A DNA stretch of 64,000 nucleotides from DASRDR01 sp963812945 [NCBI: uncultured Candidatus Rokubacteria bacterium] (GTDB lineage: Bacteria; Methylomirabilota; Methylomirabilia; Rokubacteriales), in the NCBI GenBank assembly GCA_963812945.1, contig CAWEXD010000008.1:3410001-3474000 (forward strand), in the 5' to 3' direction. A model generated the notes under the pieces. It worked only from the letters and a program-made list of their open reading frames with translations. It did not search any database and was not told where the DNA came from. The first letter of the stretch is position 1, and every line of letters begins with the position of its first letter. The translations under genes and the position numbers were made by a program. This document shows positions 1 to 64,000 of the stretch, one piece after another.

Positions 1-578
1 ACGTCCAGCAGATGCGCGATCGCTCCGCTGCCGGGCACCCCCCAGACGCCGAACCGCCGCCGGGCCGGTCCGCGAGCCGCCTGGGCAAGGCAGAGGTCCA
101 CCGCGCGGTCCCACACGTACGCGAGGTTCCAGCCGACGGGCGTGCCGGTAGTGCTGCGGCTCCCGCCGGAGTGGACCGGCAGATCACAGCCCGCGAGCGG
201 GTTCCGCAGCTTCATGGGGTCGGCCTCGACCGTCGTGCCGCCGCGCCGGACCGGCTGCCGCCCCTTGAATTCCTCCACCGTGAGGTACACGCCCTCGGCC
301 AGTAGAGCCTGGAGCGCCTCCTCGACGCCGTCCCGGCGGACCAGACGCTCGAGGTCCCCGTACTCGCAGCCGGCGTGACGCAGGAGCCGCACGTACGGGC
401 TCTCTCTGCGCGCGTAGATTGCCTGCCGAACGAGGCCGAGGAAGGCCGCGTCGCGCGAGGCGAGCCGCCGCGCCAGCTCCCGTCTCGCCTCGTCGACCCC
501 GACCGGCCGGCGCAGGTAGCGGGGCAGCCGCGCGAGGAGTCGCGCCGCCGAGCGAAGGTCCGTCAGGACGTCCGGCAT
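1..578 (-). CDS. PaaK/LuxE-like adenylating protein, N-terminal part (runs off the window)
   Basis: An open frame starts at an ATG at 578 and reads without a stop to base 1, giving about 192 residues of a longer protein. Near residue 137 it has a Ser/Gly/Thr-rich stretch (HSGGSRSTTGTP) resembling the phosphate-binding loop of AMP-forming acyl-CoA or acyl-protein synthetases of the PaaK/LuxE type. The preceding segment (YARRESPYVRLLRHAG...YGDLERLV) looks like the N-terminal domain of such enzymes. The frame is supported by protein-like composition and the absence of stops; the substrate is unknown. The catalytic C-terminus lies outside the window. It is transcribed in the same direction as the cyclase gene upstream but separated from it by 89 bases, so operon membership is unclear. 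Confidence 0.6.
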   Translation of the reverse strand, partial: MPDVLTDLRSAARLLARLPRYLRRPVGVDEARRELARRLASRDAAFLGLVRQAIYARRESPYVRLLRHAGCEYGDLERLVRRDGVEEALQALLAEGVYLTVEEFKGRQPVRRGGTTVEADPMKLRNPLAGCDLPVHSGGSRSTTGTPVGWNLAYVWDRAVDLCLAQAARGPARRRFGVWGVPGSGAIAHLLD

Positions 579-667
579 GCGCAGGGGTCGGCTCTCAGTC
601 CGCGTCGATCAGGGGCCCGCCCTCCACCCATCTTGGGGGGCGCCCGGCCCCTGCGGGCCCGCGAGCC

Positions 668-3600
668 CTATTGGGAGTTTCCCGAAAGGCTGTAGAGCTC
701 CCGGATGAGGGGCGCGCGCTCGAGTCCGGCCCGCAGGTTGGGGTGCTGCAGTCGGGCCTTCATGGCCTCGACGATCGCCGCGCCGGCGCCGAACGCCTGC
801 CGGGCGAAGTCGGCCTCCTTCCGGGCCGCGTGGAGGCGGCCGAGCGCCGCGTGACTCCGCCAGAGCTGGGGCGGGTTACCGATGGCCTGCGCCATGGCCA
901 CCGATCTCCGGAGCTCGTGCTCCGCCTCCGCCCACTGGCGGCGGGCGAGCGCGATCTCGCCCTGGAGCCGCCAGATGCGGACGAGGTACTTGCGCGCGTT
1001 GGTACGCGTCGCGATGTCCAGGCTCTCGCGGGCGTACTCGCCGGCCCGGGCCGCATCCCCTCGCGCGAGGGCCAGCTCGGCCTGGCTGATCCGGAGGTGC
1101 ATGGCGTATCGCCACTTCATCCAGGGGTACGTGGCCGGGTCCTCGACGATGCGTCGCGCCTGCTCCAGGAACTCCCCGGCCAGCGTGAGGTCGCCCTTGT
1201 CCAGGAAGACGTCAGCCCGGTTGACCTCGCAGTAGGCCGTGATCTCCACCCCGACCGCATGCGGCCACTTGCGGGCCCGCTCGGCGGCCGCGTTGAACAT
1301 CTCGATGGCGCGGTCGTAGTCGCCGCATTCGCTCAAAAGCCACGCCAGCGAGTTCTGGCAGCGTGGGATGGAGTTGACGTCACCGACCCGCTCGCCCAGG
1401 GCGAGACTCTCCTCGAACGCCGCCTGGCCCGCCTCGTAGTCGCCCTTGCCGGTGAGGACGACGCCCTGGGTCCAAAGGCCCCGGATGAGCGGGGCCAGCA
1501 AGCCGTGCTCGCGGGCGATCCGGAGCGCCTCGGCCGCGACGTCGGCCGCCTGGCCCCATTCCCCCTGCCAGCTGTGGAGGAACGAGGTGAGCTGAAGCGC
1601 GATTGAGAGGTTCGTCGTGTCGCCGGCGGCGGCCGCGTTCTCGACCGCCAGGGGCAGCGTCTCCTGCGCCTGCGGAAACCGCCCCGCCAGCGCGTGAATG
1701 TATCCGGTGGTCAGGTAGCCGCTGCCGAGTGGCGCCGCGGCGCCTGCCGCCCGGGCGGCCGCAACGGCCTGGCCCGCGTAGTCCAGCGCGCCGTCGAGGT
1801 CCTGGGCCCACAGCGTGGCAAAGCCGATCGAGGCCAGGGCGCTCGCCTCGGCCACCTTATCACCCGCCTCCCGGGCCAGCGCCAGGACCCGCTGCCCTTC
1901 CGCCTGGGCGTGGGCGAACTCGCCCAGGACGAAGTGCTGGGCGGCCTTCGCGCGATGCATCGCCAGGCGGCGCTCGACGGGAACTTCGGCGCCCAGGTGC
2001 GCCGCCGCCTCCAGCGCTTGGCCGTACAGCGAGACCGCCTCGCGAACGGCAAAGGCGCGTGTCGCCTTCTCCGCGGCCTTGGCGAGATACTCCATGGCCC
2101 GGCTCCACTCCTCGGCCCGTGAGAAGTGGTGGGCGAGCACCTCGTAGTGGTCGGACAGGCGGTCGACGTACAGCTCCTCGATGGCGTGGCCGATGAGCCG
2201 GTGCAGCTCCCGGCGGCGTTGCATCAGGAGCGAGTTGTACGCGACCTCGTGCGTGAGCGCGTGGTTGAACATGTACGCCAGCTCGGGAAACAAGGCCTTC
2301 TCGTAGATCAGCTCGAGCGCCTTCAGCTCCTGCAGGAAGTCCTCGGTGCGCTCACGGATCTCGGCGATGCGGTCGAGCAGGCGGCGAGTGAACTCGCGGC
2401 CGATGACGGACGCCAGCTGGAGCGTCTTCTTCGGCGCCTCTTCCAGCCGGTCGATCCGGGCCATGATCACGTCCTGGATCGTGTCGGGAATGACCACCTG
2501 GTCGAGCCGACGAGTCAGTACCCAGTCGTCGCCTGTCCGGCGAAGCATTCCCACCTCCTGGAGGGACTTGATGACCTCCTCCATGAAGAAGGGATTGCCC
2601 TCGGCCTTGCCGAGGATGAGCGGGGGCAAGCCCTCGGGGAGGCGGCTCGTCGCCAGAACGCCCCTGGCCATCTCGGCGCTGGCCTCGGGCGGCAGCGCGC
2701 TGAGCGCGATGCGCGTATGGTACGTGCGGTCGCCGAGGGTGTGCTGGTATCCCGGCCGGTGGGTGAGGATCAGGAGGATCCGGTGGCCGGGGACGCTGTC
2801 GGCGGTGAAGGGCAAGCTCCCCTCGCTGGCCTGATCCATCCAGTGGAGATCCTCGTAGACCATGACCTGCGGCCGGAGCTCGGAGGCGCGAACGAGCAGC
2901 CGGCGGAGCGCGTCGAAGATCTCGGCGCGACGCCGGCGGGGGTCGAGCGCGGCGACCGTCGCGTCCCCGGGGTCGATCCCCAGCAGGGACCGCAGGTACG
3001 GGACCAGTGGGCGGAGGTCCTCGCCGAGCGACAGGACGCTCCGCTCCACCTTCCGGGCGATCACTTCCTCGCTGTCGACTTCCTCGACCCGGAAGGTGCG
3101 CTTGAGCAGGTCGATGACAGGGTGGAAGGCGATGGAGCGGCCGAAGGACACGCAGTGGCCTTCCATCCAGGTGACCTCGTCACCCAGGCGCTGGCGGAAC
3201 TCGTGGAGGAGCCGTGACTTGCCGATCCCGGCCTCGCCCACCAGGAACACAACCTGCCCCGCGCCGGCCTTGGCCTGGTCGAAGAGCTCGGTCAGCGTCC
3301 GCAGCTCCCGCTCCCGGCCGACGTAGGGTGTCAGCCCGCGCTCGGCCGTCACCTCCAGGCGGGTCCGGGCCTGGCGCGCCGACAGCACCTCCCAGACGCC
3401 GACCGGCTCGGCTTTGCCCTTGAGGGCCCGCTCCCCCAGGAAGCGGGTGTGAAAGTAATCCTCGACGAGGCGGTGCGTGGCCTCCGAGACGATGATCTGA
3501 CCGCGATCGGCGACCTGCTGCAGGCGAGCCGCCACGTTGGTGGTGTCACCGACCGCCGTGTAGTCCATGCGGAGGTCGCTGCCGATCGAGCCCACGACCA

Positions 3601-4192
3601 CCAGGCCGCTGTTCAGACCCTGGCGGACCTGGAAGGTCGTGGCGCGCGTGCGCTGCAGGCCTTCCTGGTAGTCCTCGAGGGCTCGGCGGATGCCGAGGGC
3701 GGCGTGCACCGCGCGCTGGGCGTGGTCCTCGTGGGCGATGGGGGCGCCGAAGAGCGCCATGATCCCGTCACCCAGGAACTGGTTGACGGTGCCCTCATAG
3801 CGGTGGACCTCGTCCAGCATCAGCTCGAGCGCGCGGCTCATGAGCCGATGGACATCCTCGGGATCGAGACCCTCGGAGAGCGACGTGAACCCCGACACAT
3901 CGACGAACAGGACCGTGACCTGCTTTCGCTCGCCTTCCAGCGCGCTCCGCGACGTGAGGATCTTGTCGGCCAGGTGCTTGGGCGTGTAGGCCCGGGGGGA
4001 CGCGAACTCGGGAGCCGCCTCTGCGCGCCCCAGCTGGACGCCGCAGCCGTGGCAGAACTTGTTCGCCGGCGGGTTCGCCGCCTGACAGGCCGGGCACAGC
4101 GTCTCGAGGCGGGTCCCGCACTCCCCGCAGAACTTCACCCCGGTCGGGTTGGCGTGGCGGCATCGCGGGCACGGGAACCGATCTTCCGGCAT
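668..4192 (-). CDS. class III nucleotide cyclase - AAA ATPase - TPR signalling protein
   Basis: A 1174-residue multidomain protein. Residues about 1-50 form a double zinc ribbon with four CxxC pairs. Residues about 85-270 are a class III adenylate/guanylate cyclase catalytic domain (LFVDVSGFTSLSE with the metal Asp, and GDGIMALFGAP). A STAND/AAA-type ATPase follows, with Walker A GEAGIGKS near residue 320 and a PQVMVYEDLHW Walker B-like strand. The rest, from about residue 700, is alpha-helical TPR repeats. This architecture is common in soil bacteria and usually annotated as adenylate cyclase; the ligand sensed by the TPR/ATPase part is not known. Cytoplasmic, with no membrane segment. It has its own promoter 40 bases upstream and no tight neighbour, so it is probably monocistronic. 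Confidence 0.9.
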   Translation of the reverse strand: MPEDRFPCPRCRHANPTGVKFCGECGTRLETLCPACQAANPPANKFCHGCGVQLGRAEAAPEFASPRAYTPKHLADKILTSRSALEGERKQVTVLFVDVSGFTSLSEGLDPEDVHRLMSRALELMLDEVHRYEGTVNQFLGDGIMALFGAPIAHEDHAQRAVHAALGIRRALEDYQEGLQRTRATTFQVRQGLNSGLVVVGSIGSDLRMDYTAVGDTTNVAARLQQVADRGQIIVSEATHRLVEDYFHTRFLGERALKGKAEPVGVWEVLSARQARTRLEVTAERGLTPYVGRERELRTLTELFDQAKAGAGQVVFLVGEAGIGKSRLLHEFRQRLGDEVTWMEGHCVSFGRSIAFHPVIDLLKRTFRVEEVDSEEVIARKVERSVLSLGEDLRPLVPYLRSLLGIDPGDATVAALDPRRRRAEIFDALRRLLVRASELRPQVMVYEDLHWMDQASEGSLPFTADSVPGHRILLILTHRPGYQHTLGDRTYHTRIALSALPPEASAEMARGVLATSRLPEGLPPLILGKAEGNPFFMEEVIKSLQEVGMLRRTGDDWVLTRRLDQVVIPDTIQDVIMARIDRLEEAPKKTLQLASVIGREFTRRLLDRIAEIRERTEDFLQELKALELIYEKALFPELAYMFNHALTHEVAYNSLLMQRRRELHRLIGHAIEELYVDRLSDHYEVLAHHFSRAEEWSRAMEYLAKAAEKATRAFAVREAVSLYGQALEAAAHLGAEVPVERRLAMHRAKAAQHFVLGEFAHAQAEGQRVLALAREAGDKVAEASALASIGFATLWAQDLDGALDYAGQAVAAARAAGAAAPLGSGYLTTGYIHALAGRFPQAQETLPLAVENAAAAGDTTNLSIALQLTSFLHSWQGEWGQAADVAAEALRIAREHGLLAPLIRGLWTQGVVLTGKGDYEAGQAAFEESLALGERVGDVNSIPRCQNSLAWLLSECGDYDRAIEMFNAAAERARKWPHAVGVEITAYCEVNRADVFLDKGDLTLAGEFLEQARRIVEDPATYPWMKWRYAMHLRISQAELALARGDAARAGEYARESLDIATRTNARKYLVRIWRLQGEIALARRQWAEAEHELRRSVAMAQAIGNPPQLWRSHAALGRLHAARKEADFARQAFGAGAAIVEAMKARLQHPNLRAGLERAPLIRELYSLSGNSQ

Positions 4193-4231
4193 GTGTTGTC
4201 TCTCGTGACGCGGATCGTTCCGGATGGCGGG

Positions 4232-4260
4232 ACTCTACAATGCCCCCCGCATCGCGTCAA
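4232..4260 (-). promoter_or_regulatory. sigma70-like promoter of the cyclase-ATPase-TPR gene
   Basis: On the minus strand TTGACG (4255-4260) and TAGAGT (4232-4237) are separated by exactly 17 bases. The -10 box lies 40 bases before the ATG at 4192. It matches the consensus well in an otherwise GC-rich intergenic stretch. Confidence 0.6.
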
Positions 4261-4324
4261 CGAAGCACCACGACGGATCGCGGAGAGGCGCGGCGGGCTC
4301 CGGCAGCCCGAGCCGCGCCGTCGA

Positions 4325-5683
4325 TCAGGCCGTCGGGGATGAGGCGCGATCGTCGAGGCGCACGACGCGGCGGGCCTTCAGCTCGTAGCGCGGGAGGGTC
4401 CGGGCGGGCACGGCGGCCACCTCGACGCGGATCCCGAGGTCGCGGCGGACCGCCTCGGCGACCCGGTCGACCGTGCCTCGCACGCTCTCGGCCGGCTCCG
4501 CGCTCCCGTCGATCTCCAGCACGAGCCGCACCTCGTCGAGCGCTCCGCGGCGAAACACCTCGATCTGGAACTCGTCCACGACGGCGAAGCGGCGCACGAT
4601 CCCCTCGAGCGCGGACGGGAACACGTTGACGCCGCGCACGACCAGCATGTCGTCGACCCGGCCGAGGATGCCACCCTCGAGACGCGCGAACGTGCGGCCG
4701 CAGGCGCAGACGCCGGTGGCCAGCCGTACTCTGTCTCCCGAACGGTACCGGAGGACGGGCGCGCCCCACCGGCCGAGGTTCGTGAGCGTCAGCTCGCCGA
4801 CCTCGCCGGGCGCGACGGGCCGGCCGCTCTCGGGCTCCAGCACCTCGACGACGAACTCCAGCTCGTTGACGTGGAGGCCCGCCTGCGCCGCGCACTCGAA
4901 CCCGTAGGCGCCCACTTCGGTCATCCCCGCGTGGTCGTACGTCCGCGCCCCCCAGAGCGACTGGAGGCGCTGTCGCATGGCCGGGATGCCGGCCCCCGGC
5001 TCCCCCGCGTGGACCGTCGTCCGGACACCGAGGGCCGCCGGGTCGATACCTTGGCCCCGGGCGACCTCGGCGAGGTGGAGCGCGTACGACGGCGTGCAGA
5101 CGAGGGCGGTGGCCCCGAGCTCCTGGATCGCGTGGAGCCGGGTCGCCGAGTCCTGACCGCCGCCTGGAATCGCCATCGCCCCGATCGTCCGCGCCCCCTC
5201 CAGCCCCGCCCAGAAACCGACGAAGAGCCCGAAGGAGAACGGAAAGAAGAGCCGGTCGCCGGGCCCGAGCCCCGCCGCCCGGAACACGAAGGCCCAGCAG
5301 CGGGCCCACCAAATCCACGACGCCTCGGTCTCGAGCCACCGGATCGGCCGCCCCGTCGTGCCCGAGGTCTGGAAGACGCGCACGTAGCGCTCGAGCGGGT
5401 ACGTCAGGTTGGTCCCGAACGGCGGGCGGGCGCCCTGGTCCTGGACCAGGTCCGCCTTGGTCAACCTCGGGAGGCGGGCGAAGTCCGGCCACGAGGCCAG
5501 GTCGCGCGGGTCCCGTAGGCCAGCCGACTGGAGACGCGCCCGCCAGAATGCATTCGAGCTCCAGACGTCACCCAGCCCCGCCGCGAGCCGCTGCCACTGC
5601 CAGTCCCGGAGGGCCTCGGGCGGTGCCGTCTCGCGCGCGCGGTCGAGAAACGGGACGTCGGCCTCCGCATCCGGGCGCATCAT
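4325..5683 (-). CDS. PaaK-family aryl-CoA ligase (phenylacetate/benzoate-CoA ligase-like)
   Basis: A 452-residue AMP-forming CoA ligase of the phenylacetate-CoA ligase branch. The ATP-binding loop QTSGTTGRP is at residues 106-113. HAGEPGAGIP and YDHAGMTEVGAYGFEC match the adenylate-binding motifs, and the C-terminal lid domain is complete. It would activate an aromatic acid with ATP and CoA. Its place at the end of a Box-type operon suggests benzoate or hydroxybenzoate as substrate, but phenylacetate cannot be excluded from sequence. The chosen ATG at 5683 is preceded by a GAGGGG ribosome site 7 bases away; a longer frame to 5719 would abut the preceding gene. Last gene of the minus-strand aromatic operon. 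Confidence 0.85.
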   Translation of the reverse strand: MMRPDAEADVPFLDRARETAPPEALRDWQWQRLAAGLGDVWSSNAFWRARLQSAGLRDPRDLASWPDFARLPRLTKADLVQDQGARPPFGTNLTYPLERYVRVFQTSGTTGRPIRWLETEASWIWWARCWAFVFRAAGLGPGDRLFFPFSFGLFVGFWAGLEGARTIGAMAIPGGGQDSATRLHAIQELGATALVCTPSYALHLAEVARGQGIDPAALGVRTTVHAGEPGAGIPAMRQRLQSLWGARTYDHAGMTEVGAYGFECAAQAGLHVNELEFVVEVLEPESGRPVAPGEVGELTLTNLGRWGAPVLRYRSGDRVRLATGVCACGRTFARLEGGILGRVDDMLVVRGVNVFPSALEGIVRRFAVVDEFQIEVFRRGALDEVRLVLEIDGSAEPAESVRGTVDRVAEAVRRDLGIRVEVAAVPARTLPRYELKARRVVRLDDRASSPTA

Positions 5684-5719
5684 GCGGCGACCCCTCGGGG
5701 GACGCTCCTCACGGCCCAC

Positions 5720-6619
5720 CTACGGTAAGGACAGCGCGCCCGTCAGCACGATGACCGCCTGGCCGCCCACGCGGACCCGCGTGGCACGACCGGAGACGCC
5801 GTGCACCTCGACGGTCAGCCGTCCGGGTCGGCCGTGGAAGTCGCCCTGCTCGGCCCGGAACCGGGCCATCCCGCTGTCGGCCGGGAGGATACCCGTCTCC
5901 CACAGCCACACGCCGATCGCGGCGTGCGAGGACCCGGTCGCGGGGTCCTCCGGGATCCCGAGGTGCGGAATGAAGTTGCGGCTGTGCGTGAGCGCGCCCG
6001 GCTCCCGTGTCGCGCGCGCCGTGAGGACAACCGCCCGGACCCCGCGCTCCCGCGCGAGCCGCCCGACGGCCGCCAGGTCGGGTACCAGCGCCCGGAGGGC
6101 TTCGAGCCCGGCGACCGGGATCAGGAGGTCCTGCTCCGACGTGCGGGCGGGCGGCGCCCACCCCGCGACGTCCCCCGCGGGCAGCCCGAGCGCTTCCAGG
6201 AACGGCGCGAGATCGCCCCGCTCCGGCGCCCAGCGCGGACAGTCCGGCTCGAACCAGGCGATCCGCGACGCTCCGGATCCCTCGAGGCTGATCATGAGGC
6301 GGTGACGCGGGCTCTGGAAGGCGAGCCGGCCGTCGGCCGCCGCGCCGCGCGCCGCCAGGACGTGGGCCGCCGCCACCGTGCCGTGACCGCAGAGGGTCAG
6401 CTCGTCTCCGGCCGGCGAGAACCAGCGCAGCCCGCGATCCTCGCCGGCCGGGGCCGGCCGGACGAACGCGGTCGCCGGTCGCGCCATCTCCCTGGCGACC
6501 GCCCGCATCGCGGCATCGTCGAGCCCCGTCGCGTCGGGCACCACGGCCGCGGGGTTGCCCGCGAAGGGAGTGGACGTGAAGGCGTCGACGAGGACGACCT
6601 CGATCGACTGAGGGCTCAC
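5720..6619 (-). CDS. PhzF-family isomerase-like protein lacking the catalytic glutamate
   Basis: A 299-residue PhzF/diaminopimelate-epimerase-fold protein. The start is a GTG that overlaps the stop of the regulator gene upstream (GTGA), so translation is probably coupled. Family motifs present are the NPAAVV strand, LCGHGTVAAAH and EDPATGSSHAAIGV, the last providing the conserved Asp and Ser. The usual catalytic Glu of the SETxF motif is replaced: the sequence reads RPATAF with Ala at residue 49. Isomerase activity is therefore doubtful and a binding or altered role is possible. Its presence inside a benzoyl-CoA operon is unexplained. Confidence 0.85.
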   Translation of the reverse strand: MSPQSIEVVLVDAFTSTPFAGNPAAVVPDATGLDDAAMRAVAREMARPATAFVRPAPAGEDRGLRWFSPAGDELTLCGHGTVAAAHVLAARGAAADGRLAFQSPRHRLMISLEGSGASRIAWFEPDCPRWAPERGDLAPFLEALGLPAGDVAGWAPPARTSEQDLLIPVAGLEALRALVPDLAAVGRLARERGVRAVVLTARATREPGALTHSRNFIPHLGIPEDPATGSSHAAIGVWLWETGILPADSGMARFRAEQGDFHGRPGRLTVEVHGVSGRATRVRVGGQAVIVLTGALSLP

Positions 6620-7170
6620 GCGTCCTTGCCCGTGATCACCCAGAGGGTCCGCGCCCGGCCCGACCCCACGTTCTCCCACGTGTGCGGGACGCCGCCGTCC
6701 AGATGCGCCGAGTCGCCTGCACCGAGGAGGTGGCGCTCGCCGTTGTACTGGAGCGCGACCTTCCCCTCGAGGACGTACATGAGCTTCATCTGCCCCGGCT
6801 CGATCAGGACCCGCTCCGGCGGCACGCTCGCCCCCCGCCGGCCGAGCGTCGAGACCACGGCGCGCACCTTGCCGCGGAAGAGGCCGGCCGCGAGGACCTC
6901 CCAGCGCTCGGTCGAGCCGTCGAAGCTGACGACGGCGTAGTCCTTACGGCGACCGAGGTGCAGCTGGCCGTTCGGAGCCTGGGCGAAAAATGCGCCGACG
7001 GGCACGCCGAGCGCGCCCGCCAGCCGTCCCAGCGTGTGAAGCGACGGCGAGAGCTTGTCGGACTCGATCTGGGAGACCAGGCTCGGCGTGAGTCCGGCGG
7101 TCTCCGCCAGCTTCTTCTGCCGGAGGCCGCGCTCCGTCCTGAGCTCCCGGATGCGCGCGCCCAGGGACAC
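6616..7170 (-). CDS. XRE-family transcriptional regulator with C-terminal cupin domain
   Basis: A 184-residue regulator. Residues about 5-60 form an XRE/Cro helix-turn-helix (GLRQKKLAETAGLTPSLVSQ). Residues about 110-180 form a cupin_2 beta-barrel (LEGKVALQYNG...GDSAHLDGGVPHTWEN) likely to sense a small ligand. The GTG start lies 3 bases after the BoxB stop, and the end overlaps the PhzF-like gene. As the only regulator in the operon it is the natural candidate to bind the inverted repeat over the operon promoter at 15083-15117. It lacks the shikimate-kinase-like domain of the classical BoxR/BzdR regulators, so it is a different regulator type for a box cluster. Confidence 0.88.
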   Translation of the reverse strand: MSLGARIRELRTERGLRQKKLAETAGLTPSLVSQIESDKLSPSLHTLGRLAGALGVPVGAFFAQAPNGQLHLGRRKDYAVVSFDGSTERWEVLAAGLFRGKVRAVVSTLGRRGASVPPERVLIEPGQMKLMYVLEGKVALQYNGERHLLGAGDSAHLDGGVPHTWENVGSGRARTLWVITGKDA

Positions 7171-7173
7171 GGG

Positions 7174-8586
7174 TCAGCCCCGGACGTACTCGAAGTCGAC
7201 CGGGTTCCCGTTGATGCCGCGCGCGGGCGGCGCGATCCAGCTGGCGAATTTCCCGCGCTCGACGACCGGCACCATCAAGCTCTGCACGAAGGCCTGGTCG
7301 GTCGCCGTCGGCAGCCAGTCCCCGTGGCGCGCGTCCCACTCCGCCTGGCCCATCACCCGCCCGTCGGGAGACACTCGCGTCTCCGCGAACGCGCCGATCG
7401 CCCGGTGAAAGCCCCGATGGGGCAGACGGAGCTCGAAGTCGATCCCGTGCTTCCGGATGATCTGGTTCCAACGGTCGACCCCGCGCTGGCAGTCCTGGAC
7501 GTAGTCGTCCCGGAGTCGCTCGTTGAGCGACGTCAGCGCCGGCTCCTCCCGCGTCACGATGCGCTCGCCGTCGACCTGGGTCACCGGGTACGTCGCGCCC
7601 GCGAGCACGTGATCGTCCGTCTTCTTCCCCTCCTCGAAGCGTCCCTTGAGCCCGGCGGTGTAGAAGTTGGCCGCGTTGGTCGAGATCTCCCCGCCGAACA
7701 GGTCGATCGACACGGAGAAGTGGAAGTTCAAGTAGCGCTGGATCGTCGGGAGGTCGATGGCGCCGTGCTTCCGGACGTCGTCGGTGCGGTGGTCCCGCAT
7801 GACCTCGCAGGTCCGCTGGACGACCCGGCCGAGCCCGGTCTCGCCGACGAACATGTGGTGCGCTTCCTCGGTGAGCATGAAGCGGCACGTGCGGGACAAG
7901 GGATCGAAGCCGCTCTCGGCCAGGCTCGCCAGCTGGTACTTGCCGTCCCGGTCGGTGAAGAAGGTGAACATGAAGAATGACAGCCAGTCGGGCGTCTTCT
8001 CGTTGAACGCCCCGAGGATGCGCGGCTTGTCCCGGTCTCCCGAGTGGCGCTGGAGCAGGGCTTCCGCCTCTTCCCGGCCATCCCGTCCGAAGTGCGCGTG
8101 GAGGAGGTAGACCATCGCCCAGAGATGCCGGCCTTCCTCCACGTTGACCTGGAAGAGGTTGCGGAGGTCGTAGAGCGACGGGCACGTCCGCCCGAGCTGG
8201 CGCTGCTGCTCCACCGACGCCGGCTCGGTGTCCCCCTGGGTGACGATCAGCCGGCGGAGGGTGCCGCGGTGCTCTCCCGGCACGTCCTGCCACACCGGCT
8301 GACCACGGTTGGCGCCGAAGCCAACCGTCCGGCCCGGCTCGGGCTCGGCCAGGAAGATCCCCCAGCGGTACTCGGGCATCCGCACGTGGTCGAAGTGGGC
8401 CCAGCCCTGCGCGTCCACGCTGGTCGCGGTGCGGAGATAGACGTCGCGGGCCTGGAAGCCCTCGGGCCCCATGTCGTTCCACCACTGGAGGAACCGCGGC
8501 TGCCACTCCTCGAGCGCCCGCAGGAGGCGCCGGTCCTCGTGGAGGCGGACGTTGTTGGGGATGCGCTCCTGGTAGTCGATGGGCAT
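7174..8586 (-). CDS. boxB: benzoyl-CoA 2,3-epoxidase, oxygenase subunit BoxB
   Basis: A 470-residue diiron oxygenase that adds one oxygen atom from O2 to benzoyl-CoA to form the 2,3-epoxide in the aerobic hybrid pathway. All six expected iron ligands are visible: E121, E151, H154, D212, E241 and H244 (motifs VNVEEGRHLW and LTEEAHHMF). Length and motif order fit BoxB. Its ATG overlaps the boxC stop by one base (TGATG), indicating coupling. The reductase partner BoxA is not in the window, so electrons must come from a protein encoded elsewhere. Confidence 0.95.
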   Translation of the reverse strand: MPIDYQERIPNNVRLHEDRRLLRALEEWQPRFLQWWNDMGPEGFQARDVYLRTATSVDAQGWAHFDHVRMPEYRWGIFLAEPEPGRTVGFGANRGQPVWQDVPGEHRGTLRRLIVTQGDTEPASVEQQRQLGRTCPSLYDLRNLFQVNVEEGRHLWAMVYLLHAHFGRDGREEAEALLQRHSGDRDKPRILGAFNEKTPDWLSFFMFTFFTDRDGKYQLASLAESGFDPLSRTCRFMLTEEAHHMFVGETGLGRVVQRTCEVMRDHRTDDVRKHGAIDLPTIQRYLNFHFSVSIDLFGGEISTNAANFYTAGLKGRFEEGKKTDDHVLAGATYPVTQVDGERIVTREEPALTSLNERLRDDYVQDCQRGVDRWNQIIRKHGIDFELRLPHRGFHRAIGAFAETRVSPDGRVMGQAEWDARHGDWLPTATDQAFVQSLMVPVVERGKFASWIAPPARGINGNPVDFEYVRG

Positions 8587-10277
8587 CAGGCCCTCCTCCG
8601 ATCGAACTCCGGGCGCTGGCCCGTCCCGTAGACGCGGAGCGCCCCCCGCTCACCGACGGCGTTCGCCCGCTGGAAGATCCAGTTCTGCCACGCCGAGAGC
8701 CGCGCGAAGATCTTGCTCTCGACGGTCTCGGGCCCCGCGAAGCGGAGCGAGGCCTCCATGCCGGTCAGGGCGTCCGGGGAGAATGCGGCGCGCTCCTCGA
8801 TCGCGATCCTGACCTCGTCGTCCCAGTCGATCTCGTCGGGCGTGAACGTGACGAGCCCGGCGTCGGCCGCGGCGCGCGCGTCCAGGTCCTCGCCGATCCG
8901 TCGCTTCAGCTCGTCGACCCGGCGGGGCTCGCCCAGGAACCGGCTCTCGAGCCGCGTGAGCCCGTTGACCATCGGGTACGCCCCGAAGCTCGGCTCCCCG
9001 AGCCGGACGGTCGCCGGCCGGCCCGTCGCCCCTTCCCGCATGCCCTCGAGCATGTAGGAGCGGTCGGCGGCGACCGCCAGCTCGAAGAGCGTGCCCGCGA
9101 AGCACGAGCCGGGCTCGATCAAGGCGAAGACCGAGCGCGAGGACACGTCCAGGCGCTTCAGGACCCTCCGCCAGAAGAGCCGGATCTCGCGCGCGAGCCA
9201 GTCCGCCTGGTGCTCGGCCAGGAGCCGATCGTACGCCGTCACCCCATCCGCGCTCCCCGTCGTGCGGAACACCCAGAGCCCGACCTGCTCCTCGTTGGTG
9301 CGCAGATGGAGGATCACGTCGTCCAGCTCCCGAGCCAGCGCCAAGGGCCAGAAGTCGGCACCCTGGGCATGGAGGCCGGCGAGGTCAGCGGGCGGGACGG
9401 TAATCGGCGCCGCCGCGGTGATCTCGGCCACACCCCGCCCCCGGTCGACCGTGCACGTCAGGTGACCGTAGGCGACCCGGTCCCCGTCGATCGTGCGAGT
9501 GAGCGGCGTGAGCGCGATCCCGTGGGCCGACGCGGGCCGGTCGCTCCGCCGGGCGCTGTCGGCCGCGCGCTCGCGGGCGGCGTCGGCGAGGCGCGAGCGG
9601 GGAACGACCTCGTCCACCAGCCCCCACTCGACCGCCCGCCGGCCCTTGATCCCTTCCTCGAGCGTGCAGAACACGTCCGCCCGGTCCCGCCGGACGTGCC
9701 GCTTGTCGACGAGGCGGGTGAGCCCGCCCGTGCCCGGGAGCACGGCCAGGAGCGGCACCTCCGGGAGCGAGACGGACGTGTTGCCGTCATCGGCCATCAC
9801 GATCCAGTCGGTCGCGAGCGCGAGCTCGTAGCCGCCCCCGGCGCACGGGCCGTTGACGACGGTGAGGTAGCGCTGGCCGGACCGGGCGCTCGCCTCCTCC
9901 ATCGCGTTCCGCGTTTCGTTCGTGAACTTGCAGAAGTTCACCTTCCAGCCGTGGCCGGACTGGCTGAGCATCCGGATGTTGGCGCCCGCACAGAAGACCC
10001 GCTCCTTGAGCGAGGTGACCACGACGGCGCCCACCTCGGGATGCTCGAAGCGAAGCCGCTGGACCGCGTCCGCCAGCTCGATGTCGACGCCGAGGTCGTA
10101 GGAGTTGAGCTTCAGCTCGTAGCCCGGACGGAGCCCGCCGGTCTCCTGGACGTCCATCGCCAGCGTGGCCACCCGGCCGTCGATCCGGAGCTTCCAGTGC
10201 CGGTAGCGCGACGGGTCCGTCCGGAAGTCGACAGGGATCGGGGGGGTCGTCGCCTGGGTGGTCGCGGGCTCCGTCAT
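8586..10277 (-). CDS. boxC: 2,3-epoxybenzoyl-CoA dihydrolase BoxC
   Basis: A 563-residue member of the enoyl-CoA hydratase/crotonase superfamily with a duplicated crotonase-like architecture, as in BoxC. Crotonase oxyanion-hole segments are seen at VFCAGANIRMLS and NGPCAGGGYELALATDW. The second half contains SRSVFALIEPGSCFAGTLFELALA-like sequence. It hydrolytically opens the epoxidised ring of 2,3-epoxybenzoyl-CoA, giving an aliphatic aldehyde CoA thioester and formate. It lies 10 bases after the nitroreductase gene and overlaps boxB. The aldehyde dehydrogenase BoxD is not present in the window. Confidence 0.95.
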   Translation of the reverse strand: MTEPATTQATTPPIPVDFRTDPSRYRHWKLRIDGRVATLAMDVQETGGLRPGYELKLNSYDLGVDIELADAVQRLRFEHPEVGAVVVTSLKERVFCAGANIRMLSQSGHGWKVNFCKFTNETRNAMEEASARSGQRYLTVVNGPCAGGGYELALATDWIVMADDGNTSVSLPEVPLLAVLPGTGGLTRLVDKRHVRRDRADVFCTLEEGIKGRRAVEWGLVDEVVPRSRLADAARERAADSARRSDRPASAHGIALTPLTRTIDGDRVAYGHLTCTVDRGRGVAEITAAAPITVPPADLAGLHAQGADFWPLALARELDDVILHLRTNEEQVGLWVFRTTGSADGVTAYDRLLAEHQADWLAREIRLFWRRVLKRLDVSSRSVFALIEPGSCFAGTLFELAVAADRSYMLEGMREGATGRPATVRLGEPSFGAYPMVNGLTRLESRFLGEPRRVDELKRRIGEDLDARAAADAGLVTFTPDEIDWDDEVRIAIEERAAFSPDALTGMEASLRFAGPETVESKIFARLSAWQNWIFQRANAVGERGALRVYGTGQRPEFDRRRA

Positions 10278-10287
10278 GCCGTCCCCG

Positions 10288-11064
10288 TCAGTCGACCCGC
10301 GACTCGTCGCGGTACATGACCTTGTGGCGCGTCGTCTTGATCCACGCGTCGATGTCCGCGTCCGTCATGAAGGCCGCGGGATCGAAGCGGTCCCAGCTCA
10401 TGATCTGCGCGAGCGACTTCTTCCAGCGCTTGTACGACGGCTTGGCCGGGGGCCCGAAGCACATGATGTCGATCACGTCGAGCGCGTCGGGCACGCCCAG
10501 GAGCGGCTTGACCTCGCGCTGGATCTCCTCCTGCCCGATCGCGGTGATCCACCACACCGCGTAGCCGAGCGCCGCGGCCGCGAGGTGGGCCGACATGGTC
10601 GAGGCAGCCACGCTCTGGAGGAGGATCCGCTCGGCGTTCTTCCGATAGAGGCGGTCGAGCGGGGAGTCGTCGTTCAGCACCGGAAACGCCCGGATGAAGC
10701 GGAAGTCGGCGACGATCACGATGAGGCCGGGGGCGGTCTTCACGCCGTTGTAGTTCGGCGTCGGGAACCCCATCCGGAGCTTCGCGCGATGCTGCTGCTC
10801 CGCCACGAACAGCTCGCCGATCCGGTGCTTCACGGCGGGATCGGTCACGACGACGTAGTGCCAGGGCTGGGCGTTCGCGCCCGACGGCGCATGGCGCGCC
10901 GCTTCGAGGATCATGTCGAAGTGCTCGCGGGGGACCTCATGCGGCGCGAAGGCCCGGTTGGTCATCCGCGCGCGCACCACCTCCATCAGGGCTTCGTAGC
11001 GCGCCACTTCACCGAAGGCTCCTCCGGAGACGTGAGCCGCGTCAGTGGGCTGTGGGCTCGCCAT
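10288..11064 (-). CDS. nitroreductase-family flavoprotein
   Basis: A 258-residue nitroreductase-family protein. The N-terminal RMTNRAFAPHEVP segment and RHAPSGANAQPWHYVVV match the FMN-binding signatures, and a Gly-rich C-terminal strand precedes PAKPSYKRWKKSL. The ATG at 11064 lies 23 bases after the molybdoenzyme FAD-subunit stop. It sits between the reductase genes and boxC, so co-transcription with the aromatic operon is likely. Its substrate is unknown. A role in electron delivery or in reducing an aromatic or enone CoA intermediate is possible but only inferred from location. Confidence 0.85.
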   Translation of the reverse strand: MASPQPTDAAHVSGGAFGEVARYEALMEVVRARMTNRAFAPHEVPREHFDMILEAARHAPSGANAQPWHYVVVTDPAVKHRIGELFVAEQQHRAKLRMGFPTPNYNGVKTAPGLIVIVADFRFIRAFPVLNDDSPLDRLYRKNAERILLQSVAASTMSAHLAAAALGYAVWWITAIGQEEIQREVKPLLGVPDALDVIDIMCFGPPAKPSYKRWKKSLAQIMSWDRFDPAAFMTDADIDAWIKTTRHKVMYRDESRVD

Positions 11065-11087
11065 GATCCTCTCGTGCGCCGTCCACG

Positions 11088-12128
11088 CTATCCGGCCTCT
11101 TCCACGGCCCGCGCCGACATGCCGGAGGGCCAGAGTCCCTCGATCGGGAGCCCGGCCAGCTCCCGGAGCGCGCGCGCGACGTACACTCGCGTCATGCGCT
11201 TCCGATAGTGATAGACGAGATCGGTGTTGTCGAGCGGCTTCGCCGGCCGGGCGGCGGCGGCGGCGGCCCGCGCGATGACGTCCGGCTCGAGGCGCTGGCC
11301 GACCAGCGCGCGCGCGGCCTCGGGCACCTCGCGCGGCGTCGAGGCCACGGCCCCGAGGACGATCCGGGCGTCCCGGCACACGTCCCCTTCGAGCCGCACG
11401 GCGGCGGCGACGCCGAGCACGGGGAAGTCGAACGCTCCGCGCCGCCTGAGCTTCCAGTAGGTGGCGCGCCAGCCGTCGACCGGAGGCAGGCGGAGCTCGG
11501 TCAGGATCTCGTCGGGCGCCTTGCCGAGGTACTCGATGCCGTCGTCCCGGAAGAGGCCCGCGACCGGGATCCGCCGCGCCCCCGACGGTCCGACCAGCGT
11601 CGCCTCGGCGCCGAGCGCCCAGAGGACCGGCGCCGTGTCGGAGGAAGAGACCGCCCAGCACCGGGCGCTCCCCGGCGCCACCAGGCAGATGTCGCCGTCC
11701 TTCTTCATGCAGAACCCGATCGCCCGGCGCCACTCGTACGACTGGTTGTAGTAGTTGCAGCGCGTGTCGACGCAGACGTTGCCGCCGAGCGTCCCCATGT
11801 TGCGGAGCTGCGGGGTCGAGACCACGCCGGCCGCCCGCGCGAGGGCCGGGTATCGGGCCGCGATCTCGGGGTGCTCGGCGACGCGCGTGAGCGTGGCGCC
11901 CGCGCCGATCACCATACCGGCCTGGCCGCTCCCCTGGATCCCGGCCAGCTCCCGGATCCCGCGGAGGCCGACCAGGACCCGCGGCTCCATCTGGAGGCGC
12001 TTCATGTTGGGATAGAGATCGGTGCCGCCGGCGACCACCATGGCCTCGCGGCCGTGCTGGCCGAGGAGCCGGACCGCTTCGTCGATCCCCCGCGGCGCGA
12101 GGTAGGTGAAGGGCGGGAGGCGCATCAT
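11088..12128 (-). CDS. hcrB: FAD subunit of a 4-hydroxybenzoyl-CoA reductase-type molybdoenzyme (HcrB-like)
   Basis: A 346-residue FAD-binding subunit of the xanthine oxidase family (VVAGGTDLYPNMK for FAD, TLGGNVC near residue 115). An insertion of about 40 residues carries C124, C140, C148 and C157, spaced 16-8-9. This matches the loop that binds the extra [4Fe-4S] cluster in HcrB of 4-hydroxybenzoyl-CoA reductase and is absent from ordinary XdhB/CoxM subunits. The subunit would pass low-potential electrons to the Fe-S and Mo subunits. The ATGATGA junction overlaps the large-subunit stop. Gene order small-large-FAD matches hcrCAB. The symbol is assigned by this motif and context, not by a database search. 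Confidence 0.8.
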   Translation of the reverse strand: MMRLPPFTYLAPRGIDEAVRLLGQHGREAMVVAGGTDLYPNMKRLQMEPRVLVGLRGIRELAGIQGSGQAGMVIGAGATLTRVAEHPEIAARYPALARAAGVVSTPQLRNMGTLGGNVCVDTRCNYYNQSYEWRRAIGFCMKKDGDICLVAPGSARCWAVSSSDTAPVLWALGAEATLVGPSGARRIPVAGLFRDDGIEYLGKAPDEILTELRLPPVDGWRATYWKLRRRGAFDFPVLGVAAAVRLEGDVCRDARIVLGAVASTPREVPEAARALVGQRLEPDVIARAAAAAARPAKPLDNTDLVYHYRKRMTRVYVARALRELAGLPIEGLWPSGMSARAVEEAG

Positions 12129-14569
12129 GGGTGAGCGCGCTCCTTCCCGTGGACCACGCCGGCGGCGCGCCCCTCGGGGTCGACCCAGGGCGGCGGCACG
12201 CGGATCGGATCCGGAAAGCTGACGTGGGGCAGCCGCTCGGGCCCGACGCGCGGCGCCTTCCCCTGGGCCTTCTGATCGAGCGCCTTCAGGATCTTCTCGG
12301 GGGTGATCGGCACCTCGTCGATCCGCACGCCGATCGCGTCGTAGACCGCGTTCGCGACGGCCGGGATCACCGGCAGCAAGGGCCCCTGGCCCGCCTCCTT
12401 GGCGCCGAACGGCCCCTCGGGGTCCCGCGTCTCGACCAGGAGGGTCGTGATCTCCGGCGTCTCGAGCGTCGTCGGGCTCTTGTACTCGAGCATCGAGGGG
12501 ATCTTGTGGAGGCCGTGCGGGCGGAACGCCGACTCCTCCATGAGCGCTTCCCCGAGCCCCATGTAGATCGAGCCCTCGACCTGGCCCTCCACGAGCAGCG
12601 GGTTGATCGCCGTCCCTCCGTCGTGGGCGATCCACACGCGGTCCACCCGGATGTCGCCGGTCTCGGGATCGACCGTCAGCTCGACGGCGCAGGCCGAGTA
12701 GGAGTACGCGGGCGTCGGGCCGACGCCCGAGCCCTTGAACTTGGCGGCGCGCCGCGGGGGCGTGTACGAGCCGGCCGCGACGAGCGTCCCGTGCGCCGCT
12801 TCCGCCAGTCGCGCCGCCTCGTCGAAGGCGAGCCCGCGGGCGGGGTCGTCGCGCAGGAAGATTCGCCGGTCGCGCGCCTCGAGATCCTCGGGCGAGACCT
12901 CGAGCTTCTTCGCCGCCGCGGCGAGGAGCTGGTCGCGGAGCTTCTCCGCCGCCTCGCGGGCCGCGTTGCCGGTCATGAGGGTCACGCGCGAGGAGTAGGA
13001 CCCGAGGTCTACCGGGGTGAGATCCGTGTCGGCGGTCACGACGCGCACGTCCTCGGGCCGGATGCCGAGGACCTCGGCAACGATGTACGCCAGGACGGAG
13101 TCGGACCCCTGCCCGATGTCGATCGACCCGCAGAACGCGGCGACGCCGCCCCCGCGGTCGATCTTCACGATGACGCCGGAGTGCGGCATGTCGTTCCAGT
13201 AGATCGGCAGCCCCGCCCCGGAGAGGTACGCGGAGGCGGCGAACCCGATGCCGCGGCCGGGGGGCAGCTTCCCGAACTTGTCCCGCCACCCCGACGCCTC
13301 GACGACGCGGTCGATGCACTCGGGGAGCCCGCATGTCGTCACGGTCAGGTGGTTCACCGTCTTTTCGTGCTCGGGCACGATGGCGCGCCGCCGCATCGCC
13401 ACCGGGTCGAGGCGGAGCGCCTCGGCGATCTTGTCGAGGTGGACCTCGAGGGCGAACCGGGGCTGGGGCGTCCCGTGGCCGCGCTTCGGCCCGCAGGGCG
13501 GCTTGTTCGTGAAGACGCGGCACCCCTCGAACTTGTACCGGGCGATCCGGTAGGTCACGGTCTGGAGCGCGCCCGTGTAGAACGTTGACGCGACGCCGTA
13601 GGACCCGTACGCCCCCCCGTCGAGCCAGGTCCGGAAGTGGAGCGCCAGGATCTCCCCGTCCTTCCGGACCCCCGACCGGACCCACATGAGAACCGGGTGG
13701 CGGCCGCGGTGCGTGTAGAAGACCTCCTCGCGGGTGAGCGTCGTCTTGACCGGCCGGCCGGTCAGCTGAGCGAGTCGCGCCACGACCATCTCGTGACTGA
13801 ACGGGTCGGACTTCCCGCCGAACCCGCCGCCGTTCGGCGTCGCGATGACCCGGATGTGACTCATCGGGATCCCGAGGACCTTCCCGAGCGCCCGGTGGAC
13901 GTAGTGCGGCGTCTGGGTCGAGGACCAGAGCGTGAGCTTCCCGTCCGCCGTCCACTGGGCGACGGCCGCGTGCTGCTCCATCGGGAGATGCGTGTTCCCC
14001 TCGAAGAAGAACACGTCCTCGCGGACGAGGTCGGCCTCCCGGAACCCCTCCTCGACGTCGCCGAACTCGAGGGACACGAGCTTGTGGATGTTGTGGCCGT
14101 CCCCGTACTCGTGGATCCGGTGGGTGCCCTCGCGGAGCGCGGCCTCCATCGACATGAGCGAGTCGAGCGGCTCGTACTCGACGTCGATGAGCCGCGCGGC
14201 GGCCTCGGCGGTCTCCTCGTCCACCGCGGCGACGGCCGCCACGGGGTCGCCCACGAACCGCACCTTCTCGACGCAGAGGGGCTCCTCGTCCTGGGTCACC
14301 GGCATGATGCCGAATCGGACCGGGAGAAAGTCCCGCCCCGTGATCACCGCGTAGACGCCGGGCCGGGCCGCCGCCCGCGTCGTGTCGATTCGCCGGATGA
14401 GAGCGTGCGGATGCTGGGCGCGCAGGATCTTCGCGTACGCCATGCGCGGGAGGACGAGGTCGTCGGCGAAGCGCGTCTCGCCGGTCACCTTCGCCCAGGC
14501 GTCGACCTTGGGCAGGCGGTGGCCGACGACCGACAGCGGCGAGAGCGGCCGCTCGCGGGGGCTAGCCAT
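12125..14569 (-). CDS. hcrA: molybdopterin-binding large subunit, 4-hydroxybenzoyl-CoA reductase-like (HcrA-like)
   Basis: An 814-residue large subunit of the xanthine oxidase family that would bind the molybdopterin cofactor and catalyse reductive removal of the para-hydroxyl of 4-hydroxybenzoyl-CoA. The N-terminal hammerhead domain begins with GHRLPKVDAWAKVTGETRFADD, and NGGGFGGKSDPF is the Mo-cofactor loop near residue 235. The C-terminal GAKEAGQGPLLP segment aligns with the motif that normally carries the active-site Glu; here the aligned residue is Gln728. It overlaps the small subunit by 8 bases and the FAD subunit by 4. Another aromatic hydroxylase or dehydroxylase of this family remains possible. 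Confidence 0.78.
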   Translation of the reverse strand: MASPRERPLSPLSVVGHRLPKVDAWAKVTGETRFADDLVLPRMAYAKILRAQHPHALIRRIDTTRAAARPGVYAVITGRDFLPVRFGIMPVTQDEEPLCVEKVRFVGDPVAAVAAVDEETAEAAARLIDVEYEPLDSLMSMEAALREGTHRIHEYGDGHNIHKLVSLEFGDVEEGFREADLVREDVFFFEGNTHLPMEQHAAVAQWTADGKLTLWSSTQTPHYVHRALGKVLGIPMSHIRVIATPNGGGFGGKSDPFSHEMVVARLAQLTGRPVKTTLTREEVFYTHRGRHPVLMWVRSGVRKDGEILALHFRTWLDGGAYGSYGVASTFYTGALQTVTYRIARYKFEGCRVFTNKPPCGPKRGHGTPQPRFALEVHLDKIAEALRLDPVAMRRRAIVPEHEKTVNHLTVTTCGLPECIDRVVEASGWRDKFGKLPPGRGIGFAASAYLSGAGLPIYWNDMPHSGVIVKIDRGGGVAAFCGSIDIGQGSDSVLAYIVAEVLGIRPEDVRVVTADTDLTPVDLGSYSSRVTLMTGNAAREAAEKLRDQLLAAAAKKLEVSPEDLEARDRRIFLRDDPARGLAFDEAARLAEAAHGTLVAAGSYTPPRRAAKFKGSGVGPTPAYSYSACAVELTVDPETGDIRVDRVWIAHDGGTAINPLLVEGQVEGSIYMGLGEALMEESAFRPHGLHKIPSMLEYKSPTTLETPEITTLLVETRDPEGPFGAKEAGQGPLLPVIPAVANAVYDAIGVRIDEVPITPEKILKALDQKAQGKAPRVGPERLPHVSFPDPIRVPPPWVDPEGRAAGVVHGKERAHP

Positions 14570-15050
14570 CGGCGCCGCTCCGGCCGGCGCTCAGCCGGGC
14601 CATGCGGCCGGCGGCCAGCTCGACGGCGTCGAGGATCTTCGTGTAGCCGGTGCAGCGACAGAGATTCCCGGCGAGCGCCGCCCGGATCCGGTCGCGGTCC
14701 GGCCGCGGCGTGGCGTCCAGCAAGGCCTGGGCCGTCAGGAGGATCCCGGGCGTGCAGTACCCGCACTGGGCCGCGCCCAGCTCCGCGAAGGCCTGCTGGA
14801 GCGGGTGAAGCTCGGCGCCCTCGGCAAGGCCTTCCACGGTCCGGATGGCCGCGTCCTGGCACTCGACCGCGAGGACGAGGCACGAGAGGACCGGCTGGCC
14901 GTCGAGGAGCACCGTGCACGTGCCGCACTCGCCCAGCTCGCAGCCGTGCTTGGTCCCCGGAAGCCCGAGATCCTCGCGCAGGACCTCGAGGAGCGTCCGG
15001 TGGACCGGGGCCGCCACGTCCCGGCGCTCCCCGTTCACGGTCAAGGTCAT
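14562..15050 (-). CDS. hcrC: [2Fe-2S] small subunit of the molybdoenzyme (HcrC-like)
   Basis: A 162-residue protein with two [2Fe-2S] clusters: a plant-ferredoxin-type site at C37, C42, C45 and C57, and the helical-bundle site at C96, C99, C131 and C133 (CGYCTPG and CRCTGY). These are the hallmarks of the small subunit of xanthine oxidase-family enzymes. It is the first gene of the aromatic operon, about 50 bases after the predicted transcription start. The ATG at 15050 has a GGAG 4 bases upstream; an in-frame ATG at 15062 without a good ribosome site would add four residues. Confidence 0.88.
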   Translation of the reverse strand: MTLTVNGERRDVAAPVHRTLLEVLREDLGLPGTKHGCELGECGTCTVLLDGQPVLSCLVLAVECQDAAIRTVEGLAEGAELHPLQQAFAELGAAQCGYCTPGILLTAQALLDATPRPDRDRIRAALAGNLCRCTGYTKILDAVELAAGRMARLSAGRSGADG

Positions 15051-15082
15051 GAGGCTCCGCATCGCGCGCCCCCGGGATCTGG

Positions 15083-15140
15083 GTATTCAGGGCTGATGAA
15101 GCTTGATTAATGAATACTGAACTTCCCCGGGGGCTGTCAA
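15083..15140 (-). promoter_or_regulatory. promoter and inverted-repeat operator of the aromatic operon
   Basis: On the minus strand TTGACA (15135-15140), an 18-base spacer and TATTCA (15111-15116) form a sigma70-like promoter. A 7-base perfect inverted repeat GTATTCA/TGAATAC (15083-15089 and 15111-15117) has one arm on the -10 box and the other about 15-20 bases past the likely start site near 15104. The element is conspicuously AT-rich. A repressor bound there would block initiation; the XRE-cupin protein at 6616-7170 is the obvious candidate. Confidence 0.6.
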
Positions 15141-15507
15141 CCCTGGCAAAGGGGTCGACCGGACGGGACCGTCTGCCCGCGGAAAGGCAGACGGCTGACG
15201 CCGTAGCAGGGGCGAGCGACCGCGCTGACGCGAGACCGGGGCTAGTCGCGAATTGAGCGAACGGGAAGCTGGCGGCGGCCAGTCTGGAGGCCGTGGCCGC
15301 AAGCGGGCTCACGCCCAATAGCCGGGCGTCTGTCGCCCCCGCGAGCGAGCATCTCGGGGTGGTCGGCGCAGGCGCGGGGCGCCAGTTTCGGCCGCCCGCG
15401 GCGCCGAGATTAGGTGATCTGCCACGACTCTAGCCACCCTCCTCGTGATCCAGAGGGCGGTATGCGACACTACGGTCTGCTCGCCCGTGCGAGCGCAGAG
15501 ACACGTC
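15141..15507. other. intergenic region between the divergent aromatic operon and cyclase gene, with a hairpin
   Basis: About 370 bases without a credible gene. A strong hairpin lies at 15169-15194 (CCGTCTGCC/GGCAGACGG, 8-base loop) just upstream of the aromatic-operon promoter. It has no T tract, so it is more likely a protein-binding or structural element than a terminator. No convincing promoter for the plus-strand cyclase gene was found. Confidence 0.4.
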
Positions 15508-17412
15508 ATGGAACCCTCGATTCAGCGTCGGCTCGCGGCCATTCTCGCCGCCGATATCGCCGGCTACAGCCGGCTCATGCACGCGGATGAGGCTGCCACC
15601 GTGCAGGACCTCAAGGCCCATCAGAGCGTGATCCTGCCGCTGGTCGGCCGCCACGGTGGGCGGATCATCGACACCGCCGGCGACGGCATCATGGCCGAGT
15701 TTCCCAGCGTCGTCGGCGCCACCGAGTGCGCGGTCGAGATCCAGACCGTGATGGCCGAGCGCAACGAGGGGGTGTCCGAGAGTCGCCGCATGCGGTTTCG
15801 CATCGGCATCAATCTGGGAGACGTGATCCACGACGAGAGCCGTATCTACGGTGACGGCATCAACATCGCGGCCCGGCTGGAAGCTCTGGCCGAGCCGGGT
15901 GGCGTACTCGTGTCCAATACCGTCTACGATCAGGTCCGCGGCAAGCTGCCGTTCACCTTCGAAGATCTGGGCGAGCGACAGGTCAAGAACATCGACCAGC
16001 CCGTGCGAACGTATCGGCTCCACGTTCCCGGAACCTCCTCCGAGGCCGTGGGCATGCTCGACAGGCGCCCCGCCACTACGGACCGCCGGCGTTGGATTGT
16101 GTGGGGCTTCGCGGCGTTCCTGGTTCTCGTGGGGGTGGCAGGCGCTTGGTGGATGGGCTCGCGCTTGCTCCAAAGTCGGGGAGCAGACAGCCCAGCGGCG
16201 CCGCGTCTCTCAATCGTCGTGCTGCCCTTCAGGAACCTGAGCGGCGATCCGAGCGAGGACTACCTCGCCGAGGGCATCACTGAGGATCTGACAGGTGATC
16301 TATCGCGACTTGCTGGAAGCTTCGTCATCTCCAGGAATACGGCGTTCACATTCAAGGACAAGGCCATTGATGCCCGCCAAGTTGGCCGCGAGCTGGGCGT
16401 CCGGTATGTGCTCGAGGGCAGCGCACGCCGGATGGGCAGCACTGTCCGCGTCAACGCGCAGCTGATCGACGCGGGCACCGGCGCGCATCTGTGGGCCGAG
16501 CAGATCGACGTGGATCAGAGCACGCTGGCGAGCCTCCAGGACAACTTCGGCATCGCCAATCGCCTTGCACGGATGCTCAGTGTCGAGCTCGTCAATGTCG
16601 AGGGACGCCGGGCGCAGCGTGCCAACCCGGATGCGGTGGACCTGACCATGCGCGGCTGGTCCGTCTTGAATGGAGGGCCGACGAACAAGGACGACGTGCA
16701 GAGATCCGTCGCGTTGTTCGAGGAAGCTCTTCGAGTCGATCCCGCCAACGGTCAGGCTCGAGTCGGGCTCGCCCAGGCCCTCATTCTCATCTACCGCAAC
16801 CGTTGGGATCCCGAACCTGCCCAGGTCCTCGCCCGTGCCGACGAAGCAGTCACGGGGGCCATTTCCACCGCGCCCAACTACGCTCAGGCCCATTCCGTGA
16901 AGGCCGAGGTTCTCGGGTTGGCCAATCGCTTCGATGCGGCGCTTGCGACGTACGATCGAGCCATCGCCCTCGATCGCAACCATGCGGTCGCATACGTTGG
17001 ACGGGCTCGGAACTTGGTCTTGATTGGTCGCGCCGCGGAGGCGCTGGCGCCCGTCGAGAAGGCGATACGTCTGAGTCCGCGCGATCCCGAGTTGTACGTC
17101 TGGTACTTCGTCCTCTGCCACGCACACACGCATCTGGCCCGCGACACTGGGGCCATAGAATGGTGCAACAAGTCGATTGCGACCGGTAAGACGTTCTATT
17201 TCGCCTACGTCGATCTCGCGTCCGCGTACGCGTGGCGCGGGCAGAAAGCCGAGGCGGCGGCCGCGGTGGCGGAACTCCTGAAGCTGAGACCGGGGTTCAC
17301 GGTGCAAGGATTGGAGCAGGAAGGATTGGGAGCCTCCGACAACCCAGCGTTCCGCAGGGAATACCAGCGGATCGTCGAGGGAGCACGCAGGGCCGGGCTG
17401 CCCGAAAGCTGA
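15508..17412 (+). CDS. class III adenylate/guanylate cyclase with TolB-like and TPR domains
   Basis: A 634-residue membrane-anchored signalling protein. Residues about 8-180 are a class III cyclase domain (AAILAADIAGYSRLM with the first metal Asp, TAGDGIMAEFPS with the second, and FRIGINLGDVI). A single transmembrane helix follows near residues 196-215 (IVWGFAAFLVLVGVAGAWWM). The outer part begins with a FlgO/TolB-like domain (LPFRNLSGDPSEDYLAEGI), then TPR-type repeats to the end. The architecture is widespread in proteobacterial soil lineages; the signal sensed is unknown. The ATG at 15508 is chosen because the family starts with QRRLAAILAADI; an upstream in-frame start at 15445 adds 21 unlikely residues. 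Confidence 0.9.
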   Translation: MEPSIQRRLAAILAADIAGYSRLMHADEAATVQDLKAHQSVILPLVGRHGGRIIDTAGDGIMAEFPSVVGATECAVEIQTVMAERNEGVSESRRMRFRIGINLGDVIHDESRIYGDGINIAARLEALAEPGGVLVSNTVYDQVRGKLPFTFEDLGERQVKNIDQPVRTYRLHVPGTSSEAVGMLDRRPATTDRRRWIVWGFAAFLVLVGVAGAWWMGSRLLQSRGADSPAAPRLSIVVLPFRNLSGDPSEDYLAEGITEDLTGDLSRLAGSFVISRNTAFTFKDKAIDARQVGRELGVRYVLEGSARRMGSTVRVNAQLIDAGTGAHLWAEQIDVDQSTLASLQDNFGIANRLARMLSVELVNVEGRRAQRANPDAVDLTMRGWSVLNGGPTNKDDVQRSVALFEEALRVDPANGQARVGLAQALILIYRNRWDPEPAQVLARADEAVTGAISTAPNYAQAHSVKAEVLGLANRFDAALATYDRAIALDRNHAVAYVGRARNLVLIGRAAEALAPVEKAIRLSPRDPELYVWYFVLCHAHTHLARDTGAIEWCNKSIATGKTFYFAYVDLASAYAWRGQKAEAAAAVAELLKLRPGFTVQGLEQEGLGASDNPAFRREYQRIVEGARRAGLPES

Positions 17413-17465
17413 CGCCCACCCGAAGGTGGCCACGATGCCCCGTGCCCCGCTGACCCGCTCGACAT

Positions 17466-18581
17466 TCACGCTCCGCGATCGAGGTCCTCGCGCCGATTGA
17501 TCCTCGGAATCACCTCGCGCGCCATCAGTTCCATGGAACGTCGCGCGAGCGCAGGATCGCTCCAGTCGTGGCCCGTATAGAGGAGCGTGCCGAACGCTCC
17601 GACCGAGCGCCGGAACGCGAGAATCTGCTCGGCAACGCTCTCCGGCGTGCCCGCGATCACGAGGCGCTCGAGGCATCGCCGCGGAGAAAGCTCGGCATCC
17701 GATTGTCCGGGGTGGTCTCGCATGACATCCAACGCCCCGGCGCTTGCCAGCTTCGTTCTCATCACGTGGAAATAGAAGCCATGCGCTCCGTCCGCCCGAT
17801 GCGCGTAGTCGCGGGCCGTCGCCTCGTCATCCGCCACGAAGACGCTGCGCGCCACGCGCCAGCCGAAAGGATCCGCGGAAAGGCCGGCGGAGCGACGACC
17901 TTGGACATACCCCTCGATATGCGCCCGGACGACGGGGGCGCCGACGTAGGTGGCGGAGATGCCGGTCCAGCCGCGGCTTCCCGCCGCCTGCGGGCCGGCG
18001 CCGTCCGGACGGATCGAAGTGATCGCGATCGGCGGATGCGGGCGCTGCAGCGGGCGTCCCGCGATGCCCACCCCGATCTGCGGGTTCAGCGAGCGCTCCG
18101 TCGTGGTCCGGTAGAAGTCGCCCGCGATGCGGTACGGCGGTTCTTCGCTCCAGATGCGGAGCATGTGCTCGATCGCCTCCTGGGTCTTGCGATTACGATC
18201 GGTGTCAAGGTCTCCGATCGCCTCGGCATCGCCGCGAACTCCTGCACCGATGCCAAGCACCAGCCGACCCTGCACGAGGTGATCGACCATCGCGACTTGC
18301 GCGGCGGCCATGGCCGGATGGTAGTTGGCCAGCGGGAGCACGCCGGTGCCGAACGTTATCGACGGACAGGCATCGGCCATGTGGGCGATGAACGCCAGGC
18401 TCGATGTGATGGTCTCGGCCGCGTCGAACAGATGCTCGCCGATGAACGCTTCACGGTAGCCGAGCCTGTCGGCCAGCACGACGGCGTCGCGGTCTTCGCG
18501 GAGCACGTCCGCGTAGCTCCGAGTCGGCGGGTGCACCGGCTGGATGAAGAAGCCGAGCCTGAGGGGATTGCGCTCTGTCAT
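17466..18581 (-). CDS. LLM-class F420/FMN-dependent oxidoreductase
   Basis: A 371-residue luciferase-like monooxygenase-family protein: LRLGFFIQPVHPP at the N-terminus, GEHLFDAAE, FGTGVLPLANYHP and LVLGIGAGV are typical TIM-barrel segments of this class. The cofactor (FMN or F420) and substrate are not predictable. The ATG at 18581 has an AGGAG about 9 bases upstream. It is preceded by a Val-codon leader peptide and an intrinsic terminator on the same strand (18626-18749). Its transcription therefore appears to be set by attenuation, which is unexpected for this enzyme class. Confidence 0.88.
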   Translation of the reverse strand: MTERNPLRLGFFIQPVHPPTRSYADVLREDRDAVVLADRLGYREAFIGEHLFDAAETITSSLAFIAHMADACPSITFGTGVLPLANYHPAMAAAQVAMVDHLVQGRLVLGIGAGVRGDAEAIGDLDTDRNRKTQEAIEHMLRIWSEEPPYRIAGDFYRTTTERSLNPQIGVGIAGRPLQRPHPPIAITSIRPDGAGPQAAGSRGWTGISATYVGAPVVRAHIEGYVQGRRSAGLSADPFGWRVARSVFVADDEATARDYAHRADGAHGFYFHVMRTKLASAGALDVMRDHPGQSDAELSPRRCLERLVIAGTPESVAEQILAFRRSVGAFGTLLYTGHDWSDPALARRSMELMAREVIPRINRREDLDRGA

Positions 18582-18625
18582 GCCGGGGTCTCCTGTTCCG
18601 CGGCGGTCGGCCAGGCGGGCCCCTG

Positions 18626-18660
18626 AAACAGAAAAGCCCCGCCGGCTTTGCCGACGAGGC
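18626..18660 (-). terminator. intrinsic terminator of an attenuator upstream of the LLM gene
   Basis: On the minus strand an 11-bp stem GCCTCGTCGGC/GCCGGCGGGGC with an AAA loop is followed by TTTTCTGTTT. It ends 45 bases before the LLM start codon. The 5' arm (18650-18660) is also complementary to sequence at 18682-18692, giving an alternative antiterminator fold (GCCGAC/GTCGGC plus GCG-TTGAAG/CTTCGACGC, about 15 bp). Confidence 0.8.
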
Positions 18661-18683
18661 GTCGAAGTTGGGTGCTTCAAGCG

Positions 18684-18749
18684 CTAGTCGGCGCAATCCT
18701 CCCGGACGACGACTACGACGACTCGCTGCCGGAAGCGCTTGATGGTCAC
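18684..18749 (-). CDS. valine-rich leader peptide of an ilv-type attenuator
   Basis: A 21-codon frame from GTG at 18749 to TAG at 18684 with six consecutive valine codons (codons 10-15, 18705-18722), ending 24 bases before the terminator stem. Codons 3-6 (CAAGCGCT, 18734-18741) are perfectly complementary to AGCGCTTG at 18678-18685. That gives the 1:2 pause hairpin expected of a classical attenuator, competing with the 2:3 antiterminator. Known ilv leader peptides have the same Val-run design. The downstream gene is an LLM oxidoreductase rather than a branched-chain biosynthetic gene. Translation is inferred from this architecture. Confidence 0.7.
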   Translation of the reverse strand: MTIKRFRQRVVVVVVREDCAD

Positions 18750-18755
18750 GCGCTC

Positions 18756-18764
18756 ACTATAGCA
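18756..18764 (-). promoter_or_regulatory. extended -10 promoter of the leader peptide
   Basis: TGCTATAGT on the minus strand is an extended -10 element (TGnTATAnT) ending 6 bases before the leader GTG. No good -35 box is seen. The start site would fall at or next to the GTG, implying a leaderless leader peptide. Confidence 0.45.
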
Positions 18765-18791
18765 CGCGATCAAGACATCCCTCTCGGTCGT

Positions 18792-19208
18792 CTATGCTCT
18801 CGTTCCCGGCCGCTGGGCGACGGAGGACGTGTTCAGTGCCACGGCAGCGCGAATGAGCGCCTTCAACGCCCTTTCATCAATCTTGTCGCCCTCGTGGAAA
18901 TCGATGGCACGTCTGGTGTTGCCTTCGAGGCTGGAGTTGAAGAGGCCTGAAGGGTCCTCCAGCGAGGCGCCCTTGGCGAAGGTCATCTTCACGACATTCT
19001 TGTACGTCTCACCGGTGCAGATCATTCCGGCGTGGGACCACGCCGGAACCCCTCTCCACTTCCACTCCTCGACCACTTCGGGGTCGGCTTCCTTGACCAA
19101 GGTACGGAGCCGGTTGAGCATCGTGCCCCGCCAGTCGCCCAGCTCCTTGACTCTCGCGTCTATCAGCCGAGCAGCAGACTTGCCGTTCTGCGACCCGCTC
19201 TTCCTCAT
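18792..19208 (-). CDS. DUF1801 (YdhG-like) small protein
   Basis: A 138-residue DUF1801/YdhG-type protein: LRTLVKEADPEVVEEWKWRG, GVPAWSHAGMICTGETYKN and VKMTFAKGASLEDPSGLFNS are the family core. Members are small cytoplasmic proteins related to frataxin-like folds; the molecular role is not established. The ATG at 19208 is chosen over a longer frame to 19298 because the family core begins shortly after it and GGAAGAG lies upstream. It lies 29 bases after the esterase gene on the same strand and is followed by the attenuator promoter. Confidence 0.8.
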   Translation of the reverse strand: MRKSGSQNGKSAARLIDARVKELGDWRGTMLNRLRTLVKEADPEVVEEWKWRGVPAWSHAGMICTGETYKNVVKMTFAKGASLEDPSGLFNSSLEGNTRRAIDFHEGDKIDERALKALIRAAVALNTSSVAQRPGTRA

Positions 19209-19237
19209 GCCCGTTTCTCTTCCACACGGCGTCCCGC

Positions 19238-20290
19238 CTACCGCCGGATACCGCGTCGTAAGGACTTCTCCCAAAATCGGATGGCTCGGTCTAGCCATCC
19301 TTCCGCGCTTGTACCAGTACCAGGACCGAAGCCATGACCGAGACCGTCGTATCGATGGAACTCCACGTCTGTGCCGGTCTTGCGCAGTGCCGCGACTCGC
19401 CGTTCCATGACAGACGGAGGGGCGATTCCATCCTGCTCGCCGACGACGGCAAAGGTGGACGGCTCGTTGGCCGCATACTCCGAATGGCCGGTGTAGGCCA
19501 TCACCACTGCCGACGGCTTGGGAAGGACGTCGCCTCCAAAACGCGCGACCCCGTGCGAGCCAATGGCGGCCGCCATTCTCGCTCCGGCCGAGCTACCCCA
19601 CAAGGAATAGCCCTGGACGCCAACGCCAAGCACTTGTGCGTTTCGGAACACATAAGAGACGGCAGCAGCGAGATCGCGCGTGGCAACCGCGCCGCCAGAC
19701 CCGGCGCGGTATTTCACCACGAACGCGTTGTATCCCTGCTTGCTGATCGCCACGGCATAGGGAAAGCCTTCATGGACGGAGCCGACATAGGAAAAACCTC
19801 CACCTGGTGATATGAGCGCAAAGGGGGCTCCGCGGGTCCCACGAAAGAAGAACAGGCCCGTGTTTGACTTCGTCCGCTGCTCCTTCGTCTCCTCCTCCGT
19901 GTAGAACTCGTAGAAGACGATCTTGCCATTGTTCACATCGTCAATCATGTGATTCAGCGCGCGGACCACCGTCCCGGGATCCACGTGGCTGTGATACGGC
20001 AGAAGGGAACCGACATCGCGCAGCCGCATGCTGTCGTCATAGGTGCGGTCATCCCACGGCAGGAGCAGCCGGCCGAAGCCGGCGAATGCTGGATGGTTCA
20101 AGAGATCCAGGATCGTGTCATCGGCGGTCAAATGCTCGCCCTTGCCTCTGCGTGTCTGTTCTTTCATGATCTCGCCGGCAGTGCTGCCTGACACCACGCG
20201 CTCGTTCGTCGCCCCCCCTGCGAAAGACGAAGCGAACAGCAACGAGAGCACTGCGGAGGTGAGCTGGGGCGCGGAGACACGCTTCGGCAT
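19238..20290 (-). CDS. secreted alpha/beta-hydrolase (esterase-like)
   Basis: A 350-residue alpha/beta-hydrolase. The first 27 residues look like a Sec signal peptide (basic MPKR, hydrophobic AVLSLLFASSFAG, small residues before the cut). The oxyanion loop SPGGGFSYVGS, nucleophile elbow GSSAGARM, acid GEQDGIAPP and His in GLGHGFGPG make a complete Ser-Asp-His triad in order. It resembles acetyl-xylan or feruloyl esterase-like BD-FAE hydrolases, but the substrate is unknown. Base composition is slightly less GC-rich than in the neighbours, so acquisition by transfer is possible. Confidence 0.82.
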   Translation of the reverse strand: MPKRVSAPQLTSAVLSLLFASSFAGGATNERVVSGSTAGEIMKEQTRRGKGEHLTADDTILDLLNHPAFAGFGRLLLPWDDRTYDDSMRLRDVGSLLPYHSHVDPGTVVRALNHMIDDVNNGKIVFYEFYTEEETKEQRTKSNTGLFFFRGTRGAPFALISPGGGFSYVGSVHEGFPYAVAISKQGYNAFVVKYRAGSGGAVATRDLAAAVSYVFRNAQVLGVGVQGYSLWGSSAGARMAAAIGSHGVARFGGDVLPKPSAVVMAYTGHSEYAANEPSTFAVVGEQDGIAPPSVMERRVAALRKTGTDVEFHRYDGLGHGFGPGTGTSAEGWLDRAIRFWEKSLRRGIRR

Positions 20291-20326
20291 CTTCGTCAGT
20301 CAGTTGGCCCGTCGATGGAGCTCAGG

Positions 20327-21181
20327 CTACGACGTCATCGGGCCCGCCGTCTGGAACTCCTCGGGGCGGACGGTCTTCGCGAACAGCACGTCGGCCATCC
20401 CGCCTCGCTCGAACTCGAACATGGCCCGGGTCGCACGCGCCACGTCCAGATCGGCGACCAGGAGCTCCTCCCGCCGGAGCTCGGTCTGGGCCCAGATCTG
20501 GCCGTCGGGCGCCACAACCAGCGAGCGCGAGTTCTGGTGGGGCTCGAGGCACGCGTTGCACGAGGCGAACCAGACCGTGTTCTCGGCCGCCCGCGTGACG
20601 ATCATGGCGTGGTGCACCGGCACCTTCCAGTCGTTCGGCCGGGTCGTGTTGTTCTGGGGATGGAAGATGACCTGCGCGCCCTGGCGGACGCACTCGCGCG
20701 TCGTGTCCGCGAACCGGAGCCCCTCGAAGCAGATCACCACACCGACCCGGATCCCGAACAGCTCGAACGTCTCGAAGCCACGTCCGGGCGTGTAGGCCAG
20801 CGCATCGAGCGGCGTGAGCCGGGTCTTCCTGTGCACCCCGAGCACGGTCCCCGCCTCGGAGATGACGAGAGCCGAGTTGTACGGCTTGCCGCGCCGAGGG
20901 TCCGCCTCGAGCGGGGTCTCGGTCCCGAGCACGCACGCCAGGCCGAGCGCCGCGCAGCGCGCCGCCACGCGCCCGTGCAGCTCGGCGAGCTGCTCGACCG
21001 GCACCGGCTGGTCGGGGGTCGCGATGTCGACGCGGTAGCCGACGGTCTGGGTCTCCGGGAAGCAGAGCACCTGGACGCGCTGCCGGGCAGCGTCGTCCAT
21101 CATCCGGAGAATGGTCGCCGCGTTGGTGTCGAGGTCGGCCGTTTGACGGCACTGCGCCAGCCCGATCCGGAGCGACGGCAT
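20327..21181 (-). CDS. carbon-nitrogen hydrolase (nitrilase superfamily)
   Basis: A 284-residue nitrilase-superfamily amidase. The Glu-Lys-Cys triad is visible as FPETQ, HRKTRL and VVICFEG. Such enzymes hydrolyse non-peptide C-N bonds of amides, carbamoyl groups or nitriles; the subfamily cannot be fixed here. The start is the ATG at 21181 because a GGAGGTG lies 5 bases upstream; ten more in-frame residues upstream lack this. Cytoplasmic. It follows a SnoaL-like gene on the same strand after a 91-base gap. Confidence 0.88.
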   Translation of the reverse strand: MPSLRIGLAQCRQTADLDTNAATILRMMDDAARQRVQVLCFPETQTVGYRVDIATPDQPVPVEQLAELHGRVAARCAALGLACVLGTETPLEADPRRGKPYNSALVISEAGTVLGVHRKTRLTPLDALAYTPGRGFETFELFGIRVGVVICFEGLRFADTTRECVRQGAQVIFHPQNNTTRPNDWKVPVHHAMIVTRAAENTVWFASCNACLEPHQNSRSLVVAPDGQIWAQTELRREELLVADLDVARATRAMFEFERGGMADVLFAKTVRPEEFQTAGPMTS

Positions 21182-21272
21182 TGTTACACCTCCGCCTCGG
21201 GAGTATGCCACGCCGAGGGACGCCCACTCGCCAGTCGACCTCCGGAGCTGGCCTCCGGCGCCGGCCGGGCGC

Positions 21273-21695
21273 CTAGGACGCCGGGCGCCGCTGATCCGGG
21301 GGCGGAAAGTCGGCGTGGCGATGCACCAGCCGCCAGGTGTCGCCGAACCGCCGATAGATGTGCGTCACGCGAATCGTCATCGTCCGCGCAGGACCGTCAT
21401 CCACGGTCACGTCGCCGCGCTCGAAGCCGACGGTGTAGGCAAGGTCTCCGCTCGAGAAGACGACCGTATGCTCGGGAACGAGTTGCCCGCTCCTGAAGCG
21501 AGTGCCCACCCAGCGAAAGGTCTTCGCGAGGCGCCGGAAGCCCTTGTCGATCGGGCCCCACGCCCCGAAGAGCGTGACGTCCTTCGACTCCGCCCAGCAA
21601 CTGATGTACGGCTCCGGGTTTCCGGATCCCATCGCCGCCAGGGCCATCCTCACCTGCTCCAGCGCCTCGGTCAGCTTTTCGTCTTCCGTGACCAT
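21273..21695 (-). CDS. SnoaL-like / NTF2-fold protein
   Basis: A 140-residue NTF2-like protein of the SnoaL_3/DUF4440 type: PYISCWAESKDVTLFGAWGPIDKG and THIYRRFGDTWRLVHRHADF are the characteristic strands. Members include ketosteroid isomerase-like enzymes and ligand-binding proteins; no function can be assigned. An AGGAGG lies about 10 bases before the ATG. It is flanked by a CBS-domain gene and a nitrilase gene on the same strand with loose spacing. Confidence 0.75.
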   Translation of the reverse strand: MVTEDEKLTEALEQVRMALAAMGSGNPEPYISCWAESKDVTLFGAWGPIDKGFRRLAKTFRWVGTRFRSGQLVPEHTVVFSSGDLAYTVGFERGDVTVDDGPARTMTIRVTHIYRRFGDTWRLVHRHADFPPPDQRRPAS

Positions 21696-21860
21696 CGGTC
21701 ATCGGCCTCCTTTCTCATGCACCGTCGACGTTGCCGTCGACATTGGCGGTCGCGTTCGGGACGGCGTCCGGACACGGGGCGGAGGCTCGAGCGTCCATGG
21801 CCGGAGCCAGGCCCAGCCGACACGAACGCCGGGCCCCGGCCGGCGACCCCGGGCCGCAGG

Positions 21861-22295
21861 CTAGGCGGAGGGCACCTGGTAGAGGTACTCGTGGAGGTAC
21901 CGCAGCTCCTCGCCCTGCTGGTCGATGTGCACCCGCATGAGATCCCGGATCGAGAGCATGGAGAGGAGCCGGCCGTCCTCCACCACGGGCAGGTGGCGGA
22001 TGTTCGCCTGGTCCATCTTGAGCATGGCCGACCGGTAGTCCTCGTCCGCGTCGGCGACGATCAGGTCAGTCGTCATGACGTCGCCGACCCGGGTGCGGCC
22101 GGGGTCCAGGCCCCGCGCGACCACCCGCCGGGTCACGTCCCGCTCGGAGAACACGCCCGCGAGCCGGTCGCCGTCGACGACGGAGACGATGCCCACGTTC
22201 TGGACGTTCATCAGCCGCGTGGCCTCGGCCACGGTCGCGTGCCGCGGAACGGTGAAGACGAACCCCGGCCGCATGATGTCGCGAAGCTTCGTCAT
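21861..22295 (-). CDS. tandem CBS-domain protein
   Basis: A 144-residue protein consisting of two CBS motifs (MRPGFVFTVPRHATVAEA, VSVVDGDRLAGVFSERDV, MTTDLIVADADEDYRSA, LPVVEDGRLLSMLSIRDL). Stand-alone CBS pairs bind adenine nucleotides and usually regulate a partner. GGAGGTG lies 5 bases before the ATG at 22295. A 140-base leader with a hairpin and a small ORF precedes it. A second CBS protein with a BON domain is encoded at 61094. Confidence 0.9.
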   Translation of the reverse strand: MTKLRDIMRPGFVFTVPRHATVAEATRLMNVQNVGIVSVVDGDRLAGVFSERDVTRRVVARGLDPGRTRVGDVMTTDLIVADADEDYRSAMLKMDQANIRHLPVVEDGRLLSMLSIRDLMRVHIDQQGEELRYLHEYLYQVPSA

Positions 22296-22336
22296 CGTCG
22301 CACCTCCGCCCGGCCGGCGGGCCCCTGAAGACACGA

Positions 22337-22374
22337 ACGCCCCCGACGGTCACTCGAATGACCAGCAGGGGCGT
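22337..22374 (-). other. hairpin in the leader of the CBS-domain gene
   Basis: Two stacked stems ACGCCCC/GGGGCGT and GGTCA/TGACC with a 6-base loop and symmetrical 4-base internal loop. It lies in the transcribed leader, 42 bases before the CBS start codon. The following sequence is only weakly T-rich, so it may be a weak terminator or another RNA element. Confidence 0.4.
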
Positions 22375-22444
22375 CAGACTGCCGTCCGCGAGGCCGCGCC
22401 AGGGGCATGGTCCATCCCCATCCGCCGAGCTGTCCTCTCCCTGG

Positions 22445-22473
22445 ATGCTATGCCGGTCGTCTCAAGGGGTCAA
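22445..22473 (-). promoter_or_regulatory. putative sigma70 promoter of the CBS-domain gene
   Basis: TTGACC (22468-22473), 17-base spacer, TAGCAT (22445-22450) on the minus strand. It overlaps the last codon of the PEP-mutase-like gene and would start transcription near 22438. Confidence 0.4.
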
Positions 22474-23321
22474 CGGTTCGGTGGCCGCCCCGACGTCCCC
22501 GCGAAGATCGAGCGGAGGTCGCGGCTCGGGACGGCGCCGCGCAGCCAGGTGAACCCGCCCGCGTCTTTCATCTCCCGCGCACCCTGGAGGAACGCGGCGA
22601 GCGCCAGCCGGGACAGGGAGCCGCCGACGCTGATGCGCTTGACGCCCGCCTCGGCCAGCTCCGCGACCGTGATCGACGGATCGAGCGTGCTCGCCACGAC
22701 GTTGACGGGGCGCGTGACCGACGCGACGACCGTGCGGATCGACCCGAGGTCCCGGAGTCCCGGCGCGTACAGCACGTCGGCGCCGACCCGCTCGAACGCC
22801 TGCAGCCGTCGGATCGTGTCGTCGAGGTCGACGCGTCCGTGGAGGAGGTTCTCCGCCCGCGCCGTCAGCGTGAAGGGAATCGGCAGCGCCCTCGCCACCT
22901 CGACCGCCGCGTGCACGCGCTCGACCGCGGCGTCGAAATCGTAGATCGGGTTCTCCGGGTCACCCGTCGCGTCCTCGATCGAGCCGCCCACCACGCCCGC
23001 CTCGGCCGCCAGCCGGATCGTCTCGGCCGCGGCGCGTGGCGCGTGCGCGTATCCGTTCTCCAGGTCGGCGCTGACGGGGAGGTCCGTGGCGTGGGCGATG
23101 GCCCGGCAGTTCTCCAGCACCTCGTCGCGGCTCACCGCGCCGGCGCCGTCGGGGCGCCCGAGACTGTTGGCGAGCCCGAGGCTGGTCGTTGCGAGCGCCT
23201 CGAAGCCGATCGAGGCCAGCAGCCGGGCCGTCCCCGCGTCCCACGGGTTCGGGATGATGAACGCCCCCGGGCGCTCGTGGAGGCTCCGGAACGCCGCCCC
23301 TCGGTCTCCTTGCGTTCTCAC
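22470..23321 (-). CDS. isocitrate lyase/PEP mutase-family enzyme
   Basis: A 283-residue member of the ICL/PEP mutase superfamily: IPNPWDAGTARLLASIGFEALATTS, DLPVSADLENGYA and GVVGGSIEDATGD carry the metal-binding and barrel motifs. TARAENLLHGR and VKRISVGGS follow. Proteins of this branch act on 2-hydroxy or 2-oxo dicarboxylates (oxaloacetate decarboxylase, methylisocitrate lyase-like); the precise substrate is open. The GTG start at 23321 has GGAGGG 8 bases upstream and lies 3 bases after the preceding stop, so it is in an operon with the DUF429 and CoA-transferase genes. Confidence 0.85.
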   Translation of the reverse strand: MRTQGDRGAAFRSLHERPGAFIIPNPWDAGTARLLASIGFEALATTSLGLANSLGRPDGAGAVSRDEVLENCRAIAHATDLPVSADLENGYAHAPRAAAETIRLAAEAGVVGGSIEDATGDPENPIYDFDAAVERVHAAVEVARALPIPFTLTARAENLLHGRVDLDDTIRRLQAFERVGADVLYAPGLRDLGSIRTVVASVTRPVNVVASTLDPSITVAELAEAGVKRISVGGSLSRLALAAFLQGAREMKDAGGFTWLRGAVPSRDLRSIFAGTSGRPPNR

Positions 23322-23324
23322 GTC

Positions 23325-24179
23325 TCAGGCCCTCCGGTCCCTGGAGATTCCGGTGATCGCGGTCGGAAGCGCGGGCGCCAGGATGTAGCCGCCGCGCCAC
23401 CCGGCAGGGCCCGTCCCCGCGTACGCGTGCATCGTGCCGGGCGCCAGGTGCTCGAGCGCCACCGCGACCGCGCAGAGGACGGCGTCCCAGCGGTCCTCGA
23501 TGGCCTTGAGCTCGGCGATGGGCATCGTCACCCGCGGCGCCCGGGCCACGAGGGCGCGCCAGCCTGGGGCGCGGCGATCGACGTATCCCGCCTCGAGGAC
23601 GCGCCGGCAGCGCGCGATGAAGGGCCGGAGGCCGCGCCTCACCCACAGGCGCGTCTGGCCGAACCGCCGGCGCTTGTAAGGCATGATGGCCGAGCCTCGG
23701 CGGTCGAGCCCGAACAGGAGCACCTGCAGCGCGTTCGGGTACACCTCGCGAATCGCCGGCCGCGCGCGCGCCGGGGGCACGTCCGGCGCCAGGCTCCCCG
23801 CCCCGTACCGCCGGCGGAGCCGGGCCGCGAAGCGCCGGAGGTCAGGCGCGAGCGGCGGGCTGTGCGTCGATGCGTGGAAGCGGCCGAACGCTCGCGACAC
23901 CAGATCGTCGCAGGGGCGCCGCCGGCGGCGGGACCCGCCGAGTCCCAGGAGGGGTGCGTCGATGCCGACGGCCGTCGGATGGCCATCGGCCTCCGCGGCG
24001 ATCCAGGCGAGGACGGCCGCGTGGCTCGGCAGGACATCAGGACCACCCGAGAGCCGTAGCGGGAAGGCCTGGCCCGCCAGCACGACGACACCCGAGGAGT
24101 TGGCGCGGCCCCACGCGAGGTCGACCCCGAGGAAGCGCGACGGGGCGAGGCGAGCGCCGTCTCGCCCCGGGCGGCTCAC
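23325..24179 (-). CDS. DUF429 (predicted RNase H-like nuclease) protein
   Basis: A 284-residue DUF429 protein: FLGVDLAWG is the first acidic strand of the RNase H-like fold, GIDAPL the second, and REVYPNALQ plus IEDRWDAVLCAVAVAL complete the pattern. A nuclease role is predicted for the fold but not proven for the family. The GTG start overlaps the TGA of the upstream CoA-transferase gene (GTGA), which favours translational coupling. Arg-rich stretches are present, as usual at this GC content. Confidence 0.8.
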   Translation of the reverse strand: MSRPGRDGARLAPSRFLGVDLAWGRANSSGVVVLAGQAFPLRLSGGPDVLPSHAAVLAWIAAEADGHPTAVGIDAPLLGLGGSRRRRRPCDDLVSRAFGRFHASTHSPPLAPDLRRFAARLRRRYGAGSLAPDVPPARARPAIREVYPNALQVLLFGLDRRGSAIMPYKRRRFGQTRLWVRRGLRPFIARCRRVLEAGYVDRRAPGWRALVARAPRVTMPIAELKAIEDRWDAVLCAVAVALEHLAPGTMHAYAGTGPAGWRGGYILAPALPTAITGISRDRRA

Positions 24180-24946
24180 TCCCGCCCGCGGGTCCAGAAG
24201 CCCTCCGGATCGAACCGCCGGATCACGGCCAGCTCCTCGTGCCCCGGCGGCGCCGTCTCGGCGACGTCCGGCGCGACCCGAAGCGCCCAGCCCGTCTGGG
24301 CCCGGACCTCCTCCACCGTCACCCCGGGGTGCGCGCTCGCCAGAACCATCTCGCGGCTCGCCGGATCGACGCGGAAGAGCCCGAGCGTGGTGATGACCGC
24401 GGACGGCCCACCCCCGGCGAGCCCCGTTCGCCCCCGCCAGTCGCCGCCGGTGCCGTGGCCCGGCGACGTCACGTAGTCGACCCGCTCGACGAACCGGCGG
24501 CGCTCGTGCGCCATGATGACCACGTGGCGGCGCGCGAGCGTCGCGATGTCGGCGGCGCCGCCGGAGCCCGGCAGGCGGACCTCGGCGCCGGGAGGGCCGA
24601 CGTAGGAGGTATTGAGGTTGCCGAAGCGGTCCACCTGGGCGCCGCCGATGAACCCGAGCGTCACGCGCCCCGCCTGCATCAGGCCCATGACCTCGCGCAT
24701 TTCGCAGCACCAGAGCGCCCCGGCCACGTTGGGCCCGTCCGACATCGTCACGAGGAAGCCCTGGGCCGGCGAGTCGCGGACGACGCCGTTCTCGAAGAGG
24801 CCCACCGCCGCCGGCGCGTGGGTCGACCGCGCCAGACAGAAGGCGAGGAGCGGCAGCCGCATGCCCACGAACACGACCTCGCCGTCCCGGATCTCACGCG
24901 CGGCCGCGGCCACCATGAGCTCGGCGCGTGTGTACGGGGGGGTCAC
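24176..24946 (-). CDS. CoA-transferase subunit beta (IpdB/GctB-like)
   Basis: A 256-residue CoA-transferase family I beta subunit: ELMVAAAAREIRDGEVVFVGM at the N-terminus, LGFIGGAQVDRFGNLNTSYVG and VRLPGSGGAADIATLA are the family signatures. It pairs with the alpha subunit encoded 10 bases upstream. Relatives transfer CoA (glutaconate, 3-oxoadipate) or, as IpdAB, hydrolyse a ring-opened CoA intermediate; the sequence alone does not decide. GTG start. Confidence 0.88.
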   Translation of the reverse strand: MTPPYTRAELMVAAAAREIRDGEVVFVGMRLPLLAFCLARSTHAPAAVGLFENGVVRDSPAQGFLVTMSDGPNVAGALWCCEMREVMGLMQAGRVTLGFIGGAQVDRFGNLNTSYVGPPGAEVRLPGSGGAADIATLARRHVVIMAHERRRFVERVDYVTSPGHGTGGDWRGRTGLAGGGPSAVITTLGLFRVDPASREMVLASAHPGVTVEEVRAQTGWALRVAPDVAETAPPGHEELAVIRRFDPEGFWTRGRE

Positions 24947-24956
24947 GGCCGCGCCC

Positions 24957-25853
24957 TCAGCACCGGTAGTCGACCGGGGCCGCGAGCCGGGCCGGGCCGG
25001 GCCGGAGCCGGTCGAGACGCTCGCGCCCGAGCTTCGCCAGGTAGGCGGCGTGGTCGCGGGGTCCCCGCACCCACTCGTCGAGCCACGCGGCCGCCCCCTC
25101 CGCGGTGGCGGAGCGGGCGTGCCAGTCCGCGTAGAGCGCGTGGTCGCGGTTCCAGTGCCCCTGGACGGGTGACGGGTGCGCGCCGCCCGGCAGGTGCACG
25201 ACGGCCGTCACCAGGAACCCGGGGAGGAGGGTCCGGTTGGGATCGCTCCGGATCACCTCGGGCAGGACGAGCTCCTCGGCGACCACGATCACCTTTCGGC
25301 TGGCCTTCCCGGCCGCCGCGCTCACCCCGGTCGGTCCCCAGACGTGGCAGCTTCCCTGGTCGTCCGCGCGCTGGACGTGGAGGATGGCGACGTCCGGCGC
25401 CAGCGCCGGCACCAGGACCAGCGGGTCGCCCGTGAACGGGCACGGGGCGACCCGGAGGCGCGGGTTCCGGGCGAGGACGTCAGTGCCGAGCAGGCTCCGG
25501 GTCGGCAGGTACGGGACGCCCTGCGCGGCCGCCTCGAGGGCCAGCGCGATGGAGAAGTTCGAGTGGTCCTCGATCTCGACACGGCGCGGGAGGCCCTGCT
25601 CGAGCGCCCGGCGGAACGCGTAGCCGGAGCCGTGCTGGACGTTGCCGACCCAGGCCGCCACGATCCGGCGCGCGCAGCCGGCCGCCACCAGCTGATCGAA
25701 GCACACGTCGGAGATCGGCCCGACGAGCGTCAGGTCGCGCCGGCCTTGCCGGATGAGCTCGTGGGCGGCCGCGAACGGGATGAGGCACTCGAGCGCCGTC
25801 CCGAGGGCGACGGTGGCGCCGTCCGGCACGTGGCGCCGGACCGCCTCCGCCAT
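24957..25853 (-). CDS. CoA-transferase subunit alpha (IpdA/GctA-like)
   Basis: A protein of about 298 residues with MAEAVRRHVPDGATVALG, IPFAAAHELIRQGRRDLTLVGPISD and the VQRADDQGSCHVWGP strand of CoA-transferase alpha subunits. It pairs with the beta subunit downstream. The start is uncertain. ATG 25853 has AAGG upstream, but related proteins usually have several residues before the AEAV motif. An in-frame TTG at 25892 would draw those residues from a REP-like repeat lying just upstream. Confidence 0.85.
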   Translation of the reverse strand: MAEAVRRHVPDGATVALGTALECLIPFAAAHELIRQGRRDLTLVGPISDVCFDQLVAAGCARRIVAAWVGNVQHGSGYAFRRALEQGLPRRVEIEDHSNFSIALALEAAAQGVPYLPTRSLLGTDVLARNPRLRVAPCPFTGDPLVLVPALAPDVAILHVQRADDQGSCHVWGPTGVSAAAGKASRKVIVVAEELVLPEVIRSDPNRTLLPGFLVTAVVHLPGGAHPSPVQGHWNRDHALYADWHARSATAEGAAAWLDEWVRGPRDHAAYLAKLGRERLDRLRPGPARLAAPVDYRC

Positions 25854-25866
25854 CGTGACGACCTTC

Positions 25867-25947
25867 GGGGTCAGACTTTGACTTCCGGACAATTCCAGCG
25901 ACCCAGGGAGGCATGCCCCGAATGTCCCGAAGTCAAAGTCTGACCCC
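25867..25947. repeat. REP-like inverted repeat element 1
   Basis: Perfect 19-base arms GGGGTCAGACTTTGACTTC (25867-25885) and its complement (25929-25947), extended by near-complementary bases and enclosing about 25 bases. It lies between the aminotransferase stop and the CoA-transferase start. A related element occurs at 38948-39038. Such GGGGTCAG repeats are probably non-autonomous elements mobilised by REP-associated transposases; no transposase gene is in the window. Confidence 0.85.
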
Positions 25948-25953
25948 GGCGGC

Positions 25954-27144
25954 TCAGCCCTCCAGCTTGGCGCAGGCGGCTTCGATCCGCTCGAGGCCTT
26001 CGCGGATCTGCGCGAGCCCGCACGCGTACGAGATGCGGAGATGCCGGTCCGAGCCGAAGTCCGCCCCCGGCACCACGGCCACGCGGGCCGCCTCCAGGAG
26101 GAAGGTCGTGACGTCCGTCGAGCCGGAGAGCGCCTGGCCGTTGAAGCGGCGGCCGAAGAGGCCGGAGACGTCCGGGAACGCGTAGAAGGCCCCCTGCGGC
26201 ATCGGGCAGCGGAAGCCGGGGATCCGGTTCAGGCCGGCGACGATCACGCGACGCCGCTGATCGAACTCGCCGGCCATCTTGGCGACCTCGTCCTGCGGTC
26301 CCCCGAGGGCCTCGACGGCCGCCCACTGGGCGATCGAGGTCGGGTTCGACGTGCACTGCCCCTGGAGATCGCCCATCGCCCGGACGATCTCGCGCGGGCC
26401 CGCCGCGAAGCCGATGCGCCAGCCGGTCATCGCGTACGCCTTCGAGCACGTGTTCACGACGATCGTCCGCGCCTTGATCTCCGGCCCGAGGGCCGCGATG
26501 CTCGGCACGCGCCCCTCGTAGGACAGGGCGTCGTAGCACTCGTCGGACACGACGTAGAAGCCTCGCTCGAGCGCGAGCGCGGCGACCTTCTCGAGGTCGG
26601 CGCGCGGAAAGACGGCGCCGCTCGGGTTGTTCGGGCTGTTGAGGATCAGGAGCTTGGTCCGCGGCGTCACCGCGGCGCGGAGCGCGGCCAGATCGAGCTG
26701 AAAGCCCCGGGCCTCGTCGGTCGGGACGGCGACGGGCACTCCCTCGCAGAGCCGCACCTGCTCGGTGTAGCTCACCCAGTAGGGCGAGGGCACGAGGACC
26801 TCGTCCCCCGGGTCGACCAGGACCGCGCAGATGTTGAAGAGCGTGTGCTTCGCGCCGACGGAGGCGATGACCTCGGCGGACTCGTAGGCCAGGCCGCTGT
26901 CACGCTTGAGCTTGGCGCAGATGGCGGACTTGAGCTCGGGGATCCCCCCCGCGTCGGTGTACTTCGTGAGCCCCTCGCGCAGGGCGCGGATCGCCGCGTC
27001 CTTGACGCGCTCCGGAGTGTCGAAGTCGGGCTCCCCGGCGGTGAAGGACAGCACGTCGATCCCCTGGGCCCGCAGGGCGCGGGCCCGGGACGCCAGGGCG
27101 AGGGTCGGGGACGGGGTGAGTCGGCGGGCGCGCTCGGCCAGCAT
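25954..27144 (-). CDS. class I/II pyridoxal-phosphate aminotransferase (aspartate aminotransferase-like)
   Basis: A 396-residue fold-type I aminotransferase of the Ib subgroup: FTAGEPDFDTPERVK, YTDAGGIPELKSAI, NSPNNPSGAV, SDECYDALSYEG and the PLP lysine in NTCSKAYAMTGWRIGF are all present, with the carboxylate-binding Arg in LRISYA. It probably transfers the amino group between aspartate and 2-oxoglutarate or related acids. ATG 27144 is preferred over GTG 27156 because the GAGGAG site directly abuts the GTG. First in a minus-strand run with the CoA-transferase genes, separated from them by a REP element. Confidence 0.92.
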   Translation of the reverse strand: MLAERARRLTPSPTLALASRARALRAQGIDVLSFTAGEPDFDTPERVKDAAIRALREGLTKYTDAGGIPELKSAICAKLKRDSGLAYESAEVIASVGAKHTLFNICAVLVDPGDEVLVPSPYWVSYTEQVRLCEGVPVAVPTDEARGFQLDLAALRAAVTPRTKLLILNSPNNPSGAVFPRADLEKVAALALERGFYVVSDECYDALSYEGRVPSIAALGPEIKARTIVVNTCSKAYAMTGWRIGFAAGPREIVRAMGDLQGQCTSNPTSIAQWAAVEALGGPQDEVAKMAGEFDQRRRVIVAGLNRIPGFRCPMPQGAFYAFPDVSGLFGRRFNGQALSGSTDVTTFLLEAARVAVVPGADFGSDRHLRISYACGLAQIREGLERIEAACAKLEG

Positions 27145-27184
27145 CGTTCGGGTCACTCCTCTTCTGGGGTGTCGGCTCCCGGCG

Positions 27185-27670
27185 TCAGCGACGCTTGAGC
27201 TTCTCCCGGAGCCGCTCCTCGACGCCGGCGGGGACGAGGCCCTTGACCGAGCCCCCGTAGCCGGCGACCTCCTTGATCAGGCGGGAGGAGATGTAGGAGT
27301 ACGCCTCGTGCGGCATGAGGAATACCGTCTCGATCTCCTCGCGCAGCTTCCGGTTCATCAGGGCCATCTGGAACTCGAACTCGAAGTCGGACACCGCGCG
27401 GATGCCGCGCACCACGGCCTGGGCGCCGACGCGGGACACGAGGTCGACCAGGAGGCCGTCGAAGACGACGACCTGGAGCTCGCCCAGGTGGCGCGTCGAC
27501 TCGCGGATCATCTCGATCCGCTCGTCGTCCGAGAACAGGGCCGTCTTCGCCGGGTTGGTCACCACGGCCACCACCAGCTCGTCGAAGATCCTGAGGCTCC
27601 GCTCGATCAAGTCCAGGTGGCCGTTGGTGAGCGGGTCGAACGAGCCGGGATAGACGGCGCGGACGTGCAC
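27185..27670 (-). CDS. coaD: phosphopantetheine adenylyltransferase
   Basis: A 161-residue CoaD, the usual family length. It transfers AMP from ATP to 4'-phosphopantetheine, the penultimate step of CoA synthesis. The nucleotidyltransferase motif YPGSFDPLTNGHLDLI and the VRGIRAVSDFEFEFQMALMNR and YSYISSRLIKEVA segments are diagnostic. The GTG start gives the family N-terminus. It lies between rsmD and the aminotransferase; rsmD-coaD adjacency is common in bacteria. Confidence 0.97.
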   Translation of the reverse strand: MHVRAVYPGSFDPLTNGHLDLIERSLRIFDELVVAVVTNPAKTALFSDDERIEMIRESTRHLGELQVVVFDGLLVDLVSRVGAQAVVRGIRAVSDFEFEFQMALMNRKLREEIETVFLMPHEAYSYISSRLIKEVAGYGGSVKGLVPAGVEERLREKLKRR

Positions 27671-27764
27671 GATGTCCCCCGGGTCGCGGGCTACGGGCAC
27701 CGCTGTGGTCGGCTCACGGCGCGAGGGTCAGCAGCGGATGGTAGCCGACGTCGATCTGATGCAC

Positions 27765-28346
27765 TCAGGGCCTCGAGCCGTCGGGAGTGTACCCTTCGGC
27801 TCTCAGGAAAGTCAAGGCAGTGTCGCCGAATTGACGCGGTCGACGATGCGCGGCGAATCCCGGCACGTCCGGCAGCACGGTCCGCGTGGAATGCTGCACG
27901 ACGACCTCCGTTCCCTCGCGGCAGACCCCCGCCGCCGCCAGCGCTTCCAGCGTGCGCCCGGCGAGCGTCGTCGCGTACGGCGGGTCGATGAACACGATGT
28001 CGAAGACGCCCTCCTGCGACCCGATCTCCGGAAGCGTGTGGAGGACGTCGCCGGCCAGCACCCGCGCGGCCGCGCGCGACGCCCCCAGCGCCGCCAGGTT
28101 CGCCCGGAGGGCACGGAGCGCCGCCTGCTCCTTCTCGACGAACACCACCCGCGCCGCGCCCCGGGAGAGCGCCTCGACTCCGACGGCTCCCGTGCCCGCG
28201 AAGAGGTCGAGCACTCGCGCGCCTGCAACGGCCGGTCCCAGGATATCGAAGAGGGTGACGCGCACCCGGTCGGCGGTGGGCCGAGTCTCCAGTCCGCGGG
28301 GCGCCCGGAGACGCCGCCCGCGGTCGTGGCCCCCGATGATGCGCAT
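27765..28346 (-). CDS. rsmD: 16S rRNA (guanine966-N2)-methyltransferase
   Basis: A 193-residue RsmD that methylates G966 of 16S rRNA during small-subunit assembly. The start MRIIGGHDRGRRLRAP, the motif RPTADRVRVTLFDIL, the SAM loop LDLFAGTGAVGVEALSRGA and the catalytic DPPY in FIDPPYATTL are diagnostic. It begins 8 bases after the recG stop, so recG-rsmD-coaD are probably co-transcribed. Confidence 0.96.
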   Translation of the reverse strand: MRIIGGHDRGRRLRAPRGLETRPTADRVRVTLFDILGPAVAGARVLDLFAGTGAVGVEALSRGAARVVFVEKEQAALRALRANLAALGASRAAARVLAGDVLHTLPEIGSQEGVFDIVFIDPPYATTLAGRTLEALAAAGVCREGTEVVVQHSTRTVLPDVPGFAAHRRPRQFGDTALTFLRAEGYTPDGSRP

Positions 28347-28354
28347 CGTATGCC

Positions 28355-30550
28355 CTATCCGATCGACGCCAGCTCGAGCCGCTCCCGCCAGCGGGCGACC
28401 AGCGCCTCTCTGAGCGCGCGATGCTCCGGGAGCCGGAGCCCCGGGTCGCGAGCGACCAGCTGCATCGCGTCCTGCCGCGCCTCCTCGAGCAGCCGGGCGT
28501 GGGTCAGGAGGCTGCCCGCCCGGAACTCGGGGAGCCCCGACTGGCGCGTCCCGAAGAACTCTCCGGGCCCCCGGATGCCGAGATCGACCTCGGCGAGGCG
28601 GAACCCATCCTGCGTCTTTTCCATCGCGTCGATGCGTTGCCGGGCTTCGTCGGACATGGGATGGTTCACCAGCAGAATGCAGTATGACCGCGCGGTGCCG
28701 CGGCCCACCCGACCCCGAAGCTGGTGGAGCTGGGCCAGGCCGAACCGCTCGGCGTGCTCGACCAGCATCACCGAAGCATTGGGCACGTCGATCCCGACCT
28801 CGATCACGGTGGTGGCCACGAGGACGTCGATCTCCCCGGCCTTGAAGGCCCGCATCACCGTGTCCTTGGCGTCGAAGGACAGGCGGCCGTGGACGAGCCC
28901 GACGCGGAAGTCGCGGAAGGGCCCGGCCTGGAGGCGTTCGGCCATCTCGGTCGCCGCCTTGAGGTCGCTCGCCTCCGTCTCTTCGACCAGTGGGCACACG
29001 ACGTAAGCCTGGCGCCCGGCCTTGAGCTCGTCGCGGACGAAGTCGTAGACCTTCTCCCGCCCAGACTCGTAGCGCAGCTTGGTCACGATGGGCGTTCGAC
29101 CGGGCGGCATCTGGTCGAGCACCGAGACGTCGAGGTCACCGTAGAGCGTCAGGGCGAGCGTGCGGGGGATCGGGGTCGCGGTCATGACGAGCACGTGGGG
29201 ATGCTCCCCCTTGCCGCGGAGGGACGCGCGCTGGAGCACGCCGAACCGGTGCTGCTCGTCCACCACCGCCAGGCCGAGCCGCTGAAGGGCCACCGTCTCC
29301 TGGATGAGGGCGTGCGTGCCCACGCCGATGGCGGCGGCGCCCGTGCGGAGGGCCTCGAGCGCGGTCTGCCGCTCCCGCGCGCGCTGGCCGGCGGAGAGCC
29401 ACGCGACGGTGAGCCCGAGCGGCTCGACGAGACCGCGCAGGGTCCGATAGTGCTGCTCGGCCAGGATCTCGGTCGGCGCCATGAGGACGGCCTGGCAACC
29501 GGCCTCCACCGCGGTCAGGAGCGCCATGACGGCCACGATCGTCTTGCCGGATCCGACGTCGCCCTGCAGGAGACGGTTCATCGGAACCGGGCGCGCCAGG
29601 TCCGACCGGATCTCGGACCAGACGCGCTGCTGCGCCGCCGTGAGGGCGAAGGGCAGGTCGGCGAGGAGCCGCCCGACGAGCGCGCCGGGCGGGGCGAGGG
29701 GCCGCCCCTGCTCGCGGGCCTGCCGCCGGCGCCTGAGCGTCAGGCCGACCTGCAGCACGAAGAAATCCTCGAAGGCGAACCGGCGGCGGGCCGCCTCCAC
29801 GTCCTCGAGCCGTTCCGGGAAGTGGACGGCCCGGTACGCCGCGGCCACCGGCAGGAGATCCCGCCGTCCGCGCAGCTCGTCGGGGAGGATGTCGGGAGCC
29901 TGGCCGGCGTAGGTGGTGACGATCCCGTGCAGGAGGGACCGGACCGCCCGCTGGAACAGGCCCTCGGTGAGCGCGTAGACGGGAACGACCCGGCCCATGT
30001 GGATCGAGCCTGGCTCGTCCTCCTCGACGATCTCGAAATCCGGCCCCTCCAGGACGACCCGTCGGTCCTTGGCGAGCGCCTTCTTGCCGTAGAGGACCAC
30101 CCGCTGGTCGCGCTTGAAGACCTGAGCGAGGTAGCCTCGGCCGAACCAGAGCGCCGTGAAATAGCCCGTCTGATCCCGGAAGGTGACCTGGACCGGGGCC
30201 CGGGAGCCGCGCCGGGGTGGCGCGACGCCGAAGACGGTCCCCTGCACCACCCCCGTCTCCCCGAGCGGGAGCTTGTGGAACGGCACGAACTGCCGGCGGT
30301 CCTGGTAGTCGCGCGGAAAGTGGTTCAGCCCGTCCCGGACGGTCAGGAGCCCCAGGCGCTCGAGGTGGCGGGCGCGCTGCGGCCCGACACCCTTGAGGTA
30401 CTGGAGGGGCGTGTCGAGGCCGGCGGGCGCCCCGGCAACCGGGCTCAAGGGGCGGGCGGCCCCGGGCGCGCGAGGTGCCAGGCTTGTCTCACCTCGGGAC
30501 CCATGGTATAGAACTGCGTCGCTCGGCGGCAAGGTGACCCCTCCGGGCAC
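28355..30550 (-). CDS. recG: ATP-dependent DNA helicase RecG
   Basis: A helicase of up to 731 residues that remodels stalled forks and Holliday junctions. The N-terminal wedge/OB domain begins at TPLQYLKGVGPQRA. Walker A is GDVGSGKT, the DEAH-type box VVDEQHRFG, and motifs TATPIPRTLALTLYGDLD, VLVATTVIEVGIDVPNA and QLRGRVGRG follow. The start is uncertain. The GTG at 30550 adds about 45 unconserved residues, overlaps the divergent rpmB promoter and leaves only 44 bases to rpmB; a start inside, such as TTG 30448, is possible. Heads the recG-rsmD-coaD run. Confidence 0.95.
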   Translation of the reverse strand: MPGGVTLPPSDAVLYHGSRGETSLAPRAPGAARPLSPVAGAPAGLDTPLQYLKGVGPQRARHLERLGLLTVRDGLNHFPRDYQDRRQFVPFHKLPLGETGVVQGTVFGVAPPRRGSRAPVQVTFRDQTGYFTALWFGRGYLAQVFKRDQRVVLYGKKALAKDRRVVLEGPDFEIVEEDEPGSIHMGRVVPVYALTEGLFQRAVRSLLHGIVTTYAGQAPDILPDELRGRRDLLPVAAAYRAVHFPERLEDVEAARRRFAFEDFFVLQVGLTLRRRRQAREQGRPLAPPGALVGRLLADLPFALTAAQQRVWSEIRSDLARPVPMNRLLQGDVGSGKTIVAVMALLTAVEAGCQAVLMAPTEILAEQHYRTLRGLVEPLGLTVAWLSAGQRARERQTALEALRTGAAAIGVGTHALIQETVALQRLGLAVVDEQHRFGVLQRASLRGKGEHPHVLVMTATPIPRTLALTLYGDLDVSVLDQMPPGRTPIVTKLRYESGREKVYDFVRDELKAGRQAYVVCPLVEETEASDLKAATEMAERLQAGPFRDFRVGLVHGRLSFDAKDTVMRAFKAGEIDVLVATTVIEVGIDVPNASVMLVEHAERFGLAQLHQLRGRVGRGTARSYCILLVNHPMSDEARQRIDAMEKTQDGFRLAEVDLGIRGPGEFFGTRQSGLPEFRAGSLLTHARLLEEARQDAMQLVARDPGLRLPEHRALREALVARWRERLELASIG
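30484..30512 (+). promoter_or_regulatory. sigma70 promoter of rpmB
   Basis: TTGTCT (30484-30489), 17-base spacer, TATAGA (30507-30512), 83 bases before the rpmB ATG. It lies within the longest possible recG reading frame on the other strand. Confidence 0.6.
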
Positions 30551-30594
30551 CCTGGATTCGCCGACGCTTCATCTCTCCCGAGGAGTCCACGAGC

Positions 30595-30786
30595 ATGGCC
30601 CAGCGCTGCGATATCTGTGGAAAAGGCCCCGTCGTGGGCAACCAGATCAGCCATGCGCACAATGTCTCCGCGCGCCGGTGGCTGCCGAACCTGGTGTCGA
30701 TGCGGGCGGTCGTGAAGGGCCGAACCAAGCGGGTACGCGTCTGCACACGCTGCCTGCGCGGAGGTAAGGTCGTCAAGGCCGTCTGA
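30595..30786 (+). CDS. rpmB: 50S ribosomal protein L28
   Basis: A 63-residue L28 of the zinc-binding type, with CxxC pairs at C5/C8 and C50/C53 (RCDICGKGP and CTRCLRGG) and the HAHNVSARRWLPNL rRNA-binding segment. AGGAG lies 9 bases upstream. It is transcribed divergently from recG with its own promoter and followed by a strong hairpin, so it is monocistronic. L33, often adjacent in other phyla, is not here. Confidence 0.97.
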   Translation: MAQRCDICGKGPVVGNQISHAHNVSARRWLPNLVSMRAVVKGRTKRVRVCTRCLRGGKVVKAV

Positions 30787-30792
30787 GGACCA

Positions 30793-30823
30793 GCCGCCGG
30801 GGGTGCCAGTCGCCCCCGGCGGC
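30793..30823 (+). terminator. hairpin downstream of rpmB
   Basis: Perfect 11-bp stem GCCGCCGGGGG/CCCCCGGCGGC with a 9-base loop, 6 bases after the rpmB stop. There is no T tract, so it may act as an RNA 3'-end stabiliser or a rho-assisted terminator. Confidence 0.55.
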
Positions 30824-30841
30824 CTGCGTTGAGAGTACCCA

Positions 30842-30874
30842 GGGGGTCAGGGCTGGCATCGACCCCCGACCCCC
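30842..30874. terminator. GC-rich hairpin after the second lysine-rich micro-ORF
   Basis: GGGGGTC (30842-30848) can pair with either of two tandem GACCCCC copies (30861-30867, 30868-30874). It lies 10 bases beyond the micro-ORF stop on the minus strand and in the convergent gap after rpmB, so it may serve both strands. No T tract. Confidence 0.4.
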
Positions 30875-30883
30875 GGTAGCACG

Positions 30884-30922
30884 CTACTTCTTCTTCTTCT
30901 TGGCCGCCTTCTTCTTCGCCAT
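30884..30922 (-). CDS. lysine-rich micro-ORF, 12 residues (second copy)
   Basis: The frame ATG 30922 to TAG 30884 encodes MAKKKAAKKKKK. A near-ideal ribosome site (GGGAGGTGATC) lies about 8 bases upstream. An almost identical 11-residue copy with the same leader lies 76 bases upstream, so the unit ribosome site plus peptide is duplicated. The strong ribosome sites and duplication argue for translation. Such a peptide could bind nucleic acid through charge, but no function is known. Confidence 0.5.
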   Translation of the reverse strand: MAKKKAAKKKKK

Positions 30923-30960
30923 CTGATGATCACCTCCCTCCGTCACGTCTTGGTCCCGGA

Positions 30961-30979
30961 AAGGGGCTGCACCCCCCTT
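30961..30979 (-). other. small hairpin between the two micro-ORFs
   Basis: AAGGGG/CCCCTT with a 7-base loop, followed on the minus strand by TTCC. It is a possible weak terminator or processing site separating the two micro-ORFs. Confidence 0.3.
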
Positions 30980-30997
30980 CAAGCGGTTCCCTCGACG

Positions 30998-31033
30998 CTA
31001 CTTCTTCTTCTTCGCGGCCTTCTTCTTCGCCAT
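30998..31033 (-). CDS. lysine-rich micro-ORF, 11 residues (first copy)
   Basis: The frame ATG 31033 to TAG 30998 encodes MAKKKAAKKKK. AAGGAGGTGAG lies 7 bases upstream, one of the best ribosome sites in the window. It begins 33 bases after the stop of the AbiEi-like gene on the same strand, so it may be co-transcribed with it. A second copy follows. No family can be assigned to so short a peptide. Confidence 0.5.
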   Translation of the reverse strand: MAKKKAAKKKK

Positions 31034-31066
31034 CGTGCTCACCTCCTTCCGTCGCCTCTCGCGAGG

Positions 31067-32113
31067 CTAGAACCCCATCGCATCGCGACGGAGCTTGTCG
31101 GCGTGCTCGCGCCCGCGCCGCTCGTGGCCATGGAGATCCACGTAGAGCTGGGGGAGGCTGACGACTCGGAACCCCCCCTTGACGACCGGCGCGTAGAAAA
31201 CGCCCGGGTCGTACGGGGTCAGGAGATAGACCGACCCCTCGCCTTCCACCGGCTGGAGCCCGAGGGCCCGGACCAGCGGCTCCGTGTCCCCGCTCACGTA
31301 GCAGTGCACGGTCGAGCCGCGCGTGTGGGGCCCGATCAGGGAAGCCCCCGCCTGCAGCGTGAACGCGTAGCTCATCCCGAGCTCGGTCGCGTGCCGGGCC
31401 AGCGCCTCCATGACGCGGCGCTTGTCCCCGGGCGGGGAGACGAACGCGTGAAGCCCGTTGATGCGGTAGCTGTACTCGTCCCGCCAGGCGTCGAGCAGAT
31501 CGCCCGGGCGGTCCAAGCGGTAGAGCCCATCCCGGCCCCGCTCGACCCAGTCGAGCTCCTCGAGCCGCTTGATCACATTGTGGGCGTGCCCGAGGCTCAC
31601 CCCCACGGCCCGGCCCAGCTCGTCGAGCCGCCAGGCCCGCTCGCGCTCGACCAGGAGGGCCCGCACGATCCGGGTCGCCCGCGGGGCAAACAGGGCCTTG
31701 AGCGGACGCCGGACCAGCCCGGCGTTCGGCCGCCCCTCCTTCTGGATCAGGACGCTGTCGAAGGCCAGGTAGCAATTACCCGAAAGGTCCAGGTAGCCAC
31801 AGCCGTTTCGGCGGACCAGAGCCGCCGATTCAGGGGTCACGTAGGGGGCGGCGACGATCGGGTAGGCCCCCGGCGCATGCGACCGAAGCTCTCGGAGCCG
31901 GGTAATCGCTTCGCGGAGGTACCGGGGCTCCCCCCGGGAACGGGTCTCGCAGATCAGGGTACTCTGCTCCTGTCCCATGCGGAGCTGGACGAGCAAATCC
32001 ACCGTCTGGTCCCCGACGGTCGCGTCCGAAGACTCCTGCCATTCAGCGACTTGGGGGAACAGCGCGCGGAGCCGCTCTGCGGCTGCCTTCTTGAATTCGT
32101 TGACCCGGACCAT
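31067..32113 (-). CDS. AbiEi-like winged-helix protein with nuclease-like N-terminal domain
   Basis: A 348-residue protein. The N-terminal 130 residues contain VDLLVQLR followed by ICETRSRGEPRYLREAI, reminiscent of PD-(D/E)xK-type or archaeal Holliday-resolvase-like folds. A winged helix follows near residues 145-205 (LVERERAWRLDELGRAVGVSLGHAHNVI). The C-terminal domain resembles those in proteins annotated as AbiEi-type antitoxins. It is probably a DNA-binding autoregulator: a large symmetric inverted repeat ends exactly at its start codon. No AbiEii toxin gene is adjacent. The name is a family-level guess. Confidence 0.6.
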   Translation of the reverse strand: MVRVNEFKKAAAERLRALFPQVAEWQESSDATVGDQTVDLLVQLRMGQEQSTLICETRSRGEPRYLREAITRLRELRSHAPGAYPIVAAPYVTPESAALVRRNGCGYLDLSGNCYLAFDSVLIQKEGRPNAGLVRRPLKALFAPRATRIVRALLVERERAWRLDELGRAVGVSLGHAHNVIKRLEELDWVERGRDGLYRLDRPGDLLDAWRDEYSYRINGLHAFVSPPGDKRRVMEALARHATELGMSYAFTLQAGASLIGPHTRGSTVHCYVSGDTEPLVRALGLQPVEGEGSVYLLTPYDPGVFYAPVVKGGFRVVSLPQLYVDLHGHERRGREHADKLRRDAMGF

Positions 32114-32171
32114 ACTTTCACTTGTCCGACCATTTTCAGCGTGCGCTGAAAGCGTACATTTGGGTGAAAGT
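32114..32171 (-). promoter_or_regulatory. concentric inverted-repeat operator of the AbiEi-like gene
   Basis: Inner palindrome TTTCAGCG-TG-CGCTGAAA (32134-32151) and outer arms ACTTTCAC (32114-32121) / GTGAAAGT (32164-32171) share the same centre at 32142.5. The outer arm touches the start codon, covering the ribosome-binding region. Two nested dyads with a common axis suggest a multimeric repressor site. Confidence 0.6.
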
Positions 32172-32238
32172 CCCTGTCAAGCGGAAACCGCAGGTGGAGT
32201 GTCAGCTGGCGGACGGACGGATCGAGACGGTCAGGAGG

Positions 32239-32622
32239 TCAGCCGATGCCGTCCTCGATCTCGGACAACTGATCGTCGTCCAACCCGAAGTAGTGGCCGA
32301 CCTCGTGCTGAACCGTGTCCCGGACCAGGACTTCCATCTCTTCGATCGTGTCGCAGTCCTCCTGGATGGGGCCCTGGTAGATGGCGATCACGTCCGGCAG
32401 GACGCCCCCGTACTGGAGGTCCCGGCGCGTAAGGTCGGTCCCGCGATAGAGCCCGTAGAGGGTGTCAGGGGGCTCGATGCCCATCTCGTCGAGCGTCTCG
32501 TCGTCGGCCCAGTCCTCGACGACGACGGCGATGTTCTCGAGACGGGCGCGGAATCGCCGGGGGAGCTTCCGGAGCGCGCGCTCCACGAGCCGCTCGAACT
32601 CCTGGCGGCTGATCTCGACCAT
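32239..32622 (-). CDS. zincin-like metallopeptidase (DUF1025-type)
   Basis: A 127-residue small metallopeptidase-like protein. The C-terminal TVQHEVGHYFGLDDDQL carries the HExxHxxGxxD zinc motif. PDTLYGLYRG, VLPDVIAIYQGPI and the acidic N-terminal EDWADDE are family features. The physiological substrate is unknown. The ATG at 32622 begins 39 bases after the Rel stop, so it is probably transcribed with rel. Confidence 0.88.
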   Translation of the reverse strand: MVEISRQEFERLVERALRKLPRRFRARLENIAVVVEDWADDETLDEMGIEPPDTLYGLYRGTDLTRRDLQYGGVLPDVIAIYQGPIQEDCDTIEEMEVLVRDTVQHEVGHYFGLDDDQLSEIEDGIG

Positions 32623-32661
32623 GGTGCGGACGGGATTGGGGGGCCGGGCTGGCGCCCTCGC

Positions 32662-34797
32662 CTACAGCCCGCGGACCCGCTCGACGCCGATGACGTCCTT
32701 CACCGCGGCGATCGCGCCCATGACCCCCTGGAGCTGGGTGAGGTCCTTGACCTCCACGGTGAAGTGGTTCAGCCCCTTGCGGTCCTCGGTGACGTTCACC
32801 TCGGCCTTGACGATGTTGGCCTGGCGCGAGGAGATGGCGGTGGAGATCTCGGCGAGGAGCCCCGGCCGGTCGCGCCCGATGTGCACGGCGATCTTCACCG
32901 GAAGCGCCTGTTGATCGGCGACCGCCCACTCCACGCTCACCGTCCGCGCGGTGTCGATGGCGCCCGCGGCCAGGTTCGGGCAGTCGCCCGCGTGCACGGT
33001 GATCCCCCGCCCCCGGGTGATGAACCCGACGATCGCGTCGCCCGGCACGGGACCACAGCACTTCGCGAACCGCACGAGCACGTCGTCGACGCCCTTCACC
33101 GTCACGCCGCCCGAGTCCGTCCGCTGGCGGACGGGCTTCGCGTCCGGCCGGGGCTCCGCGACCGCGTCGGCTGGGACGAAGCGCGCCACGATGGTGGACG
33201 AGGCCAGCCTCCCGTACCCGAGCCCGGCGAGGAGATCGTCGACCGTCGTGTAGCCGTGCTCGACGGCGAGCTTGCGGAGCTCCTCCGACTCCAGGATGGT
33301 GGCGAGCGCCACGCGGTACTTCTTGGCCTCGCGATCCAAGAGCTCCCGGCCGATCGAGACCGAGCGGCCCCGCTCCTCGGTCCGGAGCCACTGCTTGACC
33401 TTCGAGCGCGCCCGGGTCGACTTGACGGTCTTGAGCCAGTCGCGGGACGGCTTCTGCGTGGGCGACGTGACGACCTCGACGATGTCACCCTGCCGGAGCA
33501 CGTGGCGCAGGGGGACGAGCTTCCCGTTGACCCGGGCGCCCGCGCAGCGGTTGCCGACCTCGGTGTGAATCGCGTACGCGAAGTCGATCGGGGTCGAGCC
33601 CTCGGGCAGCGCCTTGACGTCGCCCTTCGGCGTGAAGACGTAGACCTCGTCCGGGAACAGGTCGACCTTGACGGTCTCCATGAACTCCCGCGGGTCCTTC
33701 ATCTCCTTCTGCCACTCGAGGAGCTGCCGGAGCCACACGAAGGCCTCGTCGAGCCCCGAGCGGTCCTTCTTCTCCTTGTAGAGCCAGTGGGCGGCGATGC
33801 CCTCCTCGGCGATTCGGTGCATGTCGTGGGTGCGGATCTGGATCTCCACGGGATCGCCCTTCGGCCCGATCACCGTGGTGTGGAGGGACTGGTACATGTT
33901 CGACTTCGGGATGGCGATGAAGTCCTTGAACCGGCCGGGCACCGGCTTCCAGAGCGAGTGGACGATGCCGAGCGCGCCATAGCATTCCCGGACCGTGGAG
34001 GCGAGCATGCGGACGGCCGTGAGGTCGTAGATCTCGTCGAAGTCCCGGCCGCCCTGCATCTTCTTGTAGATCGAGTAGAAGTGCTTCGGGCGGCCCGTGA
34101 TCTGGGCCGGGATCCCGACCTCGGCCAGCTTCTTCGAGAGGATCGCGATGACCTGGTTGATCTCCGCCTCGCGCTCGAGACGGCGCTTGGCCACCCGCCG
34201 CTGGAGGTCGTCGTACACCTCGGGCTGGAGGGCCTTGAGCGCCAGGTCCTCCAGCTCGCCCTTCACCTTCGCCATCCCGAGCCGGTGGGCCAGCGGCGCG
34301 TAGATGTCCAGCGTCTCCTGGCCGATGCCGCGCTGCTTCTCGGGTGACAGGTAGTGGAGGGTGCGCATGTTGTGGAGGCGGTCGGCCAGCTTGATCATCA
34401 GGACCCGGATGTCCCGGGCCATGGCGACCAGCATCTTGCGGAAGTTCTCCGCCTGCCGCTCCTCGCGACTCCCGAAGGCGAGCTTGCCGATCTTGGTGAC
34501 GCCGTCGACCAGCTCGGCGATGTCGTCCCCGAAGCGCTCGACCAGGACGGTCTTGCTGGTCGCGGTGTCTTCCAGGACGTCGTGGAGGAGCCCGGCCGCC
34601 ACGGTGGTGGCGTCCATCCTGAACTCGACGAGGAGCCCGGCGACCGCGAGGGGGTGGACGTGGTAGGGCTCGCCCGAGACCCGGCGCTGGCCCCGGTGCA
34701 CCTCCTCGGTGAACTCGTAGGCCCGCCGGACGACGTCGACGTCCCCCCCCGCCTGGTAGCGGGGGATCTCCGTGAGGAGGTCGCTCAAAGTCCGCAT
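32662..34797 (-). CDS. rel: bifunctional (p)ppGpp synthetase/hydrolase
   Basis: A 711-residue Rel/SpoT protein that makes and degrades the alarmone (p)ppGpp. The N-terminal HD hydrolase has HPLAVAGLL and GLLHDVLEDT intact. The synthetase domain has RFKDFIAIPKSNMYQSLHT and VEIQIRTHDMHRIAEEGIAAHW. TGS (VYVFTPKGDVKALPEGSTPIDFAYAIH), helical and ACT (QANIVKAEVNV) domains complete the long form. Both activities are expected. ATG 34797 is chosen over 34845 because the family starts shortly before the HD domain. It lies downstream of secF by about 100 bases on the same strand. Confidence 0.96.
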   Translation of the reverse strand: MRTLSDLLTEIPRYQAGGDVDVVRRAYEFTEEVHRGQRRVSGEPYHVHPLAVAGLLVEFRMDATTVAAGLLHDVLEDTATSKTVLVERFGDDIAELVDGVTKIGKLAFGSREERQAENFRKMLVAMARDIRVLMIKLADRLHNMRTLHYLSPEKQRGIGQETLDIYAPLAHRLGMAKVKGELEDLALKALQPEVYDDLQRRVAKRRLEREAEINQVIAILSKKLAEVGIPAQITGRPKHFYSIYKKMQGGRDFDEIYDLTAVRMLASTVRECYGALGIVHSLWKPVPGRFKDFIAIPKSNMYQSLHTTVIGPKGDPVEIQIRTHDMHRIAEEGIAAHWLYKEKKDRSGLDEAFVWLRQLLEWQKEMKDPREFMETVKVDLFPDEVYVFTPKGDVKALPEGSTPIDFAYAIHTEVGNRCAGARVNGKLVPLRHVLRQGDIVEVVTSPTQKPSRDWLKTVKSTRARSKVKQWLRTEERGRSVSIGRELLDREAKKYRVALATILESEELRKLAVEHGYTTVDDLLAGLGYGRLASSTIVARFVPADAVAEPRPDAKPVRQRTDSGGVTVKGVDDVLVRFAKCCGPVPGDAIVGFITRGRGITVHAGDCPNLAAGAIDTARTVSVEWAVADQQALPVKIAVHIGRDRPGLLAEISTAISSRQANIVKAEVNVTEDRKGLNHFTVEVKDLTQLQGVMGAIAAVKDVIGVERVRGL

Positions 34798-34896
34798 CCG
34801 CGCGCGCCTTTTTCCTCGTCCCGGGGGTACCCGGCGGGGCGCCATGCGCCCCCGGCCCGGGAAGCGGCCCGACCGGCTACCGGGTGACCTACTAGA

Positions 34897-35844
34897 TTAC
34901 TGCCCGGCGCCCGCCTTCACCACGGCCTTTTTGACACCCCGCTGGCGCGGCTGGCTCCAGGTTTCCCAGTCCAGGATGATCGGGGCGGCCACGAAGATCG
35001 TGGAGTAGGTCCCCGTCACGACCCCGACCAGGAGCGTGAACGCGAAGTCCCGGAGCACCTCACCGCCGAAGACGAAGAGCACGGCCACCACGAGGAAGAC
35101 GGTCAAGGACGTCAGGATCGTCCGGGAGAGGGTCTGATTGATGGCGGCGTTGATCACGTCGGCGAGAGACTCGCCCTTCCGCAGCCCGCGCCCGCGATTC
35201 TCGCGGATCCGATCGAAGGTCACGATCGTGTCGTTGATGGAGAAGCCGACGATCGTGAGCAGGGCCGCCAGCACCGGCAGGGACATCTCGCGGTGCGTCA
35301 GCGACAGCGCGCCGAGCGAGATCACCACGTCGTGCATGAGTGCCAGGATGGCCGCCACGCCGCCCTTGAAGTCGAAGCGGAAGGCCGTGTAGATGAGGAT
35401 GCCGACCATGCCCCAGAGCACGGCCTGGACGGCGTCCCACTGCAGGTCCCGTCCGACCTGCGGTCCGACGAACTCGAGCCGCCGCACCTCGAAGCCCGGG
35501 AGGCCCGCCTGCCGGAGACCGGCGTCGACCCGCTTGGAGATCTCCTCGAGCGTCTCGCTGCCCACCGGGACGCGGATCAGGTACTCCTGGGCGTCGCCGA
35601 ACTCCTGGATGACGCTCTCGCCCGCCTGCACGCGCGCCAGGGCGCCCCGGACCGCGTCGACGGACACGGCGCGCTCGAAGCGGATCTGGACCAGCGTGCC
35701 GCCGGAGAAGTCGATGCCGTACCGGAGCCCCCCGCTGTACGCGATGTGGGCCAGGCTGATGAGGATCGCGACCGCCGAGATGAGGTACGCCCAGCGGCGC
35801 CAGCGGACGAAGTCGTAGTGGGTATTGACGAAGATCTGGAGCAT
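34897..35844 (-). CDS. secF: protein translocase subunit SecF
   Basis: A 315-residue inner-membrane SecF, partner of SecD in proton-driven late steps of Sec export. TM1 is at about residues 18-35. The GIDFSGGTLVQIRFE periplasmic motif and GFSINDTIVTFDRIRENR in TM4/5 are diagnostic; six TM segments are expected. It lies 22 bases after secD in the yajC-secD-secF run. Confidence 0.97.
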   Translation of the reverse strand: MLQIFVNTHYDFVRWRRWAYLISAVAILISLAHIAYSGGLRYGIDFSGGTLVQIRFERAVSVDAVRGALARVQAGESVIQEFGDAQEYLIRVPVGSETLEEISKRVDAGLRQAGLPGFEVRRLEFVGPQVGRDLQWDAVQAVLWGMVGILIYTAFRFDFKGGVAAILALMHDVVISLGALSLTHREMSLPVLAALLTIVGFSINDTIVTFDRIRENRGRGLRKGESLADVINAAINQTLSRTILTSLTVFLVVAVLFVFGGEVLRDFAFTLLVGVVTGTYSTIFVAAPIILDWETWSQPRQRGVKKAVVKAGAGQ

Positions 35845-35866
35845 GGCTCTCCCGCCCCGGCGGTCC

Positions 35867-37435
35867 TCAGATCGAGAGGGTCTGTAGCCGCCGGCGGCCC
35901 ATGTAGATCAGGTCGAACACGACGCGAGTGAAGAACACGGCGGTGAAGAGGCTCGCGACGATGCCGATCATCAGCGAGACGGCGAACCCCTTCACGGGCC
36001 CGGTACCGAACTGGTAGAGGATCGCGCCGGACACGACGACGGTGACGTGGGTATCGATGACCGTCGTGAACGCCCGGCGGAATCCGGCGTCGATGGCCGC
36101 CCGGACGGTCTTCCCGAGGCGGAACTCCTCCCGGATGCGCTCGAAGATGAGGATGTTCGTGTCCACCGCCATGCCGATCGTCAGCACGATGCCGGCGATG
36201 CCGGGCAAGGTCAGCGTCGCCTGGAACCAGGCCATAGCCGCCAGGAGGATGAGGAGGTTCAGCATGAGGGCGATGTCCGCGATGACGCCGGACAGCCGGT
36301 AGTAGAACACCATGAACAGGAACACGGCGGCCGCCCCGGCGGCGGTCGAGATCACGCCCTTGCGGATGGAGTCCGCGCCGAGCGAGGGCCCGACCGTCCG
36401 CTCCTCCAGGATTTGCACGGGCGCCTGGAGCGCCCCCGTCCGCAGGACGATCGCGAGGTCACTGGCCTCCTCGAAGGTGAAGCCGCCCGAGATCTGGGCC
36501 TGTCCGGAGGGGATGCGCTCGCGGATCACGGGCGCGGAGTGCACGTTGCCGTCCAGGATGATCGCCAGGTGCTTGCCGACGCTCTTCTCGGTCACTTCCC
36601 CGAAGACGCGGGCGCCGACGCTGTCGAACGTCACGGAGACGTAGGGCTCGCCCACGTCGGAGACGGAGACCTTCGCGTCGGAGATGAGGTCTCCGGTTAG
36701 AAGGGTCTCCTTCTTGACCACGTAGGGCACCTTGGTCTCCGTCTTCGTCGTGGGGTCCACGCGCCGCCCGTAGAGGAGCTCGTCGCCGGGCGGCGGCCCC
36801 TGCTGGACGGCGCGGCTCACCTCCGCCTGGTCGTCGAGCAGCTTGAACGTCAGCACGGCGGTCTTCCCGATGAGCGCCTTGGCACGGGCCGGATCCTGCA
36901 CCCCGGGGAGCTGGACCAGGATGCGGTTCTCGCCCTGCTTCTGGATCGTCGGCTCCGCCACGCCGAACTGGTCCACGCGGTTCCGGATGACCTTGAGCCC
37001 CTGGTCCACGAAGGATGCCCGGCGCTCCGCGAGGACCCGCTCCTTCAACCCGAGCTCGATCCGTCCCGCCGCCGCATCCTGCGACAGCGTGTCGAACTCG
37101 ACGAACTCCGCCAGGGCACGCTGGGCGTCCGGGAACGCCTGGGGCGAGGTGAGCTGGACCGCGAGCGCGGGGCGCCCCGGCAGCCGGCTGACCTGGCCGC
37201 CGATCCCCTTCTTCTGGAGCGCGGCGCGCAGGTCGCCGGCCATGCGGTCGAGCACGTTCTCGACCCCCTTCTCGAGGTCCACCCCGAGGACCATGTGGAT
37301 GCCGCCCTGCAGGTCCAGACCGAGGTTGATCGGCTGGCGGGGCTGGCCGCGCCAGTCGCGGGGGGACACCAGGACCACGGAGGCCGCGATGACGGCCAGC
37401 ACCACGGCGATGCGGAGCCAGAGATAGCGCGGCAT
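35867..37435 (-). CDS. secD: protein translocase subunit SecD
   Basis: A 522-residue SecD. N-terminal TM, GLDLQGGIHMVLGVD, the large periplasmic P1 domain, and the conserved TM region with GMAVDTNILIFERIREE. It works with SecF and YajC at SecYEG. GAGGAG lies 5-6 bases upstream of the ATG. It begins 9 bases after the yajC stop. Confidence 0.97.
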   Translation of the reverse strand: MPRYLWLRIAVVLAVIAASVVLVSPRDWRGQPRQPINLGLDLQGGIHMVLGVDLEKGVENVLDRMAGDLRAALQKKGIGGQVSRLPGRPALAVQLTSPQAFPDAQRALAEFVEFDTLSQDAAAGRIELGLKERVLAERRASFVDQGLKVIRNRVDQFGVAEPTIQKQGENRILVQLPGVQDPARAKALIGKTAVLTFKLLDDQAEVSRAVQQGPPPGDELLYGRRVDPTTKTETKVPYVVKKETLLTGDLISDAKVSVSDVGEPYVSVTFDSVGARVFGEVTEKSVGKHLAIILDGNVHSAPVIRERIPSGQAQISGGFTFEEASDLAIVLRTGALQAPVQILEERTVGPSLGADSIRKGVISTAAGAAAVFLFMVFYYRLSGVIADIALMLNLLILLAAMAWFQATLTLPGIAGIVLTIGMAVDTNILIFERIREEFRLGKTVRAAIDAGFRRAFTTVIDTHVTVVVSGAILYQFGTGPVKGFAVSLMIGIVASLFTAVFFTRVVFDLIYMGRRRLQTLSI

Positions 37436-37444
37436 GGTGGCTCC

Positions 37445-37783
37445 TCAGGCCGAGTCCGCGTCGGCCTTGGGGTCGGACTCGAGCCCCGTGACCGAGCTCC
37501 TGAGACATTCCACGCGGACGGAGTCGCCGAGCTTCAAGGTCACTTTCCGGTCCGTGACGCCGACGATCGTGCCGATGAGCCCACCGGCCGCCACGACCCG
37601 GTCACCCTTCTTCAGGGCCCGGAGCATCTCCTCCCGCCGCCGGCGCTCCCGCTGCTGGGGCCGGATCACGAGGAAGAAGAAGATGCCGAGCACCAGGGCG
37701 ATCGGCACCAGCTGGATCATCATGGACGCAGCGCCCCCGCTCGACTGCGGCGTCGGCCCCATGGCATAGGCGAGATCGATCAC
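37445..37783 (-). CDS. yajC: preprotein translocase accessory subunit YajC
   Basis: A 112-residue YajC: a single TM helix (IQLVPIALVLGIFFFLVI) followed by RPQQRERRRREEML and the conserved LKKGDRVVAAGGLIGTIVGV domain. The GTG start overlaps the tgt TGA (GTGA) and has AGGAGG upstream, giving translational coupling in tgt-yajC-secD-secF. Confidence 0.96.
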   Translation of the reverse strand: MIDLAYAMGPTPQSSGGAASMMIQLVPIALVLGIFFFLVIRPQQRERRRREEMLRALKKGDRVVAAGGLIGTIVGVTDRKVTLKLGDSVRVECLRSSVTGLESDPKADADSA

Positions 37784-39027
37784 GATGCCTCCTCTTGGCC
37801 GGGCGGCTCTGCGCCCGGCGCGGTCACCGGCTCGGCGTCGTCCGAGCCATGAGCTTGGAGCACGGCACGCCGGAGCGCGGCGAAGGTGCCACCCGCGATG
37901 GCGGCCCGCACGTCGGCCATCAAGCCGAGATAGTAAGTCAGGTTGTGGAGCGTGAGGAGCCGGTACACGGTGAGCTCCCGCGCCAGGAACAGATGCCGAA
38001 GGTAGGCGCGCGAGAAGCGCCGGCAAGTGTAGCAGGGGCACGACGGGTCGAGGGGCTCCGCGGACCGCGCGTGGGCCGCGTTGCGGATGGTGACCAGGCC
38101 CTGCCGGGTGAACGCCTGGCCGGTGCGGGCGTGCCGCGTCGGCAGCACGCAGTCGAACATGTCCACCCCGACCGCCACCGCGTCCACCAGGTCGCCGGGA
38201 CGGCCCACCCCCATCAGGTATCGCGGGCGGTCGGCCGGGAGGGCGCCGGCCGTGAGCGCGACCAGATCCCGCATGAGTCCCCGGGGCTCACCGACCGCGA
38301 ATCCGCCGAGGGCGTGGCCGTCCCACGCGAGTGCACAGGTCTCCTCCGCCGCCGCCCGCCGGAGGTCTCCGTACATCCCGCCCTGCACGATGCCGAAGCA
38401 GGCCTGGCCGGACCGGCGGCCGGCCACGTGCGCCGCGTGGGACCGCCGGGCCCAGCGGAGCGTGCGCTGGAGCGAGGCCTCGGCCGCCTCCCGCGGCGCC
38501 GGGTGCGGCAGGCACTCGTCGAGCGGATGCAGGACGTCGACCCCGAGGGCCTGCTGCACCTCGACGACCAGCTCGGGGGTGAGCAGGTGCTCGGCGCCGC
38601 CGTCGAGGTGCGAGCGGAAGCGAACGCCCTCCTCCCGGATCGTCCGCAGCGCGGCGAGGCTCCACACCTGGTACCCGCCCGAGTCCGTGAGGATGGGCCC
38701 ATCCCACCCCATGAAGCGATGGAGTCCGCCCAGCTCGGCGATCAGCGTGTGTCCCGGGCGCAGGAAGAGGTGGTACGTGTTGGCGAGGACGATCTCGACC
38801 CCGATCTCCCGGAGGTCGGCCGGGGTCAGGCTCTTCACGGTGCCCAGTGTCCCCACCGGCATGAAGGCCGGCGTCTCGACGACACCGTGAGCCGTGTGGA
38901 GCCGCCCCCGGCGAGCCTCGCCATCCCGCGCCAAAAGCTCAAACCTCGGGGTCAGGCCCTGATTTTGACTCCCAGGCACTCCGCCGCCGTCACGCGGAGG
39001 CCGGGCGTCGTCCGTTGTCAAACTCAA
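37780..39027 (-). CDS. tgt: queuine tRNA-ribosyltransferase
   Basis: A Tgt that exchanges guanine for preQ1 at tRNA position 34. TPAFMPVGTLGTVK, LTDSGGYQVWSL with the first catalytic Asp, GVDMFDCVLPTRHAR with the nucleophile, and the zinc site CPCYTC...H are all present. The N-terminus is odd: the first 27 residues come largely from a REP-like repeat. The likely start is a TTG at 39027 that overlaps the queA stop (TTGA); GTG 38979, also inside the repeat, is an alternative. Usual Tgt begins near residue 28 (PRFELLARDG). Confidence 0.94.
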   Translation of the reverse strand: MSLTTDDARPPRDGGGVPGSQNQGLTPRFELLARDGEARRGRLHTAHGVVETPAFMPVGTLGTVKSLTPADLREIGVEIVLANTYHLFLRPGHTLIAELGGLHRFMGWDGPILTDSGGYQVWSLAALRTIREEGVRFRSHLDGGAEHLLTPELVVEVQQALGVDVLHPLDECLPHPAPREAAEASLQRTLRWARRSHAAHVAGRRSGQACFGIVQGGMYGDLRRAAAEETCALAWDGHALGGFAVGEPRGLMRDLVALTAGALPADRPRYLMGVGRPGDLVDAVAVGVDMFDCVLPTRHARTGQAFTRQGLVTIRNAAHARSAEPLDPSCPCYTCRRFSRAYLRHLFLARELTVYRLLTLHNLTYYLGLMADVRAAIAGGTFAALRRAVLQAHGSDDAEPVTAPGAEPPGQEEAS

Positions 39028-39038
39028 GGCCTGACCCC
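38948..39038. repeat. REP-like inverted repeat element 2 across the queA-tgt junction
   Basis: 22-base arms beginning GGGGTCAGGCC (38948-38969) and complement (39017-39038) with two mismatches, enclosing an inner hairpin CTCCGC/GCGGAG. Same GGGGTCAG family as 25867-25947. It encodes the last residues of QueA, the overlapping TTGA stop/start and the first residues of Tgt, so both proteins have been altered by its insertion. Confidence 0.85.
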
Positions 39039-40097
39039 GTTTTGGATCAGCATGGCGTCGCCGTAGCTGTAGAAGCGGTAGCCGGCGGCGACGGCATGCG
39101 CGTACGCGCGGAGCACCCGCTCGCGGCCGGCGAAGGCCGACACCAGGAGGAGCAGCGACGAGCGCGGCAGGTGGAAGTTCGTGAGCAAGGCGTCGACGGC
39201 CCGGAACCGGTGGCCGGGCACGATCGTGAGATCGGTCCAGCCGGTGCCCGGGGCCAGGCTGCCATCGGGACGCGCCACGGCTTCGAGCGCGCGGACGGTC
39301 GTCGTCCCCACCGCCACCACGCGGCGCCCCTCGCGCCGCCCCCGCGTGAGGGCCGCCGCGGCCGCCTCGGTCACCTCGAAGCGCTCCGGTTCCATCCGGT
39401 GCTCGGCAACCCGCTCGGCCCGGACCGGCCGGAACGTCCCGGGGCCCACGTGGAGCGTGACGCGCCAGAGCTCGACCCCCCGCGCCTCCAGCGCGGCGAG
39501 GAGCTCGGGGGTGAAGTGCAGGCCCGCTGTCGGCGCGGCGACCGCGCCGGGGCGGGCGGCGTAGACGGTCTGGTAGCGCGCCCAGTCCTCGCCGCCGGGC
39601 TTCCGGTACCGTCGGATGTAGGGCGGCAGCGGAGGGAGCCCGTGCGCCTCGAGGAGGGCGTCGACCGGAACCGGCGCATCGAGTCGGATCCGGGCCCGCC
39701 CCAACGGCTCCCGGGCGGTGACGGTCGCGTGCGCGGCCCCGTCCGCCAGGGCGATCGTGGTCCCGACCGGACAGCGGCGGGCCGGGCGCAGGAGCGCCGC
39801 CCAGTCGTCACCAACCGGGTGGAGCAGGAGGACCTCGGCGTCCCGCTCGGTCCCGGCAATGCGCCCGAACAGGCGCGCCGGCACGACACGCGTGTCGTTC
39901 ACGACGAGACAGTCCCCCGCCCGGAGGCAGCCGCCCAGGTCAGCGACCCGCGTGTCCCGGAGCTCGTCGGACAGCCCGTCCAGGACGAGGAGGCGCGCCG
40001 AGTCACGGGGCTCGGCCGGCTCCTGCGCGATGCGGTCCGGCGGCAGCGCGTAGTCGAACTGCGCGAGGTCCGAGACGGTCGCGGACGCGCTAGCCAA
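39024..40097 (-). CDS. queA: S-adenosylmethionine:tRNA ribosyltransferase-isomerase
   Basis: A 357-residue QueA that converts preQ1-tRNA to epoxyqueuosine-tRNA. Motifs FDYALPPDRIAQEPAEPRDSARLL, VVNDTRVVPARLFG, PTAGLHFTPELL, HVGPGTFRPV, VGTTTVRALE and LLTNFHLPRSSLLLLV are diagnostic. The TTG start overlaps the csaA stop by 8 bases. The C-terminal QNGVRP is encoded within a REP-like element, replacing the normal tail. Works with Tgt encoded directly downstream. Confidence 0.96.
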   Translation of the reverse strand: MASASATVSDLAQFDYALPPDRIAQEPAEPRDSARLLVLDGLSDELRDTRVADLGGCLRAGDCLVVNDTRVVPARLFGRIAGTERDAEVLLLHPVGDDWAALLRPARRCPVGTTIALADGAAHATVTAREPLGRARIRLDAPVPVDALLEAHGLPPLPPYIRRYRKPGGEDWARYQTVYAARPGAVAAPTAGLHFTPELLAALEARGVELWRVTLHVGPGTFRPVRAERVAEHRMEPERFEVTEAAAAALTRGRREGRRVVAVGTTTVRALEAVARPDGSLAPGTGWTDLTIVPGHRFRAVDALLTNFHLPRSSLLLLVSAFAGRERVLRAYAHAVAAGYRFYSYGDAMLIQNGVRP

Positions 40098-40425
40098 TCC
40101 GGCTCCCCAGCGCGACGTCTCCGTCGGGTCGGAGGAGGACGACCTGGTCTCCGTCGGCGTACGCGCCCAGCACGAGCACCTCGGAGACGAAGGGCCCGAT
40201 GCGCTTCGGCGGGAAGTTGACGACGCACACGACCTGTCGCCCGACGAGCTCCTCCAGCCGGTACCGGTCGGTGATCCGGGCGCTCGAGCGCCGCTCCCCG
40301 AGGGGACCCAGGTCGATCCAGAGCTTGTACGCCGGCTTCCGGGCCTCCGGGAATGGCTCGGCCCGCCGGACCGTGCCGACCCGCATGTCCACCTTCTCGA
40401 AGTCGCTCCAGCCGATCTCGCTCAC
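40090..40425 (-). CDS. csaA: CsaA-type tRNA-binding protein
   Basis: A 111-residue stand-alone tRNA-binding (EMAP/CsaA) OB-fold protein: FEKVDMRVGTVRRAEPFPEARKPAYKL, SARITDRY and VNFPPKRIGPFVSEVLVLGA match CsaA closely in sequence and length. Proposed roles are tRNA binding or a chaperone linked to secretion, which fits its place just ahead of queA-tgt-yajC-secDF. GTG start with AAGGG upstream. Confidence 0.92.
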   Translation of the reverse strand: MSEIGWSDFEKVDMRVGTVRRAEPFPEARKPAYKLWIDLGPLGERRSSARITDRYRLEELVGRQVVCVVNFPPKRIGPFVSEVLVLGAYADGDQVVLLRPDGDVALGSRIG

Positions 40426-40452
40426 CAGGCTACCCTTGCTCCGCACGAGTGG

Positions 40453-40607
40453 ATCGGACGGCCTTCGGCCTGTGGGCTCACCGGGGCATCCTCGGACGGT
40501 CGATGGACGGCCTTGGGCCTGTGGCGGCCTCTGGCGCTTCGCGGGCGTTGATCGGACGGGTCTCGTCGAACGAATGTGATTGCACGGCCTTCGGCCTGTG
40601 GCGGCCT
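40453..40607. repeat. three imperfect direct repeats of about 20 bp
   Basis: Copies of GGACGGCCTTCGGCCTGTGG occur near 40456-40475, 40504-40523 and 40583-40602, the last with GGCGGCCTGTGGC after it. Each contains the palindrome GGCC-TTC-GGCC (TTG in the second copy). They fill the 239-base gap between csaA and the SpoIID-like gene, which holds no gene. Confidence 0.6.
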
Positions 40608-40664
40608 GTGGCAGCCTGCGGGCTCATGGGATCCCTGACTCGGGCGGCGCTCCCCGCGCCCCTC

Positions 40665-41834
40665 TCACCGGAGGGTCGCCAGGGCCGTGCCCGGATAGTA
40701 GTGCTCCAGGATCTGGGAGTACGTGTAGCCCCGGTCGGCCATGCCCTTGGCGCCGAACTGGGACAGGCCCACCCCGTGCCCCCAGCCCCGCCCCTCGAAC
40801 CGTATGGCCCCGTTCTGGGCGGTCGGGACGAAGAGCGTGCTCTTCAGCGCATCGTACCCGATCAGCCGGCGGAAGTCGGCGCCGCGAAGCGTGCTCGTCC
40901 CGCGGGAGTGGTCCACGGTCATCCGCGCCACGCGGAACGAGGGGCTGCGCTCGAGGACGGTGAGCCCGCTGACCTGGCCCACGTCGAGCCCGCCCCGCCG
41001 CAGCCGCTCGCCGATCACGGCCAGAGGGATCGTCACCGTCCACGTGTAGTTCGGCGACTCCATGGAGAACTCGTCCCGGACGCCCGCCAAGGGCGGGACG
41101 TCCCCCGAGAACACGGTCTGCGCCGCCTCGGTGAAGCCGCCCGAATCCGAGTGGTAGAAGGTGGGGAAGACGCGACCCTCCCACGTCAGCACCTGCCCGG
41201 CGGTGGCCCGGGCGGCCTCCCGGGCCGGCGACCCCTCGACCACCCAGCCGGCGAAGTTCTGGTCCTGGGTGCCGGCAACCACGTGGAACGCCCTTCCCGT
41301 GATCCGGCCCTGCTGGAACACGGCGTAGGTCCGCGCCACGACCGCCTGCGCGCGCAGGGCCTCGGCCGGCCACCGTTCGGACGCCTCGCCGCGAACCGTC
41401 CCGGCGACGTACTCCTCCATGGGCAGCTCGTTGACCAGCAGGAGCCCCTGGCCCTGGCGCGACACCTCGAGCGCCCCGATGTAGTCCCGCACGCCGACCC
41501 GGAGCGATCCCCCGCGCGCCTCGAACCGGAGCGCGCGGAGATCCGATCGCCGCGCGCCGACCACGTCGAGCCCCGTTCCCGACGGGACCACGCGCAGGAT
41601 CCGGGGGCCGGACAGGCTGTAGAGGCTCCCGCCCGCCGGATCGAGGACCGTGACGGGCTCACGGGCGCCGATCTCCACGTGACGCAGCCCGTCCGCGAGC
41701 GCGATCCGGATCGGCGGAAGCGCGCTCGCCGGTCCCGCGGCTCCGACGGTGCTCCCGACGGCCACGGCGAGGGCCAGGAGCGCCGGCCCGGCGTGAGTCC
41801 GGCGGATCGACACGGTCGCGCGGGCGCCCATCAT
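40665..41834 (-). CDS. SpoIID/LytB-domain protein
   Basis: A 389-residue exported protein with an N-terminal signal peptide (hydrophobic LLALAVAVGSTVGAAGPASA). The SpoIID domain shows LPMEEYVAGTVRGEASERWPAEALRAQAVVART, TFYHSDSGGFTEAA and the C-terminal GRGWGHGVGLSQFGAKGMA. SpoIID proteins are lytic enzymes acting on denuded glycan in spore formers; in non-spore-formers they probably act in cell-wall turnover. The ATG overlaps the DUF2905 stop. Confidence 0.92.
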   Translation of the reverse strand: MMGARATVSIRRTHAGPALLALAVAVGSTVGAAGPASALPPIRIALADGLRHVEIGAREPVTVLDPAGGSLYSLSGPRILRVVPSGTGLDVVGARRSDLRALRFEARGGSLRVGVRDYIGALEVSRQGQGLLLVNELPMEEYVAGTVRGEASERWPAEALRAQAVVARTYAVFQQGRITGRAFHVVAGTQDQNFAGWVVEGSPAREAARATAGQVLTWEGRVFPTFYHSDSGGFTEAAQTVFSGDVPPLAGVRDEFSMESPNYTWTVTIPLAVIGERLRRGGLDVGQVSGLTVLERSPSFRVARMTVDHSRGTSTLRGADFRRLIGYDALKSTLFVPTAQNGAIRFEGRGWGHGVGLSQFGAKGMADRGYTYSQILEHYYPGTALATLR

Positions 41835-42058
41835 CGCCGAGACACGAGCGCCAGGACGAGCGTGAGCAGGATGCTGAGGACGATCGAGGTGGTCAGGGGG
41901 AAGTAGAACGACCAGCTGCCCCGCTGGACGTGGATGTCGCCGGGCAAGCGGCCCAGGAACGGGATCCGGGTCCCGAGCGCGCCGCCGAACCACAACACGG
42001 CGCCGCCGACGAGCAGCACGAGACCGAGGATCATCAGCATCCGGCCGATGTCCGCCAA
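41831..42058 (-). CDS. DUF2905 small membrane protein
   Basis: A 75-residue DUF2905 protein with two TM helices (MLMILGLVLLVGGAVLWFGG and FPLTTSIVLSILLTLVLALV) flanking the conserved LGRLPGDIHVQRGSWSFYFPL. Function unknown; the family is often found after ruvB, as here (17 bases). The start is a TTG with GAGG upstream; an internal ATG at 42040 is less likely. Confidence 0.9.
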   Translation of the reverse strand: MADIGRMLMILGLVLLVGGAVLWFGGALGTRIPFLGRLPGDIHVQRGSWSFYFPLTTSIVLSILLTLVLALVSRR

Positions 42059-42075
42059 CCTTGTCCTCGTGGCCT

Positions 42076-43098
42076 CTACTGGAGCGAGAGCTGCAGGGGC
42101 CCCTCGCCCCCTTGGTGGCCAAGGTGCCGGTAGGCGGCAGGCGTGGCGCGCCGGCCGCTCGGCGTCCGGATGACCAGTCCGATCTTCAGGAGATAGGGCT
42201 CGACCATCTCCGCCAGCGTCTCCGCGTCGTCGTTGATCGTCGCCGCGATCGCCTCCAGTCCAACCGGCCCGCCGGCGTACTGCTCGACGATGGCCAGGAG
42301 GAACCGGCGGTCGAGGCGATCGAGCCCGCGCGTGTCGACCCCCTCCATCGTGAGCGACGCGTCCGCGGCCTCGCGGCTGATGCGGCCGTCACCCTTGACC
42401 TGAGCGAAGTCTCGCACGCGCCGCAGGAGACGGTTGGCGATGCGCGGCGTGCCACGGGCGCGCCGGGCGATCTCGGCCGCCCCCTCCGCGTCGATGGGGA
42501 GACCGAGAATGCCGGCAGACCGAACGACGATCCGCGCCAGCTCCTCGTCGGCGTAGAAGTCCAGATGGTGGAAGATCCCGAACCGCTCGCGCAGCGGCGC
42601 GCTCAGCATGCCGGGCCGGGTCGTCGCCCCCACCAGGGTGAACGGCTTGAGCGGGATTTTCATGGTCCGCGCGTGCATGCCGCGCTCCATGACCAGGTTC
42701 ACCTCGAAGTCTTCCATGGCGGGATACAGGAGCTCCTCCACGGCGTGGGGCATTCGATGGATCTCGTCCACGAACAGCACGTCGCGGGGATCGAGGCTCG
42801 TGAGGATGCCCATGAGGTCGTCGCCGCGCTCGAGCGCCGGCCCCGAGGAGCTCTTGAGCCCGCTCGCCATCTCGTTGGCCAGGATGATTGCGAGGGTCGT
42901 CTTGCCGAGACCGGGAGGGCCGTAGAGCAGCACGTGATCCAGGCACTCGCCGCGCTGTCGCGCCGCTTCGACGGAGACCCGCAGGCTCTCGACCGCCTCG
43001 CGCTGGCCGATGTACTCGTCCAGACGCTGGGGGCGGAGCGCCCGCTCGAACGGCGCCTCGTCGGCGAGGGCGGCGCGGCTCAGCAGGTTCTCGCTCAC
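42076..43098 (-). CDS. ruvB: Holliday junction branch migration ATPase RuvB
   Basis: A 340-residue AAA+ motor of the RuvABC resolvasome. RPQRLDEYIGQ, Walker A GPPGLGKTTLA, Walker B LFVDEIHRM, sensor 1 GATTRPGMLS and the Arg finger region RFGIFHHLDFY are present, with the C-terminal winged helix TPSGRRATPAAYRHLG. GTG 43098 gives the family length. It lies 40 bases after ruvA. Confidence 0.97.
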   Translation of the reverse strand: MSENLLSRAALADEAPFERALRPQRLDEYIGQREAVESLRVSVEAARQRGECLDHVLLYGPPGLGKTTLAIILANEMASGLKSSSGPALERGDDLMGILTSLDPRDVLFVDEIHRMPHAVEELLYPAMEDFEVNLVMERGMHARTMKIPLKPFTLVGATTRPGMLSAPLRERFGIFHHLDFYADEELARIVVRSAGILGLPIDAEGAAEIARRARGTPRIANRLLRRVRDFAQVKGDGRISREAADASLTMEGVDTRGLDRLDRRFLLAIVEQYAGGPVGLEAIAATINDDAETLAEMVEPYLLKIGLVIRTPSGRRATPAAYRHLGHQGGEGPLQLSLQ

Positions 43099-43138
43099 CG
43101 CGCGTCCCGGGGCTTGGGCCGGTGCACGGACCAACGAG

Positions 43139-43783
43139 TCACGCGGATCCTCGGCGAGCGCGGTAGATCTCCTCGAACAGGGCCTCGGGCCCGTCGATGT
43201 CGGGTCGCCGCGCGAGGGCCTCGCGGATCGCCTGATCGGCCTCGGCGGGGCGGAGGCCCATCTGCCGGACCAGGATGTCCCGGACCACGACGCGCACCTC
43301 CTCCGACTCCTCCCGCGGCGGCGGCGCGGGCGCATCCTCGCGCGGGAGCAGCGCGTACTTGGCCACCTTGCCTTCCAGCTGGGCGACGATGTTGCGGCAC
43401 TTCTGGGGTCCGATGCCGGGCAGCCGGCGCAGGAAGCGCTCGTCCTTCCGCACGATCGCGTCCGCGATGTCGGCGATCGGCGCGACCAGGGCTCGCGCGG
43501 CGACCAGCGGCCCGACGTCCTTCACGGTGATGAGCCGCTCGAAGAACTCCCGCTCCAGATCCCGGGCGAACCCGATCAGCACGGGACGGGGCTGATCGCG
43601 CGTGGCGTGGTAGTAGATCACGAGCGCCAGCTCGGCCCCGTCGGCGCCGTCGCTGGCGACCAGGCCATCGAGCCCGCGGGCCACTACCGGGGGCAGCACG
43701 ACCTCGTACCCCACGCCCGCCGACTCGACGATCACCCGGCCTTCCAGCCGCCGGCGCAGCCGGCCGCGCAGCGACGCGATCAT
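43139..43783 (-). CDS. ruvA: Holliday junction DNA-binding protein RuvA
   Basis: A 214-residue RuvA: the N-terminal OB domain MIASLRGRLRR...VIVESAGVGYEV, two helix-hairpin-helix motifs (LITVKDVGPLVAARAL and LRRLPGIGPQKCRNIV) and a C-terminal domain III that contacts RuvB. The ATG overlaps the ruvC stop (ATGA). The second HhH has PQKCRN instead of the more common KKTAER, a modest divergence. Confidence 0.95.
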   Translation of the reverse strand: MIASLRGRLRRRLEGRVIVESAGVGYEVVLPPVVARGLDGLVASDGADGAELALVIYYHATRDQPRPVLIGFARDLEREFFERLITVKDVGPLVAARALVAPIADIADAIVRKDERFLRRLPGIGPQKCRNIVAQLEGKVAKYALLPREDAPAPPPREESEEVRVVVRDILVRQMGLRPAEADQAIREALARRPDIDGPEALFEEIYRARRGSA

Positions 43784-44301
43784 CGCCTGCCGAGCCCTCG
43801 GGCTCGGGACAGGCCGGTGTACGCGAGGGCGAGCGCGTCCGCGACGTGGCTCGGCCGTGGCGCGGCCGGGAGGGCCAGGAGTGCCTGCATCGCGCGCGCG
43901 ACCTGCCCCTTCGGCGCGGCCCCCGAGGCGGTCACGGCGCGCTTGACTTCCGCGGGCGCGAGCGAGACGAGCACGACCCGGTGGCCCCGGCTGGCCAGGC
44001 AGATCGCGGCCCGCGCGTGCCCCATCAGGATGGCCGTGCGCGGGACCGACGGGGCGCTGAACACGTCCTCGATGACGAGGAGGTCGGGCGTGAACCGCTC
44101 GAGCACGGCCCGCACGCCGTCGAACAGGGCCTCGAGTCGCACCTCCAAGGGGTCCCGGGAGCTCGTCCGGATGACCCCGGTCCCTAGCACGCTGGGTACC
44201 CGGTGTCCGCCCTGGAGCGCCGCGTAGCCCGTGTCGGCCAGGCCCGGGTCGAACCCCACCGCGCGTGGACCGGGCCGGCCCGAGGCGGGGCCCTCCTCCA
44301 T
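43780..44301 (-). CDS. ruvC: crossover junction endodeoxyribonuclease RuvC
   Basis: A 173-residue RuvC resolvase with the RNase H fold. Acidic residues D18 (VGFDPGLADTG) and E78 (VIEDVF) and the terminal pair H152/D155 (SHVADALALA) form the active site; His in place of the third Asp is known from other RuvC proteins. ATG 44301 is chosen; a TTG at 44310 overlapping the yebC stop (TTGA) is an alternative. Heads ruvC-ruvA-ruvB. Confidence 0.95.
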   Translation of the reverse strand: MEEGPASGRPGPRAVGFDPGLADTGYAALQGGHRVPSVLGTGVIRTSSRDPLEVRLEALFDGVRAVLERFTPDLLVIEDVFSAPSVPRTAILMGHARAAICLASRGHRVVLVSLAPAEVKRAVTASGAAPKGQVARAMQALLALPAAPRPSHVADALALAYTGLSRARGLGRR

Positions 44302-44306
44302 CCTGC

Positions 44307-45056
44307 TCAAGCGACGCCCTGCGCCTCGAGCACCTCGTCGGGGATGTCGAAGTTCGCGTAGACGTGCTGAACGTCGTCCAGTTCCTCGAGCCCCTCGACA
44401 AGTCGCAGCACCTGCTGGGCGTCCTTGCCCTCGAGACGCACTGTCGACTGCGGAACGTAGGTCACCTCGGCGGACTGGATCGGCACCCCCCGCCCCTCGA
44501 GCGCCCGGCGGACGCCCTCCAGGTCCGGCGGCGTCGTCGTGATCTCGAAGATGGAGTCCACCCGCCTGAGGTCGGCCGCGCCGGCGTCCAGGGCCAGCCC
44601 CAGCAGCTCGTCCTCGTCCACGCGGCTCGCCTCCACCTGGATGACGCCCTTGCGCTCGAACACCCAGCCCACCGTGCCGGTCTCGCCGAGGTTGCCGCCG
44701 AACTTCGTGAAGGCGTGCCGGATCTCGGGCGCGGTGCGGTTCTTGTTGTCGGTCAGGACCTTGACCATGACGGCGACCCCGGCCGGCCCGTACCCCTCGT
44801 AGGTGATCTCCTCGTAGGTCTCACCCGGCAGCTCGCCCGTCCCCTTCTGGATGGCGCGCTTGAGCGTGTCGGCGGGCATGTTGACCGACTTCGCCTCCTC
44901 GATCGCGGTCTTGAGCCGATTGTTCAGCTTCGGGTCCCCGCCCGCCCGCGCCGCCGTTGTGATCTCCCGGACGAGCTTGGAGAAGACCTTTCCCCGCGCC
45001 TGGTCCGTCTTGGCCTTCTTGCGCTTGATCTGGGACCACTTCGAGTGACCAGACAT
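44307..45056 (-). CDS. yebC: YebC/PmpR-family (TACO1-like) protein
   Basis: A 249-residue YebC: MSGHSKWSQIKRKKAKTDQ-type start, ITTAARAGGDPKLNNRLKTAIEEAKSVNMP, the YEGYGPAGVAVMVKVLTDNKNRTAPEIRHAF segment and the acidic C-terminal lobe. Family members are described both as transcriptional regulators and as translation factors relieving proline-rich stalling. Its place ahead of ruvCAB is widely conserved. Confidence 0.97.
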   Translation of the reverse strand: MSGHSKWSQIKRKKAKTDQARGKVFSKLVREITTAARAGGDPKLNNRLKTAIEEAKSVNMPADTLKRAIQKGTGELPGETYEEITYEGYGPAGVAVMVKVLTDNKNRTAPEIRHAFTKFGGNLGETGTVGWVFERKGVIQVEASRVDEDELLGLALDAGAADLRRVDSIFEITTTPPDLEGVRRALEGRGVPIQSAEVTYVPQSTVRLEGKDAQQVLRLVEGLEELDDVQHVYANFDIPDEVLEAQGVA

Positions 45057-45079
45057 CGTTCCTCACCCTCTCTCTTTCG

Positions 45080-46060
45080 TCACCACGCGGGCTCGCGCGC
45101 GAGGCTCTCCCGGAGCGCGTGCATGCGCGCCACGCGCGCCGCTTGACGCTTGTCCGCGAAGTCCCGCTCTCGCTGCTCGGCCGCGGTCGGCGCCGCCAGG
45201 GCCGGGAGCGGACCCCCTGCCCCGCGGAGCTTCACGAACGTCAGGTATGCCGTGCACGTGTGCCGGACCTCGCCGGTCAACGGCGCCTCCGCGAGCACCT
45301 GGATCTCCACCTCCATCGACCGCGTCCCCACGCGGGTCAGGGCGCCGCGGTAGGTGAGTATGTCACCCACGTGGATCGGCACGTAGAACTCGAGCGCGTC
45401 CATCGACGCCGTCGCGACGGGCGCCCGCGCGTACCGGACGGCCAGGATCCCCGCCGCCTCGTCCACGGTCAGGAGGAGGCGTCCGGCGAACATCAGCGTG
45501 CCGTCCAGCGCGTCCTCCGGAAAGACGAACCGGCGCTGCTCGAAGCGCCAGCGGAATCCCTCCGTCTCGTCGGCCACGTCCCGCGCCCGCTCGGCCCGCG
45601 ACGCCAGTCGGGCGCGCCGCGCCGCGCGTCGGGCTTCCGCGACCTCGACGACCGCGGCCTCCGCCGAATCGGCCGGGCTGATCCGGGCCAGTACCGCTCG
45701 CGGGTGAGCCATCCCGTCGATGGCGACGAATGCCAGGTGCGACGACAGGGTCACCTGCCGCTCCCCGGTGGCCGCGTCCTCCGAGTAGACCCGGACGCCG
45801 ACCTCGAGGGAGCTCCGACCTACGTACTCCACGCGTGCCCGCAGGATCGCGATCTCCCCCACCCGGACCGGGTGGAGGAAGTCGATCTCGTCCATCGCCC
45901 CGACCGAGACCGGGCCACGCGCGACGCGAGACGCGGCCAGGGTCCCGGCAGTGGCGATCCACTCCATCATCCGTCCCCCGTAGATCTGCCCGGGCGCGCC
46001 CGCGTACTGGGGGAAGACGTAGTGGACCATCTCGGCGACGGTCTCGCGGACCGTGGGCAC
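45080..46060 (-). CDS. double-hotdog acyl-CoA thioesterase
   Basis: A 326-residue protein with two BFIT/YciA-type hotdog domains: the first from about residue 8 (GQIYGGRMMEWIATAGTLAASR, MDEIDFLHPVRVGEIAIL), the second from about residue 175 (GTLMFAGRLLLTVDEAAGILAVRYA, MDALEFYVPIHVGDILTYRG). It probably hydrolyses fatty acyl-CoA. The second half keeps Asp in the DEAAG helix. GTG start with GAGGGA upstream. It ends 23 bases before the yebC start, so it may be co-transcribed. Confidence 0.88.
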   Translation of the reverse strand: MPTVRETVAEMVHYVFPQYAGAPGQIYGGRMMEWIATAGTLAASRVARGPVSVGAMDEIDFLHPVRVGEIAILRARVEYVGRSSLEVGVRVYSEDAATGERQVTLSSHLAFVAIDGMAHPRAVLARISPADSAEAAVVEVAEARRAARRARLASRAERARDVADETEGFRWRFEQRRFVFPEDALDGTLMFAGRLLLTVDEAAGILAVRYARAPVATASMDALEFYVPIHVGDILTYRGALTRVGTRSMEVEIQVLAEAPLTGEVRHTCTAYLTFVKLRGAGGPLPALAAPTAAEQRERDFADKRQAARVARMHALRESLAREPAW

Positions 46061-46225
46061 GGCGAATCCCTCCCTCTGGTGGCCGTCCTCGGGCCCGTCG
46101 TGCGGGAGGCCGACCCATTGTAGCCGGCGCTCCGCGCCCCGGCAAACGGACGCGCCGGGACGCCGGCGCGGCTCAGATCCCGGCGCGCGCGACGGGATGG
46201 CAGGGGGGCGACAGGCTGCGTCGCG

Positions 46226-47845
46226 CTAGGGGCGCGGAGGCGGCGGGCTTCCCGAGAGCGGGTTCTGCGGCTTGGGCGGGGCCTCGGGCACCTGCGGGGG
46301 CTCGAGGCTCATGCGCTCGAGACGGTGCAGTCCCATGGGATCCAGGCGGAGGCCGCGGACCCCCGGGCGGGTGACCATCCACTGGAGCCGCACGTAGAGG
46401 GGGACGTAGGGAACCTCCTCCGCCAGGAGCGCCTGGAGCCGCTGATAGAGCCGGAAGCGCTCGGGGCGGAACCCCAGCTGGCTCCCGCGCAGGAGCATGC
46501 CGTCGATCAAGGGGCTCCGGAGGAACGCGACGTTGGTGGCGCTCCCGAGCGTGGTCCCATCGGTGGCCAGGAGCGGTCTCAGGAAGATGTCCGGATCGTT
46601 CACCTCCAGGAGCTCCTCATGAAGGGTCAGCTCCGCCGTGCCCTGTCGGGCGGCGGCCCCGGCCGCGTCCGGCGACTCCAGGCGCACCCGTGCCCGAAAG
46701 CCCGCGGCGCCCAGCGAGAGCCGGATCGCCTCGGCGATGCCCGCGGCCTCCGGGCCCGAGACTTGGTCCGACGCCAGCAAGGTCAGCGTCGGATCGAGCG
46801 GCGCGACCTGGGCGAGCAATCGCCGCGCGCGGGCGAGGTCGAAGGGCAGCGGGCCCGCATCGCGCGCCGCCCACGTGCCGGGTGGAAGCCAGCCCGCGTG
46901 GGGTGCCGCCCACCGGCCGAGCGCGGGCTGGATGAGAGCGGGGTCGAGGGCCAGCGCGACGGATTGCCGCACGGCCTTGCGGCTGGTGAGTCCCCGGTCG
47001 GTCCGGAGGGCCAGGAGTCCGACCCGCCAGGTCGGCGCGGCAACGACCTGGAGACCCAGCGCAGCCCACGCCGGGGGCGCGGCGACCATCGCGGCCTGGA
47101 GGGGACCGCCGGGGCCGAGCCCACCGAGCGCGGCCGCGTCATCGGCCATGGCGTGGAGCGTGAGTCGCGCACTCTGCGGGGGCTCCCCTCGCCAGGTCGG
47201 TGCCGCTTCGAGCACCAGCCGGCCGGGCGCGAGCTCGACAACCCGGTAGGGCCCGGTCCCGCTCCGCGGACCCACGGCGCGGGGAATGGCGAGTCCCAGA
47301 CCCGGATGCGCCAGGAGCGCGAGCACCGGGGCGTACGGCTGGGCGAGGACGACCTGCACCGAGGCGCCCTCGCCCCGCCGCACCTCTCGCACGAGGCGGT
47401 TGGCGCCACGGAACGGCCGCACCCAGGTCGGCGCGCTCTCCGGCGGCTCGTCGGCGGAGACGCGCTCGGCGAGAGCCGCGACGACGTCGTCGACCCCGAG
47501 CGGCGTGCCGTCGTGGAGGAGGACGTCCGGGCGGACGCGGAAGGTCCAGACGAGCCCATCCTTCGAGACGACCCAGGCCGTCGCGAGGGCGGGCTCGATG
47601 TCGCCCTTGTCACCGAAGGCGACGAGCCCCTCGTAGAGGAGCCGCATCGGCAGGAGATCGGCGGACACCGTCGCCGCGCCGGGATCGAGACTGGCGGGAA
47701 CGCGAGGCACGCCGACGTGGAGATGACCGGTCGGGGCCGCGACGCTGACGCGTGCGACCGCGAGGAGCGTGACCAGCGCCGCGACGGACACCGCGCGCCG
47801 TGCCCAGCGGAGGCACTGCGCCCTCCGGGCGGCCTCGGAAGTCAT
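46226..47845 (-). CDS. family-5 extracellular solute-binding protein
   Basis: A 539-residue ABC-type solute receptor of the peptide/nickel family (SBP_bac_5). Signal peptide in the first 37 residues (RRAVSVAALVTLLAVARVSVAA). LLPMRLLYEGLVAFGDKGDIEPALATAWVVSKDGLVWTF-type region and DGTPLGVDDVVAAL are characteristic. The C-terminal tail is Pro-rich. No permease or ATPase genes adjoin it, so it is an orphan receptor here. A perfect TATAAT box ends 8 bases before the ATG, so the transcript may be leaderless. Confidence 0.88.
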   Translation of the reverse strand: MTSEAARRAQCLRWARRAVSVAALVTLLAVARVSVAAPTGHLHVGVPRVPASLDPGAATVSADLLPMRLLYEGLVAFGDKGDIEPALATAWVVSKDGLVWTFRVRPDVLLHDGTPLGVDDVVAALAERVSADEPPESAPTWVRPFRGANRLVREVRRGEGASVQVVLAQPYAPVLALLAHPGLGLAIPRAVGPRSGTGPYRVVELAPGRLVLEAAPTWRGEPPQSARLTLHAMADDAAALGGLGPGGPLQAAMVAAPPAWAALGLQVVAAPTWRVGLLALRTDRGLTSRKAVRQSVALALDPALIQPALGRWAAPHAGWLPPGTWAARDAGPLPFDLARARRLLAQVAPLDPTLTLLASDQVSGPEAAGIAEAIRLSLGAAGFRARVRLESPDAAGAAARQGTAELTLHEELLEVNDPDIFLRPLLATDGTTLGSATNVAFLRSPLIDGMLLRGSQLGFRPERFRLYQRLQALLAEEVPYVPLYVRLQWMVTRPGVRGLRLDPMGLHRLERMSLEPPQVPEAPPKPQNPLSGSPPPPRP

Positions 47846-47853
47846 AGGCGTCC

Positions 47854-47859
47854 ATTATA
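47854..47859 (-). promoter_or_regulatory. TATAAT -10 box of the solute-binding gene (leaderless layout)
   Basis: Perfect TATAAT on the minus strand separated from the ATG at 47845 by 8 bases, placing the start site at the A of the start codon. No Shine-Dalgarno sequence fits between. Confidence 0.5.
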
Positions 47860-47971
47860 GGGACGATCGAGTCCCATGCGCGACTGGCACCGACGTTGCA
47901 CGATTTCGGGAGCGGAGGGGGGTGTCCGCGGGCAACCGCGCGCCACTACTGCATGCGGACCGCTCCACAAC

Positions 47972-48001
47972 TTGACTTCTTTTTCCGGTGCCGCCTATAG
48001 T
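47972..48001 (+). promoter_or_regulatory. sigma70 promoter of the proteasome ATPase gene
   Basis: TTGACT (47972-47977), 18-base spacer containing a T run, TATAGT (47996-48001). The start site near 48008 leaves an 80-base leader ending in GGGAGG just before the ATG. Confidence 0.65.
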
Positions 48002-48088
48002 TGCTCAAGCTGGCGGGGGTAGAATCGCCCACGCCGGGCCCGGCCGACGCGGCGCGGTCGCGGTGCTCGCCGAAAGGGACGGGAGGCT

Positions 48089-49918
48089 ATGAAAGAGTTC
48101 GAAAAGAAGGCGAATCCTCCCCGCGAACCCGAGGGCGTCAAGGGCGGCGGCCTGTCGAAGTTCCTGCCGATGAGCGAGTCCGCCTACCGCCGCCGTCTGA
48201 CGGAGTACGAGATCCAGATCCAGGACCTCCAGGCCCACTCCCGGGCGCTGGAGTCCGAGGTCGTCCACCTCCGCAAGAAGCTGGAAGAAATCCCCAAGGA
48301 TTTTGTCGTCCTGGAGAACAAGCTGCGCGAGGCGAACCGCCAGCTGGTCCAGGCCTTCAATCAGAACGAGAAGCTCGTGAACACGCTGTACGAGGCGCGC
48401 GAGCAGATCTCCTCCCTGAAGGAGGAGGTCGACAAGCTGTGCGCGCCACCTTCCAGCTACGGCGTGTTCCTGTCCCTCAACGACGACGGCACGGTGAACA
48501 TCCTCTCGAGCGGGCGCAAGGTGAAGGTCAACCTGCACCCCTCGATCGGGAAGGACGCGATCAAGCCCGGCCAGGAGCTGGTCCTCAACGAGGGCCTCAA
48601 CGTCATCGAGACGGCGGGCTACGAGATCCAGGGCGAGGTCGTCATCATGAAGGAGGCCCTGGACGAGGCCCGCGCGGTCGTGACGGTGCGCGCGGACGAG
48701 GAGAAGGTCGCGGTCATCGCCGAGCCCCTCCGCCCGACCAAGCTGAAGGTCGGCGATCACCTCCTCATGGATGCGAAGTCGGGCTACCTCCTGGAGAAGC
48801 TGCCGAAGAGCGAGGTCGAAGATCTCGCCCTCGAGGAGGTCCCGGATATCCAGTACGAGGACATCGGAGGGCTGTCGACGCAGATCGAGGCGATCCGGGA
48901 CGCCGTGGAGCTCCCGTACCTCTACGCCGACTACTACCGCGAGCACAAGCTCGCGCCGCCCAAGGGCGTGCTGCTCTACGGCCCCCCCGGCTGCGGCAAG
49001 ACGATGATCGCCAAGGCGGTGGCCAACAATCTCGCCCAGAAGGTGTCGGAGAAGCGCGGGGAGAAGATCAAGGGCTTCTTCATGAACATCAAGGGCCCGG
49101 AGCTCCTCAACAAGTACGTGGGCGAGACCGAGCGGAAGATCCGCGAGATCTTCACGAAGGCCAAGGAGAAGGCCGCCGAGGACGTGCCCGTCGTGGTGTT
49201 CTTCGACGAGATGGACGCGCTCTTCCGGACGCGCGGCTCGGGGATCTCGTCCGACGTCGAGACGACGATCGTGCCGCAGCTCCTGGCCGAGATCGACGGG
49301 GTCGAGGGGCTCAAGAACGTCATCGTGATCGGCGCCTCGAACCGGCAGGACCTGATCGATCCCGCCATCCTCCGGCCGGGTCGGCTCGACGTGAAGATCA
49401 AGATCGACCGGCCGGACCGCCAGGCGGCGGCCGACATCATGGTCAGGTACCTCACCTCGGACATCCCGATGCACGAGCAGGAGCTCGAGCCGCACGGCGG
49501 CGACATCCAGGCGGCCATCACCCGGCTCATCGAGACGGCCGTCGACACCATGTACGCCACCGGGGACGACAACCGCTTCCTGGAGGTCACCTACGCGAAC
49601 GGGGACAAGGAGCTCTTGTACTTCAAGGACTTCGCCTCGGGCGCGATGATGGAGTCGGTCGTGCGCCGCGCCAAGAAGCTCGCCCTCAAGCGCTACATCG
49701 CGAGCGGCGAGAAGGGCGTGAAGCTCGACGACCTGGTGGCGGCGGTGCGGGAGGAGTTCAAGGAGAACGAGGACCTCCCCAACACGACCAACCCCGACGA
49801 CTGGGCCAAGATCGCGGGGAAGAAGGGCGAGCGCATCGTCTACGTCAAACCGCTCACGGGCGAGAGCAAGGACAAGAACCGGCCCGTGGAGCGCATGACC
49901 ACCGGTCAATACCTGTAA
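48089..49918 (+). CDS. mpa: proteasome-associated AAA ATPase (Mpa/ARC)
   Basis: A 609-residue hexameric unfoldase feeding tagged substrates to the 20S core. An N-terminal coiled coil (about 30-110) would bind a Pup-like modifier. Tandem OB domains follow (about 110-240), then one AAA module with Walker A GPPGCGKT near residue 298, Walker [10 protein letters not shown] near 370 and the Arg-finger region LRPGRLD. The extreme C-terminus is GQYL, the gate-opening motif of bacterial proteasomal ATPases. First gene of the locus, with its own promoter and a terminator-like hairpin after it. Confidence 0.97.
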
Positions 49919-49927
49919 GCGGAAGGG

Positions 49928-49966
49928 GTGAGGGGCGGAGGGCAGCGCTCCCCTCACTCCTTTTCT
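49928..49966 (+). terminator. intrinsic terminator after mpa
   Basis: GTGAGGGG (49928-49935) pairs with CCCCTCAC (49950-49957), followed by TCCTTTTCTG. It lies 10 bases after the mpa stop and 75 bases before dop, so it would separate or attenuate expression between the ATPase and the rest of the locus. Confidence 0.65.
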
Positions 49967-50039
49967 GTCGGTCGCGTCCCACCGGAGAGGCCCGCGGGCG
50001 GCGGCGGGAGCGGGTGACGCGAGCCGGCGCGAGGGCGGT

Positions 50040-51536
50040 ATGGCAATCCCGAAGGTGATGGGGATCGAGACCGAGTACGGGATCACGGTCCGGAACCAGC
50101 CGGACTTCAACCCGATCCTGTCCTCGCTCCTCCTCATCAACTCCTACGAGACGTACCGCACGGCCCGCATCCGCTGGGACTACGAGGCCGAGAGCCCGCT
50201 CAGGGATGCCCGGGGCTTCGAGTACGCCGAGGAGAAGGAGCTGCCGTCCAAGGAAGAGTCGCGCCTCATCAACCTCATCCTGCCCAACGGGGCCCGCTTC
50301 TACGTCGACCACGCCCACCCCGAGTACTCCACCCCCGAGTGCACGAACCCGCGGGACCTCGTGATCTGGGACCGGGCGGGCGAGCGGATCCTCGACCTCG
50401 CGCGCCGGCGCGCGGAGGCGGCGTCCCCGCCCGAGCAGCGCATCCTCATCTACAAGAACAACACCGATTCGAAGGGGAACAGCTACGGCACCCACGAGAA
50501 CTACCTCATGGACCGCCGGTGCCCCTTCACACGGATCGTGCAGCACCTGATGCCGTTCCTGGTCACACGCCAGATTTTCACCGGCGCGGGCAAGGTCGGG
50601 TCGGAGAACAACCTCGAGTACACCGAGTACCAGGTGTCCCAGCGCGCGGACTTCCTCGAGACGGAGGTCGGGCTGGAGACGATGCACTCCCGCCCCATCA
50701 TCAACACGCGGGACGAGCCGCACGCCGACCCCGAGAAGTACCGGCGCCTCCACGTCATCGTGGGCGACGCCAACATGTCCGAGGTAGCGAACTACCTGAA
50801 GGTCGGAACCACGGCGATCGTCCTGTCCATGCTCGAGGACGACTTCATCGACAGTGATCTCTCGCTGGAGAACCCCGTCCAGAGCTTCCGGGTGGTCTCT
50901 CGAGACCTCGCCTGCCGGGCGCCGATCCGGCTGCGGGACGGGCGGACCACGACGGCGATCGGCCTCCAGCGCGAGTTCCTGGAGCTGGCGCATCGCTACT
51001 ACCGTGACCGGGAGCTCGACACGGTGACCAAGGACGTGCTCGTGCGGTGGGAGTACGTGCTGGACCGGCTCGCCCAGGATCCGATGTCGCTCAACCGCGA
51101 GCTGGACTGGGTCATCAAGCTCGATCTCCTCGAGAACTACCGGGCGAAGCACGGGGTGGGCTGGACGGATTCCCGGGTGGCGATGATCGACCTCCAGTAT
51201 CACGACATCCGCCCGGGCAAGGGGCTCTACTACCGGCTCGAGCAGTCCGACGCGGTGGAGCGGATCGCGAGCGACGACGAGATCGTCCGCGCCGTCCACG
51301 ACCCTCCGCGCGACACCCGCGCGTACTTCCGGGGGATGTGTCTGCAGCGCTACTCCGAGGACATCGTCTCGGCCTCGTGGGACTCGGTCCTCTTCGATCT
51401 CAAGGAGGGGCCGCTCAAGAAGATCTTCATGCTCGAGCCGCTCCGGGGCACCGAGGCCATGGTTCGCCGGCTCTTCGACCAGTCGCCGACCGCCCGGGAC
51501 CTCCTCAAGAACATCGCGAAGCCGACCAGCGTCTAG
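50040..51536 (+). CDS. dop: deamidase/depupylase Dop
   Basis: A 498-residue glutamine-synthetase-fold enzyme of the Dop/PafA family. MGIETEYGITV carries the ATP/Mg Glu, followed by [64 protein letters not shown] and [28 protein letters not shown]...ASWDSVLFDL at the C-terminus is Dop-like rather than PafA-like. Dop deamidates Pup-Gln and removes Pup from substrates. It stands between mpa and prcB as in actinobacteria, but no pup gene follows it. Confidence 0.93.
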   Translation: MAIPKVMGIETEYGITVRNQPDFNPILSSLLLINSYETYRTARIRWDYEAESPLRDARGFEYAEEKELPSKEESRLINLILPNGARFYVDHAHPEYSTPECTNPRDLVIWDRAGERILDLARRRAEAASPPEQRILIYKNNTDSKGNSYGTHENYLMDRRCPFTRIVQHLMPFLVTRQIFTGAGKVGSENNLEYTEYQVSQRADFLETEVGLETMHSRPIINTRDEPHADPEKYRRLHVIVGDANMSEVANYLKVGTTAIVLSMLEDDFIDSDLSLENPVQSFRVVSRDLACRAPIRLRDGRTTTAIGLQREFLELAHRYYRDRELDTVTKDVLVRWEYVLDRLAQDPMSLNRELDWVIKLDLLENYRAKHGVGWTDSRVAMIDLQYHDIRPGKGLYYRLEQSDAVERIASDDEIVRAVHDPPRDTRAYFRGMCLQRYSEDIVSASWDSVLFDLKEGPLKKIFMLEPLRGTEAMVRRLFDQSPTARDLLKNIAKPTSV

Positions 51537-51595
51537 GCCCGGAGGCCGGGCCGGCGGGCGCGCCGGAAGGCGCGGCGTCCGGCGAGACCCGGCTG

Positions 51596-51601
51596 TATAA
51601 T
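51596..51601 (+). promoter_or_regulatory. TATAAT -10 box upstream of prcB
   Basis: Perfect TATAAT 21 bases before the prcB ATG, preceded by TG directly (TGTATAAT). No -35 is evident. It suggests a separate short-leader transcript for prcB-prcA-pafA. Confidence 0.45.
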
Positions 51602-51622
51602 CCCTCCACGGGCCACCCCCAC

Positions 51623-52441
51623 ATGCACGAGCCCTGGCAAGGTCTCTTCGGTCGCTCCGTGAACCGGAGCTTCGTGGACCTCCTCCGGCAGGAGGCGCCC
51701 GACTTGCTCGCCCCGAAGCTCGTCCCGAGCGCGGGGTCGCCGCCCGATGCCCACGGCCTGGCGGGGGTCCCGACGGGGACGACGATCCTCGCGCTGCGAT
51801 ACGCCGACGGTGTCATCATCGCCGGCGACCGGCAGGCCACCGAGGGCTACCAGATCGCCCACCGGCGGATCGAGAAGGTCTACAAGACCGACGAGCACTC
51901 CGCGGTGGCGATCGCCGGCGCGGCCGGGCCGGCGATCGAGATGGCCCGCCTGTTCCAGACCGAGCTCGAGCACTACGAGAAGGTGGAGGGCGACGGCTTG
52001 TCCCTCGAGGGCAAGGCGAACAAGCTCGGCCAGATGATCCGGATGAACCTCCCGATGGCGATGCAGGGCCTGGTGGTCGTGCCCATCTTCGCCGGCTACG
52101 ACGTGCGCCGCGCCGAGGGGCGGATCTTCAACTACGACGTCACCGGGGGCCGGTACGAGGAGACCAACTACGCGGCGACCGGCTCGGGTGGCAAGGACGC
52201 GCGCACCACGCTCAAAAAGGTGTACCGGACGGGCTCGTCGCGCGAGGAGGGGATCCGCTGGGCGGTCGAGGCGCTCGTCGACGCGGCGGAGGAAGACGTG
52301 GGAACGGGGGGCCCTGACTTCGTCCACGAAATCTTCCCGAGCATGAAGATCATCACCCGCGCCGGGTTCGAGGACGTGGCCGAGGCGGTCGTGCGGGCCC
52401 AGTGCGAGGCCGTGCTGGCGGCGCGACGCCAGGAGCGCTGA
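51623..52441 (+). CDS. prcB: 20S proteasome beta subunit
   Basis: A 272-residue catalytic proteasome subunit made with a 52-residue propeptide. Cleavage before Thr53 (in VPTG-TTILALRYADGVIIAGDRQAT) would expose the N-terminal Thr nucleophile. The Asp in GDRQAT and Lys in RRIEKVYK complete the active site. NYAATGSGGKDARTTLKK is the conserved Ser/Gly loop region. It precedes prcA by 4 bases. A shorter start is unlikely because the propeptide NRSFVDLL segment is typical. Confidence 0.96.
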   Translation: MHEPWQGLFGRSVNRSFVDLLRQEAPDLLAPKLVPSAGSPPDAHGLAGVPTGTTILALRYADGVIIAGDRQATEGYQIAHRRIEKVYKTDEHSAVAIAGAAGPAIEMARLFQTELEHYEKVEGDGLSLEGKANKLGQMIRMNLPMAMQGLVVVPIFAGYDVRRAEGRIFNYDVTGGRYEETNYAATGSGGKDARTTLKKVYRTGSSREEGIRWAVEALVDAAEEDVGTGGPDFVHEIFPSMKIITRAGFEDVAEAVVRAQCEAVLAARRQER

Positions 52442-52445
52442 CGCG

Positions 52446-53171
52446 ATGCCGCTCCCCTATTACGTGTCGCCCGAGCAGATGATGAAGGACAAGGCCGAGT
52501 ATGCCCGGAAGGGCATCGCGCGGGGCCGGTCCATCGTCGCCCTCGAGTACCAGGACGGTGTCCTCCTGGTCGCCGAGAATCCCTCCAACCTGCTCCACAA
52601 GATCTCCGAGATCTACGACCGGATCGCGTTCGCGGGGGTCGGCAAGTACAACGAGTTCGAGAACCTGCGGATCGCGGGCGTGCGGCACGCCGACCTGCGC
52701 GGGTACTCCTACCACCGCGAGGACGTGACCGCGAAGGCGCTGGCCAACGCCTACTCCCAGGCCCTCGGGAACATCTTCACCGAAGGGCTCAAGCCGTTCG
52801 AAGTCGAGCTGCTGGTCGCGGAGGTGACCGACCACGCAAACGGCAAGAACGAGATGTACCATGTCCTCTACGACGGCTCGATCGAGGACGAGCACAACTA
52901 CGCCGCAATGGGGGGGCAGGCGGAGGAGATCCGCCGATTCCTCAAGGAGCAGTATCGGGAGGGGGCCCCCCTTGCCGAGGCCGTCCGACTGGGGATCCGT
53001 TCGCTGACGGTCACGCAGAACAAGACGCTGACGGAACGCGACCTCGAAGTCGCCGTGCTCGACCGACAGCGCGATCGCCGGAAGTTCCGGCGCGTCGCGA
53101 ATGGCGAGCTGCGCGCGATCCTCGGGCGTCCCGACCCGCCAGAGGGCGGCCGGCCCATGGGGACGTCATGA
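52446..53171 (+). CDS. prcA: 20S proteasome alpha subunit
   Basis: A 241-residue alpha subunit that forms the outer rings and the gate. [27 protein letters not shown] is the gating N-terminus, with [43 protein letters not shown] and [18 protein letters not shown] following. The C-terminal extension beyond the fold is Arg-rich. Its stop overlaps the pafA start (ATGA), so core particle and ligase are translationally coupled. Confidence 0.96.
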
Positions 53172-54523
53172 AGCGTCGCATCTTCGGGCTCGAGAACGAG
53201 TACGGGCTGACCTGCACGCTGAACGGCCAGCGCCGGCTGTCCCCCGACAACGTCGCGCGCTACCTGTTCGAGAAGGTCATTCCGGGCGCCCGCAACGCCA
53301 ACGTGTTCCTGGAGAACGGCGCCCGCCTCTACCTCGACACCGGGTTCCATCCCGAGTACGCGACACCCGAGTGCGACGACGTCATGGACCTCGTCGTCTA
53401 CGACAAGGCCGGCGAGCGGATCGTGGAGGATCTCCTGCACCAGGCGGAGAAGCGGCTCCGCGAGGACGGGATCTCGGGCAACATCCTCCTCTTCAAGAAC
53501 AACACCGACTCCGCCGGCAACTCGTACGGGTGCCACGAGAACTACCTGGTGTCGCGCGACGTCTCGTTCCAGCGGCTCGCCGAGGCCCTGATCCCGTTCT
53601 TCGTGACGCGCCAGATCTTCGCGGGCGCCGGCAAGGTGCTCCAGACGCCGCGGGGCTTCCACTACTGCCTCTCGCAGCGCGCCCAGCACATCTGCCAGGA
53701 GATCTCGGGCGCGACGACGTCGTCCCGCTCCATCATCAACACGCGCGACGAGCCGCACGCGGATGCCGAGAAGTACCGGCGGCTCCACGTGATCGTCGGC
53801 GACTCGAACATGTCGGAGGTCGCGACCTATCTGAAGGTCGGCACCACCGCCGTGGTGCTGGACATGATCGAGGACGGCTACTTCGACCGGGACTACAGCC
53901 TCCAGTCACCGGTCCAGGCCATCCGGGACATCTCCCACGACCCCGGGCTCCGTGAGACGGTGAAGCTGAAGGACGGGCGGGCCTTGACCGCCCTCGAGAT
54001 CCAGAAGGAGTACCTGGAGGCCTGCCTGACGTACGCGCAGCACGTCGACGCCGACCCGATCACGCGGGACATCCTGGACCGCTGGACCGACATGCTGACC
54101 CGGCTCGAGACCGATCCCGCCCAGTGCGACCGCGAGGTCGACTGGGTCATCAAGCGCCAGGTGATCGAGGACTACATGGCGAAGCACCGCCTGTCGTGGC
54201 GGGACCCCCGGGTGTCCCTGATCGACCTCCAGTACCACGACATCCGGCCCTTCAAGGGCGTCTACTACCTCCTCGCGCGGAACGACCGCGTGGACCGGAT
54301 GGTGCGCGACGAGCAGGTGGAGCAGGCCAAGCACACGCCGCCCCAGACGACCCGCGCCCGGCTCCGCGGAGAGTTCATCCGCCGCGCGAACCTCAAGGGC
54401 AAGGACTACCGGGTCGACTGGGTCTACCTGAAGCTGAACGACCCCGAGCGCGAGACCATCCTCTGCAAGGACCCGTTCCAGGCCCACGACGAGCGGGTCG
54501 AGCGCCTGATCCGGTCGTTCTAG
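53168..54523 (+). CDS. pafA: Pup-protein ligase PafA
   Basis: A 451-residue ligase that joins the C-terminal Glu of a Pup-like modifier to substrate lysines. [11 protein letters not shown], the [17 protein letters not shown] segment, [71 protein letters not shown] and [11 protein letters not shown]...DWVYLKLND match mycobacterial-type PafA along the whole length. Coupled to prcA. A short hairpin (54526-54557) follows in the gap before the convergent glycosyltransferase. Confidence 0.95.
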
Positions 54524-54596
54524 CACGCCGCCACGCCCCGTCCCGTCCGAGGCGGCGGGTGCGCCCGTGAGCGCTTCCCGGTCGAACCGCCGACCC

Positions 54597-56049
54597 CTAG
54601 GGCGACGTCCGCTCGACGATCGAAAAGGGGTGCCGGGAGTACAGCACGCGGTAGCTCGTGCGGTCGGAGCCGTCGCTCAATCGGTGGTCGATGACCTTGA
54701 GCGCGGCCGCGGGGTCGTCACAGGACGTCCTCGTCGCCCCGAGATGGAACCTGACGAGGAACGGCGCCCTCCACGGCCGCAGGTTGACGCAGTCCGCCAG
54801 GAGCTTGTCCTCCAGCCGGTTCCCCAGCTCCGAGGCCGCCCGCTGGAAGAAGGTCTCCCGCGGGCGGGTGTCGCGAAGAAACAGTGACGGAACGGTGGCG
54901 GACAGCACGAGCGTCGCGATCGCGCCGATGACGCAGCACTGCGCATAGCGCCGCTGCATCCAGCCTTCGGAGGCCACGTATCGGAGCGCCACCGCCGCCA
55001 TCAGGCTCGACCCCGCGTAGTGGATCGCGACGTACCAGAACGCCTTGTGTGCCAGGAGCGTGAAACCCAGGAACGTGCCCCCGGTCACGAGAGCGCCCAG
55101 GATCAGGGCCGGCGCCGCGGCCCGGTCCTTCTTCCAGATGACCAGCGGAATGCTGAGAAGCACGACTGGCAGCCACGGCCAGTATCGGGAGAAGACCCGC
55201 ACGTAGTACCAGAGATCGTTGGGCTTTTCTTCATCGAGTACCGTCGCCTTCCATTCGACCCGGAAGTACTGCGCCGAAGAACGACTGCCCGGTCACGGCG
55301 TAGTGCCAGAGGTCCACGGCCGAGAGCAGCGCGAGGGACACGACGACGGCGCCCGACAGGTGAGCCAACAGCCAGCCCCACGAAACCCTGAACCGGGCCA
55401 GCGTGCCCGGGACGAGCCAGGCCAGACCCCGGAACGCGACGATGACCGCCACGGCCAGGACTGCCGGAGGGCCCTTGGCCAGGAAGGCCAGCCCCAGGGA
55501 CAGCCCCGCGAGAACGGTGTAGGCGTACGTCCGCGATTCGCCCGCTCTGAGATGGCAGTAGATGGTCAGCATGATGCAGAGCATCAACGCCGGCTCGAGC
55601 ATGGGGCTGCGTCCGCCCTTGACGAACTGCGGGGTCAACGCCAGCACCGTTGCGGCGAGAAGCCCGTATCGGTGGTCGATCAGACGGCGCCCGAGACGAT
55701 AGGTCAGCAGGACCGTGAGCGTGGAGAGCACCACGATCGGGATGATCGCGGTCGTGGTGCTCACGCCGAACAGCGCCATCCACACGCCCAGCATCCACGG
55801 GGTCAAGTGCGGATGCTCGTGAAACGGAGCCCGCATCCAGGTCAGCACGACCCACTCCACGAGTGGCTTCGGCACCAACTCCTTGGCGACGAGGGCGTAG
55901 ACGACGTCGTCAACCGAGTGAAAGGTCTCGTTCTCGATCTGGTTCCACAGGATGACCGCCGCAAGAAACATCATCGCGGCGACTTGCCGGGCCTCCGGCA
56001 AGGCAAGGAGCTCGCGGAAGGACTCGGCGCGTACCCGCCGTGCTGTCAT
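54597..56049 (-). pseudogene. GT39-type membrane glycosyltransferase with an internal frameshift
   Basis: Two frames together encode one ArnT/PMT-like glycosyltransferase. The N-terminal part (ATG 56049 to a stop at 55231) has HSVDDVVYALVAKEL with the acidic pair, several TM helices and LAFLAKGPPAVLAVAV. The C-terminal part (to 54597) continues with WYYVRVFSRYWPWLPVVL and more TM helices. The join is near 55265-55278: after GQSFFG the frame must shift to read AQYFRVEWKATVLDEEKPND, which is protein-like. A one-base loss or two-base gain there, real or a sequencing error, explains the break. Such enzymes transfer sugars from polyprenyl phosphates in the membrane. Confidence 0.8.
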
Positions 56050-56221
56050 GCTCGCTCCCGTGGGCTCGGCGAGCGACGGCCTCACGATCGCCGGCTGTGC
56101 GCCAGTCATCCTGGGCCGGCGCGGGCGCGCGGTCAAGGCAGTTTCGGCGGCGCACCGCAGGACGCCGCAGCAGGAAGTGAAGTCCTCCGGCCGCGCGGAG
56201 CCGCCGGGAGGCCGACCCGCG

Positions 56222-56227
56222 TATAAT
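56222..56227 (+). promoter_or_regulatory. TATAAT -10 box of the MFS gene (leaderless layout)
   Basis: Perfect TATAAT separated by 8 bases from the ATG at 56236, the same spacing as at 47854-47859. The start site would coincide with the start codon. Confidence 0.5.
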
Positions 56228-56235
56228 CCCGCACC

Positions 56236-57486
56236 ATGACGACTGCTGCCCCGGCCGGGCCCCGCGTCTTCTACGGCTGGATCGTCCTGGCCGCCTCGGT
56301 CGCCGTGATCGCCGTCGGCACCGGCACCATCTTCTCGCTGGCGGTGTTCCTCCGCCCGCTCGAGGAGGAGTTCGGGTGGACCCGGTCCCTGATCTCCGGG
56401 ATCGCCCTCGTCAACTGGATCATCTTCGGAGTCGGCTCGTTCGCGTGGGGGGCCCTCTCCGACCGGATCGGCGCGCGGCGCGTCGTCGGAACGGGCGCCG
56501 GCATCCTGGGCGCGGCCCTGGTCCTGTCGAGCCAGGTCCGCTCGGCGGCCGAGCTCTACGCGGCGTTCGGAGTCCTCGGCGCGATCGGCGCCAGCGCCTT
56601 CTACGTCCCGCTGGCGGCGACGGCCACGCGCTGGTTCGCAGTGCGCCGGGGCCTGGCCATGGGGATCATCTCCGGAGGCATGGGGCTCGGCATCTTCCTG
56701 GTGCCCCCGACCGCCCGCGGCCTCATCACCGGGCTCGGGTGGCGGCCGGCCTTCGCGGTCTTCGGCGCGCTCGCCTGGGCCGTGGGGCTCGTGGCCATGC
56801 GGTATCTCGTGGACCGGCCCGAGGATCGCGGGCTCCGGAGCTACGGCCACGCGCTCGCGCCGACCGAGCCGCGCGACGGGACGGCGGGCCTGACGCCGGC
56901 CGACGCGCTCCGCCACCCGGCCTTCTGGGGCGTGGCCCTCATCCACTTCGGCTGCTGCGCCGCGCACTCGGGGCCGATCTTCCACATGGTGGCGCACGCA
57001 ATGGACCTCGGCGTCACCAAGATGGCCGCGGCCTCGATGCTCGGACTCTCGGGCGCCACCAGCATCGCCGGCCGGCTGTCGAGCGGTCTCCTCGCCGACC
57101 GGTTCGGCGCCAAGCCCGCGCTGGTGGGCATGCTGGCGCTCCAGGCGGCCATCCTCGCCGGGTACCTGTACGCCGACGGCGCGGTGTCGCTCTTCGCCGT
57201 GGCCATGGCCTTCGGCGTGGCCTACGGCGGCGCGATGCCCCTCTACGCCCTCGTGGCGCGCGAGTTCTTCGGGGAGCGGGTGGTCGGCACGACCTTCGGC
57301 GGCATCTTCTTCATCTCCTGCATCGGCATGGGTCTGGGGGCCTACGGGGGCGGGTTTCTCTTCGACCGGCTCGGCACGTACTGGAGCCTCCACCTGGCCA
57401 GCACGCTCGTCGGGGCCGGAGCGGTCATGGTGGCCATGGCGCTCCGGGCGCCGGCGCGCGCGCCGGTGGTGATCGCAGGCCACTGA
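56236..57486 (+). CDS. major facilitator superfamily transporter (monocarboxylate/oxalate-formate-like)
   Basis: A 416-residue, 12-TM MFS protein: FYGWIVLAASVAVIAVGTGTIFSLAVFL, FGWTRSLISGIALVNWIIFGVGSFAWGALSDRIGARRV and LSSGLLADRFGAKPAL carry the family loops. It resembles the OFA/MCT branch that carries organic anions. The substrate is unknown. No Shine-Dalgarno precedes the ATG; transcription probably starts at it. Confidence 0.9.
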   Translation: MTTAAPAGPRVFYGWIVLAASVAVIAVGTGTIFSLAVFLRPLEEEFGWTRSLISGIALVNWIIFGVGSFAWGALSDRIGARRVVGTGAGILGAALVLSSQVRSAAELYAAFGVLGAIGASAFYVPLAATATRWFAVRRGLAMGIISGGMGLGIFLVPPTARGLITGLGWRPAFAVFGALAWAVGLVAMRYLVDRPEDRGLRSYGHALAPTEPRDGTAGLTPADALRHPAFWGVALIHFGCCAAHSGPIFHMVAHAMDLGVTKMAAASMLGLSGATSIAGRLSSGLLADRFGAKPALVGMLALQAAILAGYLYADGAVSLFAVAMAFGVAYGGAMPLYALVAREFFGERVVGTTFGGIFFISCIGMGLGAYGGGFLFDRLGTYWSLHLASTLVGAGAVMVAMALRAPARAPVVIAGH

Positions 57487-57596
57487 CGCGGGCGCGGGGC
57501 CAGTCCACCGCGGCGGCCGCCGGCTCGGTCGTCATCCAGGTCCGTCCCGCGGGCCCCGTCGAGGGCAAGTGCGCGTCACGCCGGGGCCTTCCCCGG

Positions 57597-57626
57597 TTGA
57601 CACCTCCGGGCGGCCGGTGCTATAGA
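57597..57626 (+). promoter_or_regulatory. sigma70 promoter of the ABC importer operon
   Basis: TTGACA (57597-57602), 18-base spacer, TATAGA (57621-57626) with an upstream TGC making it an extended -10. It lies 71 bases before the solute-binding gene. This is the best promoter match in the window. Confidence 0.7.
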
Positions 57627-57697
57627 AGCGACGATCCCCCGAACCGACAGGCAGCCCACAATCCAGTACCCACTTCGCCACGTGTGAGGAGGCGCCC

Positions 57698-59029
57698 ATG
57701 ACAGGACGCATGAACCGCCGATCGTTCATCAAGGTGACCGGGTCCGCCGCTGCCGTCGGCACGACGGGCCTGGCGGGCATCCTGGCGTCCGGGCGCGCCC
57801 CCGCCTACGCGCAGGGCACCAAGCTTCACATCGTCCGCTGGGTGGACTTCATCCCCGAGGCGGACGTGGAGCTGAAGCGCCAGGCGCCCGAGGCGAGCAA
57901 GGCCCTCGGGGCCGAGGTGACCTTCGAGTTCATCAACGCCAACGACCTGCAGCCGCGCATCACGGCGGCCGTCCAGTCGGGCAGCGGCGCGGACATCATC
58001 CAGATGCTCTGGAACTGGCCGCACCTCTACGCGAACGCCCTCGTGGACGTGTCCGACGTGGCCGAGCCAATCGGGAAGGCGCAGGGCGGCTTCTACGACG
58101 TCTTCAACGCCTCCGCGAAGGTGGGCGGGAAGTGGCTGAGCGTCCCCCACGGCGTGGGCGGCAACGCCGTCGCCTACCGCAAGTCGTGGCACGCGGAGAT
58201 CGGTGTCACCGAGTTCCCCAAGACCATGGAGGCCTGGCGCGAGGTCGGCAAGAAGCTCAAGGCCAAGGGACGGCCGGTGGGTCAGGCCCTCGGCCACAGC
58301 TTCGGCGACCCGCCCACCTGGTCCTACCCCCTGCTCTGGGCCTACGGGGGGGCCGAGGTCGACCAGACGGGCAAGAAGGTCATCATCAACTCCAAGAACA
58401 CCCTTGAAGCCGTCAAGTTCATGCAGGCCTTCTGGAAGGACGCCTGCGACGAGGGCGGCCTGGCCTGGGACGACACCAACAACAACCGGGCCTTCCACGC
58501 CGGCGAGCTCAGCGCCTCGCTCAACGGCGCGTCGATCTACATCGTCGCCAAGCGCCAGCAGGACAAGCTGAAGGACGAGAAGGGCCAGCCCCTGTACCTG
58601 GACATCGACCACGCGGCGCCCCAGCCCGCGGGGCCGGCCGGGCAGGCTGCCCTCTACCTCCCCTTCCAGCACAGCATCATGAAGTACTCGAAGAACGAGA
58701 AGCTGGCCAAGGACTTCCTCCGGTGGCTCCACACCAAGGAGAACTACGAGAAGTGGTTCGTGGTCAACGAGGGCTACAGCGTGGGGAGCACCACGGTGTG
58801 GGAAGACCACGCGATGTGGTCCAAGGTGGACAAGCCCCTCCAGGTGTTCCGGCGGGCCGTGCGCCAGGCCCGCATGCTCGGGGCCAACGGCCCGGCCACC
58901 GCGAAGGCCACGGAGAGCTACTCGAAGTACATCATCGTGGACATGTTCGCCAAGGCCGTGCAGGGCACGAAGGCCGAGGATGCCGTGAAGTGGGCCGAGG
59001 GAGAGCTGAAGAAGGTCTACGAGGGGTGA
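57698..59029 (+). CDS. ABC transporter family-1 solute-binding protein (Tat-exported)
   Basis: A 443-residue sugar-type receptor. The N-terminus MNRRSFIKVTGSAAAVGTTGLAG is a Tat signal with the twin-arginine motif and a cut after AYA. ADIIQMLWNWPHLYANALVDVS, WLSVPHGVGGNAVAYRK and WSYPLLWAYGGAEVD are family-1 features. The ligand is not predictable: sugar, glycerol phosphate or similar. A GAGGAGG site lies 5 bases upstream. First gene of a receptor-permease-permease operon; no ATPase gene follows, so a shared ATPase is likely. Confidence 0.92.
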   Translation: MTGRMNRRSFIKVTGSAAAVGTTGLAGILASGRAPAYAQGTKLHIVRWVDFIPEADVELKRQAPEASKALGAEVTFEFINANDLQPRITAAVQSGSGADIIQMLWNWPHLYANALVDVSDVAEPIGKAQGGFYDVFNASAKVGGKWLSVPHGVGGNAVAYRKSWHAEIGVTEFPKTMEAWREVGKKLKAKGRPVGQALGHSFGDPPTWSYPLLWAYGGAEVDQTGKKVIINSKNTLEAVKFMQAFWKDACDEGGLAWDDTNNNRAFHAGELSASLNGASIYIVAKRQQDKLKDEKGQPLYLDIDHAAPQPAGPAGQAALYLPFQHSIMKYSKNEKLAKDFLRWLHTKENYEKWFVVNEGYSVGSTTVWEDHAMWSKVDKPLQVFRRAVRQARMLGANGPATAKATESYSKYIIVDMFAKAVQGTKAEDAVKWAEGELKKVYEG

Positions 59030-59063
59030 GGCGGCGGCCGGCCGCCAGGTCAACGGACCGCGC

Positions 59064-60032
59064 GTGAAGCGCGTCATCTCCGGGGACGCCGGGGGCGTGA
59101 CCGCCGCAACGGTCACGCTCGCGGCCCCCCGGAGCGCTGGGCCCCGGGGACTGACCCGGTTCCTCGAGAGCGAGCGTCTGCTCGCCACGATGCTGCTCGC
59201 TCCCACCGTGGTGCTGCTCGGCCTGTTCATCGCCTATCCGTTCGTGATGGGCGTCTCGCTGTCTCTGTCCAACACCTCGGTGGGCAACCCTGGCCGCTTC
59301 GTGGGCATCGCCAACTTCCGCAAGGCCTGGGACGACTCGATCTTTCGGATCGCCTTCGGCAACACGGTCTTCTACACGTTCTGGGCCACGATCTTCAAGC
59401 TCGCGCTCGGCATGTGGCTGGCAGTGCTCCTCAACCGTCACTTTCGGGGCAAGCGCATCATCCGCGCGTCGATGCTGCTGCCCTTCATCGTCCCGACCGT
59501 GCTGTCGACCTTCGCGTGGCGCTGGATGTTCGACCCCACGTTCAGCGTGCTCAACGGGCTCCTGTACCAGGGCGGCTTCATCGTGACGAAGCTGCCCTTC
59601 CTCTCCGACGGAGCCTGGGCCATGTGGTGCGCCATCGTGGTGAACACGTGGCGGGGCATGCCGTTCTTCGCCATCACTCTCCTCGCGGGGCTGCAGACGA
59701 TCAGCCCCGACCTCCACGAGGCGGCGTCGCTGGACGGGGCCAACGGCTGGCGGCGCTTCTGGCACGTGACCTTTCCACTGCTCAAGCCGGTGACACTCGT
59801 CGTCGTGGTGTTCTCGGTGATCCAGACCTTCTCCGACTTCCAGCTCATCTACGTGCTCACCGGCGGAGGCCCGGCCAACTCCACGCACCTGGTCGCGACG
59901 TATGCCTACCAGATCGGCGTGGCCACCGGGCTCCTCGGCGAGGGCGCGGCCATCTCGCTGTTCATGCTTCCCGTCCTCTTCATCGTGGTGTGGGCGCAGC
60001 TCCGTTACCTGCGCCGGCTGGAGGGCGCGTGA
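59064..60032 (+). CDS. ABC transporter permease, MalF/UgpA-type
   Basis: A 322-residue inner-membrane permease with six predicted TM helices. The EAA loop reads EAASLDGANGWRRFWHVTFPLLKP. The N-terminal 45 residues are cytoplasmic. The GTG start lies 34 bases after the receptor stop. It pairs with the second permease through a GTGA overlap. Confidence 0.92.
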   Translation: MKRVISGDAGGVTAATVTLAAPRSAGPRGLTRFLESERLLATMLLAPTVVLLGLFIAYPFVMGVSLSLSNTSVGNPGRFVGIANFRKAWDDSIFRIAFGNTVFYTFWATIFKLALGMWLAVLLNRHFRGKRIIRASMLLPFIVPTVLSTFAWRWMFDPTFSVLNGLLYQGGFIVTKLPFLSDGAWAMWCAIVVNTWRGMPFFAITLLAGLQTISPDLHEAASLDGANGWRRFWHVTFPLLKPVTLVVVVFSVIQTFSDFQLIYVLTGGGPANSTHLVATYAYQIGVATGLLGEGAAISLFMLPVLFIVVWAQLRYLRRLEGA

Positions 60033-60877
60033 TCGAGCGGCGGTGGAAGAAGTGGATCTTCTTCTACATCCCGCTCACCGTGTTCGTCATCGGGACCATC
60101 TTCCCGTTCTACTGGATGCTCATCACCGCGATCCGACCGGACCACGAGCTGTACCGCTCCTGGCGAGCCGTGAACAACGCCCCGCTCTGGACGCTCGCCC
60201 CCACCCTCGACCACTTCCGGGACCTGATGGCCAAGACCACCTTCCCGACGTGGCTCTGGAATACGCTCTTCATCGCGATCGTCTCCACCGGGATCTCGCT
60301 CTTCTGCGGGCTGCTAGGGGGCTATGCCCTCGCCCGCCTGCGCTTCCCCATGGCGGGGACCCTCGGCACCGCCATCTTCGTCACCTACCTGGTCCCCCCC
60401 ACCCTGCTCTTCATCCCGCTCGCCGACATCATCCGGAACTTCCGCCTCGGCAACACGCCGTGGGCGCTCATCCTCACGTACCCGACGTTCCTCATTCCCT
60501 TCTGCACGTGGCTCCTCATGGGCTACTTCAAGACCATCCCCAAGGAGCTCGAGGAGTGCGCGCGCATCGACGGGGCCACCCGGTTCGGAGCCATGGTGCG
60601 CATCATCTTCCCCGTTGCGGTACCGGGTATCCTGTCGGCCGGGATCTTCGCGTTCACCCTGTCGTGGAACGAGTTCATCTACGCGCTGGTGTTCATCTCC
60701 TCGCCCGAGCGGAAGACGGTGCCGGTCGGGGTGGTCTCGGAGCTGATCCGCGGCGACATCTACTTCTGGGGCCAGCTGATGGCGGGCGCCCTGCTGGGCT
60801 CGATCCCGGTCGCCCTCGTGTACTCGTTCTTCGTCGAGTACTACGTGGCCGGCCTGACGGGTTCGGTCAAGGGATAG
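60029..60877 (+). CDS. ABC transporter permease, MalG/UgpE-type
   Basis: A 282-residue permease with six TM helices. IFPFYWMLITAIRP is near the N-terminus and the EAA-type loop reads EECARIDGATRFGAMVRIIFPVAVPG. The GTG start overlaps the previous stop. Last recognised gene of the importer operon. Confidence 0.92.
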   Translation: MIERRWKKWIFFYIPLTVFVIGTIFPFYWMLITAIRPDHELYRSWRAVNNAPLWTLAPTLDHFRDLMAKTTFPTWLWNTLFIAIVSTGISLFCGLLGGYALARLRFPMAGTLGTAIFVTYLVPPTLLFIPLADIIRNFRLGNTPWALILTYPTFLIPFCTWLLMGYFKTIPKELEECARIDGATRFGAMVRIIFPVAVPGILSAGIFAFTLSWNEFIYALVFISSPERKTVPVGVVSELIRGDIYFWGQLMAGALLGSIPVALVYSFFVEYYVAGLTGSVKG

Positions 60878-61093
60878 CGCCCGGCGGGACGTCCTTCCCG
60901 CGGCTGGCCCGCGGCTGGCGAAGGGCGCGAAGTCCGCTCCCGCCAGATCGCGGGAATTCGTGTACGCTCCTAGCCAGCAGTGTCCCGCTCCGTTCGGCGG
61001 TCCGCCCCTTCACGAGATCTTCCCGCCGGCGGAGCCAGGAGCGCAGGCTGAGCCGACCGAGTCCGTAGCTCGGCCGAGTGGGGAGAGGGAGCC

Positions 61094-61789
61094 ATGCAGG
61101 CCAGAGACGTCATGACGACGCAGGTCGTGACCGTGGGCCCGGAGATCAGCGTCAAGCAGATCGCCGCGCTCTTGCTCGAGCGGCGCATCAGCGGCGTCCC
61201 GGTGGTCGACGCTGACGGCCGGCTCCTCGGGATCGTCACCGAGGGCGATCTGATGCGCCGGCCCGAGATCGGGACCGAGCGCCACCGCGGATGGTGGCTC
61301 CGGTTCTTCGGCGACGAGCGTGAGCGGACGGTGGAATATGCGCGAGCGCACGGATCGCGGGCCGAGCAGGTCATGACGCGGAACGTGGTCACCGTGAGCG
61401 AGGAGACGTCGCTGGCCGACATCGCGCGCCTTCTCGAGGAGCACCACATCAAGCGGGTGCCGGTGGTCCGCGACGGGCAGGTGGTCGGGATCGTCAGCCG
61501 CGCGAACCTCCTGCACGGACTCGCGACGCACGCTGACGTGACCCCGCCGGCCGGGCCGATGGACGACCGGTCCGTCCGGGACTCGGTCCTCGGTGCCCTG
61601 GAGCGCGATGGCTTGACGGCACACGGTCGCTTGAACGTGATCGTGCGGAAGGGAGTGGTCGAGCTGTGGGGGCTCGTGGAGTCCGAGGAGGCGCGTCGCG
61701 CCATCCGGATCGCCGCCGAGAACGTCCCGGGCGTGACGGCGGTGCGGGACAACCTTGGCAGCATCCGGCCCTGGCTCTGGGGGTCCTGA
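61094..61789 (+). CDS. CBS-pair protein with C-terminal BON domain
   Basis: A 231-residue protein. Two CBS motifs (MQARDVMTTQVVTVGPEISVKQIA and VMTRNVVTVSEETSLADIARLLEE) are separated by an insertion containing WWLRFFGDERE. A BON domain fills residues about 160-225 (ALERDGLTAHGRLNVIVRKGVVELWGLVESEEARRA). Such proteins probably sense adenine nucleotides, and the BON part may bind membranes or partners. A purine-rich GGGAGAGGGAG site precedes the ATG. Confidence 0.92.
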   Translation: MQARDVMTTQVVTVGPEISVKQIAALLLERRISGVPVVDADGRLLGIVTEGDLMRRPEIGTERHRGWWLRFFGDERERTVEYARAHGSRAEQVMTRNVVTVSEETSLADIARLLEEHHIKRVPVVRDGQVVGIVSRANLLHGLATHADVTPPAGPMDDRSVRDSVLGALERDGLTAHGRLNVIVRKGVVELWGLVESEEARRAIRIAAENVPGVTAVRDNLGSIRPWLWGS

Positions 61790-61795
61790 CCTCCG

Positions 61796-62668
61796 GTGCC
61801 GGCCCGATCCGGAAGCTATCCCATCGCGCGGCGCACGGGGGAGATCGAGCGCCTCCGCGTCCAGGCAGACGCCATGGAGTTCGACGCCGGCGTCATGCTC
61901 GACCGGATCGGTGTCAAGCCAGGCTGGCACTGTCTTGACCTCGGCTGCGGTCCCGGCGGGATCCTGCACCTCCTGAGCGCCCGGGTGGGGAGTGCGGGGT
62001 ACGTGGTGGGAGTCGACGCCGACGGCGTCATGCTGGAAGCCGCCCGGACATGGGCGCAGGCCAAGCAGCTCACCAATGTGGAGCTGGTCGAGGCCGACGC
62101 GTACCGGACCGGGCTCCCGCGCGACGCCTTCGACCTCGTCCACGTTCGCTACCTCGCCGGGACCGCGGGGCGGTGGGACGATCTCCTCCAGGAAGCCATC
62201 GGCCTCGTCCGGCCCGGTGGCGTAGTCGCCTTCGAGGAGCCCGACACCGATACCCTGAACTGCCATCCTTCCCACCCGGCCTGGGAGCGCCTGAAAATCG
62301 CCGTCCAGGCGGCCTTCGCCAGCGTCGGCGCCGATACCCGCCTCGGGCAGCGGCTGTACCGGCTCTTCCGGGCGGCGGGGCTCAAGGACGTCCGGTACCG
62401 GCCGTTCCTGGTGGGGATCACAAGTGGGGAGCCGATGGCCGACTTCCTCCCGGCCACGGTCGAGTCGATCCGCGCGACCCTTATCGACAAGGAGATCATC
62501 TCCGAGGCCGATCTGGACGCCACCCTCGCGGCCTGCCGCCGCCACCTGGCCGACCCGGACACCGTGTCCACGAGCTTCCTGACCGCCCAGGTGTGGGGGC
62601 GGAAGCGCATCGGGCCGCGCGGAGGCCCCCCCTCGGCCCGCGGACCCGTGGGGGGCGGTGGCGCTTGA
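61796..62668 (+). CDS. class I SAM-dependent methyltransferase
   Basis: A 290-residue methyltransferase: motif I LDLGCGPGGILHLLS, the acidic end of strand beta2 VVGVDADGVMLEAAR, VELVEADAYRTGLP and FDLVHVRYLAG are typical of the Methyltransf_25/11 group. Substrate unknown. The GTG start lies 6 bases after the CBS-BON stop, suggesting co-transcription; no ribosome site is visible, so the true start could be ATG 61874 (MEFDAG). Confidence 0.85.
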   Translation: MPARSGSYPIARRTGEIERLRVQADAMEFDAGVMLDRIGVKPGWHCLDLGCGPGGILHLLSARVGSAGYVVGVDADGVMLEAARTWAQAKQLTNVELVEADAYRTGLPRDAFDLVHVRYLAGTAGRWDDLLQEAIGLVRPGGVVAFEEPDTDTLNCHPSHPAWERLKIAVQAAFASVGADTRLGQRLYRLFRAAGLKDVRYRPFLVGITSGEPMADFLPATVESIRATLIDKEIISEADLDATLAACRRHLADPDTVSTSFLTAQVWGRKRIGPRGGPPSARGPVGGGGA

Positions 62669-62795
62669 CGATGGACGCCATTGTGTGGCAAAGAGGCTGC
62701 CAGGACCCGTGTCTGAAAGGGGCCTAACCAGCAACCCAGCCCGCGGTCACTACCGGGTTGCCCGACCACCACACCAAGAGGGGAGGAGTCTCCGC

Positions 62796-63881
62796 ATGAG
62801 AATGCCTAGGACCGTGATGATCCTCGCCGTCCTGGCCACCCTGGCCGTCTTCGCCGCCATTGCCTTCCACTTGGGCCCCCCCGCCGAGGCCCAGAAGAAG
62901 GTGACCTGGAAGATGGCGAGCGCCTTCCCAAGCAAGCAGCCGCATCTCGGCACCTCGGCCATCCGCTTCGCGGACAACATCAAGACCATCTCGGGCGGGT
63001 CGCTCGAGCTGAAGTTCTTCGAGCCCGGCGCGCTCGTGCCGGCCCTCGAGTGCTTCGACGCCGTCTCCAAGGGCTCGGTCGAGTCGTGCTGGACGACGCC
63101 CGGCTACCACACCGGAAAGTACCCGGCGCTCGCGTTCTTCACGACCGTGCCGTTCGGTCCCCAGATCGGCGAATTCCTCGCCTGGAAGTGGTTCGGGGGC
63201 GGTAACGATCTCCGAAACGAGATCTACGCGAAGCACAACCTCTTCGCGCTCGACTGCTTCTCGATCGGCGCGGAGACCTCCGGGTGGTTCCGGAAGGAAG
63301 TCAAGAACGTGGCCGAGCTGAAGGGGATCAAGATGCGCTTCTTCGGCCTCGGCGCCCAGGTCATGCAGAAGCTGGGCGTGAACACGCAGCTGCTGGCGGC
63401 CGCCGACATCTATCCCGCACTCGAGCGGGGTGTCATCGACGCGACCGAGTTCTCGATGCCGACGATGGACCTCGCGCTCGGCTTCCACCAGATCGCCAAG
63501 AACAACTACTACCCCGGCTGGCACCAGCAGGCCTCGGTGAGCGAGCTGCTCATGAACAAGGCCGAGTGGGACAAGCTCTCCGATCAGCACAAGCGGATCA
63601 TCCAGGTTGCGCTGAACGACGCCGTGATCCACACCTACGTCGAGACCGAAGCGAAGAACCCGCCGGTGATGCAGGAGATGAAGTCGAAGCACGGCGTCAC
63701 CAACCGTCGCTGGTCCGACGACGACCTCAGGACGTTCGAGAAGGCGTGGCTCGAGGTGCTCGAGGAGCAGAGCGCCAAGGACCCCCTCTTCAAGAAGGTC
63801 GCCGACAGCTACCTCGGCTGGCGGAAAGTCTACCAGATCTGGGGTGAGGCCCAGGAGCTAAAGGCCACCTACCAGAAGTAG
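62796..63881 (+). CDS. dctP: TRAP transporter substrate-binding protein DctP
   Basis: A 361-residue periplasmic receptor of the DctP/TAXI-related TRAP family. Signal peptide about residues 1-32 (VMILAVLATLAVFAAIAF...AEAQ). WKMASAFPSKQPHLGTSAIRFADNI, LKGIKMRFFGLGAQVMQKLGVNTQLLAAADIYPALERGVIDATEFSMP and the carboxylate-binding Arg in the KMRF strand are diagnostic. The ligand is likely a carboxylate such as a 2-oxo or sulfonate-bearing acid; not determined. GGGAGGAG lies 8 bases upstream. Confidence 0.94.
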   Translation: MRMPRTVMILAVLATLAVFAAIAFHLGPPAEAQKKVTWKMASAFPSKQPHLGTSAIRFADNIKTISGGSLELKFFEPGALVPALECFDAVSKGSVESCWTTPGYHTGKYPALAFFTTVPFGPQIGEFLAWKWFGGGNDLRNEIYAKHNLFALDCFSIGAETSGWFRKEVKNVAELKGIKMRFFGLGAQVMQKLGVNTQLLAAADIYPALERGVIDATEFSMPTMDLALGFHQIAKNNYYPGWHQQASVSELLMNKAEWDKLSDQHKRIIQVALNDAVIHTYVETEAKNPPVMQEMKSKHGVTNRRWSDDDLRTFEKAWLEVLEEQSAKDPLFKKVADSYLGWRKVYQIWGEAQELKATYQK

Positions 63882-63902
63882 GCGACACGGTCGACGAAGA
63901 CA

Positions 63903-63945
63903 CGGCCGTCGCCCCCCAGGGGGCGGCGGCCGTCGTCCGTTTCGC
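63903..63945. terminator. bidirectional hairpin between convergent TRAP genes
   Basis: A near-perfect stem of about 13-14 bp (CGGCCGTCGCCCCC/GGGGGCGGCGGCCG, 63903-63932) 21 bases after the dctP stop, followed by TCGTCCGTTTCG. It lies between convergent genes and could end both transcripts. Confidence 0.6.
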
Positions 63946-63953
63946 GCCCGATT

Positions 63954-64000
63954 CTACGGGCCGAACAGCCAGCGGGGGAACCAGAGCGCGATGTCGGGGA
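63954..64000 (-). CDS. C-terminal end of a TRAP transporter large permease (DctM-like), partial
   Basis: The minus-strand frame from the window edge to TAG at 63954 reads PDIALWFPRWLFGP. This closely matches the usual C-terminus of TRAP large permease subunits (PEIALWLP...). Only 14 residues are visible, so the call rests on this tail and on the convergent dctP gene. The rest of the gene and any small DctQ subunit lie beyond the window. Confidence 0.5.
   Translation of the reverse strand, partial: PDIALWFPRWLFGP

What the first reader, a model, noticed from the sequence alone, without database searches (positions are those of the whole stretch)
18626..18764. Valine-codon attenuator upstream of an LLM flavin oxidoreductase
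A 21-codon ORF with six consecutive Val codons is followed by an intrinsic terminator with a T tract. Three competing pairings are visible: pause 1:2 (CAAGCGCT 18734-18741 with AGCGCTTG 18678-18685), antiterminator 2:3 (about 15 bp between 18675-18692 and 18650-18667) and terminator 3:4 (11 bp). This is the full logic of ilv-type attenuation. Stalling at the Val codons would cover segment 1, freeing segment 2 and allowing readthrough. The regulated gene is an LLM-class oxidoreductase, not a known branched-chain pathway gene, which suggests an unrecognised link of this enzyme to valine or branched-chain metabolism, or a displaced attenuator.
Basis: partly seen in the sequence, partly recalled or inferred. 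Interest (0 to 1): 0.85.

Follow-up and report, generated by a model that had tools for sequence, protein, structure and literature searches.

The report
Travelling valine-sensing switch before flavin enzyme
A short RNA switch that appears to read valine supply through a stalled ribosome sits in front of a flavin enzyme gene, and it has travelled with that gene between distant bacteria, in one relative inside what looks like an integron gene array; such switches are otherwise known mainly from amino-acid synthesis operons.

Summary
A 21-codon ORF with six consecutive Val codons (18749-18684, minus strand) precedes a terminator hairpin (18660-18636) and an LLM-class flavin oxidoreductase (17466-18581). 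Of five genome orthologues found (80-84% identical, four phyla), two, a betaproteobacterial and a myxobacterial MAG, have the leader. There the Val run and segment 2 are 84-89% identical, while fourfold-degenerate sites of the enzyme gene are 47-62% identical. Ribosome-masking folds give the attenuation logic in all three copies. So this is very probably ribosome-mediated attenuation cued by slow Val decoding. A displaced ilv attenuator is unlikely: it travels with the LLM gene, and the two ilvB genes checked lack it. In the myxobacterial contig, leader and gene lie between attC-like repeats, so the unit looks like an integron cassette; the window copy shows no such flanks. Weak points: T tracts are poor in the two relatives, only three copies are known, covariation does not beat shuffles, there are no expression data, and the enzyme's substrate and link to valine are unknown.

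The parts
18756..18764 (-). extended -10-like element TGCTATAGT, 6 nt before the leader start codon; a transcript from it would begin at or next to the GTG (leaderless leader ORF)
   Evidence: same element TGnTAnnnT 7 nt before ATG in L003 and L005 (the script printed 7 for the window because its string ended one base late; 6 by coordinates); -35 poor; no promoter by the consensus scanner
18684..18749 (-). leader ORF VTIKRFRQRVVVVVVREDCAD, stop included
   Evidence: relatives MRTVQRSVVVVVVREDRAG and MRSEAMQQRSVVVVVAREGRAD
18705..18722 (-). six consecutive Val codons (regulatory codons; segment 1)
   Evidence: unique in the window
18682..18722 (-). pause hairpin 1:2, Val codons paired with the last codons and stop region of the ORF
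18675..18692 (-). segment 2, 5' half of the antiterminator
18650..18667 (-). segment 3, 3' half of the antiterminator, overlapping the 5' arm of the terminator
18636..18660 (-). terminator hairpin 3:4, 11 pairs
18626..18635 (-). T-rich tail TTTTCTGTTT
18588..18595 (-). Shine-Dalgarno-like CAGGAGAC of the LLM gene, partly inside a further hairpin; access does not rise when segment 4 is freed
17466..18581 (-). LLM-class flavin oxidoreductase (Bac_luciferase), the regulated gene
   Evidence: Pfam PF00296 E 3.8e-43; nearest solved relative 3,6-diketocamphane 1,6-monooxygenase 4uwm E 1.6e-22

Best explanation
A ribosome-mediated transcription attenuator cued by slow decoding of valine codons. Transcription starts at or just before the leader's start codon. 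If the ribosome reads through the Val run and reaches the stop, it covers segment 2, the terminator forms and transcription ends before the LLM gene. If no ribosome follows, the Val codons pair with segment 2 and the terminator also forms. If charged Val-tRNA is short and the ribosome stalls in the Val run, segment 2 is free, pairs with segment 3 before segment 4 is made, and RNA polymerase reads into the LLM gene. Leader and gene move between bacteria as one unit, in at least one relative apparently as an integron cassette. Shown: the ORF, its conservation, the possible pairings and the phyletic spread. Inferred: transcription start, termination, stalling, valine response and the enzyme's role.
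For: Leader present with 5-6 Val codons in window, L003 and L005. Val run plus segment 2: 40, 39 and 38 of 45 positions identical pairwise, against 0.53, 0.47 and 0.62 at fourfold-degenerate sites of the LLM gene (binomial 3e-7, 3e-8, 9e-4). Masking folds (window, L003, L005): with the ribosome in the Val run and the 3' arm not yet made, the terminator's 5' arm pairs upstream with mean probability 0.84, 0.71, 0.78; with the ribosome at the stop 0.41, 0.01, 0.01; without ribosome 0.41, 0.00, 0.40. Shuffling the stretch between Val run and terminator reaches the same contrast (stall minus the higher of the other two states) in 3.25%, 0% and 1% of 400 shuffles each. Pairing cells kept: pause 86.7%, antiterminator 84.4%, terminator 95.2%, each with one pair changed on both sides; slid versions at most 57.1% of cells. 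Extended -10 at nearly the same distance in all three. Val codons of the three runs: 0 of 17 are GTG against 34 of 77 in the three LLM genes.
Against: Only three copies; the covariation is not beyond the column-shuffle control (177, 308 and 180 of 500 shuffles reach the observed both-sided changes), and for the antiterminator two slid versions have two such pairs against one, one of them with a higher covariation score. Weaker contrasts are less striking: stall minus stop is reached by 16.75%, 0.25% and 0.5% of shuffles, the stall value alone by 6.5%, 9.75% and 3.5%. Tails after the hairpin in L003 and L005 are poor in T and the scanner calls no terminator there. With the full sequence made, the terminator again outcompetes the antiterminator at equilibrium in window and L005, not in L003, so the switch needs co-transcriptional kinetics. 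The core's identity is not above the LLM gene's overall DNA identity (0.79, 0.76, 0.84) at the 5% level (0.067, 0.060, 0.57). No link of the enzyme to valine.
Confidence: 0.72

Rival explanations
1. The switch is the same, but what stalls the ribosome is a drug or toxin acting on the ribosome or on Val-tRNA charging, and the LLM enzyme removes it; an inducible resistance-type gene like the cmlA cassette.
For: Cassette-like location in L005; horizontal spread; cmlA is a known cassette with its own promoter and leader-peptide attenuation (PMC8876359, passages); the nearest solved relatives are monooxygenases.
Against: The conserved feature is a pure run of Val codons, which points to amino-acid supply; residues before the run vary. 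No resistance family was matched in Pfam or NCBIfam; no resistance library was searched.
Confidence: 0.13
2. A displaced ilv-type attenuator that landed by chance before the LLM gene.
For: Leaders with runs of branched-chain codons are typical of ilvB (PMC10272879 and PMC1262725, passages).
Against: Same leader before the same gene in three genomes with constraint above fourfold sites; no Val-run leader by eye at the ilvB genes of G003 and G004; model R1 finds no other Val leader in 300, 188 and 294 genomes (26 weaker hits checked).
Confidence: 0.05
3. Translation attenuation: the leader controls access to the Shine-Dalgarno site of the LLM gene, not termination.
For: Weak T tracts in two copies; a hairpin near the Shine-Dalgarno site in all three.
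Against: Predicted Shine-Dalgarno accessibility does not rise when segment 4 is freed: 0.40 to 0.05, 0.18 to 0.13, 0.38 to 0.38.
Confidence: 0.06
4. A plain terminator with an ORF in front by chance.
For: The upstream DUF1801 gene ends at 18792 on the same strand.
Against: Val run, reading frame, stop (TAG or TAA) and alternative pairings recur in two other genomes where other things lie upstream.
Confidence: 0.04

Closest known systems
ilvB/ilvBNC uORF attenuators (Corynebacterium ilvB-II, ilvB-OMG and ilvB motifs; PMC10272879, passages seen)
   Same: short ORF rich in branched-chain codons, one motif with at least three consecutive Val; terminator and antiterminator alternatives before the gene
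   Different: regulated gene is an LLM oxidoreductase, not acetolactate synthase; the run is Val only; no Rfam family matched over the leader
Sinorhizobium meliloti trpL/rnTrpL attenuator (PMC7298713, passages seen)
   Same: attenuator whose transcript begins with the start codon of the leader ORF; here inferred from the -10 position
   Different: Trp codons, trpE(G); peptide and RNA also act in trans, untested here
cmlA integron cassette (PMC8876359, passages seen)
   Same: a gene with its own promoter and leader peptide travelling as a cassette
   Different: cmlA: translation attenuation by chloramphenicol stalling; here Val codons and a terminator
Actinobacterial candidate ilvB leaders (PMC1262725, passages seen)
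   Same: Ile/Val/Leu codon runs with terminator hairpins
   Different: biosynthetic operon; mode of regulation called unclear there

Membership tests
ribosome-mediated transcription attenuator (trp/his/leu/ilv type) | short leader ORF with a run of regulatory codons | tested here: met
   translation itself not shown
ribosome-mediated transcription attenuator (trp/his/leu/ilv type) | mutually exclusive 1:2, 2:3 and 3:4 pairings placed so that stalling at the regulatory codons frees segment 2 | tested here: met
   predicted in all three copies; covariation does not beat the column shuffles
ribosome-mediated transcription attenuator (trp/his/leu/ilv type) | intrinsic terminator with U tract | tested here: inconclusive
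   met in the window; hairpin but poor tail in L003 and L005, scanner finds none
ribosome-mediated transcription attenuator (trp/his/leu/ilv type) | regulated gene makes, charges or transports the cognate amino acid | tested here: not met
   Bac_luciferase family; no branched-chain family matched. Usual in known cases (recalled), not strictly part of the mechanism
ribosome-mediated transcription attenuator (trp/his/leu/ilv type) | read-through rises on starvation for the amino acid | not testable with these tools
   needs expression data
integron gene cassette | attC sites on both sides of the unit (consensus recalled) | tested here: inconclusive
   L005: three attC-like repeats, two around the LLM unit and one behind the next gene; 2 of 3 fold well (z -2.44, -3.79, 0.21). 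L003: short complementary ends, fold z -0.40. Window: none seen by eye at the unit's ends and no match to the L005 type within 3 mismatches in 64 kb
integron gene cassette | integron integrase in the genome | tested here: met
   TIGR02249 over its cut-off in 3 of 5 relatives (G003, G004, G005) and in 0 of 14 controls, which all match below it; on other contigs than the gene. Not testable for the window's own genome, which is not held
cmlA-type translation attenuation | leader state changes access to the Shine-Dalgarno site | tested here: not met
Rfam ilvB or other leader families | covariance-model match | tested here: not met
   18000-19500: two chance-level matches at E up to 1, both outside the leader

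The most novel reading that the evidence does not exclude
A mobile gene cassette that carries its own amino-acid-starvation sensor: an attenuator reading Val-tRNA charging switches on a flavin monooxygenase that removes a compound which itself starves the cell of valine (an inhibitor of branched-chain synthesis or of valyl-tRNA synthetase, or a valine analogue), so the damage is the inducer.
Probability: 0.15. Interest if true: 0.85.

Novelty: new variant of a known kind. Interest (0 to 1): 0.6.

Why it matters
Attenuators with amino-acid codon runs are known mainly from amino-acid synthesis and charging genes. One that travels with an LLM oxidoreductase across phyla, in a cassette-like setting at least once, would show that horizontally moving genes can bring a self-contained starvation sensor that needs no host regulator. 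It would also give a testable lead to the enzyme's unknown substrate: something tied to valine supply.

Tried and rejected
Rfam search of 18000-19500: two chance-level matches outside the leader. Plasmid search with the LLM protein: 508 records, all below 60% identity, best row 46%. Plasmid search with the leader DNA: 23 records with short matches, 0 covering 80%. Viral contigs: the LLM protein has no relative; the Val-run pattern gave 13 stretches, by eye none with the leader layout (the closest, L008, has a short Val ORF without a terminator hairpin that I could see). Val-run pattern in 299 genomes of the phylum of G003: 1 of 299, G003 itself; the reversed control rang in 2. LLM protein: 1 of 188 genomes of the phylum of G005 (E <= 1e-80), 4 of 369 of the class of G003 and 1 of 294 of the phylum of G004 (both E <= 1e-85); beyond the known copies only 38-48% identical ones, without Val leader by eye in the 450 bases upstream. 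Covariance model R1 in 300, 188 and 294 genomes: G003 and G005 score 155.1 and 168.5 bits; the other 26 hits score at most 34.7 bits. I looked at 11 of the 26 by alignment or sequence and scanned the other 15 for runs of Val or Val/Ile/Leu within 130 bases: none is a short Val leader; L055 has VVVVV and L051 VIVII in frames that run on, L071 has LLVLVV in a frame with no stop before its hairpin. Shine-Dalgarno switching: not supported. Displaced ilv attenuator: disfavoured (in G003 an IVVIV stretch lies in a long open frame about 460 bases upstream of ilvB). One search used a wrongly typed structure and is replaced. No structure prediction was run.

Full report
What is in the window. On the minus strand, GTG at 18749 opens a 21-codon ORF, VTIKRFRQRVVVVVVREDCAD, stopping at 18684. 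Its six Val codons (18722-18705) are the only run of five or more Val in six frames of the window. A hairpin of 11 pairs at 18660-18636 followed by TTTTCTGTTT is scored as a terminator. The LLM gene starts at 18581; it is Bac_luciferase (PF00296, E 3.8e-43), and no NCBIfam cut-off is reached among the 25 models shown of 29. The nearest solved relative is 3,6-diketocamphane 1,6-monooxygenase (4uwm, E 1.6e-22). No whole genome is held for the window.

Relatives. A scan of the genome collection with the LLM protein gave 5 loci at 80-84% identity: Nostoc MAG L001, Scytonema L002, Betaproteobacteria MAG L003, Planctomycetota L004, Myxococcales MAG L005 (the scan needs matches to short peptide words, so it finds close relatives only). 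L003 and L005 carry the leader (MRTVQRSVVVVVVREDRAG, MRSEAMQQRSVVVVVAREGRAD); L001, L002 and L004 do not. Further searches gave only 38-48% identical proteins at the limits used, without a Val leader by eye in the 450 bases upstream. In a tree of 10 proteins the leader label needs a single change, but in 54% of bootstrap trees only; the three leaderless copies of the close family are 90-98% identical to each other. One gain or one loss is therefore possible, not shown.

Constraint. From the Val run to segment 2 (45 columns) the copies are identical at 40, 39 and 38 positions pairwise. Fourfold-degenerate sites of the LLM gene, where the first two bases agree, are identical at 0.53, 0.47 and 0.62; the binomial chance is 3e-7, 3e-8 and 9e-4. 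Against the overall DNA identity of the LLM gene, itself under coding constraint, the excess is not significant (0.067, 0.060, 0.57). The leader before the Val run is less conserved (9 of 18, 16 of 27, 16 of 21). The stop differs (TAG, TAA) but keeps its place.

Switch logic. With the upstream part masked as by a ribosome in the Val run, and the terminator's 3' arm not yet made, the 5' arm pairs with segment 2 (0.84, 0.71, 0.78 for window, L003, L005). With the ribosome at the stop it does so less or not at all (0.41, 0.01, 0.01), likewise without ribosome (0.41, 0.00, 0.40); the terminator then forms once it is complete. In the window the residual 0.41 is a small local hairpin. The contrast beats most dinucleotide shuffles of the stretch between Val run and terminator (reached by 3.25%, 0%, 1% of 400 each); stall minus stop is reached by 16.75%, 0.25%, 0.5%, and the stall value alone by 6.5%, 9.75%, 3.5%. 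Pairing is kept in 86.7% (pause), 84.4% (antiterminator) and 95.2% (terminator) of cells, each with one pair changed on both sides. With three sequences the column shuffles are not beaten (177, 308, 180 of 500), and two slid versions of the antiterminator show two both-sided changes, so covariation is compatible, not proof. At equilibrium with everything transcribed, the terminator wins again in window and L005, not in L003.

Start and end signals. TGnTAnnnT lies 6 (window) or 7 nt (L003, L005) before the start codon; the chance of this by shuffling the bases is 0.2-0.6% each. A transcript from it would begin at the start codon, as in the Sinorhizobium trp attenuator (PMC7298713, passages). 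The -35 is poor and the consensus scanner finds no promoter. The hairpin is conserved, but tails in L003 and L005 are poor in T and the scanner finds no terminator. This is the main weakness. Shine-Dalgarno access does not rise in the antiterminated state. The Val codons of the runs avoid GTG (0 of 17 against 34 of 77 in the LLM genes); pairing constraints may explain this as well as tRNA choice.

Mobility. In L005 the leader and LLM gene lie between two attC-like repeats, with a GNAT-like gene (my reading of the ORF) between the second and a third; 2 of 3 repeats fold well as bottom strands. In L003 GTTAGGTGCC stands before the unit and GGCACCTAAC behind it, as expected of a cassette (consensus recalled), but the site folds no better than shuffles. 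Integron integrases over the curated cut-off occur in G003, G004 and G005 (3 of 5 relatives) and in 0 of 14 controls, all of which match below it; they are on other contigs. In the window I see no attC-like flanks. I therefore call the unit mobile and cassette-like, not a proven cassette.

Not a displaced ilv leader. The ilvB of G003 (cut by the contig end, so below the cut-off) and of G004 have by eye no Val-run leader in 700 bases upstream; G003 has an IVVIV stretch in a long open frame about 460 bases upstream. G005 has no ilvB over the cut-off. Model R1 found no second Val leader in 300, 188 and 294 genomes; the 26 weaker hits were checked by alignment, by reading or by a scan for codon runs.

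Print. Searches for integron and gene cassette with LLM class or luciferase-like monooxygenase found 0 papers. Searches for integron with attenuation and leader peptide led to the cmlA and aminoglycoside cases (listings; PMC8876359, passages). In the ilv papers seen the regulated genes are biosynthetic or charging genes (passages of PMC10272879 and PMC1262725). None of the listings names this leader; I did not read the listed papers, and the library lacks most subscription journals.

Verdict. Very probably a real, constrained Val-codon attenuator, a new variant because of its gene and its travels. What valine has to do with the enzyme is open.

Noticed in passing
L061 (G1069) and L062 (G855): The nearest outside relatives of the LLM enzyme (47-48% identical) lie directly behind a gene that looks like an EamA-type exporter (my reading of the ORF).
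   Followed up: no
L001 and L002: Two cyanobacteria hold nearly the same LLM gene (98% identical protein), by eye higher in G+C than its surroundings and with only about 60 shared bases upstream: it looks like a transfer without the leader.
   Followed up: partly
window 48089-54523: ORFs that look like a proteasome ATPase, Pup ligase/deamidase-like proteins and a proteasome subunit (recognised from memory, no family search), unusual outside a few bacterial phyla.
   Followed up: no
L003 4150-4450: What looks like an IS110-type transposase fragment (from memory) lies just upstream of the leader-LLM unit.
   Followed up: no
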